DNA from: Pseudomonadota bacterium
GTDB taxonomy: Bacteria; Pseudomonadota; Gammaproteobacteria; Steroidobacterales; Steroidobacteraceae
Direction of reading: 5' to 3'
Assembly: GCA_019352035.1 (NCBI GenBank)
Contig: JABBNZ010000023.1
Span: forward strand, 1-46,983
DNA: 46,983 bases
The notes beneath the pieces were generated by a model. It saw nothing but the letters and a program-made list of their open reading frames with translations, did not search any database and was not told the DNA's origin. Below, one piece after another: positions 1 to 46,983 of the stretch; within the stretch, counting starts at the first letter, position 1, and each line of letters starts with the position of its first letter. The translations under genes were made by a program, and so were the position numbers.

Positions 1-1
1 G

Positions 2-664
2 CTCGATGCCCTGCTCGGTCTTCAGCCGCAGGCGCGCTTCGCGATCGCGCGGCCGAGGTTGCCGGCCCTGCCGAGCGACATCGGGGCGCTCCTCGCGAGG
101 CTCCCCGAGCGCCGGCCGGATCTGGTGGCGCTGCGCCTCGGCTATCACTCCGCGGATGAGGACGTGCGCACGGCCATCATCGGCCAGTTCCCCGCTTTCT
201 CGCTCGGGCCGGCCTGGGGCGATGATACGGCCAACAACCGCACCGTGGGCCCCACCGCCACCTTCGACGTGCCGGTGTTCGACCGCAACCAGGGACAGAT
301 CGCCCAGACCCGCGCGAGCCGCCGGCTGCTGCATGAGCAGTATCAGGCGCGCCTCGATCAGGCGGTCGGTACCGCCGGGGGGCTCGCCATCACGATGGCA
401 CGCCTGAAAGGTTATGTCCGCGAGGCGCGCGGCTCCGCGGCGGCGGCGGCCCGGTTGTCGAGGGCGGCACGGCAGGCGTATGCGCAGGGCAACCTCGATC
501 AGCGCTCCCTGGCCGATTACGAGACCACCGCCCTGCAGCGCCAGATCGAGGCGATGGCGCTCGAGCGCTCGCTCGGCGAGGCGCACATCGCCATGACCAT
601 CGAGCTGGGACTGGGGCTGCCGCAGACGCGCATCCTCCCGGCCGCGAATCCGAGGAAGCCATGA
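2..664 (+). CDS. TolC-family outer membrane efflux protein (5' truncated by window)
   Basis: This is the C-terminal 220 residues of an outer membrane factor, the trans-envelope channel of a tripartite efflux pump. The frame is open from base 2, so the true start lies upstream of the window. The stretch GPTATFDVPVFDRNQGQIAQ is typical of the second repeat of OEP/TolC proteins, where the chain enters the membrane barrel before a long helix. It is followed by long Ala/Arg/Gln-rich helices suited to the periplasmic coiled-coil barrel. The stop overlaps the start of the adaptor gene (ATGA at 661-664), so the two are probably translationally coupled. Together with the two genes that follow it forms an RND efflux operon. 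The exported substrate cannot be read from the sequence. Confidence 0.88.
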   Translation, partial: LDALLGLQPQARFAIARPRLPALPSDIGALLARLPERRPDLVALRLGYHSADEDVRTAIIGQFPAFSLGPAWGDDTANNRTVGPTATFDVPVFDRNQGQIAQTRASRRLLHEQYQARLDQAVGTAGGLAITMARLKGYVREARGSAAAAARLSRAARQAYAQGNLDQRSLADYETTALQRQIEAMALERSLGEAHIAMTIELGLGLPQTRILPAANPRKP

Positions 665-1743
665 ACCGCCGATTCCTGTTGCCGGCAGCCGCCGCTGCGA
701 TCGTTCTCACCCTGGCGCTGGCCGTGATGTTGGCGTTGCGGCCGGCGCATGCCGACGGCTCGGCCGCCGCGAAACCGACTGTGCTCGTCACGCTGGCGCC
801 GCTGAAGCGCGGCCGCCTGCCGCATGAGGTGATCGGCTACGGCACCGTGGGCCCGGCGAGCTCCGGCCGCAAGATGGTCATGGCGCCGGTGTCGGCGGTC
901 GTAGGCATGTTGTATGTCAGGCTCGGCCAGCAGGTGCCGAAGGGCGCGCCGCTCATTCGTCTGGATCCCAGTGCGACCACCGCCGCCTCTTATGCGCAGG
1001 CGAGCTCGGCACTGTCGGTCGCGAAGCACCTGGTGCAGAGCACGCGCAAGCTGATGGTCCTGCACCTCGCGACCCGGCAGCAGCTCGCCGATGCGCAAAA
1101 GAGCGAGTCCGACGCACGCGCCGCCCTCGTGGCGCTGAATGCGGTGGGCGCGGGCGGAGTGCGGACCGTGCGGGCGCCGTTCTCGGCGATCGTGACCACG
1201 CTCACGGCCAGGCCCGGGGAGATCGTGTCGGCGGGAACCGCCCTGTTGGATCTTGCCTCGCCGGGACACCTCGTGCTCACCGTCGGGGTGGTGCCGGCCC
1301 AGGCGGGAGAAGTCAACGCGGATGATCCGGCCAAGGTGACCCTGGTCGGCGGCACGCAGCCGGTCGCAGGGCGCGTGCTGCTGCGCGGGGCGGTGGCGGA
1401 AGCCGACACCGGACTTGTTCCCGTGGAGATCTCGCTGCCGCCGGGGTCGCTCCTTCCGGAAGAGATGGCCGAGGCGGCCATCACGACCCATGAGATGGAA
1501 GGCTACGTGGTGCCGCACAAGGCCCTTCTGGTCGACGAGAAAGGGGCGCCCTACGTCGTGCAGGCTTCCAACGGCATCGCCCACAAGGTGCCGGTGCGGG
1601 TCCTTGACGCCAACGGCGCCAGGGATGTCGTCAGCGGCGCGCTCGACCCGCACGCGTGGCTGGTGCTGACTGGAAACTATCAGCTCGACGACGGCATGAG
1701 GATCCGGCTGGCCGACCCGAAGCAGGGCGGCGGCCGCCAATGA
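661..1743 (+). CDS. RND efflux periplasmic adaptor subunit (HlyD/MFP family)
   Basis: A 360-residue membrane fusion protein that links the inner-membrane RND pump to the TolC-like channel. It begins with a hydrophobic export or anchor segment (about residues 5-28). It then has a barrel-sandwich (lipoyl-like) half, APVSAVVGMLYVRLGQQVPK, near residues 77-96. A short helical hairpin follows, then the matching second half around FSAIVTTLTARPGEIVSAG and beta-barrel segments. The length fits the family. The start overlaps the upstream stop by four bases, and the permease follows after 10 bp with GAGGG upstream of its ATG. The operon order is channel, adaptor, pump. Family assignment is firm; substrate is unknown. 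Confidence 0.93.
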   Translation: MNRRFLLPAAAAAIVLTLALAVMLALRPAHADGSAAAKPTVLVTLAPLKRGRLPHEVIGYGTVGPASSGRKMVMAPVSAVVGMLYVRLGQQVPKGAPLIRLDPSATTAASYAQASSALSVAKHLVQSTRKLMVLHLATRQQLADAQKSESDARAALVALNAVGAGGVRTVRAPFSAIVTTLTARPGEIVSAGTALLDLASPGHLVLTVGVVPAQAGEVNADDPAKVTLVGGTQPVAGRVLLRGAVAEADTGLVPVEISLPPGSLLPEEMAEAAITTHEMEGYVVPHKALLVDEKGAPYVVQASNGIAHKVPVRVLDANGARDVVSGALDPHAWLVLTGNYQLDDGMRIRLADPKQGGGRQ

Positions 1744-1753
1744 GGGACCGCCC

Positions 1754-4700
1754 ATGAGCTTCACAGCCTGGATCGAGCGGCATCGCCGCTCGCTCCTCAC
1801 CATCGCCTTTGCGCTGGCGCTGGCGGGAGTGTTCGCGGCGATCACGCTGCCGGTCGGGCTCTTTCCGGTCACGAGCTTTCCGCGCATCCGTATCGAGGTG
1901 AGTGCCGGCGCCATGCCGGCGAAGCAGATGCTGGTCGATGTGACCGAGCCGCTCGAGCGCGTGGCGCGTGCGGTTCCCAACGCGCAGGATGTGACATCCA
2001 CCACGTCCCGCGGAGCGGCGGAAATCTTCGTCGACTTCCCGTGGGGCTACCACATGAATCAGGCGCTGCTCGCGGTGGATGCCGCGTTCGCGCAGGAGCT
2101 GCCGTCACTTCCGCAGGGGACGAGCTACGACATCATCCAGATGAGCCCGAACGTCATCATGCCGTTCGTCTCATACGCGCTCATTTCCAAGAAGGTGCCG
2201 CCGGCTGCGCTCAAGCAGCTGGCCCAATACCAGATCACCCCACTCCTCACGGGAATCCCCGGCGTCAGGCGAGTGGGCGTTCTCGGCGGCCAGACCCCGG
2301 AGGTGCAGGTCTCGGTCAATCCGCAGAAGCTTCGTGCCTACGGTCTGACGCTCGGGATGTCTCGCAGGCTCTCTCCCAGACCAACATCATCCGCTCGGTC
2401 GGCCGGCTCGAGGATAACGACCTGCTCTACCTCGCGATCGGCAACAACGCCTTCACCTCGATCAATTCGGTGCGCAATGTCGCGCTGCACACCGGTCCCG
2501 ACGGCATCGTCCGCCTCGGCGAGATCGCCCAGGTGACGATGGGGTCGGTGCCGCAATGGCTGCTGGTCGATGACGATGGCCGTCCGGCCGTCACGTTCGA
2601 CGTCTATCAGCAGGATACGGCCGATTCGCTCACGCTCGCCAAGGAGGTCAAGCAGCGGCTGGCCGCCTTCATGAAGACCCAGCCGTCCTCGATCCACCTC
2701 TACAAGTGGTACGACCAGACCCAGCTCGTGCGCTCCTCGATCTCCGCCCTCGAGGAGGCGATCCTGATCGGCCTCGTATTCGCGGGCATCGTGCTCTTCG
2801 GGTTCCTGCGCAACTGGCGCGTGACGGCGGTGGCGATGATCGTGGTGCCGCTGTCGGTGCTGATCACCGTGCTGCTGCTGTCGCTCTTCGGGATGACCTT
2901 CAACATCATGACCCTCGGCGGCATCGCCGCGGCGATCGGCCTGCTGATCGACGATGTCATCGTGATGATCGAGCACATCGCCCGGCGCACCGGGGTGCCT
3001 GAAGTCCAGAATCCGAACGAGACGGTGCTGCAAGCGGCCCGCGAGTTCCTGAGCCCGCTGTTCGGCTCGAGCATGGCGACGACGATCATCTTCGTCCCGC
3101 TCGCCTTCCTCTCGGGGATCACCGGGGCGTTCTTCAAGTTCCTGTCCTTCACGATGGCCTCCGCGCTCATCATCTCCTTCATCCTGACGGCCTTCACGGT
3201 GCCGCTGCTCGCCCGCGGCCTGGTCGACTTCGGCAGCTTCGAGGATCCCTCGCACGGCAAGGACACCTGGCTCAAGCGCACACACGGGCGGCTCCTCACC
3301 CGTCTCTTCGATCGCCCGATGCTGCTGGTGCCGGCGCTTGCGGTGGTGCTGATCGCCGGCTTCCTGACCTACACGCGCGTCGGCACCGGCTTTCTGCCGA
3401 GGATGGACGAGGGCGGGTTCGTGCTCGACTATTTCACCGCGCCCGGCACGTCCCTCACCGAGACCAACCGCGAGCTGCTGGAGGTGGAGGCGATCCTCAA
3501 GAAGGACCCGTACGTCTACACCTTCTCGCGCCGCACCGGCGCCGGCCTCGGCGGGGACTTGAACGAGGCCTATCAGGGCGATTTCTTCGTACGGCTGGTC
3601 CCTTATTCGCAGCGGCCGGACATCTGGAAGGTCATGGACGAGATCGACAGGAGGATCAACGCCCAGGTCCCGGGCATCAACTTCGACAGCCACCAGCTGA
3701 TGAGCGATATGATCGGCGACATGGTGGGCCGGCGCGAGCCGGTGGTCATCTCCCTGAGCGCGAAGAATCCGTCGGTGCTGCCGGATGTCGCCAACCGCGT
3801 CGCGGATGCGATCGGCAAGATTCCGGGGATAGAGCCGTCCTCGGTCAACAATGGTCTCGTGCCGGCGGGTGATGCGCTCGAGATCCACGTGGATCCGGCG
3901 GCCGCGGCCATGTACGGGCTGACGCCGGCGGAAATCTCGAGCCAGGTCAATCACTACCTCTACGGCTCCGTAGTCACCAAGTACCTCGGCACGGTGCAGG
4001 ACATCGGGGTGCGGCTGTGGCTCGATCCGCCGGGAAGCAGGATCTACAGCGACGAGCTCGGGAATCTTCCCATCCGCTCTCCCAACGGGGCGGTCTTGAG
4101 GCTCGCCACGGTGGCGAAGACGAGATTCGTGGCCGGCCAGCCGGAGCTCACCCGCTCGAACCTGGCGCAGATCGTGCCGGTCACCGCGCAGACCAATGGC
4201 GCGGTGAGCCTCGGCGGGACCATCAGCGCGGTGAAGCGGGCGCTCTCGCGTCCCGGCGTGCTGCCGCAAGGGGTTGAGTACACCCTGGGCGGCCAGTACA
4301 AGCAGGAGCAGAAGGCCGCGAGCGGCATGATCAAGGTGTTCGGCGCGGCGCTGATCGCCGAGTTCATCCTGCTGCTGTTCCTGTACGAGCGCTTCTCGCT
4401 GCCGATCATCATCATCGTGAGCGCGCTCTTCTCCACGCTCGCGGTGTACATCGGCCTGTGGCTGACCGGGGTGGAGCTCAACATCACGGCGATGATGGGC
4501 ATGGTGATGATCATCGGCATCTCCACGGAGATGGCGATTTTCCTGGTTTCGGAGTACCAGGAGCTCGAGAAGACGATGCCGCCGCGAGAGGCGCTCTACG
4601 AGGCCGCCCGCAACCGGCTGCGCCCGATCACGATGAGCACGCTCGCCATGATCCTCGCGCTGCTGCCGCTCGGGGCGGCGATCAGCGGCTCGGGAGATCA

Positions 4701-4818
4701 GATGCTGCAGCCGCTCGCCATCGCGATCATCGCGGGCGCGCTGGTGCAATTGCCCATCGTGCTGCTCGCGATGCCCGTGATCATCGGGCTCACGCAGCGG
4801 CGGTCGCCCGCGGCCTAG
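1754..4818 (+). CDS. RND transporter permease, interrupted by one frameshift near 2355
   Basis: Proton-driven inner-membrane pump of the RND superfamily, about 1,021 residues once corrected. The N-terminal part (1754 to about 2355, MSFTAWIERHRRSLLTIAFA onward) reads in one frame. From about 2356 to 4818 the protein continues in another frame. The join is at CTCGGGATGTC (2351-2361): restoring one G gives TLGDVSQALSQTN, the usual family wording, so one base appears to be missing. The TM4-like segment GGIAAAIGLLIDDVIVMIEH carries the paired Asp of the proton relay, as in HAE1-type pumps and unlike typical metal pumps. The second half has ELNITAMMGMVMIIGISTEMAIFLVSEY. The gene is either a recent pseudogene or carries a sequencing error; the rest is intact. 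It lies 10 bp after the adaptor gene. Confidence 0.9.
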
Positions 4819-4893
4819 GAAGCGGGGCGCATGGCGGGCCGGGCGCCCGGGTGCTATGTTCTGCGGCAAGAACCACCAACCAAGGGCGCCATC

Positions 4894-5316
4894 ATGCTTT
4901 CCACCTTGAGACACACCACGGTAGCGGCTGCGGCCGTGCTGCTCGCGGCCGGAGTCGGGCTCGCCAGCGCCGCGACCGTACACGTCAGGCTGACGGGCGC
5001 TCAGGAGGTGCCGCCGGTGCACACGGTGGCCCGCGGCACGGGCCTGATCGAGATCTCGCACGATGGCGCGGTCAGCGGCAAGGTCGCCACGCATGGCATC
5101 AAGGCCACCATGGCGCACATCCACGAGGCCGCGCCGGGCAAGAACGGGCCGCCGATCATCATGCTGAAGCGAGGCCCCAAAGGGACCTGGGTGGTGCCCG
5201 CCGGCTCGAAGCTCTCCCCGCGGGAGTACAAAGCGTTCCTGGCAGGGGATCTTTACGTCAATGTGCACAGCCGCGCCCACCCGGGCGGGGAGATCCGGGG
5301 GCAGCTCAAGCCCTAG
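4894..5316 (+). CDS. Secreted CHRD-domain protein
   Basis: A small exported protein (140 residues) with a Sec signal peptide (MLSTLRHTTVAAAAVLLAAG, cleaved near ASA-AT). It then has a single CHRD domain, first described in chordin. Diagnostic wording includes LTGAQEVPPV near the start of the mature chain, MAHIHEAAPGKNGPPII in the middle, and LYVNVHSRAHPGGEIRGQL at the end. The ATG at 4894 is preferred over the upstream in-frame start at 4831 because AAGGG (4882-4886) sits at good spacing and the signal peptide then begins at once. The biochemical role of bacterial CHRD proteins is not established. The gene appears monocistronic, 75 bp after the RND permease. Confidence 0.85.
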   Translation: MLSTLRHTTVAAAAVLLAAGVGLASAATVHVRLTGAQEVPPVHTVARGTGLIEISHDGAVSGKVATHGIKATMAHIHEAAPGKNGPPIIMLKRGPKGTWVVPAGSKLSPREYKAFLAGDLYVNVHSRAHPGGEIRGQLKP

Positions 5317-5455
5317 AACTTGAATCCGCCGTAACTTATTGATGTGCCGGAGTTCTTATCTCCGGTACAGGCCTCGGCTACGCCCGCTTTGCGGCGGTCA
5401 TAATCAGGAGCCCGTCACATCGGGGCCGCCCGAACCGGCATATCGTATTTTCGGC

Positions 5456-6691
5456 ATGACGAGTTCACAGCCGAGCCTCGAGGGCCTGGAGGACTCACCG
5501 TACGCGGCGGAGCTGCGCAAGGTGCGCCCGTCGACCCGCTTTGCCCCGGACATGGAGGCCGAGTACCTGCGGGCGTTTCTAGCCGAGAACCGTTCCCTGG
5601 TGCGGCTCACCTCCATCCTCGCGGTGCTCTTCATCGCCCTGCGGGCCGCCGAGGCTGCGGCCGGCAGCACGATTCCCGAGCACTCGGCCCCCGTGGTCTT
5701 CGGCGTGCTGTCCAGCTCTCTGGCGCTCCTCTGGCTCGCCTGGAGCCGAGCCTACGAGCGTCATTACCTGCGGTGGGCCCAGATCCTCATCCTGGCGAGG
5801 GACTGTCTGGTCGCCTTCCAGCTCATGCGGGTGGTGGCCGAGGGGGAGCTCGATGTCCTGATCGTGTTGCCGCTGCTGCTCATCGGGCCGTTCTACTTCA
5901 TGGGGCTGCGATACCGGACGGCGCTGGTCATCGTGTCTCTGACAGGCGCCTCGATGCTGGCGGCGGGCATCGAGTTCCACCCGCCGCTCGCCATCACGCT
6001 GCGCAGCGCGGCATTCTGCCTCTTGACGACGGTCATCTTCGCGATCGCGGCCAAGCACATCGAGAAGCGCTCCCGGCGCGCCTTCCTCGAAAGTCACCTG
6101 GTCGCCGAGCTCGCGCAGCACGATGTGCTCACCTGGACCAAGAACCGCAGGGTGTTCGATGAGTATCTGCCGCGGCTGTGGCGGCAGGCGGCCGAGGACG
6201 GCCGGGCGCTGGCGATCCTGCTCATCGACGTCGATCATTTCAAGCCGTACAACGACCGCTACGGACACCAGGCGGGCGATGCCGCCCTGCGCAAGGTGGC
6301 GCAGAGACTGCAGGCCTGCGTGCGCCGGCCGCTGGATCTGTTCGCCCGTTATGGGGGCGAGGAGTTCACGGCCGTCCTCTATGACACGGACGGGACCCGC
6401 GCCGCGGCCGCCGCGGAGCACATGCGCAAATCCATCGAGGCGATGGCCCTCGAGCATCGGGCATCGCGCGCCGGAACCGTGCTGACAGTCAGCATCGGCG
6501 TCGCGGTGGTGGCGCCGGACATGAGCCGCACGCCGGGCGGCGCGCTGCAGCTCGCCGACGAGGCGCTCTACCGGGCGAAGTCGATGGGGCGCAACCGGGT
6601 CGAGATCATGGACGAGGCGGAGTACCGGCTCCTCGTCACCGGCGTCTTCCCGCAGGAGATCGCCGACACGCTCAAGCAGAGGAACCTGTAG
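5456..6691 (+). CDS. Membrane-bound diguanylate cyclase (GGDEF domain)
   Basis: Predicted to make cyclic di-GMP from two GTP. The N-terminal half of this 411-residue protein has about six hydrophobic segments (for example LTSILAVLFIALRAAEAAAG, VLIVLPLLLIGPFYFMGL, LRSAAFCLLTTVIFAIAAK), so it is an inner-membrane sensor without a recognised extracellular domain. The C-terminal half is a GGDEF domain with DVDHFKPYNDRYGHQAGD and active-site GGEEF at residues 300-304. An RxxD inhibitory site (R291-D294) lies five residues before it, so product feedback inhibition is expected. The frame is open back to 5339, but the N-terminus at the ATG 5456 is more plausible. No Shine-Dalgarno is obvious there. 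It stands alone, with no EAL partner nearby. Confidence 0.9.
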   Translation: MTSSQPSLEGLEDSPYAAELRKVRPSTRFAPDMEAEYLRAFLAENRSLVRLTSILAVLFIALRAAEAAAGSTIPEHSAPVVFGVLSSSLALLWLAWSRAYERHYLRWAQILILARDCLVAFQLMRVVAEGELDVLIVLPLLLIGPFYFMGLRYRTALVIVSLTGASMLAAGIEFHPPLAITLRSAAFCLLTTVIFAIAAKHIEKRSRRAFLESHLVAELAQHDVLTWTKNRRVFDEYLPRLWRQAAEDGRALAILLIDVDHFKPYNDRYGHQAGDAALRKVAQRLQACVRRPLDLFARYGGEEFTAVLYDTDGTRAAAAAEHMRKSIEAMALEHRASRAGTVLTVSIGVAVVAPDMSRTPGGALQLADEALYRAKSMGRNRVEIMDEAEYRLLVTGVFPQEIADTLKQRNL

Positions 6692-6894
6692 CGATACGAC
6701 GCGCGGTCAGGCAACGCCCAGGCGCCGCAGCGACCCGACAAGCCGAAGCCCGCGGCGCGATCGAGCCCCGGCTGATCGCCAGACCGGTCAATACGTACAG
6801 TCCGTGGCTGGTGCGGGGGCACCCCGCGCCTGTAGCTTCGTGCGGTTGAGGCGTACGGGCTTCAGCGGCAGCGGAGCTCTCCTGGAGGTGTGCG

Positions 6895-9255
6895 ATGGCG
6901 GAGGTCTTGTCCCCGGAACTGCTGCAGCGGATCGACGCCTACTGGCGCGCCGCCAACTATCTGTCCGTCGGCCAGATCTATCTTTACGACAATCCGCTGC
7001 TGCGCCGGCCGCTCGAGCCCGGGCACATCAAGCCGCGCCTGCTCGGGCACTGGGGCACGACCCCCGGCCAGAACTTCATCTACGTGCACCTGAACCGGGT
7101 CATCCGCGAGCATGACCTGCGGATGATCTACATCGCAGGTCCCGGCCACGGCGGTCCCGCGCTCGTCGGCAACACCTACCTCGAGGGCAGCTACACCGAG
7201 CACTATCCCAACATCACCCGCGACGCGCAGGGCATGCAGAAGCTCTTCAAGCAGTTCTCCTTTCCCGGGGGCATTCCGAGCCACGTCGCACCGGAGACGC
7301 CGGGCTCCATCCACGAGGGCGGCGAGCTCGGCTATTCGCTGAGCCATGCCTTCGGCGCGGTGTTCGACAACCCCGGGCTCACCGTGGCCTGTGTCATCGG
7401 CGACGGGGAGGCGGAAACCGGTCCGCTCGCCACCGGCTGGCACGGCAACAAGTTCTTAAATCCCGCCACCGACGGGGCGGTGCTGCCGATCCTGCATCTG
7501 AACGGCTACAAGATCGCCAGTCCCACCGTGCTCGGCCGGATCGGCAACGAGGAGCTCGCCGAGTTCCTGCGCGGCTGCGGCTACCAGCCGTTCTTCGTCG
7601 AGGGCGAGGATCCGCCGCGGATGCACCAGCTGATGGCCACAACGCTCGACCGGGTGATCGGGGAGATCCGCCGCATCCAGTCGGTGGCCCGCTCTGAAGG
7701 CGTGCGGGAGCGGCCGCGCTGGCCGATGATCGTGCTCAGGACTCCCAAGGGCTGGACGGGACCGAAGGTGGTCGACGGCGAGCAGGTGGAGGGCACTTTC
7801 CGCGCGCACCAGGTGCCGCTCGGGGAGGTGCGCACCAACCCGGCGCATTTGAAGATGCTCGAGCAGTGGATGCGCAGCTATCGGCCGGAGGAGCTGTTCG
7901 ATGCGGCCGGCACGCTGCGTCCGGAGCTCGCGGCGCTCGCGCCGGAGGGCGAGCGGCGGATGGGCGCCAACCCGAATGCCAATGGGGGCTTGCTCCTGAA
8001 GGATCTCGCGCTGCCCGATTTTCGCCGCTACGGCGTCGATGTGCAGCGTCCCGGCGCGGTGGATGCGGAGGACACGCGCGTCCTGGGGAATTTCCTGCGG
8101 GACGTGGTGAAGCTCAATCAGCGCCCGCGCATCTTCCGGCTCTTTGGTCCGGATGAGACCAACTCCAACCGCCTGGGCGCCGTGTTCGAGGCGACGGAGC
8201 GGCAGTGGATGGCCGAGCGCATCCCCGGCGACGATCACCTCGCGCCGGAGGGAAGCGTCATGGAGGTGCTGAGCGAGCATCAGTGCCAGGGCTGGCTCGA
8301 GGGCTACCTGCTCACCGGCCGTCACGGATTGTTCAACTCCTACGAGGCGTTCATTCACATCGTGGACTCGATGTTCAACCAGCACGCGAAGTGGCTGAAG
8401 GTGACGCGGGAGATTCCGTGGCGCCGGCCGATCGCCTCACTCAACTACCTCCTCTCCTCCCACGTGTGGCGGCAGGATCACAACGGCTTCACGCACCAGG
8501 ATCCGGGATTTCTCGACATCGTCGTGAACAAGAAGGCGGACATCATCCGGGTGTATCTGCCTCCGGATGCCAACTGCCTGCTGTCGGTCATGGACCACTG
8601 CCTGCGCAGCCGCCACTACGTCAATGTCGTCGTCGCCGGCAAGCACCCGGCGCCGCAGTGGCTCACCATGGACCAGGCGGTGAAGCATTGCACGGCGGGA
8701 ATCGGCATCTGGGAGTGGGCGAGTACGGATCGCGGGGGCGAGCCGGAGGTGATCATGGCCTGTGCGGGCGATGTGCCGACGCTCGAGACGCTGGCCGCGG
8801 TGAAGATGCTGCGGGCGCTGGCGCCGGGACTGCGGATCCGCACGATCAATGTGGTGGACCTGATGAAGCTGGTGCCGGAGAGCGAGCATCCGCATGGGCT
8901 CAGCGATCGGGATTTCGATGCGCTCTTCACCCGCGACAAGCCCGTCATCTTCGCGTTTCATGGCTATCCCTGGCTCATTCACCGGCTGGCCTACCGGCGG
9001 GCGAACCATCACAATTTCCATGTGCGCGGGTACAAGGAGGAGGGGACGATCACCACGCCGTTCGACATGGCGGTGCTCAATGACCTGGATCGGTTTCACC
9101 TGGTGGCCGACACGATCGACCGGCTGCCGCAGCTGGCCTCGGAGGCGGGGTATATCAAGCAGGCCATGCGGGACAAGCTGATCGAGCACCGCAATTACAT
9201 CCGGGAGGTGGGGGAGGATATGCGGGAGATACTGGACTGGAGGTGGGAAGGGTAG
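6895..9255 (+). CDS. xfp: Phosphoketolase (xylulose-5-P/fructose-6-P)
   Basis: Thiamine-diphosphate enzyme that splits xylulose 5-phosphate (and often fructose 6-phosphate) with phosphate to give acetyl phosphate plus glyceraldehyde 3-phosphate or erythrose 4-phosphate. The 786-residue length is full for the family. Family signatures are present throughout: [34 protein letters not shown] (residues about 120-143), the ThDP-binding [11 protein letters not shown] at 169, and [14 protein letters not shown] strong ribosome site GGAGGT (6884-6889) precedes the ATG. No acetate kinase, phosphotransacetylase or pentose gene is adjacent, so the source of substrate and fate of acetyl phosphate are not visible here. 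The 203 bp upstream hold no gene. Confidence 0.97.
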
Positions 9256-9313
9256 CGATACCCGGCACGGCCTGCGGTTACATATCAACCGTGAGTGCGG
9301 TGCGATAGCGCCA

Positions 9314-10192
9314 TCAGCTCGGCGCGATCCAACTGTCGGCGACGCGCAGGGCGCGGGACTCGGACTCCAGCTTGAGCAGATGGGCGAGGAGGGAGCGCTC
9401 GGCCAGCGCGTGGAGTTGGGAAGGAACGTCGTCGTAGACGCGTCGGACGAGATTGGACAGATCGGCGGGATGATCGTGGGGGAGGGAGGCCAACACCTTC
9501 GTCTCGCGGCGCTGGCGGTGGCGGATGAGGGATTGGATGGCCGCGTGAGGGGTGGAAATGAGGGTGCCGTGGCCGGGGGCGAGGGCGTCGAGATCCTCGT
9601 GGAGGAGGGAGTCCAGGGAGCGCAGGTAGGCGGCCATGTCGCCGTCGGGCGGGTCGATGACTACGGTCGAGCCCTGGATGATGTGATCGCCCGTGAAGAG
9701 GAGGCGCTCCTCCTCGAGGAGGTAGCAGAGGTGGTTGCTGGCGTGGCCGGGGGTGTGCACGACGCGCAGGGTTGCGCCGGCCGACAGCGCGATGCGCTCG
9801 CCGTGGCGTAGCTCGCGGTCGGGAGAGAACGTGGGATCCTGCCAGTGACGGTGGGGGGTCCTCAGGCCGAGCACTGATGCGCCGGTGAGGGACTTCAGCG
9901 CCGCGGCCCCCGGGGAATGATCCTCGTGCGTGTGCGTGACGAGGATGTAACGGATGGGTCCTGGTGCCGCCTCGATCAGAGCGTCGATATGGCGGCCGTC
10001 GGCGGGGCCGGGATCGATCACGGCCCAGTCGGTCCCCGCGCCCACGAGATAGCTGTTGGTGCCGGGACCGGTCATCGCCCCTGCATTCGATGCGGTGACC
10101 CGCCAGACCCTCTCGCTGAGCCGCACGGCGGCGTCATGCCGGATCGCGGCGGGTGCGGCGGGGGCGGTGTCGTTGCCCCGTGTCTCGCTCAT
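9314..10192 (-). CDS. MBL-fold metallo-hydrolase
   Basis: A 292-residue metallo-beta-lactamase-fold hydrolase. The metal motif HTHEDH is at residues 87-92, with further ligands at H150 (VVHTPGH), D169 (FTGDH) and H208 (APGHGTL), a complete two-zinc set. The opening NAGAMTGPGTNSYLVG and the helical C-terminal extension resemble the LACTB2/glyoxalase-II-like branch, whose substrates vary. The ATG at 10192 is chosen because MSETRG begins just after the flavodoxin-like gene ends; longer open frame upstream overlaps that gene. It follows the flavodoxin-like gene by 26 bp on the same strand and may be cotranscribed. The substrate is not predictable. Confidence 0.88.
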   Translation of the reverse strand: MSETRGNDTAPAAPAAIRHDAAVRLSERVWRVTASNAGAMTGPGTNSYLVGAGTDWAVIDPGPADGRHIDALIEAAPGPIRYILVTHTHEDHSPGAAALKSLTGASVLGLRTPHRHWQDPTFSPDRELRHGERIALSAGATLRVVHTPGHASNHLCYLLEEERLLFTGDHIIQGSTVVIDPPDGDMAAYLRSLDSLLHEDLDALAPGHGTLISTPHAAIQSLIRHRQRRETKVLASLPHDHPADLSNLVRRVYDDVPSQLHALAERSLLAHLLKLESESRALRVADSWIAPS

Positions 10193-10218
10193 GCGCAAAA
10201 TGCTAGCACGGCCGCGGG

Positions 10219-10710
10219 TCAGAAAATCCCGAGGGCGAGTCCCGCGGCCAGCGTCGCGCCCAGCTCCTCGCAACGGGCGAGGTCGGCGGCGCCGATCCGC
10301 TTCGGCGCGAGAATCGCTTCGGGCGTCTGGGCCTGGGTGCGGATGATCAGGGGCGGGGCGATGGACCGCAGGCGCCACCCGGCGGCGATGCGCTCGATCT
10401 GGCGCACCGCGTTGCTGCCATCGCTCCCCGCGCAGATGAGGATCGCGTATGGACGGCCCTGGATACGGTCGAGCACGGCATAGTAGGTGCGATCGAAGAA
10501 ATCCTTCATCAGGCCCGACATGGCCGCGAGGCTCTCGGGCGTGGCGAAGAGATAGCCGTCGCTCTCGAGCAGCGCCTGCGCCTGGGTTCCCGCCGCCCTT
10601 TCCAGCCGTACCGCGACCGCGGGCTGGTGCCGGGCGCCGGCTGCGGCCGCCTGCGCCATCTGCAGTGTGCCGCCCGTGATGGAGTGGTGGACGATCAGGA
10701 GCGATTTCAT
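10219..10710 (-). CDS. Flavodoxin-like / NADPH-dependent FMN reductase family protein
   Basis: A 163-residue flavodoxin-fold protein. The N-terminus MKSLLIVHHSITGGTLQMAQ has the beta-strand and phosphate-binding loop that holds FMN phosphate. The segment DGYLFATPESLAAMSGLMKDF matches the second FMN-contact loop of WrbA/FMN-reductase-type proteins, followed by GRPYAILICAGSDGSNA. It probably acts as an FMN-dependent reductase or electron carrier in the cytoplasm. It is divergent from an aldo/keto reductase gene with 96 bp between them, and it precedes the metallo-hydrolase gene on the same strand. Exact electron donor and acceptor are unknown. Confidence 0.8.
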   Translation of the reverse strand: MKSLLIVHHSITGGTLQMAQAAAAGARHQPAVAVRLERAAGTQAQALLESDGYLFATPESLAAMSGLMKDFFDRTYYAVLDRIQGRPYAILICAGSDGSNAVRQIERIAAGWRLRSIAPPLIIRTQAQTPEAILAPKRIGAADLARCEELGATLAAGLALGIF

Positions 10711-10806
10711 GCGCAGGTCGAGGAGACGGTGGCGCTCGGGTCATGATGCACGGAAAATGCCGCGCACGTCTGCCTTTGAGGCGCCACCCAGTAGGAGGAT
10801 CATTCC

Positions 10807-11874
10807 ATGCGCTATCGGACACTCGGCAATACGGGCTTGCTCGTCTCGGAGATCTGCCTCGGGACCATGACTTTCGGCGGCAACGCCGGGCATTGGGCCG
10901 CGATTGCCGGGGTCGAGCAGGCCGCGGCGGATGAGATCGTGCGCCGCGCGCTCGATGCCGGCGTCAACTTCATAGATACCGCGGATGTGTATTCCGAAGG
11001 GCAGGCCGAGGAGATCACGGGCAAGGCGATCAGGAGTTCGGGACGGCCGCGCACGGCGGTGGTGCTCGCCACGAAGGTCTTCGGGCCCACCGGGCAGGGT
11101 GTCAATGACCGCGGCGCCTCGCGGGGCCACATCATGGACGGCATCAAGGCGAGCCTGAAGCGTCTGGGCACCGACTACATCGATCTCTACCAGATCCACG
11201 GGTTCGATCAAGTCACGCCGGTGGAGGAGACGCTGCGTGCGCTGGATGACCTCGTGCGGCAGGGCTGTATCCGTTACGTCGGCGTCTCCAACTGGCCGGC
11301 GTGGCACCTCATGAAGGCGCTGGGACTCGCGGACCGCTGCGGCTGGAGCCGGCCGGTCTCGCTGCAGGCGTACTACACGATCGCCGGTCGCGATCTCGAG
11401 CGGGAGCTGGTGCCGCTGTTGCAGGCGCAGACAGTGGGCCTCATGGTCTGGAGTCCGCTCGCGGGCGGCCTGCTCACCGGCAAGTTCACCCGCGACGGCG
11501 AGGGCCCGGGGGATGCGCGGCGCGCCTCGTTCGATTTTCCGCCCGTGAATCGGGAGCGTGTCTACGATTGCGTGGATGCCATGCGTGCGATCGCCGATGA
11601 GCGCGGCATCTCGATCGCGCGCGTGGCGCTCGCCTACGTGCTCGCCAAGCCCTTCGTCACGGCGGTGATCATCGGCGCCAAGAGCATGAAGCAGCTCGAG
11701 GACAATCTTGCCGCGAGCGAGGTGACCCTCACGGCGCAGGAGATGTCGAGGCTCGACCAGGTGAGCGCGCTGCCGCCCGAGTATCCCGGCTGGATGATCG
11801 AGTTTCAGGGCGCGCGCAACACCCGCGAGAGTGGCGGGAAGAGCGAGAGCGGCGGGAAGAGCGAAGGTCAGTGA
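10807..11874 (+). CDS. Aldo/keto reductase with repetitive C-terminal tail
   Basis: NADPH-dependent carbonyl reductase of the AKR superfamily, 355 residues, TIM-barrel fold. The catalytic tetrad is visible: D57 and Y62 in NFIDTADVYSEG, K90 in LATK, H131 in YQIHGFD. The cofactor loop VIIGAKSMKQLEDNL lies near the end. A strong ribosome site AGGAGGA (about 10793-10799) precedes the ATG. The last residues form a polar tail with two in-frame 18-bp tandem copies (11827-11844 and 11845-11862) encoding ESGGKS twice, outside the catalytic barrel. It runs convergent with an Old Yellow Enzyme gene, only 10 bp apart. The likely general role is reduction of aldehydes or ketones; the substrate is unknown. 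Confidence 0.93.
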   Translation: MRYRTLGNTGLLVSEICLGTMTFGGNAGHWAAIAGVEQAAADEIVRRALDAGVNFIDTADVYSEGQAEEITGKAIRSSGRPRTAVVLATKVFGPTGQGVNDRGASRGHIMDGIKASLKRLGTDYIDLYQIHGFDQVTPVEETLRALDDLVRQGCIRYVGVSNWPAWHLMKALGLADRCGWSRPVSLQAYYTIAGRDLERELVPLLQAQTVGLMVWSPLAGGLLTGKFTRDGEGPGDARRASFDFPPVNRERVYDCVDAMRAIADERGISIARVALAYVLAKPFVTAVIIGAKSMKQLEDNLAASEVTLTAQEMSRLDQVSALPPEYPGWMIEFQGARNTRESGGKSESGGKSEGQ

Positions 11875-11884
11875 GCGCTCGGCC

Positions 11885-12982
11885 TCAGGCCTGAGCACGC
11901 GCGCCTTCGGTCCGATCCGGCGCTTGCGTGTTGCCGAGCGCCGGATAGTCCGTGTAGCCGGAGGCGCCCCCGCTGTAGAAGGTCTCGGGTCGCGGCGCAT
12001 TGAGCTCTGCTTCGGCGAGCAAGCGCGCCGGCAGATCGGGGTTGGCGAGGAAAAGCTTGCCGAAGGCGACCGCGTCGGCTCGGCCGGAGTCGAGCGCCTG
12101 CTGCGCGCTCTCGCGCGTGAATTGCTCGTTGGCAATGTAGACGCCGCCGAAGGCGGTCCTGAGCTGCGGACCGAGGCTGTCGGCACCCACATGCTCGCGC
12201 GCGCAGATGAAGGCGATCCGGCGGCGGCCGAGCTCCCGGGCGACATGGCCAAAGGTGGCCGCGCGATCGGAATCTCCCATGGAGTGCGAGTCGCCGCGCG
12301 GTGCGAGGTGCACACCGACGCGGCCGGCTCCCCACACGGATATCGCCGCGTCAGTCACCTCCAGCAGCAGCCGCGCGCGATTCTCGATGGGACCGCCGTA
12401 GTCGTCATCGCGGCGGTTGGTGCTGTCCTGCAGAAACTGATCGAGCAGATAGCCGTTGGCTCCGTGCAGCTCGACGCCGTCGAAGCCTGCGAGCTCGGCA
12501 TTTTGCGCGCCGCGCGCGAAAGCGGCCACGATCTGCGGAATCTCCTCGCGCTCGAGGGCTCGCGGGGTCACGAAGGGCGTCGGGGGGCGCACCAGACTGA
12601 CGTTTCCAGCCGGTGCGATGGCGCTTGGTGCGACAGGCAGTTTCCCATCGAGGAAGACGGGATGCGAGATCCTGCCGACGTGCCAGAGCTGCAGGAACAT
12701 CCGTCCGCCGGCGGCGTGGACCGCCCGAGTGATTTGCTTCCAGCCCGCCACCTGCTCCGGCGACCAGATGCCCGGCGTGTCCGCGTATCCGACGCCCATC
12801 GGCGTCACGACGGTGGCTTCCGACAGGATGAGCCCTGCGGATGCGCGCTGCGCGTAGTACCGCGCCATCAGTGCGTTCGGTGTGCGGCTCACGCCCGCGC
12901 GGCTGCGGGTGAGGGGAGCCATCAGGATGCGATTGGGCAGCAGCAGATCGCCGACCTTGAGCGGATCGAAAAGCGAGGGCAT
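11885..12982 (-). CDS. NADH:flavin oxidoreductase / Old Yellow Enzyme (NemA-like alkene reductase)
   Basis: FMN-dependent ene-reductase of 365 residues that reduces activated C=C bonds, nitro compounds or maleimides with NAD(P)H. Family features are the N-terminal LLPNRILMAPLTRSRA, FLQLWHVGRISHP, the substrate-binding HGANGYLLDQFLQ, and NRRDDDYGGPIENR. Near the C-terminus, ADAVAFGKLFLANPDLPARL binds the FMN phosphate. Length and motifs match NemA/OYE class enzymes. The neighbouring convergent aldo/keto reductase suggests a small set of reductive electrophile-detoxification genes, but no shared promoter is possible in this orientation. No NemR-like regulator is present. Confidence 0.93.
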   Translation of the reverse strand: MPSLFDPLKVGDLLLPNRILMAPLTRSRAGVSRTPNALMARYYAQRASAGLILSEATVVTPMGVGYADTPGIWSPEQVAGWKQITRAVHAAGGRMFLQLWHVGRISHPVFLDGKLPVAPSAIAPAGNVSLVRPPTPFVTPRALEREEIPQIVAAFARGAQNAELAGFDGVELHGANGYLLDQFLQDSTNRRDDDYGGPIENRARLLLEVTDAAISVWGAGRVGVHLAPRGDSHSMGDSDRAATFGHVARELGRRRIAFICAREHVGADSLGPQLRTAFGGVYIANEQFTRESAQQALDSGRADAVAFGKLFLANPDLPARLLAEAELNAPRPETFYSGGASGYTDYPALGNTQAPDRTEGARAQA

Positions 12983-13104
12983 CGGGACTCTCGTGTCTTT
13001 ACGGTTCGATTGATTGCACTACGGAATCGCGGGATTGCGGCATTCCCCGGGTGAGCGGCGGCTGTCTATTCCCGAAGGGGGACGACGGCTGCTTCCCGGA
13101 TGCG

Positions 13105-14280
13105 CTACCCGAGCTTCAGCAGCTGGCTGATCAGTGCGTCGGCCTTGATCTCCTCGCCGCTGAGCGCCATGGCGAGCAGCTCGCCGCCGAGCTGCGGCAG
13201 CGTCAGGAGGACATCCGGCCGGGTGCGCGCGACGCGGCCGGTGTTGCGCGTGTCGCCGACCGCGGCGACGGTGCGCACGTTGGGGTTCAATTCCTTGGCG
13301 GCGAGCACCACGAAGGCATTGTAGGAATCATCATCGCTCAGCGCCAGGACCGCGCGCGCTTCATCCACGTTGATGCGGCGCAGTATCTCCGTATCGCTGC
13401 CGTCGCCGACGATGAAGTCCTCGGGCGGGTCCGCCTCCGCATCGGGCTTCTCCGACAGCACCGCCGTCGTTTGCAGGCCGCGCGCGGTGAGGGCGCGGGC
13501 GGCATCCTGGGCGAGCGGGCCGTCCCCCACCACGATGACATGAGAGGCGCGTTTCATCTTTCTCTTCCTCGGCTGCAGCAGGTTCATCAACCGCTTGTCG
13601 ATGAGCGGGGCGACGATGGCCGGAAGCGCCGTGGCGAATACCGCGAGCCCGAACACGATGAGCGAGACCGTGAAGAGGCGCGCCGGGGCGCTGTGCGGGG
13701 TGATGTCGCCGTAGCCCACGGTCGACATGGTGATGACCGTGAAGTAGACGGCATCGGTGAAGGTGGTGATCTTCGGCGTGAAGCCGCTGCCGAGCACGTA
13801 GGAGCCGATCACCCCGTAGCCCAAGGTCACGAGGACGCCCATCAGGGCAAAGAGCGTCGCGGTGGTGAGGCTCACGCGGTTGAAGCTGCGCCCGGAGACG
13901 AGCAGCAGGAGCAGCAGCAGCACGCTGAAGATCTCGAGCGACCGGGAGGCGGTGGAGAGCGGGGAGAAGACCTCCAGCGCCACGGTCGAGGCCGCCAGCA
14001 GCAGCGCGATCACCCATGCCAGCCGGGAGCGCCAGAGAAGCCCGATCGCGACGAGAACGAGAAGCCCGCCGATGGCTTCCTGCGGCGCGCCGCGGATCTC
14101 CGGCACGCCAAGGCCGCCGGCCAGCGTGACGATGGAATTTCCCGCGCTGAGCAGCCGCGGCAAGGACCCGGAGGTCAGGATGATCTGCAGCAGGCCCGTG
14201 GCGCCCACGAGGATCGCGAGCGGGACGTGCGGGAACCACGCATTCGCGTGCAGGAACCGCGCGATACGGTTGCGGGCCAT
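13105..14280 (-). CDS. Potassium channel protein with RCK/TrkA-N domain
   Basis: A Kch-like K+ channel of 391 residues from the ATG 14280. Several hydrophobic helices (for example LLVLVAIGLLWRSRLAWVIALLLAAS) precede the pore, whose selectivity filter TVGYGD is at residues 187-192, followed by an inner helix. After a basic linker (RKRKMKRAS) comes a Rossmann-type TrkA-N domain (HVIVVGDGPLAQDAARAL) that senses cytoplasmic nucleotide or ion ligands. An alternative GTG start at 14376 overlaps the stop of the upstream FmdB-like gene in the string GTGAATAG and would add 32 residues. That overlap would allow translational coupling, so the true start is uncertain. No Shine-Dalgarno is strong at either site. 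Confidence 0.9.
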   Translation of the reverse strand: MARNRIARFLHANAWFPHVPLAILVGATGLLQIILTSGSLPRLLSAGNSIVTLAGGLGVPEIRGAPQEAIGGLLVLVAIGLLWRSRLAWVIALLLAASTVALEVFSPLSTASRSLEIFSVLLLLLLLVSGRSFNRVSLTTATLFALMGVLVTLGYGVIGSYVLGSGFTPKITTFTDAVYFTVITMSTVGYGDITPHSAPARLFTVSLIVFGLAVFATALPAIVAPLIDKRLMNLLQPRKRKMKRASHVIVVGDGPLAQDAARALTARGLQTTAVLSEKPDAEADPPEDFIVGDGSDTEILRRINVDEARAVLALSDDDSYNAFVVLAAKELNPNVRTVAAVGDTRNTGRVARTRPDVLLTLPQLGGELLAMALSGEEIKADALISQLLKLG

Positions 14281-14368
14281 CTGCACCGACAGCGGGAAGG
14301 CCGTCGGCAGGCGCACTTTGCGGGAGATCGAGGCGGGGGTCGGCGACCCGCTCTGCGGCGACGGCCCG

Positions 14369-14632
14369 CTATTCACCGATGCCGCACGCTCCCGAGCCGC
14401 AAAAGCCGCTGCCGCAGCCGGGGGCGGCGCACGCGGGCTCGCTCGTGCTCGTGCCCGCATGGATGAAGCCGGCCGAGATCAGCTTCTCGACGCAAGAGCG
14501 CGGATCGGTCTTGCCGGGGGCGATCCCGGCGCGCTCGCACAGCTCACCCCAGCTCGAGAGCCGCTCGGCCATGTTGTGACGCACCTCGACCAGCCGGCCA
14601 TTGGCCTCACAGCGATATTCGTACATCGGCAC
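14369..14632 (-). CDS. FmdB-like zinc-ribbon protein (divergent)
   Basis: An 87-residue small protein. The opening MPMYEYRCEANG is that of FmdB-type putative zinc ribbons, and a GTG start at 14632 is supported by GGAG eight bases upstream. The canonical CxxCG knuckle is damaged: the first Cys is present at residue 8 but Asn stands where the second Cys is expected. A C-terminal Gly/Cys tail (GCGSGFCGSGACG) supplies further cysteines. The middle (ERLSSWGELCERAGIAPGKTD) is helical and not typical of short FmdB proteins. FmdB proteins are proposed regulators, but the function is unproven. It overlaps or abuts the K+ channel gene and is divergent from the PLP dehydratase. Confidence 0.72.
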   Translation of the reverse strand: MPMYEYRCEANGRLVEVRHNMAERLSSWGELCERAGIAPGKTDPRSCVEKLISAGFIHAGTSTSEPACAAPGCGSGFCGSGACGIGE

Positions 14633-14755
14633 CGTGGTTCTCCGCCAGCCTGCCCATCGGAATCGATGGGGCCGCCGGCGCGAATACTAGCAGGAGCCCG
14701 CACCGGGCGTGGAGAGACCCTGAGCCGGGCACGTGCCTGCTATATTGCAGGGACC

Positions 14756-15775
14756 ATGGCCGATTCGAGCAATCCCAGCGCGGCTTCGACCCCGGAGAGC
14801 TTCCCGGTGACATTCGCCGATGTGGAAGCGGCGGCGGCGCGGCTCGAGGGCGTGGCCCATCGCACGCCGGTGATGACCTCGCGAACGGCGGACGCGAGGG
14901 CGGAAGGGCGGCTTTTTTTCAAATGCGAGAACCTGCAGCGGGGCGGCGCGTTCAAGTTTCGCGGCGCCTACAACGCCGTCGCCGCTTTGAGCGAGGGCCA
15001 GCGCCGGCAGGGCGTGATCGCTTACTCCTCCGGCAATCATGCCCAGGCGGTGGCGCTCGCGGGACGGCTGCAAGGGGTGGCAACGACGATCGTGATGCCC
15101 AAGGACGCTCCGGGCGCCAAGGTGAGTGCGACACGGGAGTATGGCGGCGAGATCATCTTCTACGACCGCTACACCGAGAACCGCGAGGAGATCTGTGCCG
15201 CATTGGCGGCCGAACGCGGCGCGACCGTCATTCCGCCGTATGATCATCCGCAGGTGATCGCCGGCCAGGGTACGGCCGCCCGCGAGCTCTTCGGTGCCGC
15301 GGGCGAGCTCGATGTCCTGCTGGTGAGCCTCGGCGGAGGGGGGCTGCTCGCGGGCAGCGCGCTGGCCGCCCAGGCGTTGAGTCCGCGATGCCGGGTGATC
15401 GGGGTCGAGCCCGAGGCGGGCAATGACGGCCAGCAGTCCTTCCGTGCGGGCCATGTCATCCGCATCCCGGTGCCGCGCTCCATCGCCGACGGAGCACTCA
15501 CGACTCACCTCGGCGAAAATAACTTCTCCATCATCCAGGCGCTGGTGCACGAGGTCGTCACCGTGACCGATGGGATGCTGGTCGAGACGATGAGATTTTT
15601 TGCCGAGCGGATGAAGATCGTCGTGGAGCCGACCGGGTGCCTGGGCGCCGCCGCGGCCTTCTCGAAGCAGCATCACCGCCCCGGCGAGCGCGTCGGGATC
15701 CTGATCAGCGGCGGCAACGTCGATCCGACGACCTACGCGGACCTACTGCGCCGCGCGACAGGCGCGCAGGTCTGA
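14756..15775 (+). CDS. PLP-dependent threonine/serine dehydratase family protein
   Basis: A 339-residue fold-type II PLP enzyme. It has the Schiff-base lysine K67 in GGAFKFRGAYN, the substrate loop SSGNHAQ (91-97), and the glycine-rich phosphate-binding loop SLGGGGLLAG. It has no C-terminal ACT regulatory domain, so it resembles catabolic threonine dehydratase, serine racemase/dehydratase or threo-3-hydroxyaspartate ammonia-lyase rather than long biosynthetic IlvA. Those activities cannot be separated by eye. The frame is open far upstream, but the protein homology starts at the ATG 14756. Its 3' end overlaps the convergent DUF2459 gene by 33 bp. Confidence 0.92.
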   Translation: MADSSNPSAASTPESFPVTFADVEAAAARLEGVAHRTPVMTSRTADARAEGRLFFKCENLQRGGAFKFRGAYNAVAALSEGQRRQGVIAYSSGNHAQAVALAGRLQGVATTIVMPKDAPGAKVSATREYGGEIIFYDRYTENREEICAALAAERGATVIPPYDHPQVIAGQGTAARELFGAAGELDVLLVSLGGGGLLAGSALAAQALSPRCRVIGVEPEAGNDGQQSFRAGHVIRIPVPRSIADGALTTHLGENNFSIIQALVHEVVTVTDGMLVETMRFFAERMKIVVEPTGCLGAAAAFSKQHHRPGERVGILISGGNVDPTTYADLLRRATGAQV

Positions 15776-16453
15776 CACCCTGCCGTCCACCTGACCCGAG
15801 AAGAGCACGCCGGTCGCGCTGATAGGCAGATGAGCGTACTCGAGCGCCGCGGCGGTCCACGTGTTGCACGTGTGCACGACGCTGTAATGCTCCGTCGAGG
15901 CGTAGAAGCGGCTGTCCGGAAAGGGTCCGGGTCCGATATCGACCGGATGGCCAGGCCGGACCAATGATTGCTCGATGTAGTGATCCATGCGCCACACCTG
16001 CCCGCGATCGGCGCACAGCCAATGAATATGGATGTCGCTCGCCGTCGGGCCGGAAGGCGCGGCCGCCGGCTGCACGAGCACCGTGCTCGGTGAGCGAAAG
16101 AGCGCCGCGATCGCATCCTCCGGCCCTGGATGAGATGACATGTAGAAGCGGCGGTTGCCCCAGCCGAAGCTGACGTACCTCGCGCCAGGGTCGTTGCGCA
16201 GCAGCGGGACCAGCGGGCCCAGCTCGGACGCCGGGAGCACGATGCCGGTGTGCCACCCGGCAATCAGCACCCCGATCTCCAAGGGCAGGGAGTCGGCGCC
16301 GGAGGGCACGAACGAGGAGGGTGGCGCGCCCATCTCGGCGGGCATTTCCGCGCAACTGCTCAGCGATGCGCACATACACAGCCATAGGAAGCCCCAGCGC
16401 GGTCCGCGGGAAGAGAGTGCCCGGCGGACACATCGCTGATCCGGCGGCGCCAT
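15743..16453 (-). CDS. DUF2459 (TIGR02117-like) lipoprotein
   Basis: A 236-residue protein with an N-terminal signal ending in a lipobox-like LSSC, so it is probably lipid-anchored. The body matches DUF2459: LIAGWHTGIVLPASEL, YVSFGWGNRRFYMSS, and a Cys/His-rich core VVHTCNTWTAAAL near the end. This conserved Cys and the two His suggest a papain-like arrangement, but no activity is established and I do not propose one. It is convergent with the PLP dehydratase, overlapping it by 33 bp, and is followed at a distance by the cyo operon on the same strand. Confidence 0.8.
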   Translation of the reverse strand: MAPPDQRCVRRALSSRGPRWGFLWLCMCASLSSCAEMPAEMGAPPSSFVPSGADSLPLEIGVLIAGWHTGIVLPASELGPLVPLLRNDPGARYVSFGWGNRRFYMSSHPGPEDAIAALFRSPSTVLVQPAAAPSGPTASDIHIHWLCADRGQVWRMDHYIEQSLVRPGHPVDIGPGPFPDSRFYASTEHYSVVHTCNTWTAAALEYAHLPISATGVLFSGQVDGRVSDLRACRAAQ

Positions 16454-16517
16454 GGGGAAGATAGGGCGGTGACTGCGACGTGGGCGACCGATCGCGCGGC
16501 GCTCCTGGTCGGGGGGA

Positions 16518-16931
16518 TCAGCCGCCGCGCTGCTGCATCAGCGCCTTCACCGGGACCATGTTGGCGTTCATGTGATACATGACCCAGATCGAGCCGAAGA
16601 AGATCAGCGACACGATGAGCACGCCGAAGGCGAGCGCGAGCGCGTTGTTGGTGTTGTCGGGAGAGGTCGTCAGGTGCAGGAAGAAGACGAGGTGCACGCC
16701 GACCTGGGCGAGCCCCAGCACGATGAGCGCCATGACGATGCCCGGGCCGTAGATCACGTGCTCATCGAGTGCCCAGAACGAGGCGGCCGTCAGGACGGCG
16801 GCGAGCACGAGCCCGATGATGTAGCCGCGCAGCTCCGTGCCGAGGCTCGGGTGCTCGTGCGGCGGGCCGCCGGCGACCTGCTCCTCGCCGATGTGAGAGC
16901 CCAAATTGAATTCTTCGCGGTTCGTGCTCAA
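16518..16931 (-). CDS. cyoD: Cytochrome bo3 ubiquinol oxidase subunit IV
   Basis: Small accessory subunit (137 residues) of the bo3-type quinol oxidase, needed for assembly and stability of the complex. It has three transmembrane helices (LRGYIIGLVLAAVLTAASFW, a middle helix around GIVMALIVLGLAQVGVHLVF, and LAFGVLIVSLIFFGSIWVMY). The motif QVGVHLVFFLHL is characteristic of CyoD. The start is an unusual TTG at 16931 that overlaps the cyoC stop in the string TTGA, implying coupled translation. It is the last cyo gene here; no cyoE (heme O synthase) follows within the window. Confidence 0.93.
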   Translation of the reverse strand: MSTNREEFNLGSHIGEEQVAGGPPHEHPSLGTELRGYIIGLVLAAVLTAASFWALDEHVIYGPGIVMALIVLGLAQVGVHLVFFLHLTTSPDNTNNALALAFGVLIVSLIFFGSIWVMYHMNANMVPVKALMQQRGG

Positions 16932-17599
16932 GGGGTGATCCTCCCGATGAGGTATACGACGGTGAAAATGCCGATCCAGATGATGTCGAGCGCGTGCCAG
17001 AAGAGCGAGAAGCACAGATACCGGTGACGGATGTTCTCCTTGAAGCCCTTGGCCGCGAACTGCGCCATCATGGTCCCGAGCCAGAGGAGCCCCGCGGTCA
17101 CGTGCGCGCCGTGACATCCGACCAGGGAGAAGAAGGCGGTGAGGAAGGCGCTGTGGGTGGGTCCGTAGCCGCGGGTCACGAGGCCGGCGAACTCGTGCGC
17201 CTCGAGCATGATGAAGGTCAGGCCGAAGGCTCCGGTGACGGCCAGCGCGACTTCGGTCCAGAGCAGGCTCCGCCGTCCCACCGCGAGGCTCGCGAGCCCG
17301 CAGGAGAAGCTCGAGAGGAGCAGACATGCGGTCTCCTGCGCGGTGTTGCGCAGGTCGAAGATTGCAGGTCCCGGACCGCCGTTGCGGGCGTGGATCAGCA
17401 CCGTGTACGCGGCGAAGAAGCAGGAGAAGAGGACGACGTCGGACAGGATGAAGATCCAGAAGCCATAACCCACCACGATGCGCTTGGGCGCGGGTCCGCC
17501 GCCGCCGTGTCCGGTGTACTCCGGTGCGCCGGTGGAGGGACCGTGGCCCAGGTGGTAAGGATCGCGGCCGGTGCGCAGCGCGCTGCTGGGGGCGCTCAT
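16928..17599 (-). CDS. cyoC: Cytochrome bo3 ubiquinol oxidase subunit III
   Basis: Subunit III of the proton-pumping quinol oxidase, 223 residues with five predicted membrane helices. Recognisable wording includes GFWIFILSDVVLFSCFFAAY, ETACLLLSSFSCGLA, a long helix FGLTFIMLEAHEF with the conserved Glu, and CHGAHVTAGLLWLGTMM. The C-terminal LFWHALDIIWIGIFTVVYL is the family hallmark. The ATG at 17599 shares ATGA with the cyoB stop, and its own stop shares TTGA with cyoD, so the four genes form one tightly packed operon. Confidence 0.95.
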   Translation of the reverse strand: MSAPSSALRTGRDPYHLGHGPSTGAPEYTGHGGGGPAPKRIVVGYGFWIFILSDVVLFSCFFAAYTVLIHARNGGPGPAIFDLRNTAQETACLLLSSFSCGLASLAVGRRSLLWTEVALAVTGAFGLTFIMLEAHEFAGLVTRGYGPTHSAFLTAFFSLVGCHGAHVTAGLLWLGTMMAQFAAKGFKENIRHRYLCFSLFWHALDIIWIGIFTVVYLIGRITP

Positions 17600-19632
17600 T
17601 CGTGGCTCTCTTGCTGTGACTCGCGCTCGGCCATGCGTTCCTGCAGGCGCGTGGTGCGCGCGGCGCGATTGGCGCGGTCCAGACGGGCGACTTCCTCGGC
17701 GGGAATCAGCTCCTCGTCGTGGTCCCGCCAGGCGAAAACGACGAAGGTGGCATACGAGCCCACGAGCCCGAGGATCACCAGCCACCAGATGTGCCAGATG
17801 AGCGCGAACCCCGTGACCACCGCGAAGAAGGCGGTGACGAATCCCGTGGGGCTGTTGCGCGGCATCAGGATCGCCTCGTACCGCGGCTCCGGCCTGACCA
17901 GCTGTCCGATCTCACGGGCGCGGGTCTTCATGTCCCAGTAGGGCTCCTGATCGGCGACGTTGGGCAGCGCCGCGAAGTTGAAAGCCGGCGGCGGCGAGGA
18001 GGTCGCCCATTCGAGATTGCGCCCATCCCACGGGTCACCCGTGAGGTCGCGCCGCCGGTCGCGGGTGCGGACGGAGACGACGATCTGCGCGATCTGCGCG
18101 AGGATGCCGAGGAGGATGATGACCACGCCCCCGGCCATGACGAGCAGCCAGGGGCGCCACTCGGCGACGTCGTAGCTCTGCAGCCGCCGCGTCATGCCCT
18201 CGAGGCCGACGATGTATCCCGGCCCCCAGGCCACCCAGAGGCCGATGTTCCACAGCCAGAACGCCCATTTGCCGAGCCGCTCATCGAGCACGAAGCCGAA
18301 CGCCTTCGGGAACCAGTAGGTGTACCCGGCGAACGCCCCGAACACCACGGCGGAGATGATGACGTTGTGGAAGTGGGCGACCAGAAAGAGGCTGTTGTGG
18401 AGCTGGAAGTCCGCGGGCGGCACCGCCATGAGCACTCCCGTCATGCCGCCGATCGTGAAGCTCACCATGAAGCCGATGGCCCAGAGCATCGGCGTGCGCA
18501 GGCGCACGGTGCCCCCGTACATGGTGAAGAGCCAGTTGAAGATCTTCACGCCGGTCGGAATGGCGATGATCATCGAGGCGATGCCGAAGATGCTGTTGAC
18601 CGTCGCGCCCGCCCCCATGGTGAAGAAGTGGTGGAGCCACACCATGAAGGAGATGATGCAGATCGCCATGGTGGCGTAGATCATCGAGCGGTAGCCGAAC
18701 AGCGGCTTCGAGGAGAACGTCGAGACGACCTCGGAGAAGATGCCGAAGGCGGGCAAGGCGAGGATGTAGACCTCCGGGTGGCCCCACGCCCAGATGAGGT
18801 TCATGAAGAGCATCGAGTTGCCGCCGGCCGTATCGGTGAAGAAATGGAAGCCGACGTAGCGGTCGAGGAGCAGCATCCCGAGCGTCGCCGTGAGGACCGG
18901 GAAGGCGGCGACGATGAGCAGGTTCGCGGCGAGCGCGGTCCAGCAGAACATCGGCATCCGGGTGTAATGCATACCGGGCGCGCGCAGCTTGAGGATCGTG
19001 GTCACGAAGTTGACCCCGGTCATCAGGGTGCCTATCCCTGAGATCTGGATGGCCCAGCAGTAGTAGTCCACCCCGACGCCGGGGGAGTAGCGCAGCTCCG
19101 AGAGCGGGGGGTAGGGAAGCCAGCCGGTGCGGTCGAACTGGCCGATGAGGAGCGAGAGGTTGACGAGGAGCGCGCCCGCGGCGGTGAGCCAGAAGCTCAC
19201 CGAGTTGAGCGTCGGAAACGCCACGTCGCGCACGCCGAGCTGCAGCGGCACGATGAGATTCATCAGGCCGATCATGAAGGGCATGGCGACGAAGAAGATC
19301 ATGATCGTGCCGTGCGCGGAGAAGACCTGGTCGAAGTGCGACGGCGGCAGGAATCCGGGCGCCCTGAAGGCGATCGCCTGCTGGGTGCGCATCATGATGG
19401 CGTCGATGAACCCGCGCAGCAGCATCACGCTGCCGAGCATGAAGTACATAATGCCGATGCGCTTGTGGTCGACGCTCGTGATCCACTCGCGCCACAGATA
19501 GGGGACGTGGCCCTTGCGCCAGACCCACACGAGGATGGCGATCAGGACCAGAAATACGGCGAGGCCCGAGAAGAGCGGCAGCGGCTCTTCGAGCGGAAAG
19601 GCCTGCCAGGTGAGCTTCCCGAGAAGTGTCAT
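17596..19632 (-). CDS. cyoB: Cytochrome bo3 ubiquinol oxidase subunit I
   Basis: Catalytic heme-copper subunit (678 residues) that reduces O2 to water with ubiquinol and pumps protons across the inner membrane. All metal ligands are present: low-spin heme ligands H107 (FSAHGTI) and H422, high-spin heme ligand H420 (VAHFHNV), and CuB ligands H285, H334 and H335. Y289 in GHPEVY supplies the cross-linked Tyr. These are shifted by one from the E. coli numbering. The gene starts at 19632 within the ATGA overlap with cyoA and ends in an ATGA overlap with cyoC. Length and order match the classical cyo operon. Confidence 0.98.
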   Translation of the reverse strand: MTLLGKLTWQAFPLEEPLPLFSGLAVFLVLIAILVWVWRKGHVPYLWREWITSVDHKRIGIMYFMLGSVMLLRGFIDAIMMRTQQAIAFRAPGFLPPSHFDQVFSAHGTIMIFFVAMPFMIGLMNLIVPLQLGVRDVAFPTLNSVSFWLTAAGALLVNLSLLIGQFDRTGWLPYPPLSELRYSPGVGVDYYCWAIQISGIGTLMTGVNFVTTILKLRAPGMHYTRMPMFCWTALAANLLIVAAFPVLTATLGMLLLDRYVGFHFFTDTAGGNSMLFMNLIWAWGHPEVYILALPAFGIFSEVVSTFSSKPLFGYRSMIYATMAICIISFMVWLHHFFTMGAGATVNSIFGIASMIIAIPTGVKIFNWLFTMYGGTVRLRTPMLWAIGFMVSFTIGGMTGVLMAVPPADFQLHNSLFLVAHFHNVIISAVVFGAFAGYTYWFPKAFGFVLDERLGKWAFWLWNIGLWVAWGPGYIVGLEGMTRRLQSYDVAEWRPWLLVMAGGVVIILLGILAQIAQIVVSVRTRDRRRDLTGDPWDGRNLEWATSSPPPAFNFAALPNVADQEPYWDMKTRAREIGQLVRPEPRYEAILMPRNSPTGFVTAFFAVVTGFALIWHIWWLVILGLVGSYATFVVFAWRDHDEELIPAEEVARLDRANRAARTTRLQERMAERESQQESHE

Positions 19633-20594
19633 TTCAGCTCCGCCGGGTGAACATTCGAGCCACCGATCGGATGCACGCCGGGCACCGCGCCTTGCGGGCC
19701 GTGACCCGGCGGCAGGCGCAGCAACACGACGTCCGCGAACAGGCCCGGCTGCACGGACCGGTAGGTATACGGATGCGGCGGCACGCTCTGGCGCAGGAGC
19801 GCCCGGTAGGTCTGCTCATTGAGCACGGGGCCGGAGCCGCGGGTGGCCTGAACCCAGGCGTCGAAGCGATCCCGGGACACCGCGTGCGTGTTGAAATGCA
19901 TGTCCGGGAAGCCGTCGCCGTCGATCATCGCGGACTCCCCGTAGTAGACGCCGCGGTGGCTCGCCTCCAGATAGAGGTTGTCGGCCATGCCGCTCATGCA
20001 GTAGATCATGGTGCCGAGCTGCGGAACCCAGAACACGTTCCATACGGTTGCCGAGGTCAGCGTGAGGTGCAGCGGCACGCCGGCGGGAACCACGAGTCTG
20101 TTGACGCTGGCAATGCCGAGCTTCGGGTAGATGAAGAGCCACTTCCAATCGAGGGAGACGACCTGGATGTCGAGCGGCGCATGGTGCGAGCGTAGCGGCT
20201 TCGCCGGGTCGAGATCGTGGGATCCGATCCAGGCGATCCCGCCGAGGAAGATCACGACCAGCGCCGGTATGGACCAGACGACGAGCTCGACGCGGCCCGA
20301 ATACACGAAATCCGGCATCCGCCGCGCGCGCCGGTTGGAGGGGCGATACCACCAGACGACACCGAGAATCGCGAGGATCGTGGGCACCACGATCGCGAGC
20401 ATGATCGCGAGGGAATCGTAGAGGATCTCGCGCTCGGCGGCGCTCACGGGACCGGCGGGCTGCAGCTGCGCGCGGCCGCAGCCGCCGAGCTCGCTGAGCA
20501 CGAGCAGGGCCAGCAGCAGGAGGCCGACCTTGCCTGCTGTTGCCGAGCTTCTTTTCCGGTCGATGGCGGCGTCTCCTGCGGCTAGGCCGGGCAT
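19629..20594 (-). CDS. cyoA: Cytochrome bo3 ubiquinol oxidase subunit II
   Basis: Subunit II, 321 residues, with a lipoprotein-type signal (LSELGGC, Cys39 expected to be lipidated as in E. coli CyoA), two transmembrane helices, and a periplasmic cupredoxin domain. The domain carries VVSLDWKWLFIYP and WVPQLGTMIYCMSGM. The CuA ligand set of cytochrome c oxidases is absent, as expected for a quinol oxidase. The ATG at 20594 is preferred; a TTG directly in front of it (20597) is also in frame and gives tighter spacing from AAGGG. It heads the cyoABCD operon, preceded by 230 bp of non-coding DNA. Confidence 0.95.
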   Translation of the reverse strand: MPGLAAGDAAIDRKRSSATAGKVGLLLLALLVLSELGGCGRAQLQPAGPVSAAEREILYDSLAIMLAIVVPTILAILGVVWWYRPSNRRARRMPDFVYSGRVELVVWSIPALVVIFLGGIAWIGSHDLDPAKPLRSHHAPLDIQVVSLDWKWLFIYPKLGIASVNRLVVPAGVPLHLTLTSATVWNVFWVPQLGTMIYCMSGMADNLYLEASHRGVYYGESAMIDGDGFPDMHFNTHAVSRDRFDAWVQATRGSGPVLNEQTYRALLRQSVPPHPYTYRSVQPGLFADVVLLRLPPGHGPQGAVPGVHPIGGSNVHPAELK

Positions 20595-20824
20595 CAACGC
20601 GATCCCTTCTACAAAGTTCCTGCGCCCGGGTGTGTTGGTATCCTCGGGCTGCGGCGCGGCGGTGACGGCCGCTCAGGAGTCGCCCATGGATGCCCGTCCA
20701 CCCCGAATCATCAAGCGGCACGATGTGCCTCCGGCTGCGGGGTCGGCAACGCCGCGCTTTCGGGTGAGTTCCGGGCAGGCGCCATCCGCCTCGGGCCGAA
20801 GGTGGGCCGCTCGCAGGCGCCGGA

Positions 20825-21505
20825 TCAACAGCGCGGCGGGGATCGAGGGCGAGGCGAGCGCCTGGCGGCGAGCAGGCTCGGGAACGCCCCGGCGCACAGG
20901 GCGCTCGTCCAGTCCTCGCACAGCGCCACGGCCTCGGCCGGCCTGAAGGTACGGGGATTGATGCTCGCCTCGATCCACAGGCCATCGAGGAGCGCAGAGA
21001 GCGCGATCGCGGCCGGGCGCGGCTTGAACCGAGGCACGCCATCGCCGCGGCGCAGCTCGCCCAAGAGGGATTCGAGTGCCTCGCGATAGGCCGCGTAGGT
21101 GCGATCGTGCACCGCCCGCACCTGCGCGTGGTGCGAGGTCATGCTCCAGAAGACGAGCCAGGTGTTGAAGAGGCCGGGGTCGAGCAGTGCGGGCGCGAAC
21201 GAGGCCTGGTAGAAGCGCCGCAGGCGCTCGCGTGGGCTGGCATCGCTCTCGCGCGCTCGCCGCTGAATCGACTCGAGGAGCGACATCGACAGTGTCTCGT
21301 AGGCCGCGGCGACCAGAGTCCAGACGCTGGGAAAGTGATGGTTGATGAGGCCCGGGGAGACTCCCGCCTCGGCGCCGATCCGCCGTACGGAGAGCCCCTC
21401 GTGACCGTGCTTGCGCAGACTGGCGAGCGTCGCCTCGATCAGCGCCTCGCGGCGGATGCTGGGGGGGGCGCGCCGGAATTTCGGCGCCTGACGCTCTCTG
21501 GCCAT
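20825..21505 (-). CDS. TetR-family transcriptional regulator (BetI-like)
   Basis: A 226-residue TetR repressor. The N-terminal HTH region runs from about residue 15 to 65 (RREALIEATLASLRKHGHEGLSV, then GVSPGLINHHFPS), a BetI-like wording. The C-terminal helical ligand domain includes the conserved TFRPAEAVALCEDW. It is divergent from the Rieske oxygenase gene, with 80 bp between the two starts. That space contains a promoter-like sequence overlapped by a short palindrome, so autoregulation and control of the oxygenase cluster are likely. The ligand is unknown. BetI proteins sense choline-type compounds, but resemblance by eye is not enough to claim this. Confidence 0.9.
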   Translation of the reverse strand: MARERQAPKFRRAPPSIRREALIEATLASLRKHGHEGLSVRRIGAEAGVSPGLINHHFPSVWTLVAAAYETLSMSLLESIQRRARESDASPRERLRRFYQASFAPALLDPGLFNTWLVFWSMTSHHAQVRAVHDRTYAAYREALESLLGELRRGDGVPRFKPRPAAIALSALLDGLWIEASINPRTFRPAEAVALCEDWTSALCAGAFPSLLAARRSPRPRSPPRC

Positions 21506-21523
21506 CCGCGCCGATCATACCAC

Positions 21524-21559
21524 TTGACCTTCCCCCGAGCGCGCTGCTATACGGTCGTA
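21524..21559 (+). promoter_or_regulatory. Candidate sigma-70 promoter with overlapping TetR operator
   Basis: TTGACC (21524-21529) and TATACG (21548-21553) are separated by 18 bp, a plausible promoter for the Rieske oxygenase operon. A perfect 10-bp palindrome TACGGTCGTA (21550-21559) overlaps the -10 element and the transcription start region. In the short space between the divergent TetR gene and its likely target this is the best operator candidate. It is short, so it could also be chance. Confidence 0.5.
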
Positions 21560-21585
21560 CAACAACAGCGAGGCAGGCTCCGGTC

Positions 21586-22785
21586 ATGAGTGCTCGTGCG
21601 ATCGACATCGTTCCGGCGGCGGGCGGGGAGGCCTTGGGCCTTCCGGGCTGGATCTACCGCGACCCGGAATTCTTCGAGCTCGAGAAGGAGCTCCTCTTCC
21701 GCCCGAGCTGGCAGGTCGTCTGCCACGTCAACGACGTGCCGCGCAGCGGCGACTTTCATACGCTCGATTTCCTCGGCCAGGGCGTCGTCGTGCTTCGAGG
21801 CGAGGACGGGCAGGTGCGCAGCTTCTACAACGCCTGTCGCCATCGGGCCTCGCGGCTCCTGGACGGCCCGAAGGGACGCTGTGGACGGCGCATCACCTGC
21901 CCCTACCACGCGTGGTCGTACGGGCTCGATGGCCGCCTCCTCACCGTGCCGCATCGCGAGGCCTACGAGGGACTCGACCTCGAGCGCCATGGCCTCGCGG
22001 CGCTCGAGCAGGAAATCTTCATGGGCTTCGTGTTCGTTCGCTTCGCGCCCGGACTGCCGGGCAGCGAGGCGCGGATGCCGAGCGTGCGGGAGATGGCGGC
22101 TCCCTATCTCCAGGAGCTCGAGGCGTACCGCCTGGAGGAGCTCGTGCCCCAGGGCCGCGTGACGCTGCGGCCGCGCGCCGTCAACTGGAAGAACATCGCC
22201 GACAACTATTCCGACGGCCTGCACATTCCCGTCGCGCATCCGGGACTCACCCGCCTCTTCGGCAGCAGCTACGGCATCGAGGCGCGGCCCTGGATCGACA
22301 AGATGTGGGGTCGCCTGCGCGAGACTGCATCCTCCAACTGGTCGGAGGCGCGCTACCAGTCGCTGCTGCCGCGGGTGGCGCATCTGCCCGAGGAGCGGCA
22401 GCGGCTGTGGACCTACTTCAAGCTCTGGCCCAACGTGGCGCTCGACATCTATCCGGACCAGATCGATTTCATGCAGTTCCTGCCGATCTCCCCGACGGAG
22501 ACCCTGATCAGGGAGATCGCCTACGTGCATCCCGACGACCGGCGCGAGATGCGCGCGGCGCGTTATCTGAACTGGCGGATCAACCGGCAGGTCAATGCGG
22601 AGGATACGAAGCTGATCGCGCGCGTACAGGAGGGCATGGGAGCGGACGGCTACACCCCGGGGCCCCTGGGCGAGGGCGAAGTGTGCCTGCGCAGCTTCGC
22701 GCGGCGGATGCGGCAGCTGATCCCCGAGAGCCGGCTGCCGCGAGCACCCGCACGAGGCTGGAGCATGAGAGCCCATGAGCGCTGA
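21586..22785 (+). CDS. Rieske non-heme iron oxygenase, alpha subunit
   Basis: A 399-residue ring-hydroxylating-type oxygenase. The Rieske [2Fe-2S] ligands are C84 and H86 (CRH) and C105 and H108 (CPYH). The catalytic domain has the mononuclear iron motif DNYSDGLHIPVAH, giving H213 and H218, with a third carboxylate ligand expected further on. D206 is the likely electron-bridge residue. It would insert O2 into an aromatic or quaternary-ammonium-type substrate, or demethylate. No ferredoxin or reductase gene is nearby, so electrons must come from elsewhere. It overlaps the next gene by 11 bp, and is divergent from the TetR gene. Confidence 0.93.
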   Translation: MSARAIDIVPAAGGEALGLPGWIYRDPEFFELEKELLFRPSWQVVCHVNDVPRSGDFHTLDFLGQGVVVLRGEDGQVRSFYNACRHRASRLLDGPKGRCGRRITCPYHAWSYGLDGRLLTVPHREAYEGLDLERHGLAALEQEIFMGFVFVRFAPGLPGSEARMPSVREMAAPYLQELEAYRLEELVPQGRVTLRPRAVNWKNIADNYSDGLHIPVAHPGLTRLFGSSYGIEARPWIDKMWGRLRETASSNWSEARYQSLLPRVAHLPEERQRLWTYFKLWPNVALDIYPDQIDFMQFLPISPTETLIREIAYVHPDDRREMRAARYLNWRINRQVNAEDTKLIARVQEGMGADGYTPGPLGEGEVCLRSFARRMRQLIPESRLPRAPARGWSMRAHER

Positions 22786-24400
22786 GACTCGCGACGTCCT
22801 CATCGTCGGGGGCGGCCACAACGGGCTGGTATGCGCGGCCTATCTGGCGGCCGCGGGACTGAAAGTCACGGTGCTCGAGCGGCGCGGCGTCGTGGGCGGC
22901 GCCGCGGTGACCGAGGAGTTTCATCCGGGCTTTCGCAATTCGGTCGCCGCCTACACCGTCTCGCTCCTCAACCCGAAGGTGATCCGCGATCTCGATCTGC
23001 CGCGCCACGGCTTGCGGATCCTCGAGCGGCGGCTCGCGAATTTCCTGCCCACGGCCGACGGCGGGTATCTGCGCACCGGCGGCGGACAGACGCACGCGGA
23101 GGTGGCGAAGTTCTCCACGAAGGACGCCGAGCGTCTCGATGCGTACGGCGCGCGCCTGGAGGCGATCGCGGACGTGTTGCGCGGTCTCGTGCTGGAGACG
23201 CCGCCCAACGTGGTGCAGGGCACCTGGGCGGCCGCCCTGCCGGAGCTGCTGCGCACCACGCGCCTCGGCGCCCGGCTCGGCCGGCTCGACATGAGCCTGC
23301 GCCGGGAGCTGCTGAAGCTCTTCGCCGCTTCCGCCGGGGACTATCTCGATGAGTGGTTCGAGAGTGATCCGATCAAAGCGGTATACGGCTTCGACGGCAT
23401 CGTCGGGCACTATGCGAGTCCCTACGCAACCGGCACGGCGTACGTGCTGCTTCACCACTGCTTCGGGGAGGTGAACGGCAAGAAGGGAACGTGGGGTCAC
23501 GCCGTTGGCGGCATGGGTGCCATCACGCAGGCGATGGCGAGATCGGCAGCGGAACGCGGCGTCGACATCCGGGTCGGGTCCGCGGTGCGCGAGATCATCG
23601 TCGAAGGCGATCGCGCCGTCGGTGTCGTCACGGAGGCCGGAGAGTCCCTGCGCGCCTCGGCGGTCGTCTCGAATCTCAATCCGAAGCTGCTCTACACGCA
23701 GCTCATCGACGCCGCGGCGCTGCCCCGGGACTTCGCGGAGCGGATTGCGCAGTGGCGCTGCGGCTCGGGCACTTTCCGCATGAACGTGGCGCTCGCGGAG
23801 CTGCCGGATTTCACCTGTCTGCCGGGCCGCTCGCTCGCCGATCACCACACGGCCGGCATCATTCTCGCACCGACGCTGGGCTACATGGAGCAGGCTTATT
23901 TCGATGCCCGCACCGGCGGCTGGTCGCGCCAGCCGATCGTCGAGATGGTCATTCCTTCCACACTCGATGACAGCCTGGCGCCCCCGGGAAAGCACGTGGC
24001 GAGCCTCTTCTGCCAGCACGTGGCGCCGCAGCTGCCCGATGGACAATCCTGGGACACGCACCGCGAGGGCGTCGCCGATCTCATGATCGAGACCGTCAAT
24101 CGCTTCGCGCCCAACTTCAAGGCGTCCGTGCTGGGCCGGCAGATCATGAGCCCGCTCGATCTCGAGCGGACCTTCGGCCTGCTGGGCGGTGACATCTTCC
24201 ACGGCAGGCTGCAGCTCGATCAGATGTTGTCCGCAAGGCCGATGCTGGGCTACGGCGACTACCGCGGGCCGCTTCGGGGTCTGTATATGTGCGGCGCCGG
24301 GACGCACCCCGGCGGGGGCGTCACGGGGGCGCCCGGCCACAATGCGGCGCGGGAGATCATCAGGGACTTTCGCCGCCGGCGACTGCATCGAGCCGGATGA
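22775..24400 (+). CDS. FAD-dependent oxidoreductase, PYROXD2/phytoene-desaturase-like
   Basis: A 541-residue flavoprotein with the N-terminal dinucleotide fold VLIVGGGHNGLVCAAYLAAAG (GGGHNG at 12-17), followed by VLERRGVVGGAAVTEEFHPGF, the extended FAD signature of the phytoene-desaturase/PYROXD2 group. The C-terminal YMCGAGTHPGGGVTGAPGHNAAREI closes the FAD site. Bacterial members often act as dehydrogenases on hydrophobic or alicyclic compounds. The start lies 11 bp inside the Rieske gene, so the pair is probably translated together and may act in sequence, oxygenation then dehydrogenation or the reverse. No carotenoid genes are nearby, so a carotenoid role is unlikely. Confidence 0.9.
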   Translation: MSAETRDVLIVGGGHNGLVCAAYLAAAGLKVTVLERRGVVGGAAVTEEFHPGFRNSVAAYTVSLLNPKVIRDLDLPRHGLRILERRLANFLPTADGGYLRTGGGQTHAEVAKFSTKDAERLDAYGARLEAIADVLRGLVLETPPNVVQGTWAAALPELLRTTRLGARLGRLDMSLRRELLKLFAASAGDYLDEWFESDPIKAVYGFDGIVGHYASPYATGTAYVLLHHCFGEVNGKKGTWGHAVGGMGAITQAMARSAAERGVDIRVGSAVREIIVEGDRAVGVVTEAGESLRASAVVSNLNPKLLYTQLIDAAALPRDFAERIAQWRCGSGTFRMNVALAELPDFTCLPGRSLADHHTAGIILAPTLGYMEQAYFDARTGGWSRQPIVEMVIPSTLDDSLAPPGKHVASLFCQHVAPQLPDGQSWDTHREGVADLMIETVNRFAPNFKASVLGRQIMSPLDLERTFGLLGGDIFHGRLQLDQMLSARPMLGYGDYRGPLRGLYMCGAGTHPGGGVTGAPGHNAAREIIRDFRRRRLHRAG

Positions 24401-24480
24401 GGAGGCCTCGCGGCAGGCGTGAGCGGAATTCATCCGGCGCATCTTGCAAAAGCGGCTGATTCGGGCACATTAGGGGAATC

Positions 24481-26403
24481 TTGAGCACCCTCGCCGAGCC
24501 TGTCGGGACCCTCGAAGTCGCGCTGGCGCACGCGACGCGGCTGCTCGCGGTGAAGCCGGCCGCGGCCGCCGAGCAGGCGTGCGAGATCCTGAAAGTCATT
24601 CCCCGGCAACCGCGGGCCTTCCTCATCCTGGGATTGGCGCGCGCCGCGGCGAGCGATGTCGAGGGGTCGATAGACGCTTTGACCCGCGCGGTGTCGCTGA
24701 ACCCCGACTTGCCCGACGCGTGGCTCGCGCTGGCCGATCAACTGCGCGCGCGCGGTGACGCACAAGCTGCCGACAGGGCCTACGCTCACTACATCAAGGC
24801 GGCGACGCGCGATCCGCGGCTGATGGGGGCCGCGGCGGCTCTGTGCGAGAACCGCATTCCAGAGGCGGAAGCCCTGCTGCGCGCGCATCTCGCCCGATAC
24901 CCCAACGATGTGGCGGCGCTGCGCATGCTCGCCGAAGTCGCAGCGCGCTTGATGCGCTATGCGGATGCGCTGCGGCTCCTCGAGCGCTGTCTCGAGCTCG
25001 CGCCGTCCTTCGATGCGGCGCGCCACAACTACGCGACGGTGCTCAACCGCCAGAGCAGGAGCGCCGAGGCGCTCAAGCAATGCGCACAGCTTTTGGCAAA
25101 GGAGCCGCACCACGCAGGCTACCGGAGCCTGCAGGCGGCCATCTCGGCCAATCTCGGCGAGTACGCCGACTGCATCGCGGCATACGAGTCGGTGCTGCGG
25201 GAGTACCCGCGGCAGCCGAAGCTCTGGACGAGCTATGGCCATGCCCTGCGCACCACCGGCAGAGTCCCGGAGAGCATCGCAGCGTACCGGCGGGCGCTCT
25301 CGATGGAGCCGACGCTCGGGGAGGCCTGGTGGAGCCTGGCAAACCTCAAGACTTTCCGTTTCACCGAGGCCGACGTGCTCGCCATGCGCGAGGCGGCGGC
25401 GCGCAGCGATCTTACCGACGAGGACCGCCTGCACTTCGAGTTCGCGCTCGGCAAAGCGCTCGAGGACGCGGCCGCGTACGAGGAATCCTTCAGCCACTAC
25501 GCCGCCGGCAATGCGCTGCGCCGCAGCCAGCACGGCTACGATCCTGAGGAGAATTCGCGGTTCGTGCGCCGCTCGAAGCGGCTCTTCACGCGGGAGTTCT
25601 TCGCCGAGCGCGCCGGTGCGGGCGCGCAAGCCCGCGATCCGATCTTCATCGTGGGCCTGCCGCGAGCCGGCTCGACCCTCATCGAGCAGATCCTGGCGAG
25701 CCATCCCCTCGTCGAGGGAACGATGGAGCTGCCGCACCTGCCGAAGCTCGCCCGCGAGCTGGCCGGTCCCCGGCAGGAGGAGGAGGAGGAGGGGACCTTT
25801 CTCAAGAGGGTTGCGGCGCTCGGCCGCGATGAGCTGCGCTCGCTCGGGGAGCGCTACCTCGCCGAGACTCGAGTCATGCGCAAGACCGACGCGCCGTTCT
25901 TCATCGACAAGATGCCGAACAATTGCATGTACGTCGGCCTCATCCACCTCATTCTGCCCAATGCGGCCGTCATCGACGCCCGGCGGCACCCGCTCGGCTG
26001 CTGCTTCTCCTGCTTCAAGCAGCACTTCGCGCGCGGGCAGTGGTTCAGCTATGGACTTGACGACCTGGGCCGCTACTATCGCGACTACGTCGAGCTCCTG
26101 GCGCATTTCGAGGAGGTGCTGCCCGGCCGGGTGGCGCGCATCCACTACGAGCGCCTCATCGAGGACACCGAGACCGAAGTGCGCCGGCTGCTCGATCACT
26201 GCGGACTCGCCTTCGAGCCGGCGTGCCTGAAGTTCCACGAGAACGAGCGGGCGGTGCGGACCGCCAGCTCGGAGCAGGTCCGCAAGCCGATTTTCCGCGA
26301 CGGCGTCGACCAGTGGCGTCATTATGAGCCCTGGCTCGGGCCGCTCGCGCAGGCTCTGGGAAATGTACTGAGCGAGTATCCGGAGGTTCCGCTCTTCAAT
26401 TGA
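24481..26403 (+). CDS. TPR-domain sulfotransferase family protein
   Basis: A 640-residue two-part protein. Residues 1 to about 330 are repeated TPR helices (for example AWLALADQLRARGDAQAADRAY and SIAAYRRALSMEPTLGEAW). The C-terminal half is a sulfotransferase-type domain with the PAPS 5'-phosphosulfate-binding loop IVGLPRAGSTLIEQILASHP (GLPRAGST at 392-399) and the 3'-phosphate region VIDARRHPLGCCFSCFKQ. It would transfer sulfate from PAPS to an unknown acceptor. The start is TTG at 24481 with AGGGG at about 24472-24476. It lies between the flavoenzyme and a TonB receptor on the same strand (80 and 58 bp gaps). Confidence 0.9.
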   Translation: MSTLAEPVGTLEVALAHATRLLAVKPAAAAEQACEILKVIPRQPRAFLILGLARAAASDVEGSIDALTRAVSLNPDLPDAWLALADQLRARGDAQAADRAYAHYIKAATRDPRLMGAAAALCENRIPEAEALLRAHLARYPNDVAALRMLAEVAARLMRYADALRLLERCLELAPSFDAARHNYATVLNRQSRSAEALKQCAQLLAKEPHHAGYRSLQAAISANLGEYADCIAAYESVLREYPRQPKLWTSYGHALRTTGRVPESIAAYRRALSMEPTLGEAWWSLANLKTFRFTEADVLAMREAAARSDLTDEDRLHFEFALGKALEDAAAYEESFSHYAAGNALRRSQHGYDPEENSRFVRRSKRLFTREFFAERAGAGAQARDPIFIVGLPRAGSTLIEQILASHPLVEGTMELPHLPKLARELAGPRQEEEEEGTFLKRVAALGRDELRSLGERYLAETRVMRKTDAPFFIDKMPNNCMYVGLIHLILPNAAVIDARRHPLGCCFSCFKQHFARGQWFSYGLDDLGRYYRDYVELLAHFEEVLPGRVARIHYERLIEDTETEVRRLLDHCGLAFEPACLKFHENERAVRTASSEQVRKPIFRDGVDQWRHYEPWLGPLAQALGNVLSEYPEVPLFN

Positions 26404-26461
26404 GGGCTGGAGCCCGCCTGTCATAGCTACACAACAGTCACGGGGTACGGGGAGAGAACGA

Positions 26462-29050
26462 ATGACGCGCAGCCGACGTAGAAAGCTATCCCGCGAGCGG
26501 GCGAAGCCGCTCCACACCATCATGCGGGCAGGCGTGCCGCTCGCCTCCGCGCTGATCGCATCCATGCCCGCGGCCCAGGCGCAGAAGGCCACGGGCGAGG
26601 ACATGCTGCAGACCGTCGTGGTCACGGCGCAGAAGATTCAGCAGAACCTGCAGAACGTGCCGATCAGCGTCCAGGTCTTCGACAACAAGGCGCTGAGGCA
26701 GCTGAACATCGTCAGCATCGACGACTACGTCCAGCTCGCCCCGTCCGTATCGTACGTGCGCAGCCAGGGCGAAGGCGACAACGGCGGCCCCGGCTCCGCC
26801 ATCGTCTACATCCGCGGCGTCGTGAGCGGCGGCGACGGCAATCACTCCGGGTCCGAGCCGAGCGTCGGCATCTATCTCGACGAGCAGCCGGTCACCACGA
26901 TCACGGGCGCGCTGCCCCTTCACATCTACGACATGAACCGCATCGAGGTGCTGGAGGGTCCCCAGGGAACGCTCTTCGGCGCGAGCTCCGAGGCGGGCAC
27001 CATCCGCCTCATCACCAACAAGCCCGATCCGAAGCGGTTCTCGGCCGGTTACAACATCCAGGCCAACAAGATCGAGGCCGGCGGGCCGGGCGACATCATC
27101 GAGGGCTACGTCAACCTGCCGATATCGAACACGGCGGCCATCCGCCTGGTCGGCTGGCAGGAGCACGACGGCGGCTACATCAGCAACGTCGCCGGCACCG
27201 ATGCGAATGCCTGCATCGTCAACGGCGTGCGGACATTTCCCACCTGGGCGCAGTCCGCGAGCGGCGTGGGCCCCGGAGGCGGCACCGGCCAGTGCGCCCC
27301 CGCGACGGCGCCGATCGGCGCGGGCGCCATCAGCAACGCGCAGTGGCGCAAGAAGAACTACAACACCGTGGATACCGAGGGCGGCCGGATCGAGCTCAGG
27401 TTCGACCTGGGGGATCACTGGACGGTCACGCCGAGTTTCCAGGGGGAATCGGACACGAGCCACGGCTTCTTCGGCTACGACCCGGCGGTGGGCGACCTGA
27501 AGGTCGTGCACTTCGGGCCGGAGAGCTCCCACGATACCTGGACGCAGACCGCCCTCACCGTCGAGGGCAAGGTCAGCAACTTCGACATCGTCTACGCGGG
27601 CGGCTACGTCAAGCGCAATCAGCACTCGATCGCCGACTACAGCGACTACTCGGAGTTCTACGACAAGATGAACGGCTCCGGCGCCTATTACGTGGGCAAC
27701 TCCGGCGCGCCGATCATGCCGCAGCAGTTCGTGATCGGCGCCGGCGACTTCGAGATGTGGAGCCAGGAGTTTCGGGTCACCACTCCGCTCGACAAGCCGG
27801 TCCATGCGACCGTCGGAGTCTTCCTGCAGCGCCAGATGCACAACATCTGGCAGAACTACACCATGCCCGGATACGGCTTCACCAACGTGTACGGCGGCAA
27901 TCCGAACGGCTTCGGCTACATCGCTCCCAACGACTTCTCGGTCCCCGGGTATCCGAACACCATCTGGCTCACCGACGAGCAGCGGGTCGATCGCGACAAG
28001 GCCATCTTCGGGCAGGCGACCTGGGACATCACGCACCAGCTGTCATTGACGGGCGGGATTCGTTTCTACAAGTACGACAACTCGCTGCTCGGCTTCTACG
28101 GCTTCAACGGGAACTTTTTTACGGGGGAGGGGACCGCCACGTGTTCCGGTCCCGCCATCGTCAAGGGCTCGCCGTGCACCGATCTCAATGCGCGCACGGC
28201 CGCTACCGGTCACGTTCCCAAGGTGAACGTGACCTACAAGATCACGCCGAACAAGATGGTCTACGCGACCTATTCCAAGGGCTTCCGCCCGGGCGGTGTC
28301 AACCGGATCGGCGGCAACGTGCCGTACGCGGCCGACTTCCTGACCAACTACGAGGTGGGCTGGAAGACGCAGTGGTTCGGCAATACGCTGCGCTGGAACG
28401 GCGCGCTCTTCTGGGAGGACTGGAAGAACTTCCAGTTCGCCTTCCTCGGGGCCAACAGCGTCACGGAGATCGCCAACGGCGGCGCCGCACGCATCAAGGG
28501 CATCGAGAGCAACCTCGAATGGCTGGCGACGAGCCATCTGCTGCTCAGCACGGATTTCACGTTGATGGATCCGGTCCTGACCACCAATTACTGCGGCACT
28601 ATCGGCGTCACCTCCTGTCCGAACCTCATCACTACGGGGGATTACCTGCCCGGGGGGCAGATCGTGGGTCCGATCGCTCCTGCCGGCACGAACCTGCCGG
28701 TGGCGCCGAAGTTCAAGGGCAACATCATCGTGCGCTACTCCTTCGACACGATGGGTAACTGGAAGCCGTACGGCCAGGTGAGCGCGATGTACCAGAACCA
28801 GACCGCGCAGGTGCTGCGCCGCGACCAGGCCGCCGTCATCGGCAACCTCCCGGCCTACGCGCTCGTCAACTTCAAGATCGGGGCCGACGGCGCGAACGGC
28901 ATGCACATGGACTTCTTCATCAGCAACCTGCTGAACCGGCGCGCGCAGCTCTCGCGTTACACCGAGAGCAACCCTAGCAACAACAACCAGGTGTACATCC
29001 TGCCGACGCAGCCACGCACGTTCGGGGTGGAGTTCGGCCAGGACTTCTAG
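26462..29050 (+). CDS. TonB-dependent outer membrane receptor
   Basis: A 862-residue TonB-dependent transporter. A basic N-terminus and a hydrophobic segment (PLASALIASMPAAQAQ) form the signal peptide. A TonB-box-like TVVVTA (residues 51-56) is followed by the plug domain (VPISVQVFDNKALRQL, RIEVLEGPQGTLFGASSEAGTIRLITNKP). A 22-strand barrel runs to a terminal Phe (GVEFGQDF). Such receptors import scarce or large substrates using the proton gradient. The neighbours (oxygenase, flavoenzyme, sulfotransferase) hint that it imports the compound they act on, but no ligand motif can be read. It ends just before three hairpins and a convergent Lrp-type gene. Confidence 0.95.
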   Translation: MTRSRRRKLSRERAKPLHTIMRAGVPLASALIASMPAAQAQKATGEDMLQTVVVTAQKIQQNLQNVPISVQVFDNKALRQLNIVSIDDYVQLAPSVSYVRSQGEGDNGGPGSAIVYIRGVVSGGDGNHSGSEPSVGIYLDEQPVTTITGALPLHIYDMNRIEVLEGPQGTLFGASSEAGTIRLITNKPDPKRFSAGYNIQANKIEAGGPGDIIEGYVNLPISNTAAIRLVGWQEHDGGYISNVAGTDANACIVNGVRTFPTWAQSASGVGPGGGTGQCAPATAPIGAGAISNAQWRKKNYNTVDTEGGRIELRFDLGDHWTVTPSFQGESDTSHGFFGYDPAVGDLKVVHFGPESSHDTWTQTALTVEGKVSNFDIVYAGGYVKRNQHSIADYSDYSEFYDKMNGSGAYYVGNSGAPIMPQQFVIGAGDFEMWSQEFRVTTPLDKPVHATVGVFLQRQMHNIWQNYTMPGYGFTNVYGGNPNGFGYIAPNDFSVPGYPNTIWLTDEQRVDRDKAIFGQATWDITHQLSLTGGIRFYKYDNSLLGFYGFNGNFFTGEGTATCSGPAIVKGSPCTDLNARTAATGHVPKVNVTYKITPNKMVYATYSKGFRPGGVNRIGGNVPYAADFLTNYEVGWKTQWFGNTLRWNGALFWEDWKNFQFAFLGANSVTEIANGGAARIKGIESNLEWLATSHLLLSTDFTLMDPVLTTNYCGTIGVTSCPNLITTGDYLPGGQIVGPIAPAGTNLPVAPKFKGNIIVRYSFDTMGNWKPYGQVSAMYQNQTAQVLRRDQAAVIGNLPAYALVNFKIGADGANGMHMDFFISNLLNRRAQLSRYTESNPSNNNQVYILPTQPRTFGVEFGQDF

Positions 29051-29056
29051 TTTATG

Positions 29057-29144
29057 GCGCTGGATCCGGGCTTCTGCCCGGCCCAGCGCGGAGGCGGGCA
29101 AAAGCGCGGTTTTTGCCCGCCTCCGCCGCCGCCTGCGGCGGCGG
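29057..29144. terminator. Three consecutive hairpins between convergent genes
   Basis: Hairpin 1: GCGCTGG (29057-29063) pairs with CCAGCGC (29083-29089), and CCGGGC with GCCCGG inside (29066-29081). Hairpin 2: GGAGGCGGGCAAAA (29090-29103) pairs perfectly with 29111-29124 around a 7-base loop. Hairpin 3: CCGCCGCCGC (29123-29132) pairs with GCGGCGGCGG (29135-29144). They lie between the TonB receptor stop and the Lrp-type stop, so a bidirectional transcription end is likely. Poly-U is missing after the stems; the T run lies inside hairpin 2. Confidence 0.6.
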
Positions 29145-29180
29145 GGCACATCCCTGCGCCTGGGGGAGGGGGCGCGGTCC

Positions 29181-29603
29181 TCATAACTTGAAGGTCGTGA
29201 GCAGGAGGCTGGTCTCGCTGCTCGATACGCCGGGCATGCGGCTGATCCTCGCCAGCATGCGGTCGAAGGAGGCGAGGCTGTCGGTGTGCAGCTCCGCGAT
29301 GAGGTCCCAGCGGCCGTTGGTGCTGTGGAGGCTGGCCACGTCCGGCTCGCCGCGCAGCGCCTGGACCACGGCATCGACCTGATTGCCCTCGACGGCGATG
29401 GTCATGAGCGCGCGGATCTGCTGCTCCTCTACGTCGGGCTTCAGGCGCACGGTGTATCCCACGATGGTGCCGTCGGCCTCCAGCCGCGACATGCGGTTTT
29501 GGACCGTGCCGCGGGCCACGCCGAGCTTCTTGGCCAGAGAAGCGACGGAAGCGCGCGCATCGCCGCGCAGCAGGGCGAGGAGCCGGTGGTCGAGGTCATC
29601 CAT
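29181..29603 (-). CDS. Lrp/AsnC-family transcriptional regulator
   Basis: A 140-residue feast/famine regulator. The N-terminal winged HTH is MDDLDHRLLALLRGDARASVASLAKKLGV then ARGTVQNRMSRLEADGTIVGY. The C-terminal RAM (ligand-binding) domain follows, with VEGNQVDAVVQALRGEPDV and LHSTNGRWDLIAEL. It is divergent from the ornithine cyclodeaminase gene (186 bp between starts), where phased TTGC/GCAA sites occur. The likely role is control of the arginine/ornithine genes in response to an amino acid, comparable to other Lrp-type regulators beside catabolic genes. The effector is not identifiable. Confidence 0.92.
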   Translation of the reverse strand: MDDLDHRLLALLRGDARASVASLAKKLGVARGTVQNRMSRLEADGTIVGYTVRLKPDVEEQQIRALMTIAVEGNQVDAVVQALRGEPDVASLHSTNGRWDLIAELHTDSLASFDRMLARISRMPGVSSSETSLLLTTFKL

Positions 29604-29645
29604 CGTCGCGGTACCCGTTTGCAGCGGATTTGGGGTAAGACTCTA

Positions 29646-29700
29646 GCAAATTGCACGGCCAAGTTGTCGATTTGCTCAATGGCATGAGAGTTTTGAGCAA
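29646..29700. promoter_or_regulatory. Candidate Lrp/AsnC operator array, 21-bp phased
   Basis: Between the divergent regulator and ornithine cyclodeaminase genes are TTGCTCAA (29672-29679) and its exact reverse complement TTGAGCAA (29693-29700). A further odd palindrome GCAAATTGC lies at 29646-29654. The TTGC or TTGA elements start at 29651, 29672 and 29693, exactly 21 bp apart, two helix turns. That phasing suits a wrapped Lrp oligomer on one face of the DNA. The binding protein is inferred from position only. Confidence 0.6.
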
Positions 29701-29789
29701 CTTTCTGGCTGTTTTTTGGCCCGGCCGGCGGGGATCATGATCCGAGTGACGGGCGCCGACGGCGTCCCGCGCTTCCTCGGAGAATAAAC

Positions 29790-30869
29790 ATGGTCGACTT
29801 CATCGGCATCCGGCGCGTCCAGGAACTCGTCGGTGACTTGGGCCCCGCGGCCATCATCGCGGGAATGGCAGGCGAGATCGAGGCGGATTATCGGCGTTGG
29901 CGCGAGTTCGAGAAATCGCCGCGTCACGCAACGCATTCCGCGGTCGGCGTCATCGAGCTGATGCCGGCGTGTGATGGGCGCCAGTACACCTTCAAGTACG
30001 TCAACGGCCATCCGAAGAACACCTCGAAGGGGCTGTTGACGGTGATGGCCTTCGGGATGCTGGCGGATGTGGAGACGGGCTACCCGCTGGTGCTCTCGGA
30101 GATGACCCTGACCACCGCATTGCGCACCGCCGCCACTTCGGCGCTCGCCGCGCGTTGGATGGCGCGCCGCAACAGCCGTGTCATGGCGCTGATCGGCAAC
30201 GGCTCGCAGGCGGAATTCCAGGCCATCGGCTTCCACGCGATGCTGGGCATCCGCGAGCTGCGCCTCTACGACACCGACCCGGCGGCGACTCACAAGCTGC
30301 AGGCGAATCTGGCGCGGCTCGATCTCGAGGGATTGCGGGTCGTGCGTTGCGGCTCGACGGCCGAGGCGCTTCGCGGGGCGGACATCGTGACGACGGTCAC
30401 CGCGGACAAGCGCAATGCCACCATTCTGACACCCGGGATGATCTGCCCCGGGATGCACTTGAACGCGGTCGGCGGCGATTGTCCGGGCAAGACGGAGCTG
30501 CACGCCGATATCCTGCTGCGTCCGGATGCGCGGGTCGTGGTGGAGTTCGAGCCCCAGTCGCGCATCGAAGGGGAGATCCAGCAGCTGCCGGCCGACTTCC
30601 CGGTCATCGAGCTCACCGAGATCGTCACCGGCCGCCAGCCGGGCCGCATGAGCGGCGCCGAGGTCACCATCTTCGATTCGGTTGGATTCGCGCTGCAGGA
30701 TTTCTCGGCGCTGCGCCATCTGTACCGCCTGCATCAGGAGCGGCGGGGCGGGCACGCCGAGATCGATCTCATTCCCGATCTCGAGGATCCGAAGGATCTC
30801 TTCTCGGTGGTCGCAGCGCCGGCGCCGGCGCGCGCGCGTCCCCTCCCGGTCGCCGAGCTGACCGCGTGA
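29790..30869 (+). CDS. Ornithine cyclodeaminase family protein
   Basis: A 359-residue NAD-dependent enzyme of the ornithine cyclodeaminase/mu-crystallin family that would convert L-ornithine to L-proline and ammonia. The dinucleotide-binding segment SRVMALIGNGSQAEFQAIGFHAMLG (GNGSQ at 136-140) and the substrate-side RTAATSALAARWMARR are clear, as is HLNAVGGDCPGKTEL. The extended length and wording resemble the ArgZ/OCD group that acts on ornithine. It is followed without a gap by arginase (GTGA overlap at 30866-30869), so the pair forms an arginine to ornithine to proline route. The Lrp-type gene is divergent from it. Confidence 0.93.
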   Translation: MVDFIGIRRVQELVGDLGPAAIIAGMAGEIEADYRRWREFEKSPRHATHSAVGVIELMPACDGRQYTFKYVNGHPKNTSKGLLTVMAFGMLADVETGYPLVLSEMTLTTALRTAATSALAARWMARRNSRVMALIGNGSQAEFQAIGFHAMLGIRELRLYDTDPAATHKLQANLARLDLEGLRVVRCGSTAEALRGADIVTTVTADKRNATILTPGMICPGMHLNAVGGDCPGKTELHADILLRPDARVVVEFEPQSRIEGEIQQLPADFPVIELTEIVTGRQPGRMSGAEVTIFDSVGFALQDFSALRHLYRLHQERRGGHAEIDLIPDLEDPKDLFSVVAAPAPARARPLPVAELTA

Positions 30870-31870
30870 GGGAATCGCCTCGAGCGCAGCCTCGCAACGC
30901 AACGGGACGCACGGTGAGCCTGATCGGCGCACCCACGGATGTGGGCGCCGCGGAGCGTGGCGCCTCCATGGGGCCGGAGGCCATGCGGGTCGCGGGAATT
31001 CAGCGGGCGCTGGAGGAGCGCGGGTTGCGCGTGGCGGACCGCGGCAACCTCAACGGTCCGCCGAATCCGCGCCAGCCGCCCGTCAACGGCCACCGCAATC
31101 TTCAGGCGGTGCTCGAGTGGAGCCGCCTGACGCACGAGGCCGTGTACGAGGAGTTGCGCGCGGGCCGGCTGCCCATCCTCCTGGGCGGCGATCACTCCCT
31201 CGGCATCGGCTCGATCAGCGCCGTGGCGCGCCACTGCCGCGAGGCGGGCCGGAGGCTGCGCGTGCTGTGGCTGGATGCGCACGCGGATTTCAACACCGGA
31301 GAGTTCTCCCCGAGCGGCAATCTGCACGGCATGCCCCTCGCATGCCTGTGCGGCTTCGGGCCGAAGGCACTGGTGGAGCTCGGCGGCGCCGCCCCGAGCC
31401 TCCATCCGCAGTGGATCCGGCAGATCGGGGTGCGCAGCGTCGATGAAGGCGAGAAGCGGTTCGTGCACGAGCTCGCCGTCGAAGTGTTCGACATGCGCTA
31501 CGTGGACGAGATGGGCATGCGTGAGGCCATGGAGCAGGCGCTCGCCGGCCTCGACCGCGACACCCACCTGCACGTGAGCTTCGATGTCGACTTCCTCGAT
31601 CCTGACATCGCACCGGGAGTGGGGACCGTGGTGCCGGGCGGCCCGACCTACCGCGAGGCGCAGCTGTGCATGGAGATGATCGCCGACACTCGCCTGGTGG
31701 GCTCGCTCGATGTCGTGGAGCTGAACCCGGCGCTCGACGTGCGCAACGAGACCGCGCTGCTCGCGGTGAGCCTGCTCGAGTCGCTCTTCGGCAAGAGCAC
31801 GCTGGTGCGGCGGCAGGCCGATACGCCGCCGCTCGATCTCATCGGCAGGAAGCGCATCAAGACGGTCTGA
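30866..31870 (+). CDS. rocF: Arginase
   Basis: Manganese enzyme hydrolysing arginine to ornithine and urea, about 334 residues. The binuclear metal motifs are all present: GGDHSLGIGS, DAHADFNT and SFDVDFLDP, along with the substrate-contact segment SGNLHGMPLA. The start is taken as GTG at 30866, overlapping the ornithine cyclodeaminase stop in GTGA, which suggests coupling. A second GTG at 30914 would remove 16 poorly conserved residues and is also reasonable; homology begins at VSLIGAPTDVG. Its product is the substrate of the gene immediately upstream. Confidence 0.93.
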   Translation: MRESPRAQPRNATGRTVSLIGAPTDVGAAERGASMGPEAMRVAGIQRALEERGLRVADRGNLNGPPNPRQPPVNGHRNLQAVLEWSRLTHEAVYEELRAGRLPILLGGDHSLGIGSISAVARHCREAGRRLRVLWLDAHADFNTGEFSPSGNLHGMPLACLCGFGPKALVELGGAAPSLHPQWIRQIGVRSVDEGEKRFVHELAVEVFDMRYVDEMGMREAMEQALAGLDRDTHLHVSFDVDFLDPDIAPGVGTVVPGGPTYREAQLCMEMIADTRLVGSLDVVELNPALDVRNETALLAVSLLESLFGKSTLVRRQADTPPLDLIGRKRIKTV

Positions 31871-32014
31871 TCCTGGGCCGCCTCGCCCCGGATCGTCGGC
31901 GGCCGGCGCGGTGCGCGACTCTTGCTCGCGCGGGAGCCTCCGGCTCGGCGCCTTGCGCCCACTTGGAAAGGACCGCAGAGCGGTGGCATGATGGTCGCTC
32001 GATCCCGCAGAATC

Positions 32015-32029
32015 TGGCACGAATCCTGC
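32015..32029 (+). promoter_or_regulatory. Candidate sigma-54 (-24/-12) promoter of ku
   Basis: TGGCACG at 32015-32021 and CTGC at 32026-32029 place GG and GC exactly 10 bases apart, as sigma-54 promoters require; only the first base of the -12 TTGC is changed. The predicted start point near 32040 is about 30 bases before the Ku ATG. One mismatch, GC-rich surroundings and no visible activator site keep the confidence moderate. Confidence 0.4.
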
Positions 32030-32071
32030 GGTCTCCCGTCCGGTAGGGGAAACCGCGCCCCGGAGGCAGCC

Positions 32072-32947
32072 ATGGCCGCACGGTCGATCGGATCGCTCAC
32101 CATCTCGTTCGGGCTCGTCGCGATACCCGTCAAGCTCTACAGCGCGACGCAGCCGGCGAGCGCCATCTCCTTCAACCTGCTCCACAAGGGCTGCGGCTCG
32201 CGGCTGAGGCAGCAGTATCTCTGCCTGAAGGAAGGCACCGTCGTGGACCGGGACGAGATGGTGAAGGGCTACGAGTTCGCCAAGGGCCAGTACGTCACCT
32301 TCGAGCCGCAGGAGATCAAGGCCATGGAGGAGGCGGGCACTCACGCGATCGAGATCTCGGAGTTCGTGCCCGTGGAGTCGATCGATCCGGTCTACTTCGA
32401 CAAGAGCTACTATCTCGCCCCCGACAAGGGCGGCGCCAAGCCCTATGCGCTGCTCACCGAGGCGCTGAAGCAGGCCGGACGGTGCGCGGTCGGCCGCTGG
32501 GCATCGCGGGGCAAGGCGTACATCGTCATGCTTCGGCCGGTCGGGGACATGCTCACCCTGCAACAGCTGCACTTCGCCGCCGATGTCCGGCCGGCGAGCG
32601 AGATCGAGATTCCCAAGCCGGAGGTGAAGCCGGCCGAGCTCACCCTCGCGCAGCAGCTCATCAATCAACAGGCCGCGCAGAAGTTCGATCCGGCCGCGTA
32701 TACCGATGAGCTCCGGGGGCGCATCCAGGCGGCGATCGAGAAGAAGGTGGAGGGGGAGCAGATCTCGGTGTCGGATTTCCCGGCCCAAGGCGGCGGCAAG
32801 GTGATCGACCTCATGGAGGCGCTGCGCGCAAGCCTGGAGAAGGCGGACACGGCGCGCGCTTCGACCGCTCAGTTGGGTCCCCGGATGGCGCCGAAGCGCG
32901 CCGAGCGGCAGCCCGCCAAGCCCTCCCGCAAAGCGGGCAAGCGGTAG
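32072..32947 (+). CDS. ku: Non-homologous end joining DNA-binding protein Ku
   Basis: Bacterial Ku, 291 residues, a homodimeric ring that threads onto double-strand DNA ends and recruits LigD. The N-terminal MAARSIGSLTISFGLVAIPVKLY is the family signature, followed by KGYEFAKGQYVTF, ESIDPVYFDKSYYLAPDKGG and ALLTEALKQAGRCAVGRW. A Lys/Arg/Pro-rich C-terminal tail (KRAERQPAKPSRKAGKR) is typical and contributes to DNA and LigD binding. The ATG at 32072 has GGAGG at 32062-32066. No ligD lies in the window. A MerR-TPR gene follows 51 bp downstream. A sigma-54-like element is seen upstream. Confidence 0.96.
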   Translation: MAARSIGSLTISFGLVAIPVKLYSATQPASAISFNLLHKGCGSRLRQQYLCLKEGTVVDRDEMVKGYEFAKGQYVTFEPQEIKAMEEAGTHAIEISEFVPVESIDPVYFDKSYYLAPDKGGAKPYALLTEALKQAGRCAVGRWASRGKAYIVMLRPVGDMLTLQQLHFAADVRPASEIEIPKPEVKPAELTLAQQLINQQAAQKFDPAAYTDELRGRIQAAIEKKVEGEQISVSDFPAQGGGKVIDLMEALRASLEKADTARASTAQLGPRMAPKRAERQPAKPSRKAGKR

Positions 32948-32998
32948 GGATTCCCGGGGCTCGCCGCCGCGGGATCGGGGTCCCCGAGGGAACGCTCC

Positions 32999-33889
32999 AT
33001 GCATCAATACAGCATGCGGGACGTCGAACGGCTCCTGCAGCTGCCGCGCAGCACGCTGCAGAGCCTGGTGAGGCTCGGGTTCGTGCAGCCGGCGCGCGGC
33101 CCGCGGCGCCAGTATCTGTTCTCGTTCCAGGACCTCATCATCCTGCGCGCGGCCCGTACGCTGATCCAGGCCAACATCCCGCGCAGGCGGGTGCGCCGCT
33201 CGCTTGGCCAGTTGCGCGAGCGGCTGCCGCAGTCGGTGCCGCTGTCAGGACTTGCGATCTGCGCCGTCGGCGACCGGGTCGTGGTACGCGAAGGCGCGGA
33301 TCACTGGCAGGCGGACGACGGCCAGTACCTGCTCGGATTCGAGGTGACCGTGCGGAATGGGATTCTGCGGATGAGCGAGCACAGGCAGGCGCGAGCTCCC
33401 GCGCCGAAACGCGACGCAAAGTCTCCCGCTGCGGCGGGTGTCGCGGCGGCTGCGCCAACCGACGCTGCGCGCGATGCCGAAGACTGGTTCAGCGAAGGAG
33501 CGCGGCTCGAGAGCATCGATCCTTCAGCGGCACTCACCGCATACTCCCACGCGGCGTCGGCCGATCCTGCGAGCGCCTCCGCGTGGATCAACTGGGGGCG
33601 GCTCCTGCACGAGAGCGGTGAAGCGCGCGCCGCGGAGACGGTGTACCGGCGCGCGCTCGCGCATTGCGGCGCGGACTCCCTGCTGCTGTTCAATCTCGGC
33701 GTGGCGCTCGAGGATCTCGGCGAGCCGGATGCGGCCCTCGAGGCCTATCACGGCGCCATCTCGGAAGACCCCAACCTTGCCGACTGCCATTACAACCTCG
33801 CGCGTCTCTATGAGTCGGCGGGGAAGACCCAACATGCCATCCGTCACCTTGGTGAGTACCGGCGCCTGGTGACTCGCGCAGAGCACTGA
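32999..33889 (+). CDS. MerR-type HTH fused to TPR repeats
   Basis: A 296-residue protein with an N-terminal MerR-type winged helix (MRDVERLLQLPRSTLQSLVRLGFVQPARGPRRQYLFSFQDLIILRAA, about residues 6-52). A middle region follows (about 75-125), then a low-complexity Ala/Pro linker and a C-terminal array of about three to four TPR units (AWINWGRLLHESGEARAAETVYRRAL and similar). Unlike classical MerR proteins it has no long dimerisation helix next to a metal or drug site. The TPRs suggest a protein partner. It follows ku by 51 bp on the same strand and may be cotranscribed, so a link to DNA repair is possible but unproven. Confidence 0.85.
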   Translation: MHQYSMRDVERLLQLPRSTLQSLVRLGFVQPARGPRRQYLFSFQDLIILRAARTLIQANIPRRRVRRSLGQLRERLPQSVPLSGLAICAVGDRVVVREGADHWQADDGQYLLGFEVTVRNGILRMSEHRQARAPAPKRDAKSPAAAGVAAAAPTDAARDAEDWFSEGARLESIDPSAALTAYSHAASADPASASAWINWGRLLHESGEARAAETVYRRALAHCGADSLLLFNLGVALEDLGEPDAALEAYHGAISEDPNLADCHYNLARLYESAGKTQHAIRHLGEYRRLVTRAEH

Positions 33890-33890
33890 G

Positions 33891-34709
33891 GTGACGGTGT
33901 CGAGCGACAGGTTTCCGACGTTCTATCTCAGCCACGGGGGCGGCCCTTGGCCCTACATGGACGAAGAGGCGCGCCGGCCGTACGCGCGGCTGGAGAAGTC
34001 CTTGAGGGAGCTGCCGCGGCAGCTGCCGCGCATGCCGGAGGCGATCCTCGTCGTCTCGGGGCACTGGGAGGCGGAGGAGTTTGCCGTCATGTCGGATGCG
34101 GCGCCGGCCATGATCTATGACTACGGCGGGTTTCCCGAGGAGCTTTACCACATCCGCTACCCCGCGCCCGGCTCACCGCGCCTCGCCGCTCGGGCGCTTT
34201 CGCTGATCCAACAGGCGGGCCTGTCCGCGCGCTCGAGTGCCGGCCGCGGCTTCGATCACGGGACATATGCGATCCTGGCGGTCACTCACCCGCAGGCCGA
34301 CGTGCCGGTGTTTCAGGTGTCGCTGCGCGCCGATTTCGACCCCGAGGCTCACTTGCGCCTCGGCAGGGCGCTCGCCCCGCTGCGGGACGAAGGGGTTCTC
34401 ATCATCGGCAGCGGCAGCAGCTATCACAACCTGCGCCGCTTCTTCGGCCCGCGCGGCCGCCGGGAGGATTCGGTGCAGTTCGATGCGTGGCTGCGCGAGA
34501 CGCTGGTCGATTCAGCCCCGGCCCAACGCTCGCAGCGCCTGCTGCAGTGGGAGCAGGCTCCCGCCGCGCGCGAGGCGCATCCGCGGGAAGAGCACCTCCT
34601 GCCGCTTCACGTCGCCGTGGGAGCGGCGGAGGAGGAGCCCGGAGCGGTCAACTATCGCGAGGATGACTTCCTGGGCTCCATCGCGCTTTCGAGCTACCGC
34701 TTCGGCTGA
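33891..34709 (+). CDS. DODA-type class III extradiol dioxygenase
   Basis: A 272-residue member of the LigB/DODA superfamily (YgiD-like), which cleaves catechols such as 4,5-DOPA next to the hydroxyls using Zn or Fe. Putative metal ligands are H15 (LSHGGGP), H58 (VSGHWE), the His in SGSSYHN and the His in LLPLHVAVG. The motif RGFDHGTYAILAV is also typical. The GTG at 33891 sits one base after the MerR-TPR stop; a second GTG (33897) is possible. It is convergent with wrbA, with 9 bp between stops. YgiD homologues are often stand-alone genes, so substrate in vivo is uncertain. Confidence 0.88.
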   Translation: MTVSSDRFPTFYLSHGGGPWPYMDEEARRPYARLEKSLRELPRQLPRMPEAILVVSGHWEAEEFAVMSDAAPAMIYDYGGFPEELYHIRYPAPGSPRLAARALSLIQQAGLSARSSAGRGFDHGTYAILAVTHPQADVPVFQVSLRADFDPEAHLRLGRALAPLRDEGVLIIGSGSSYHNLRRFFGPRGRREDSVQFDAWLRETLVDSAPAQRSQRLLQWEQAPAAREAHPREEHLLPLHVAVGAAEEEPGAVNYREDDFLGSIALSSYRFG

Positions 34710-34711
34710 GC

Positions 34712-34736
34712 GCGCGCCTCAGGGGCGCGCCATTTT
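34712..34736 (+). terminator. Candidate intrinsic terminator after the DODA dioxygenase
   Basis: A perfect 7-bp GC stem, GCGCGCC (34712-34718) with GGCGCGC (34724-34730), closes on a 5-base loop and is followed by CATTTT. It lies directly behind the dioxygenase stop and overlaps the 3' end of the convergent wrbA gene. The U tract is short, so efficiency is doubtful. Confidence 0.4.
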
Positions 34737-35327
34737 CGCCGCGATGCGGGTGACATGCTCACCCTGAAAGCGGCACATCTCGAGCTCGAGCGCGGAGGGC
34801 ATGCGCAGCTCCGCGCCGGCCCCGGTGACACAGCTTGCGCCGTAGGGGCTGCCGCCGGTCACTTCCCGCAGCGTCGTCAGGTCCTTGAACGTGTAGGGGA
34901 GGCCCACGATGATCATGCCGTGGTGCAGCAGAGTCAGGTGGAAGGAGGTGATGGTGGTCTCCTGGCCTCCGTGTTGACTCGCGGTGCTGCAGAAGACACT
35001 GCCCACCTTGCCGACCAGCGCTCCGCGCGCCCAGAGGGGGCCGGTCTGGTCGAGGAAGTTGCGCATCTGCGCCGCCATGTTGCCGAAACGGGTCGGGGTG
35101 CCGAAGATGATCGCATCGTACCGCTCGAGCTCTCCTGGGTCGGCGAGAGGGGCGGCCTGGTCCAGGCGAAAGCCCGACGCCTTGCAGACCTCGAGCGGCA
35201 CGATTTCCGCCACGCGCTTGACCTCGACTTCGGCGTCCGGAATCTTGCGGGCGCCTTCGGCCTGCGCCTGCGCCATGACCTCGAGATGGCCGTAGCTGCT
35301 GTAGTAGAGGACGAGGACCTTCGGCAT
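34719..35327 (-). CDS. wrbA: NAD(P)H:quinone oxidoreductase WrbA
   Basis: FMN-dependent two-electron quinone reductase, 202 residues, that avoids semiquinone radicals. The N-terminal [22 protein letters not shown] is the FMN phosphate loop of WrbA. The diagnostic [48 protein letters not shown] and PYTF follow, with GGSPYGAS near the end. Length and wording match E. coli WrbA closely. It is 9 bp upstream on the same strand from the hydrolase gene's stop at 35337 and could be part of that transcript. A redox-protective role beside dioxygenases that handle catechols or quinones is a reasonable inference. Confidence 0.96.
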
Positions 35328-35336
35328 GGTGTTCTC

Positions 35337-36164
35337 CTAGGAGAGTGAGTGGGCATGGCGCTCGAGGAACGCCCGCAGGACTGAGTTGTACGAAGACGGA
35401 TTGTCGAGATTCGGCAGGTGACGGGCCGCGGGGATGCGGGCGCGCTCCCCGAGCGCAAGCGCTGCGGCCAGCGCATCCGCCGCGCGTATCCGGGCCGGCA
35501 GATCGTGCTCGCCCGTGACGATCAGGGCGGGCGTGCGCAACGATGCGGTGATGGCGCGATCCCAATGATCCTCGGCCACGGGCTGCTCCTGCATCAGGTC
35601 AGCGCCGCTGTATCGAGCCGTCATCCGCTGCAGCAGGGCGCGCGAGTGCGGGGAGCGTGTTTCCAACTGCGTCAGGGGATGGCTCGCCCAGCGGCGGCGG
35701 AAGGTCTCGATGTCCCCGGCGGCAAGGAGGCTGCGATACTCGGCGAGCGGTACGTCCTCGCCCTCATTCGAGGCTGCGTCCACGAGAGCGGACGGCGGTC
35801 CGTCGAGAACGACGCAGGAAAACCGCTCCGGCGCGATCCGGCACAGCTGCAAGGCCACGCGGGCGCCCTGTGACATGCCGAGGCACGCGAGCCGCTCGAG
35901 TCTGAGCCGGTCGCACAGACCGAGCGCGTCACGCACATCGGCCGCCAGCGAGGCCCGCCCGGATGACAGGCCGAACCCGCGCCGGTCGAGCCGGATGAGA
36001 CGGAAGGAGCCGGCCAACTCCGCCACCTGCGGCTCCCACATGTCGAGGTCGAGCGTCCAGCCGTGGAGGAGCAGCACGGCCGGTCCGTGGCCCTCGTCGC
36101 GGTAGCGCAGGAGCGCCCCGGTGACGGGCAGGTAGCGGTCCGGGCTGGCCGGGGACGGTTGCAT
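35337..36164 (-). CDS. Alpha/beta hydrolase
   Basis: A 275-residue serine hydrolase with the oxyanion HGWTLDLDMW, nucleophile elbow GMSQG (S98), the acid Asp in VTGEHDLPARI and the catalytic His in AARHLPNLDNP. It resembles 3-oxoadipate enol-lactone hydrolase and similar C-C or ester hydrolases of aromatic degradation, but the exact substrate cannot be given. An IclR-type box (36172-36186), overlapped by a 9-bp inverted repeat, lies only 8 bp before the ATG. No Shine-Dalgarno sequence is visible there. The box links this gene to the IclR regulator that begins at 37066. Confidence 0.9.
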   Translation of the reverse strand: MQPSPASPDRYLPVTGALLRYRDEGHGPAVLLLHGWTLDLDMWEPQVAELAGSFRLIRLDRRGFGLSSGRASLAADVRDALGLCDRLRLERLACLGMSQGARVALQLCRIAPERFSCVVLDGPPSALVDAASNEGEDVPLAEYRSLLAAGDIETFRRRWASHPLTQLETRSPHSRALLQRMTARYSGADLMQEQPVAEDHWDRAITASLRTPALIVTGEHDLPARIRAADALAAALALGERARIPAARHLPNLDNPSSYNSVLRAFLERHAHSLS

Positions 36165-36171
36165 TCCGGGA

Positions 36172-36199
36172 ATTCGAATAGCGAAAGGTGTTTCGCTAT
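36172..36199. promoter_or_regulatory. Candidate IclR operator upstream of the hydrolase gene
   Basis: TTCG-N5-CGAA at 36173-36185 matches three copies in the iclR/lyase intergenic region. On the coding strand of the hydrolase TTTCGCTATTCGAAT agrees with TTTCGGTATCCGAAA at 12 of 15 positions. A longer perfect repeat, ATAGCGAAA (36178-36186) and TTTCGCTAT (36191-36199), overlaps it. Confidence 0.6.
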
Positions 36200-36256
36200 G
36201 AGGTTAGGGCGGGGACCCTGCACCGTCAAGCCAGCGTCTGCGCGCGCCCGTGCGCC

Positions 36257-37066
36257 TCAGACCTGCGCGCTCAGGGAGAGTCCGGGAATCGCGCGCAGAT
36301 CGGCGGAGATCTGACGGCTCAACTGCCGCAGCATGCCGAGCCGGCCCCGCACGAGCTTGGCCCGGGTGGTCTTGCCCGAGTGGCTCGAGGAGTTGAGCGC
36401 GGCGACGACTCTGCCGGACTGATCGAGAACCGGGACGGCGAGGGCAACCACCCCGTACGCGAGCTCATCGGCCACCGCCGCATAGCCGCAGCGGCGGCAG
36501 TCCTCGATGAGCGAGCGCAGCTCCCCGGGGTCGCGGACCGTCCGATCCGTCAGCGCCTCCAGCGTGGCGGTGTCGAAATAACGCTGCAGGCGTTCCGGGC
36601 TCAGGCCGGCGAGCAGAACGCGGCCCATCGAGGTCGCGTGGGCCGGAAAACGGCTGCCGACATGCGCCTCTAGCCGAAGCAGGGTTCGCACGGACGCGCG
36701 CGCGACGTAGACGATATCGTCGCCGTCGAGGACTGACATCGCCGCCGAGTCGCCGGTCTTGCGCGCGAGCTCCTCGAGGTGAGTCTTGGTCAGGTGCTCG
36801 ATGTCCATCGAGTCGAGATAGGCGGCGCCGAGCTCGAGGACCTTGGGCCGCAGGAGGAAGCTGCGGCCGTGACGGGTGACGTACCCGAGCTCCTCCAGAG
36901 TCAGCAGGCATCGGCGCGCCGTCGCGGCGGGAATGGCGGCGTTGCGGGCGATGTCGCTCAGGGTCGGCGCGGGATGTGCGCGTCTGAACGCGCGGATGAC
37001 CGCGATGCCCTTGGCGAGTCCTCCCATCGCTTCGCGACGGCTCTGTGGAATTTTGCGTGCAGCCAT
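36257..37066 (-). CDS. IclR-family transcriptional regulator
   Basis: A 269-residue IclR regulator with an N-terminal winged helix (about residues 14-70: KGIAVIRAFRRAHPAPTLSDIARNAAIPAATARRCLLTLEELGYV) and a C-terminal effector domain (SMGRVLLAGLSPERLQRYF, CRRCGYAAVADELAYGVVALAVPV). The wording resembles PcaR/PobR-type aromatic-acid regulators, but the effector is unknown. It is divergent from the citryl-CoA-lyase-like gene with 106 bp between starts. Three copies of TTCG-N5-CGAA lie in that space, one 14 bp upstream of its own ATG, which suggests autoregulation. A fourth copy controls the hydrolase gene downstream of it on the same strand. Confidence 0.94.
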   Translation of the reverse strand: MAARKIPQSRREAMGGLAKGIAVIRAFRRAHPAPTLSDIARNAAIPAATARRCLLTLEELGYVTRHGRSFLLRPKVLELGAAYLDSMDIEHLTKTHLEELARKTGDSAAMSVLDGDDIVYVARASVRTLLRLEAHVGSRFPAHATSMGRVLLAGLSPERLQRYFDTATLEALTDRTVRDPGELRSLIEDCRRCGYAAVADELAYGVVALAVPVLDQSGRVVAALNSSSHSGKTTRAKLVRGRLGMLRQLSRQISADLRAIPGLSLSAQV

Positions 37067-37079
37067 GACCGGGAGTCTA

Positions 37080-37094
37080 TTTCGGTATCCGAAA
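37080..37094. promoter_or_regulatory. IclR operator copy 1 (autoregulatory)
   Basis: TTTCGGTATCCGAAA, a perfect 6-bp inverted repeat with a 3-bp spacer. It lies 14 bp upstream of the iclR ATG and is identical to copy 3. Assignment to IclR is from position between divergent genes. Confidence 0.75.
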
Positions 37095-37107
37095 GGACGG
37101 AAGAGGC

Positions 37108-37149
37108 TTGACGGCGCTCGCGCGGCAGGTCACGATCGATTCGTATAAC
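37108..37149 (+). promoter_or_regulatory. Possible promoter for the lyase-like operon
   Basis: TTGACG (37108-37113) is a good -35. At 17 bp lies CACGAT (37131-37136), a poor -10. The only strong -10 look-alike, TATAAC (37144-37149), lies inside operator copy 2 and has no matching -35 at 16-18 bp. Either way operators 2 and 3 would cover the start of transcription. Confidence 0.35.
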
Positions 37150-37152
37150 GAA
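37140..37152. promoter_or_regulatory. IclR operator copy 2
   Basis: TTCGTATAACGAA, a perfect 5-bp inverted repeat around ATA with the same TTCG-N5-CGAA frame as the other copies. Its first base is 19 bp upstream of the equivalent base of copy 3, so the two lie close together on the helix. It overlaps possible promoter bases. Confidence 0.6.
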
Positions 37153-37157
37153 GCAGA

Positions 37158-37172
37158 TTTCGGTATCCGAAA
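37158..37172. promoter_or_regulatory. IclR operator copy 3, abutting the lyase-like gene start
   Basis: TTTCGGTATCCGAAA, identical to copy 1. It ends at 37172, directly before the ATG at 37173, and occupies the place of a Shine-Dalgarno sequence. Binding here would block transcription. The message would have either no leader or a leader without a normal ribosome site. Confidence 0.75.
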
Positions 37173-37979
37173 ATGAAGATCGGCCCGGCATCGGACCACG
37201 CCACCTCCCTCTGCGGCTCGACCGACGAGGCCATCTGGGTCCGCGGCCGCGACCTCGTCGCGGACCTGATGGGCAAGGTGGGCTTCACCGACTATTTCTG
37301 GCTGCTCGTGGCCGGCGCGGCTCCGACACCGGCGCAGAGCCGCATCCTCGATGCGACCCTGGTCGCCATCGCCGAGCACGGATTGGTGCCGAGCGTGCAG
37401 GCGAGCCGGATGACCCTCGCCGCGGCCCCGGAGGCGCTTCAGGGCGCCGTGGCCGCGGGGCTTCTCGGCTGCGGCTCGGTGATCCTCGGCTCGGCGGAGG
37501 CCGCCGGCCGCTTCCTCGCGCAGATCAACCGGCGCATCGGTGAGGGCGAGGCGGCGGAGGTCGCCGCCACCGCGGTGGTGCGCGAATACCGCGCCGAGCG
37601 GCGCGCGATTCCGGGATATGGGCACCCTCTGCACAAACGCGCCGATCCCAGGGCCGAGCGGCTCCTCGCCATCGCGCAGGAAGGCGGCACCGCCGGCAGA
37701 TACGCAGAGACGGCCCGCACGGTCGAGAGGCTCCTGCCCGAGCTCACCGGCAAGCCGCTGAAACTCAACGTGTCCGGCGCCATCCCCGCGGTGCTCCTTG
37801 ACGCCGGCTATCCGCTTCTCGGGTTGAAGGGGGTGCCGTTGCTGGCGCGTGCGGCCGGCCTCATCGCGCACCTCGTGGAGGAGCAGGCGCGCCCGATCGG
37901 GTTCGCGCTGTCCGAAGCCGCCGCGCAGGCGATCCGCTACGACGGCGAGGCACCGCCGGGAACGGCCCCGAAACCATGA
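37173..37979 (+). CDS. Citryl-CoA-lyase-like protein (short citrate synthase fold)
   Basis: A 268-residue member of the citryl-CoA lyase/ATP-citrate-lyase C-terminal group of the citrate synthase superfamily. Recognisable parts are IWVRGRDLVADLMGKVGF, GLLGCGSVILGSAEAAGRFL and GYGHPLHKRADPRAERLL, with the conserved His at 151. Two citrate synthase residues are not found: the segment holding the first active-site His reads GSVILGS, as expected for lyase-type members, and the Asp of NVD is Ser201 (LKLNVSGAIPAVLLD). So the reaction may differ from citryl-CoA cleavage. ATG 37173 is the first possible start after an in-frame stop. It overlaps the CoA-transferase by four bases (ATGA). Confidence 0.82.
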   Translation: MKIGPASDHATSLCGSTDEAIWVRGRDLVADLMGKVGFTDYFWLLVAGAAPTPAQSRILDATLVAIAEHGLVPSVQASRMTLAAAPEALQGAVAAGLLGCGSVILGSAEAAGRFLAQINRRIGEGEAAEVAATAVVREYRAERRAIPGYGHPLHKRADPRAERLLAIAQEGGTAGRYAETARTVERLLPELTGKPLKLNVSGAIPAVLLDAGYPLLGLKGVPLLARAAGLIAHLVEEQARPIGFALSEAAAQAIRYDGEAPPGTAPKP

Positions 37980-39157
37980 GCGCTCCCATCCAACACCCCG
38001 GGGGCCTCGGCGGAGCGCTCGCGGGCATACGCGTCATCGAGCAGGGCACCTTCATCACGGGCCCGTGCGCGGGGATGATGCTGGCCGACCTCGGCGCGGA
38101 TGTCATCAAGGTCGAGAGTCCGGAAGGGGATCCCTACCGCAGCTATCAGGGCGAGGCCTACTCGCCGCACTTCCAGGCCTACAACCGCAACAAGCGCGGC
38201 ATCGCCCTCGATTTGAAGCGCGATGCCGACCGGGCGCTCTTCGAGGGTCTGATCTGCGAGGCGGACGTCTTCATCCAGAACTTCAGGCCTGGCACCGCCG
38301 AGCGGCTGGGCGCCGGTCCCGAGCGCCTCCGGGACCTGAACCCGCGGCTGGTCTACTGCTCGATCAGCGGGTTCGGCAGCAGCGGCCCCTATGTCGGCCG
38401 GCCGAGCTACGACTCGGTGGCGCAGGCGCTGAGCGGCTTCCTGAGCGTGGTGGTCGATCCGCGCGATCCGCAGTTCCTGGGGCCTGCGCTGGCCGACGCC
38501 ATCACCGGCATCTACGCCGCTTACGGGGTTCTCGGGGCCCTGGTGCAACGGGGGCGCACGGGGCAGGGCACTCTCGTCGAGGTGTCGATGCTCGAGGCGA
38601 TGACGCACTTCGCCGTCGAGCCCTTCGCCGCGTATTTCGCGCTCGGCAAGGTGCCGACCTCCGGCGACCGGCCGCGCCTGGCGCAGGCCTACATCCTGCG
38701 AACCGCCGACGGCCGGCTGATCGTTCTGCACCTCTCCTCGCTCGAGAAATTCTGGACCGGCCTCGTCGAGGCGCTGGGCGACCCGCAGCTCGCGCGCGAT
38801 CCGCGCTTTCACACGCGCCTGGCGCGCATCGAGCACTATGAGGCGCTGCGAGCCGAGCTGATGGCGCGCTTCGGCACCGAGGATCTGGCGCACTGGGAAG
38901 AGCGGCTGCGCCGCAACGACGTGCCGCATGCGCCCATCAACCGGATCGACGAGGTCGTCGCCGATCCGCAGGTGGCGCATCTGGGGCTCATCGTTCCGGT
39001 GGAGTCGGCGCACGGGGGTGCGCAGGCGGTGCGCCCGCCGGTCAGATTCGCCGGCGAGCGTGCCGGCAGTGTCCGGGCGGCTCCGCTTCTCGATGAGCAC
39101 GGAGCCCAGATCCGCGACGCGCTTCGAGACGGCGCCCAATGGCCCGTCCGCAGGTGA
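37976..39157 (+). CDS. CaiB/BaiF family (class III) CoA-transferase
   Basis: A 393-residue class III CoA-transferase that moves CoA between acyl groups through an aspartyl intermediate. Family features are LAGIRVIEQGTFITGPCAGMMLADLGADVIKVESPEGDPYR, NRNKRGIALDLK and FIQNFRPGTAERLGAG, with the likely catalytic Asp174 in LADAITGIYAAYGVLGAL. The C-terminal HAPINRIDEVVADPQV is also typical. It starts in an ATGA overlap with the lyase-like gene, so the two proteins are probably made together and act on the same acid: CoA activation by this enzyme and C-C cleavage by its partner. The donor and acceptor are unknown. Confidence 0.95.
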   Translation: MSAPIQHPGGLGGALAGIRVIEQGTFITGPCAGMMLADLGADVIKVESPEGDPYRSYQGEAYSPHFQAYNRNKRGIALDLKRDADRALFEGLICEADVFIQNFRPGTAERLGAGPERLRDLNPRLVYCSISGFGSSGPYVGRPSYDSVAQALSGFLSVVVDPRDPQFLGPALADAITGIYAAYGVLGALVQRGRTGQGTLVEVSMLEAMTHFAVEPFAAYFALGKVPTSGDRPRLAQAYILRTADGRLIVLHLSSLEKFWTGLVEALGDPQLARDPRFHTRLARIEHYEALRAELMARFGTEDLAHWEERLRRNDVPHAPINRIDEVVADPQVAHLGLIVPVESAHGGAQAVRPPVRFAGERAGSVRAAPLLDEHGAQIRDALRDGAQWPVRR

Positions 39158-39204
39158 GGGACCGCCGGAACCGAATCTCGAATGCATAGCAGGGGGATAT
39201 CAAG

Positions 39205-41454
39205 GTGCGCACATCTCATGCACGATGGCTGGCCGCGCTGATCATGGGGCTCTCGCCCCTGATCGCCATTCCTGCGCTCGCGCAGGTCCAGACTTTGAGC
39301 GAAGTGATCGTCACGGCCCGCAAGCGGCCGGAGCTCTTCCGCAATCTGCCGATGACCGCGAGCGTGTTCACGCCGCAGACCATCAAATCGGCCAACATCA
39401 CGAGCGCGCGCGACTTCATCGCGATGGTGCCGAACATGACGCTGGTCCAGACGCAGAACGTCGGGAACGCGTTCGTCACCATCCGCGGCATCTCCCAGGC
39501 CCGCAACAGCGAGCCGTCGGTCGCCGTGATCGTCGATGGCGTCGAGGAGACCGATCCGGAGGAGTTCGCCACCGAGCTCTACAACGTGCGGCAGATCGAG
39601 GTCCTGAAGGGACCGCAGGGCGCCCTCTACGGACGCGATGCCATCGGCGGCGCGATCATCATCACGACCGCCCCTCCGGCCGATCACTTCGAGGGCAACG
39701 TCACCGTCGGCGTGGGCAATGGGCCCGCGGAGCGCGCGCGCGGCACCGTAACCGGTCCGGTCAATTCCAGCGGCACGCTGAAGTACCGCGCGTCGGTCAA
39801 TTTCTACAACACTGGCGGCTACCTCCAGAACGTCTACCTGCATCGGAAAGCCGATCCCTATCGGGACTACTCCGGGACCTTCAGGCTCCTCTGGCAGCCG
39901 AACGCCTCCTGGACGCTCGATCTGCGCCCCTTCTACGATCTGGTGCACACAACGGCCTACTATTACGTCATTCCGCGCAACAACGAGGCGAATCCGTTCG
40001 CCACGTTCACCACGCCGCCCAACGCGAACGACATCACCAGTCCGATCCAGACCAACAATCTCGGCACGGACAACCGCGACATCATCGACATCCCGCTGAA
40101 GGTCGATTACCGTCCGGGATTCGGGACCTTCACCTCGATCACGGACTACGACCAGACGAAGGAGATCGATACCGGCGATGCTTATGACTTCCGGCCGATC
40201 AAGGGCTCGATCGCCTACAACGTCTTCTTCGCCGGGATCCCGGCGGCGCTCGGCGGCCCGTTCGACGAGAGCCAGAGCCAGTTCGTCCGGGTGCGCTCGT
40301 GGAGCGAGGATCTGCGCTTCACCTCGCCCTCGAAGGAGAGCTTCACCTGGATCGCGGGAGTCTATTTCCTGCACAAGGAGCGCTTCATCTCCACCGACAA
40401 CATCGTGGATCGCGGCCTCGGCGTTCCCGCGGTATACGAGACCCCGATCGTCAATCCGGCCAATCCCTTCGCCACCAATACGAACGTCACGTTCCTCGCG
40501 GACGGGCAGAAGAGCAATGCCTGGGCGGTTTACGGCGATGCCACCTACAAGCTCACCCAGCGCTGGGAGGTCGATCTGGCGGCGCGCTACGACCAGGACA
40601 AGGTCAGCGACACCACCGAAACGCCGCCGTATTTTCTCGCGATGGTCCTGGACCCCACCGCCTATACGGGCGAGGTGCGCACGCAGACCTGGGGCGCGTG
40701 GCAGCCGAAGTTCACCCTGAGGTACCAGCCGAACCAGAACTGGACGCTGTACACCGACTGGAGCCGCGGCTTCCGCAGCGGCGGATTCAACCAGACGGGT
40801 GTGGGTGCGGTTGCCCGTGCTAACGGCATCAAGGGTGTGAACGACACCTTCAACGCGGAGATTGCCGATACGTACGAGCTCGGCGTCAAGGGGGACATGC
40901 TGCATGACCGGCTGAGTGTGGATGCGGACGTGTTCCACACCCACTCGGACAACGGCTATTTCTTCGTGTATCTCTCCCAGAATTCCACGCAGAACCTCGG
41001 CAATCTGAACGCGACCTACAAGGGGGCCGAGTTCCAGATCACGGCCTATCCGACCGACCATCTGCAGGTGTATGCCGGCTATGGCTATACGGACAGCCGG
41101 ATCACCAAGATGACCGATCCCAGCGTGCTCGGGAACCAGGCGCCGCTCGTCTCGCGCGACACCATCAATGCGGGCGCGATGTACCAGCATCACGTCTGGG
41201 CCAACCTCAAGGGGACGGCTCGCCTCGACTTTCAGAACATCGGGCGCACCTGGTGGGACCCGTACAACGTGACCTCGCGCAATCCGATATCGCTCGTCAA
41301 CCTCAACCTCAGCCTCCAGGGCGGCCGCTGGACGGTCATCGCCTGGTCGAAGAACCTCACCAATACCCTATACAATGCCGAGTTCTCACCAGGCGGGTTC
41401 CTCTGGCGGGCTCTGCCCCGCCGTTACGGGGTCGATTTCGAGTATCGCTTCTGA
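39205..41454 (+). CDS. TonB-dependent outer membrane receptor
   Basis: A 749-residue TonB-dependent transporter. The signal peptide (MRTSHARWLAALIMGLSPLI, cleaved near ALAQ) is followed by a TonB-box-like SEVIVTARK and a plug domain (LPMTASVFTPQTIKSANI, RQIEVLKGPQGALYGRDAIGGAIIITTAP). The barrel ends in a terminal Phe (GVDFEYRF). Start is GTG at 39205 with AGGGGG at about 39191-39196. It lies 47 bp after the CoA-transferase and 12 bp before the VOC gene, all on one strand, so it probably imports the substrate of this cluster. It differs in size and wording from the receptor at 26.5-29.1 kb. Confidence 0.95.
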   Translation: MRTSHARWLAALIMGLSPLIAIPALAQVQTLSEVIVTARKRPELFRNLPMTASVFTPQTIKSANITSARDFIAMVPNMTLVQTQNVGNAFVTIRGISQARNSEPSVAVIVDGVEETDPEEFATELYNVRQIEVLKGPQGALYGRDAIGGAIIITTAPPADHFEGNVTVGVGNGPAERARGTVTGPVNSSGTLKYRASVNFYNTGGYLQNVYLHRKADPYRDYSGTFRLLWQPNASWTLDLRPFYDLVHTTAYYYVIPRNNEANPFATFTTPPNANDITSPIQTNNLGTDNRDIIDIPLKVDYRPGFGTFTSITDYDQTKEIDTGDAYDFRPIKGSIAYNVFFAGIPAALGGPFDESQSQFVRVRSWSEDLRFTSPSKESFTWIAGVYFLHKERFISTDNIVDRGLGVPAVYETPIVNPANPFATNTNVTFLADGQKSNAWAVYGDATYKLTQRWEVDLAARYDQDKVSDTTETPPYFLAMVLDPTAYTGEVRTQTWGAWQPKFTLRYQPNQNWTLYTDWSRGFRSGGFNQTGVGAVARANGIKGVNDTFNAEIADTYELGVKGDMLHDRLSVDADVFHTHSDNGYFFVYLSQNSTQNLGNLNATYKGAEFQITAYPTDHLQVYAGYGYTDSRITKMTDPSVLGNQAPLVSRDTINAGAMYQHHVWANLKGTARLDFQNIGRTWWDPYNVTSRNPISLVNLNLSLQGGRWTVIAWSKNLTNTLYNAEFSPGGFLWRALPRRYGVDFEYRF

Positions 41455-41466
41455 GCTGGAGACATC

Positions 41467-42015
41467 ATGGCTACCCTCGCAAAGCTGCCTTCCCGGCTGC
41501 ACCACACGGCCTACGTCACCAACGATCTGGAGGCCACACGCAAGTTCTATGAGGATGTGATCGGCCTGCCGCTGGCGGCCACCTGGTGCGAGGTCGATCA
41601 GCTCTTTGGCGCGGAGCGGGTCTACTGTCATCTGTTCTTCGAGATCGGCGACGGCGGCGCGCTGGCGTTCTTCAAGTTCGCGAGTCCGGAGGATCAACAG
41701 CAATTCGGCCCCGAGATGCCCTTCTCGCCGTTTCATCACATCGCCCTGAACGTCGATGCCGACACCCAGGCCGAGATCGAGCGGCGGCTCGCGCAGGCCG
41801 GATATGCCCCGCCGAAGACTTTCGTGCTCGAGCACGGGTATTGCCGCTCGGTGTACGTCACCGACCCAAACGGCCTCATCCTGGAGTTCACGCGCGATCA
41901 CCCGCAGGTGGCGCAGATCGCGCGGACCCGGCGCGCCAACGCCCACGCGGAGCTTCAGCGCTGGATGGGGGGCGACCACACCTCCAACAACACCTATCGG
42001 CCCGAAGGCGCCTGA
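41467..42015 (+). CDS. VOC-family (glyoxalase/extradiol-like) protein
   Basis: A 182-residue vicinal-oxygen-chelate protein with paired beta-alpha-beta-beta-beta modules. The first carries LHHTAYVTNDLEATRKFYEDVIGLPL (His12/13), the second PFHHIALNV and VYVTDPNGLILEF, giving the His, His, Glu metal-binding pattern of dioxygenases and glyoxalase-type enzymes. A helical C-terminal extension follows. It may be a ring-cleavage dioxygenase, an epimerase or a lyase; the family alone does not tell. It sits 12 bp after the TonB receptor and overlaps the MetE-like gene by one base (TGATG). Confidence 0.88.
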   Translation: MATLAKLPSRLHHTAYVTNDLEATRKFYEDVIGLPLAATWCEVDQLFGAERVYCHLFFEIGDGGALAFFKFASPEDQQQFGPEMPFSPFHHIALNVDADTQAEIERRLAQAGYAPPKTFVLEHGYCRSVYVTDPNGLILEFTRDHPQVAQIARTRRANAHAELQRWMGGDHTSNNTYRPEGA

Positions 42016-43160
42016 TGCGGCGCAGCACCGATCGGATCCTGACGACCCACGTCGGAAGCCTGCCCCGCACTCAGGCGGTGACGGATGTGCTGTTCGCGCG
42101 TGCCGCGGGGGAGCCTGACGGGCCGGGAGCGGCCGGCACCATCGCCAGCGCAGTGAAGGATGTCGTGCGCCGCCAGGTGGAGGTCGGCATCGACATCGTC
42201 AGCGACGGCGAGATGAGCAAGATCAGCTATGCGACCTACGTGTCCGAGCGGCTCTGCGGCTTCGATGGCGACACGCCGCGGGAGCCGGGACAGGACCTGG
42301 TGGAGTTTCCGGGGCTGCTGAAGAAGCTCGCGGAGCGGGGGTCGACGGCCAAATACCGCAGGCCCCGCTGCGTCGGGCCCGTGGCGGTGAAGGACACGCG
42401 GCCGCTCGACGCGGACCTCGGGAACCTGAAGGCGGCGGTGACCGCTGCCTCGGCGCAGGAGGCGTTCATGAACGCCGCTTCGCCGGGCGTCGTCGCTTTG
42501 TTTCAGCCCAACGATTTCTACCCGACCCAGGATCAGTACCTCGAGGCGCTCGCCGAGGCCCTGCGCAGCGAGTACGAGGCGATCGTCGCCGCCGGGTTCC
42601 TGCTGCAGATCGATGCGCCCGATCTCGGCATGGGGCGGCACACGATGTACCGCGACCGCACCGAGGAGGAGTTCACGGGGCTCGCGGCCAGGCACATCGA
42701 GGTGCTCAATCACGCCTTGCGCCATGTCCCGGCGGACCGGGCGCGCATGCACGTATGCTGGGGAAATTACGAAGGCCCGCACCATCATGACGTGCCGCTC
42801 GCGCGGCTGCTGCCGGTGGTGCTGCGCGCCAAGCCACAGGCACTGCTTTTCGAGGGCGCCAACCCGCGCCATGCGCACGAGTGGGCCGTGTTCAAGGACG
42901 TCGAGGTTCCCGATGACAAGATCCTGATTCCCGGGGTCATCAGCTCGACGACCAATTACGTGGAGCATCCGCTTCTCGTCGCGGAGCGGCTGGAGCGGCT
43001 CGCCGGGGTGGTGGGCCGGGAGCGTGTCATCGCGGGCAGCGACTGCGGCTACGGAACCTTCGCCGGATTCGGGCCGGTGGAGCCCGACATCGTCTACATG
43101 AAGCTCGGCGCTCTGGTCGAAGGCGCGCGGATCGCGAGCGGCAGGCTCTGGCGATCCTGA
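42015..43160 (+). CDS. MetE C-terminal-domain-like (cobalamin-independent methionine synthase family) protein
   Basis: A 381-residue protein similar to the catalytic C-terminal half of MetE only, the fold shared with epoxyalkane:CoM transferase. Zinc-site residues appear to be present: His and Cys in MHVCWGNYEGP, Glu in LLFEGANPRHAHEW, and Cys in AGSDCGYGTF. The N-terminal MRRSTDRILTTHVGSLPR is typical. It lacks the N-terminal half of full MetE, so it is not a standard methionine synthase. It may transfer a methyl or alkyl group to or from a thiol or a substrate of this cluster. ATG 42015 shares one base with the VOC stop. An O-methyltransferase gene runs convergent with it. Confidence 0.87.
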   Translation: MRRSTDRILTTHVGSLPRTQAVTDVLFARAAGEPDGPGAAGTIASAVKDVVRRQVEVGIDIVSDGEMSKISYATYVSERLCGFDGDTPREPGQDLVEFPGLLKKLAERGSTAKYRRPRCVGPVAVKDTRPLDADLGNLKAAVTAASAQEAFMNAASPGVVALFQPNDFYPTQDQYLEALAEALRSEYEAIVAAGFLLQIDAPDLGMGRHTMYRDRTEEEFTGLAARHIEVLNHALRHVPADRARMHVCWGNYEGPHHHDVPLARLLPVVLRAKPQALLFEGANPRHAHEWAVFKDVEVPDDKILIPGVISSTTNYVEHPLLVAERLERLAGVVGRERVIAGSDCGYGTFAGFGPVEPDIVYMKLGALVEGARIASGRLWRS

Positions 43161-43161
43161 G

Positions 43162-44160
43162 TCAGCTCAGCACTCCCTCCAGGACCACGGTGGGCGTCGA
43201 GGTTGGAATGACTCTCGCCAGGCGCATCCCCGCGGATGCGAGCAGCCGCTCGTACTCCCCGCGCGTGCGCTCGCGGCCCCCGGTGGTCATCACGAGCATC
43301 TCGACGTCCAGAAATTTCGCCGGGTGCGGACCCGGCGCATCGGGCAGCAGCATCTCGAGCAGCAGAACCTTGGCATGTGGCGGGGCCGCCCGTCTCACGG
43401 CATCGAGGAGCGCCGTCGCCTCGGCATCGCCCCAGTCGTGAATCACGCTCATCAGGAGGTAGGCGTCGCATTCCGGCAGCGGATCCTTGAAGAAGCTCCC
43501 GGCCCGCAGCGTCAGCCTGTCCGTTGGCGGTGAGGAGGCGAGCGACCTGATGACGTGGGGGAGGTCGAACAGCACGCCGGTCGCCCGCGGGGCCGCCTCG
43601 AGCACGGCCCGCAGCAGATGCCCGCGGCCGCCGCCAATGTCCGCGATCCGCCTGAACCCGGAGAAATCGTAGGCAGCGAGCACGTTCGCGATGTGCTCGT
43701 AGGACTTGGACGTCATGGCCTCATCGAAGAGCTGAGCCTCCTCGGGATGGCCGGCGAAGTATTCAAACGTGCCGCCCGGCGCGATTCGCGTCATGGCCGA
43801 CTCCCCGGTGCGCACGGAATGCTCGAGCTGGCCGTAAGCCTGCCAGTGCACGGGCATTCCCATCATCCGCACGAAGGCCCGCACGGATTGCGGATGGTCG
43901 GCGCGCAGCAGCCTCGATGCGCCGGTGTGGCGGAAGCCTTCCGCGACCTCCTCGAACACGCCCAGGGCGGCGAGGGCGCGCAGGACCCGTGCCAGAGCCT
44001 GGGGGTGGGCGCCGACCGCTCTGGCCAGCGTTTCCGCACTTTCCGCCCGCTCGCCGAGGTGGTCGGCGACGCCGAGCTCCGTGATGACATGCAGGCAGCG
44101 GGATGCCCAGTACCCGGTGGCAAGCTGCAGGGCGGTCTGGCGCGGGTCTGTGGCGGTCAT
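43162..44160 (-). CDS. SAM-dependent O-methyltransferase (acetylserotonin/plant-type)
   Basis: A 332-residue methyltransferase with an N-terminal dimerisation domain (a winged-helix fold, LHVITELGVADHLGERAESAETLARAVGA) and a class I SAM domain. The SAM loop DIGGGRGHLLRAVLEAAPRA is at about 174. The catalytic His241 lies in SVIHDWGDAEA, the usual HDW of O-methyltransferases, followed by KVLLLEMLLPD. Substrate, probably a phenol or polyketide hydroxyl, is unknown. It ends one base from the stop of the MetE-like gene (convergent) and is divergent from an aldo/keto reductase. A link to the neighbouring catabolic genes is possible but not proved. Confidence 0.93.
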   Translation of the reverse strand: MTATDPRQTALQLATGYWASRCLHVITELGVADHLGERAESAETLARAVGAHPQALARVLRALAALGVFEEVAEGFRHTGASRLLRADHPQSVRAFVRMMGMPVHWQAYGQLEHSVRTGESAMTRIAPGGTFEYFAGHPEEAQLFDEAMTSKSYEHIANVLAAYDFSGFRRIADIGGGRGHLLRAVLEAAPRATGVLFDLPHVIRSLASSPPTDRLTLRAGSFFKDPLPECDAYLLMSVIHDWGDAEATALLDAVRRAAPPHAKVLLLEMLLPDAPGPHPAKFLDVEMLVMTTGGRERTRGEYERLLASAGMRLARVIPTSTPTVVLEGVLS

Positions 44161-44300
44161 ATCGTGTCCTGGGCTTGGCCGGACGGCTGCTGCGCGGCAG
44201 CTCGAGGTGGAATGTTGATTCTGCTCCGCGACGCATTACCATGCAATGCTCGGGGAGCGGCGAAGCGCCTCGTGAACGAGGCTGCGCGGGAGATTCAATT

Positions 44301-45284
<984 letters not shown>

Positions 45285-45296
45285 CCTTGCGGCGTG

Positions 45297-46022
45297 ATGA
45301 GAGGCACCGGGCGGAATGACGGACTTCTTGCGGCGGCGTTCGGCGCACGCTGCTTCCGGGCCGGCCCGCCGCTCATGTGCGCGGTCGTACTGCTCCTGTC
45401 CGGCTGCGTCTATCTCTCGCGGCACACGCTTCCCGGCGCCTGTTCCGATGATCTGGGCTCGCCGATACGCAACTTCTGCGTGGTCACGCCGGGTGTGCTG
45501 TGGCGGGCCGAGGCGCCTACACGATCGGATGCGCGGTGGCTGGTGGCGCACGGCGTGGGAAGCGTGGTGAGTCTGGGACTCGATGTGCGGCGCTCCTTCG
45601 AATCGGCGCACGTCTACCCTGGCCGCGCGCGCTCGGTGACGTATTACGAGTTGGATGATTTCAGCGCCATGCAGGTGCTGACACACCGTCACCTCGATGA
45701 GCACGTCGCGCTCGCGCTGGCGATCATCCGTGAGGCGCCCAAGCCCGTTCTCGTCAATTGCCGCGCCGGGGTCGACCGCACCGGCATCGTCGTGGCGGCC
45801 TATCGTATGCTGGTCGATGGCGTGAGCGCGAAGCGGGCCATCGCGCAGATGAACCGATTCCACAGTCCCTGGGATCCGCTCAATGACCGCTACGTGCGCA
45901 GCCTGTCTGGGGCCCGGGGGGCGAAGATTCTGCGCCGCGCGAAGCAGTGGGAAACCTCCGGCGTGGGCCCGAGCGGCAGCTTCCGGTGTCAGGGCGGGGG
46001 GTGCCGCTTTGTGCGGCGTTAG
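45297..46022 (+). CDS. Tyrosine/dual-specificity phosphatase-like lipoprotein
   Basis: A 241-residue predicted lipoprotein: VVLLLSGC is a clean lipobox with Cys37. The body resembles dual-specificity or protein-tyrosine phosphatases of the short bacterial type. The signature CX5R loop is NCRAGVDRTG (C155, R161), and a candidate general acid Asp lies in YELDDFSA. If active it acts outside the cytoplasm, in the periplasm or at the outer membrane. The start is ATG 45297; GTG at 45294 and ATG 45375 are alternatives, the latter giving a shorter signal. It follows the aldo/keto reductase by 12 bp on the same strand. Confidence 0.85.
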   Translation: MRGTGRNDGLLAAAFGARCFRAGPPLMCAVVLLLSGCVYLSRHTLPGACSDDLGSPIRNFCVVTPGVLWRAEAPTRSDARWLVAHGVGSVVSLGLDVRRSFESAHVYPGRARSVTYYELDDFSAMQVLTHRHLDEHVALALAIIREAPKPVLVNCRAGVDRTGIVVAAYRMLVDGVSAKRAIAQMNRFHSPWDPLNDRYVRSLSGARGAKILRRAKQWETSGVGPSGSFRCQGGGCRFVRR

Positions 46023-46083
46023 CGGGCCTTGGGAAATGTGGTAAGTTGTGAGCGGATTCCCTTTCCTGGAGCAAAGGACACCC

Positions 46084-46692
46084 ATGAGACTCTTCTACTC
46101 GAGCGGCGCTTGCTCGCTCTCGCCCCACATCGTGGCCCGGGAGGCGGGCATCGAGCTGCGTCTGCAGAAGGTCGATCTGAAGACCAAGACCATGGCTTCG
46201 GAAGGGGACTTCCTGGCCGTCAATCCCAAGGGCTCCGTCCCGGCGCTGGAGCTCGACAATGGCGAGATCCTCACCGAGGGTCCCGTGATCGTCCAGTACC
46301 TCGCGGACTTGAAGCCCGAAACGGGCCTGGCGCCCCCCGCGGGGACGTTCGAGCGGTATCGGCTTCAGGAGTGGCTCGGCTACATCAACTCGGAGCTGCA
46401 CAAGAGCTATTCACCGTTGTTCCGGCCGGACACGCCGGCGCAGACCCGCGCGGAGCGGCAGGCCTATCTCAACAGGCGCTACACGCTGGTCGAGCAGCGG
46501 CTCGCGAGGCAGCCGTATCTGCTCGGCGCCGCCTTCACGGTCGCCGATGCGTATCTGTTCACGGTGACCAACTGGGCGGGAATCGTGAAGCTCGATCTGT
46601 CAGCGTTCCCCAAGCTTCAGGCTTTCCAGGAGCGCATCGCCGCGCGTCCCGCGGTGAAGGCTGCGATGAGTGCTGAAGGGCTGCTGCAATAA
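46084..46692 (+). CDS. gstA: Glutathione S-transferase (beta class)
   Basis: A 202-residue GST that conjugates glutathione to electrophiles. N-terminal thioredoxin fold: MRLFYSSGACSLSPHIVARE with the beta-class Cys10, then VNPKGSVPALELDNGEILTEG (cis-Pro and the glutathione site). The helical domain has SELHKSYSPLFRPDTP and the FTVADAYLFTV motif. Length and wording match E. coli GstA. The ATG at 46084 is favoured because it gives the standard N-terminus; an in-frame start at 46048 would add 12 residues. It lies 61 bp after the phosphatase-like lipoprotein gene. Confidence 0.96.
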   Translation: MRLFYSSGACSLSPHIVAREAGIELRLQKVDLKTKTMASEGDFLAVNPKGSVPALELDNGEILTEGPVIVQYLADLKPETGLAPPAGTFERYRLQEWLGYINSELHKSYSPLFRPDTPAQTRAERQAYLNRRYTLVEQRLARQPYLLGAAFTVADAYLFTVTNWAGIVKLDLSAFPKLQAFQERIAARPAVKAAMSAEGLLQ

Positions 46693-46693
46693 C

Positions 46694-46983
46694 ATGCGCA
46701 ATCCGCCGGCGCAGCGGCGACGCTGCGCCGGCGTCTCTGTATCCACGCTCGCGGCGGTGACCGTGATTCTCTCGGTTGCCGTCAGCGGCTGTGCGACCCG
46801 GCAGCCCGCGCCACCCGCGCCGAGTGCAGCGCCTGCCGCTTCCCTCCACCCCACGCGCCGCCTCGGCCAACCATTCGACGTCGTTCCGGCCAGGTCGCCT
46901 CTGGTCGTGCTCGTGTACAGGGCCGGTCCGCATGGCCGCGATGGTGGCGGGGATGCTACTGAGTGGGGCGGCGGTGGTGAGCA
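46694..46983 (+). CDS. Lipoprotein, N-terminal part (cut by window end)
   Basis: An open frame begins at ATG 46694, one base after the gstA stop, and runs to the window edge (96 codons). The first residues are MRNPPAQRRRCAGV, then a hydrophobic stretch ending in VAVSGC, a good lipobox. The following Ala/Pro-rich linker leads to GQPFDVVPARSPLVVLVYRAGP, which resembles the start of some periplasmic lipocalin-like domains, but this is weak. After about 46930 the residues become Gly-rich, and another frame reads MAAMVAGMLLSGAAVV from ATG 46932. The correct frame at the edge is therefore uncertain. Confidence 0.5.
   Translation, partial: MRNPPAQRRRCAGVSVSTLAAVTVILSVAVSGCATRQPAPPAPSAAPAASLHPTRRLGQPFDVVPARSPLVVLVYRAGPHGRDGGGDATEWGGGGE

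Follow-up and report, generated by a model that had tools for sequence, protein, structure and literature searches.

Palindromic sites around an iclR gene predict a small regulon for aromatic compounds

Four palindromes of the pattern TTCG-N5-CGAA are very probably the operators of the IclR-family protein that is encoded between them, which would repress a small aromatic regulon. They lie in a window of 46,983 bp (the whole stretch of DNA that was analysed). The predicted regulon has the following units: hydrolase–wrbA; iclR itself; lyase–CaiB–TonB receptor–VOC–MetE; and an unlinked flavin monooxygenase (FMO), found in four related genomes. Computation establishes the presence and rarity of the sites, the way they are conserved together with the regulator, the tandem geometry and the unlinked target.

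The sites and their rarity

The initial annotation had placed four sites at 36173, 37081, 37140 and 37159, and these are indeed the only exact matches to TTCG-N5-CGAA in the full window. It had also considered four sites in 1 kb to be far from chance, which is confirmed: dinucleotide-shuffled windows contain 0.76 sites on average and three at most (0/100 reach four), and of 300 third-order Markov simulations, one gives a total of four sites and none gives more than two sites per 1 kb. As had been noticed, two sites are identical over 15 bp: the sequence TTTCGGTATCCGAAA is common to the sites at 37081 and 37159, and these two are its only exact copies in the 4.5-Mb genome. No Rfam match was found in the window at the gathering threshold.

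The sites are not four equal units (Table 1): a tandem pair precedes the lyase gene, a palindrome and a half-site precede the hydrolase gene, and iclR has a single site. The centres of the tandem pair (37140/37159) are 19 bp apart, and the pair stops 1 base before the lyase ATG (37173). Eight bases separate the 36173 site from the hydrolase ATG (36164, − strand), and 14 bases separate the 37081 site from the iclR ATG (37066, − strand). The other arm of the half-site at 36192 overlaps the putative −10 element of the hydrolase, in a three-box operator, and the tandem scan finds 36173-36204 as a match with three mismatches.

Table 1. Predicted operators, putative promoters and genes (window positions)
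Feature	Position	Strand	Sequence	Basis
Palindromic operator before hydrolase, predicted	36173-36185		TTCGAATAGCGAA	exact pattern match; similar site in relatives
Extra half-site	36192-36199		TTCGCTAT	spaced 19 bp from the palindrome at 36173; also recognisable by eye in close relatives
Palindromic operator within putative iclR promoter, predicted	37081-37093		TTCGGTATCCGAA	exact match and conservation
Lyase tandem operator, box 1, predicted	37140-37152		TTCGTATAACGAA	exact match, tandem scan, conservation
Lyase tandem operator, box 2, predicted	37159-37171		TTCGGTATCCGAA	19 bp from box 1
Putative hydrolase promoter	36201-36229	−	−35 TTGACG (36229-36224), 17 bp, −10 TAACCT (36206-36201)	read from sequence
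Putative iclR promoter	37074-37103	−	−35 CTTCCG (37103-37098), 18 bp, −10 TAGACT (37079-37074)	read from sequence
Putative lyase-operon promoter	37108-37136	+	−35 TTGACG (37108-37113), 17 bp, −10 CACGAT (37131-37136)	TTGAC conservation
WrbA-type NAD(P)H:quinone oxidoreductase	34719-35327	−		TIGR01755, 291.5 bits (cut-off 132.5)
Alpha/beta hydrolase, 3-oxoadipate enol-lactonase-like	35337-36164	−		profile matches
IclR-family regulator, near PcaR/PcaU/PobR subfamily	36257-37066	−		PF09339 and PF01614; PDB 8eju, E 6e-55
Citryl-CoA lyase-like protein, citrate synthase fold	37173-37979	+		NF004868; PDB 6hxp, E 5e-34
Class III (CaiB/BaiF) CoA-transferase	37976-39157	+		PF02515
TonB-dependent receptor	39205-41454	+		domain match; occurrence in related loci
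VOC-fold protein, candidate ring-cleaving dioxygenase	41467-42015	+		PF00903
MetE-like protein (Meth_synt_2 domain)	42012-43160	+		domain match; final gene of likely operon

A pattern that was frequent in unrelated regions would speak against a regulon, as the initial annotation had pointed out. This is partly so for the loose TTCG-N5-CGAA pattern, which occurs 50 times genome-wide against 37 for the mirror-image control, so that eight bases without further constraint come close to background in the rest of the genome and are weak evidence alone. It is not so when an A/T (W3) core is required: the count then drops to seven, against none for the control. These seven sites are the four of the window, one before the FMO gene on contig C97, one within a tRNA-Ala gene and one unexplained. 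The tRNA site (C181:1728) was rejected as a member of the regulon because of its location; this tRNA-Ala(CGC) gene (L165:1697-1772) fits the operator pattern by coincidence, and its letters TTCGCAATGCGAA recur in related genomes. The unexplained site is an isolated core-type site, TTCGGTTAACGAA, at C166:24081 (L164:4082), between thioredoxin-like and helicase-like reading frames.

The tandem pattern with up to three mismatches is at background in this genome (10 matches, 12 for the control), which counts against the regulon. So does C32:9908, another tandem match with one mismatch, which was rejected as a member because the A/T core is absent; C40:10151 was rejected because its core is not W3.

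Conservation across relatives

The lyase loci that we compared come from named records, of which the best 80 of 272 were kept; the counts before the lyase in this paragraph refer to these 80. Where IclR is at least 65% identical, all 18 loci have at least two exact sites in the 300 bp that precede the lyase. Where it is 39–64% identical, at least one site precedes the lyase in 4 of 21 loci, and 20 of the 21 have a site at most 260 bp from the iclR start. Where no IclR was found in the fetched locus, at least one site precedes the lyase in 3 of 41 loci (L039, L045 and L054), and two sites do so in 2 of 41. The mirror control gives no match before the lyase (0/80). One of the three site-bearing loci that have no IclR, L039, appears to match contig C8 of genome G010 (G010:C8), which carries the lyase cluster; in G010, a different contig encodes the IclR, and a single exact site lies close to it.

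Upstream of iclR, 24 of 25 regions have at least two exact sites, and the W3 core is present in 55 of the 62 exact sites of these regions. Of the 25 regions, 12 belong to genus genomes and 13 to the 18 named loci with an IclR of at least 65% identity; the five named loci that were excluded are L037, L038, L056 and L087 (paired with G069:C306, G064:C168, G047:C4 and G045:C53, respectively) and L070, whose iclR is not divergent from the lyase. At the threshold used, IclR is present in 12 of 58 genus genomes, this one included. Among the four closest genomes, arm positions are invariant in 24/24 cases compared with 45/67 positions outside the sites (Fisher P 0.0004), and core positions in 11/15.

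A site like that at 36173 precedes the hydrolase in most of the relatives compared, the exceptions being L078 and L081. This comparison covers 22 loci, of which L041 and L047 have no hydrolase match and L163 has masked bases; the hydrolase start is uncertain in the more distant ones.

Tandem geometry is also seen on an unannotated Niveispirillum plasmid, where exact tandem operators of 19 bp stand between divergent lyase and CaiB genes, and again between iclR and a TonB receptor gene. Seven of the nine proteins tried have relatives encoded on this plasmid, the monooxygenase and MetE being the two without. A tandem scan of relatives (up to two mismatches) was not used as evidence: 25 of 40 genomes match, and the control matches in 14 of 40 rows. 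Its G010:C8 match is the lyase operator there.

That the sites define an IclR regulon, as the initial annotation had proposed, is supported by this conservation across species in step with the regulator, a prediction drawn from sequence comparison. The hydrolase had been tied to the lyase/CoA-transferase operon as a physically separate gene: the tie is supported, but only one gene, iclR, separates the hydrolase from the lyase.

Operators and putative promoters

In all 24 regions that have the lyase, a TTGAC motif precedes the first lyase box by 30–39 bp, and 3 bp separate the putative lyase −10 CACGAT from this box. The hexamers of the putative hydrolase promoter, with their 17-bp spacing, stand before the half-site, and TTGACG and TA(A/C)CCT are also visible in L152-L155. 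The 37081 operator fills the spacer of the putative iclR promoter, both hexamers of which are invariant in the four closest genomes. Further away they are less constant, which counts against our reading: of 25 iclR regions, 15 have AGTCTA (+ strand) among their first 20 bases, and 11 have CGGAAG at any position. The putative iclR −10 sits 7 bp before the ATG (window 37064-37079), which suggests that the iclR transcript is possibly leaderless.

The putative −10 hexamers are weak, and a consensus promoter scan found no sigma-70 promoter, those of the hydrolase, iclR and lyase being all uncalled, so that the promoter and repression step is one that we infer. The location of the operators, just downstream of the putative −35/−10 elements or inside the spacer of the iclR promoter, suggests repression.

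An unlinked flavin monooxygenase

The initial annotation had proposed scanning the genome for further members, and the scan yielded one: an A/T-core site lies before the gene of a FAD aromatic monooxygenase on another contig, C97 (L036:7733-9349). There, a tandem operator of the IclR type, with boxes starting 25 and 44 bp before the ATG, has the same 19-bp spacing as the lyase pair and one mismatch. From this operator, the FMO would be a truly unlinked member of the regulon.

Of the 57 other genus genomes, three have an orthologue of the FMO (at least 81% identical), and it is these three that have the closest IclR (89–91%). In all four FMO genomes, this one included, a 19-bp tandem precedes the FMO, each time with one arm mismatch and with different core letters. 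Two FMOs at 47% identity have no tandem operator upstream. The four genomes may form one clade, which the co-occurrence of FMO and IclR may then reflect, and so we read the operator as conserved within a lineage rather than gained several times. Over the 17 kb of G063 and the 4.6 kb of two others that were compared, none of the genes that flank the FMO on C97 is conserved alongside it, and the FMO is absent from the lyase loci as fetched (0/80, the best 80 of 272).

The four FMO genomes contain five to eight A/T-core sites each, compared with none or one for the control. In G063, two extra core-type sites were rejected because they lie within reading frames, and a third (C28:137326) has letters identical to those of the tRNA site. 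Five unlinked core-type sites, hand-picked from a longer list (G045, G046 and G068), have no tandem partner within three mismatches.

The FMO has the PF01494 and Rng_hyd_C domains, as in aromatic hydroxylases. Its best structure matches are RubL and GrhO5, with RdmE among the next, and none of the 25 NCBIfam families listed for it is above cut-off.

Genes of the cluster and possible pathway

The regulator belongs to the IclR family according to the scores of its HTH_IclR (PF09339, 54.8 bits, cut-off 22) and IclR_C (PF01614, 146.1 bits, cut-off 24) domains. The lyase-like protein scores 326.9 bits against the citryl-CoA lyase subfamily NF004868 (cut-off 193), which would place it in this subfamily. 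The homologues of the VOC protein, where the source names them, are called VOC, glyoxylase I or catechol 2,3-dioxygenase-like. The junctions between the rightward genes, from lyase to MetE-like, are short or overlapping. On the other side, wrbA adjoins the hydrolase gene in many relatives and is likely co-transcribed with it. A LigB-type gene is also present in the window (33891-34709). MetE-like (Meth_synt_2) proteins recur in such clusters, for instance twice in L043 (9967-11079 and 14829-15968) and in L040:4669-5700.

The class of the FMO, the dioxygenases of related loci (intradiol in L043, LigB-type in L076) and the similar plasmid clusters make aromatic ring degradation the likely function. 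One such cluster is on a plasmid of Rhodococcus rhodochrous BX2 (NZ_CP027558.1, L194:9526-16252), where genes annotated as citryl-CoA lyase, CoA transferase, VOC, FAD-dependent oxidoreductase, alpha/beta hydrolase and IclR lie side by side. The citryl-CoA lyase, CoA transferase, VOC and IclR are 43%, 37%, 64% and 39% identical to the window proteins, respectively. Unlike here, the BX2 FAD enzyme is only 26% identical over 278 residues and the hydrolase has no match; no exact site precedes the lyase or VOC gene of this plasmid.

The gene types, and these only, also resemble the fde cluster of Herbaspirillum (naringenin) and the ifc cluster of Variovorax (isoflavone), which according to the consulted parts of PMC11069340 and PMC8552027 combine an FMO with a small glyoxalase-like ring-cleaving protein and an alpha/beta hydrolase. 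The words IclR, lyase and CoA-transferase are absent from the main text of PMC11069340, and we regard the link to these flavonoid pathways as a lead only. Tentatively, the regulon could mark an undescribed aerobic route in which the FMO and the small VOC dioxygenase open the ring, the class III CoA-transferase activates the product and the lyase-like enzyme splits it, the unlinked FMO having been captured by gaining a tandem operator; we consider this scheme possible, though doubtful.

Comparison with known IclR systems

IclR-family factors mainly regulate the metabolism and transport of aromatic compounds, according to the part of PMC8222616 consulted. There, Suvorova and Gelfand describe the WTT-11-AAW motif (WTTYCRYW3RYGRAAW), tandem sites 18–22 bp apart and three-box IclR operators. 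The sites of the window resemble this group 1 motif in their TTTCG...CGAAA-like arms, odd spacing and location near gene starts, the TTCG/CGAA arms and W3 core being present in all four; the 19-bp spacing at the lyase and the FMO falls in the published range for centres. Unlike the full consensus, the Y/R beside the W3 core are not kept: 37079-37095 reads ATTTCGGTATCCGAAAG, which departs at Y, R and the last W, so that WTT-11-AAW is the closest motif type only. As the motif and the spacing match patterns published for the family, as far as that part of the source goes, this would be a new regulon of a known kind.

Among the titles and abstract openings covered, a partial set of the open literature, none describes this regulon. 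The regulon itself would be new, while the kind of regulon is well known.

Mechanism and alternatives

From sequence features, we infer binding, repression, an inducer and a pathway, as follows. Without inducer, IclR would bind, two dimers probably occupying boxes that are separated by two turns of the helix. At the lyase and hydrolase promoters it would sit just downstream of the −10 elements, and at iclR between the two hexamers, and block transcription. Release of IclR would come from an inducer, for which the aromatic substrate or a product of ring cleavage is the probable candidate. The products of the regulon could import, hydroxylate and cleave an aromatic ring, then CoA-activate and split the product.

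It is unlikely, although it deserves consideration, that the same regulon is controlled by an activator or a protein of dual role, the promoters being elsewhere. The nearest named subfamily is PcaR/PcaU/PobR, which regulates the beta-ketoadipate pathway, and PobR and PcaU are called activators in a reference title, so that repression by the IclR protein is not certain. The protein scores 272.7 bits against this subfamily (TIGR02431), under the cut-off of 284.75, and the palindrome and half-site of the hydrolase resemble the three-box motifs of PcaU, PobR and HmgR in the part of the source consulted, and that of PcaR likewise. The weak −10 hexamers and the empty promoter scan would also fit with promoters located elsewhere. 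On the contrary, the TTGAC that stands 30–39 bp before the first box in all 24 lyase regions, if it is a −35 element, puts the boxes downstream of the promoter, and the iclR box is flanked by two hexamers that do not vary among the four closest genomes. The operators are hence placed as expected for a repressor (as far as the putative promoters go), which is unlike PcaU, PobR and PcaR, as is the hydrolase, whose score of 90.7 bits is under the PcaD cut-off (TIGR02427, 255.85).

It is much less probable that another regulator binds the sites, which would be conserved with the cluster by coincidence. The assignment to IclR comes from sequence alone, but the sites track the linked iclR gene, one site persists near an unlinked iclR (L159) and the arms fit the published group 1 motif, as given in the part of PMC8222616 consulted. 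A chance origin can be dismissed, and so can a structural element of the repeat or RNA hairpin type: the near-background frequency of the loose pattern and the core-type site inside a tRNA-Ala gene are outweighed by the clustering in shuffles and simulations, the invariant arms, the recurrence in 18/18 loci and the empty Rfam search.

Repression by the IclR protein is thus the reading that we retain. It gives an IclR protein that is uncharacterised a regulon that can be tested, and by linking genes of separate contigs in a single candidate pathway it would narrow the search for the substrate.
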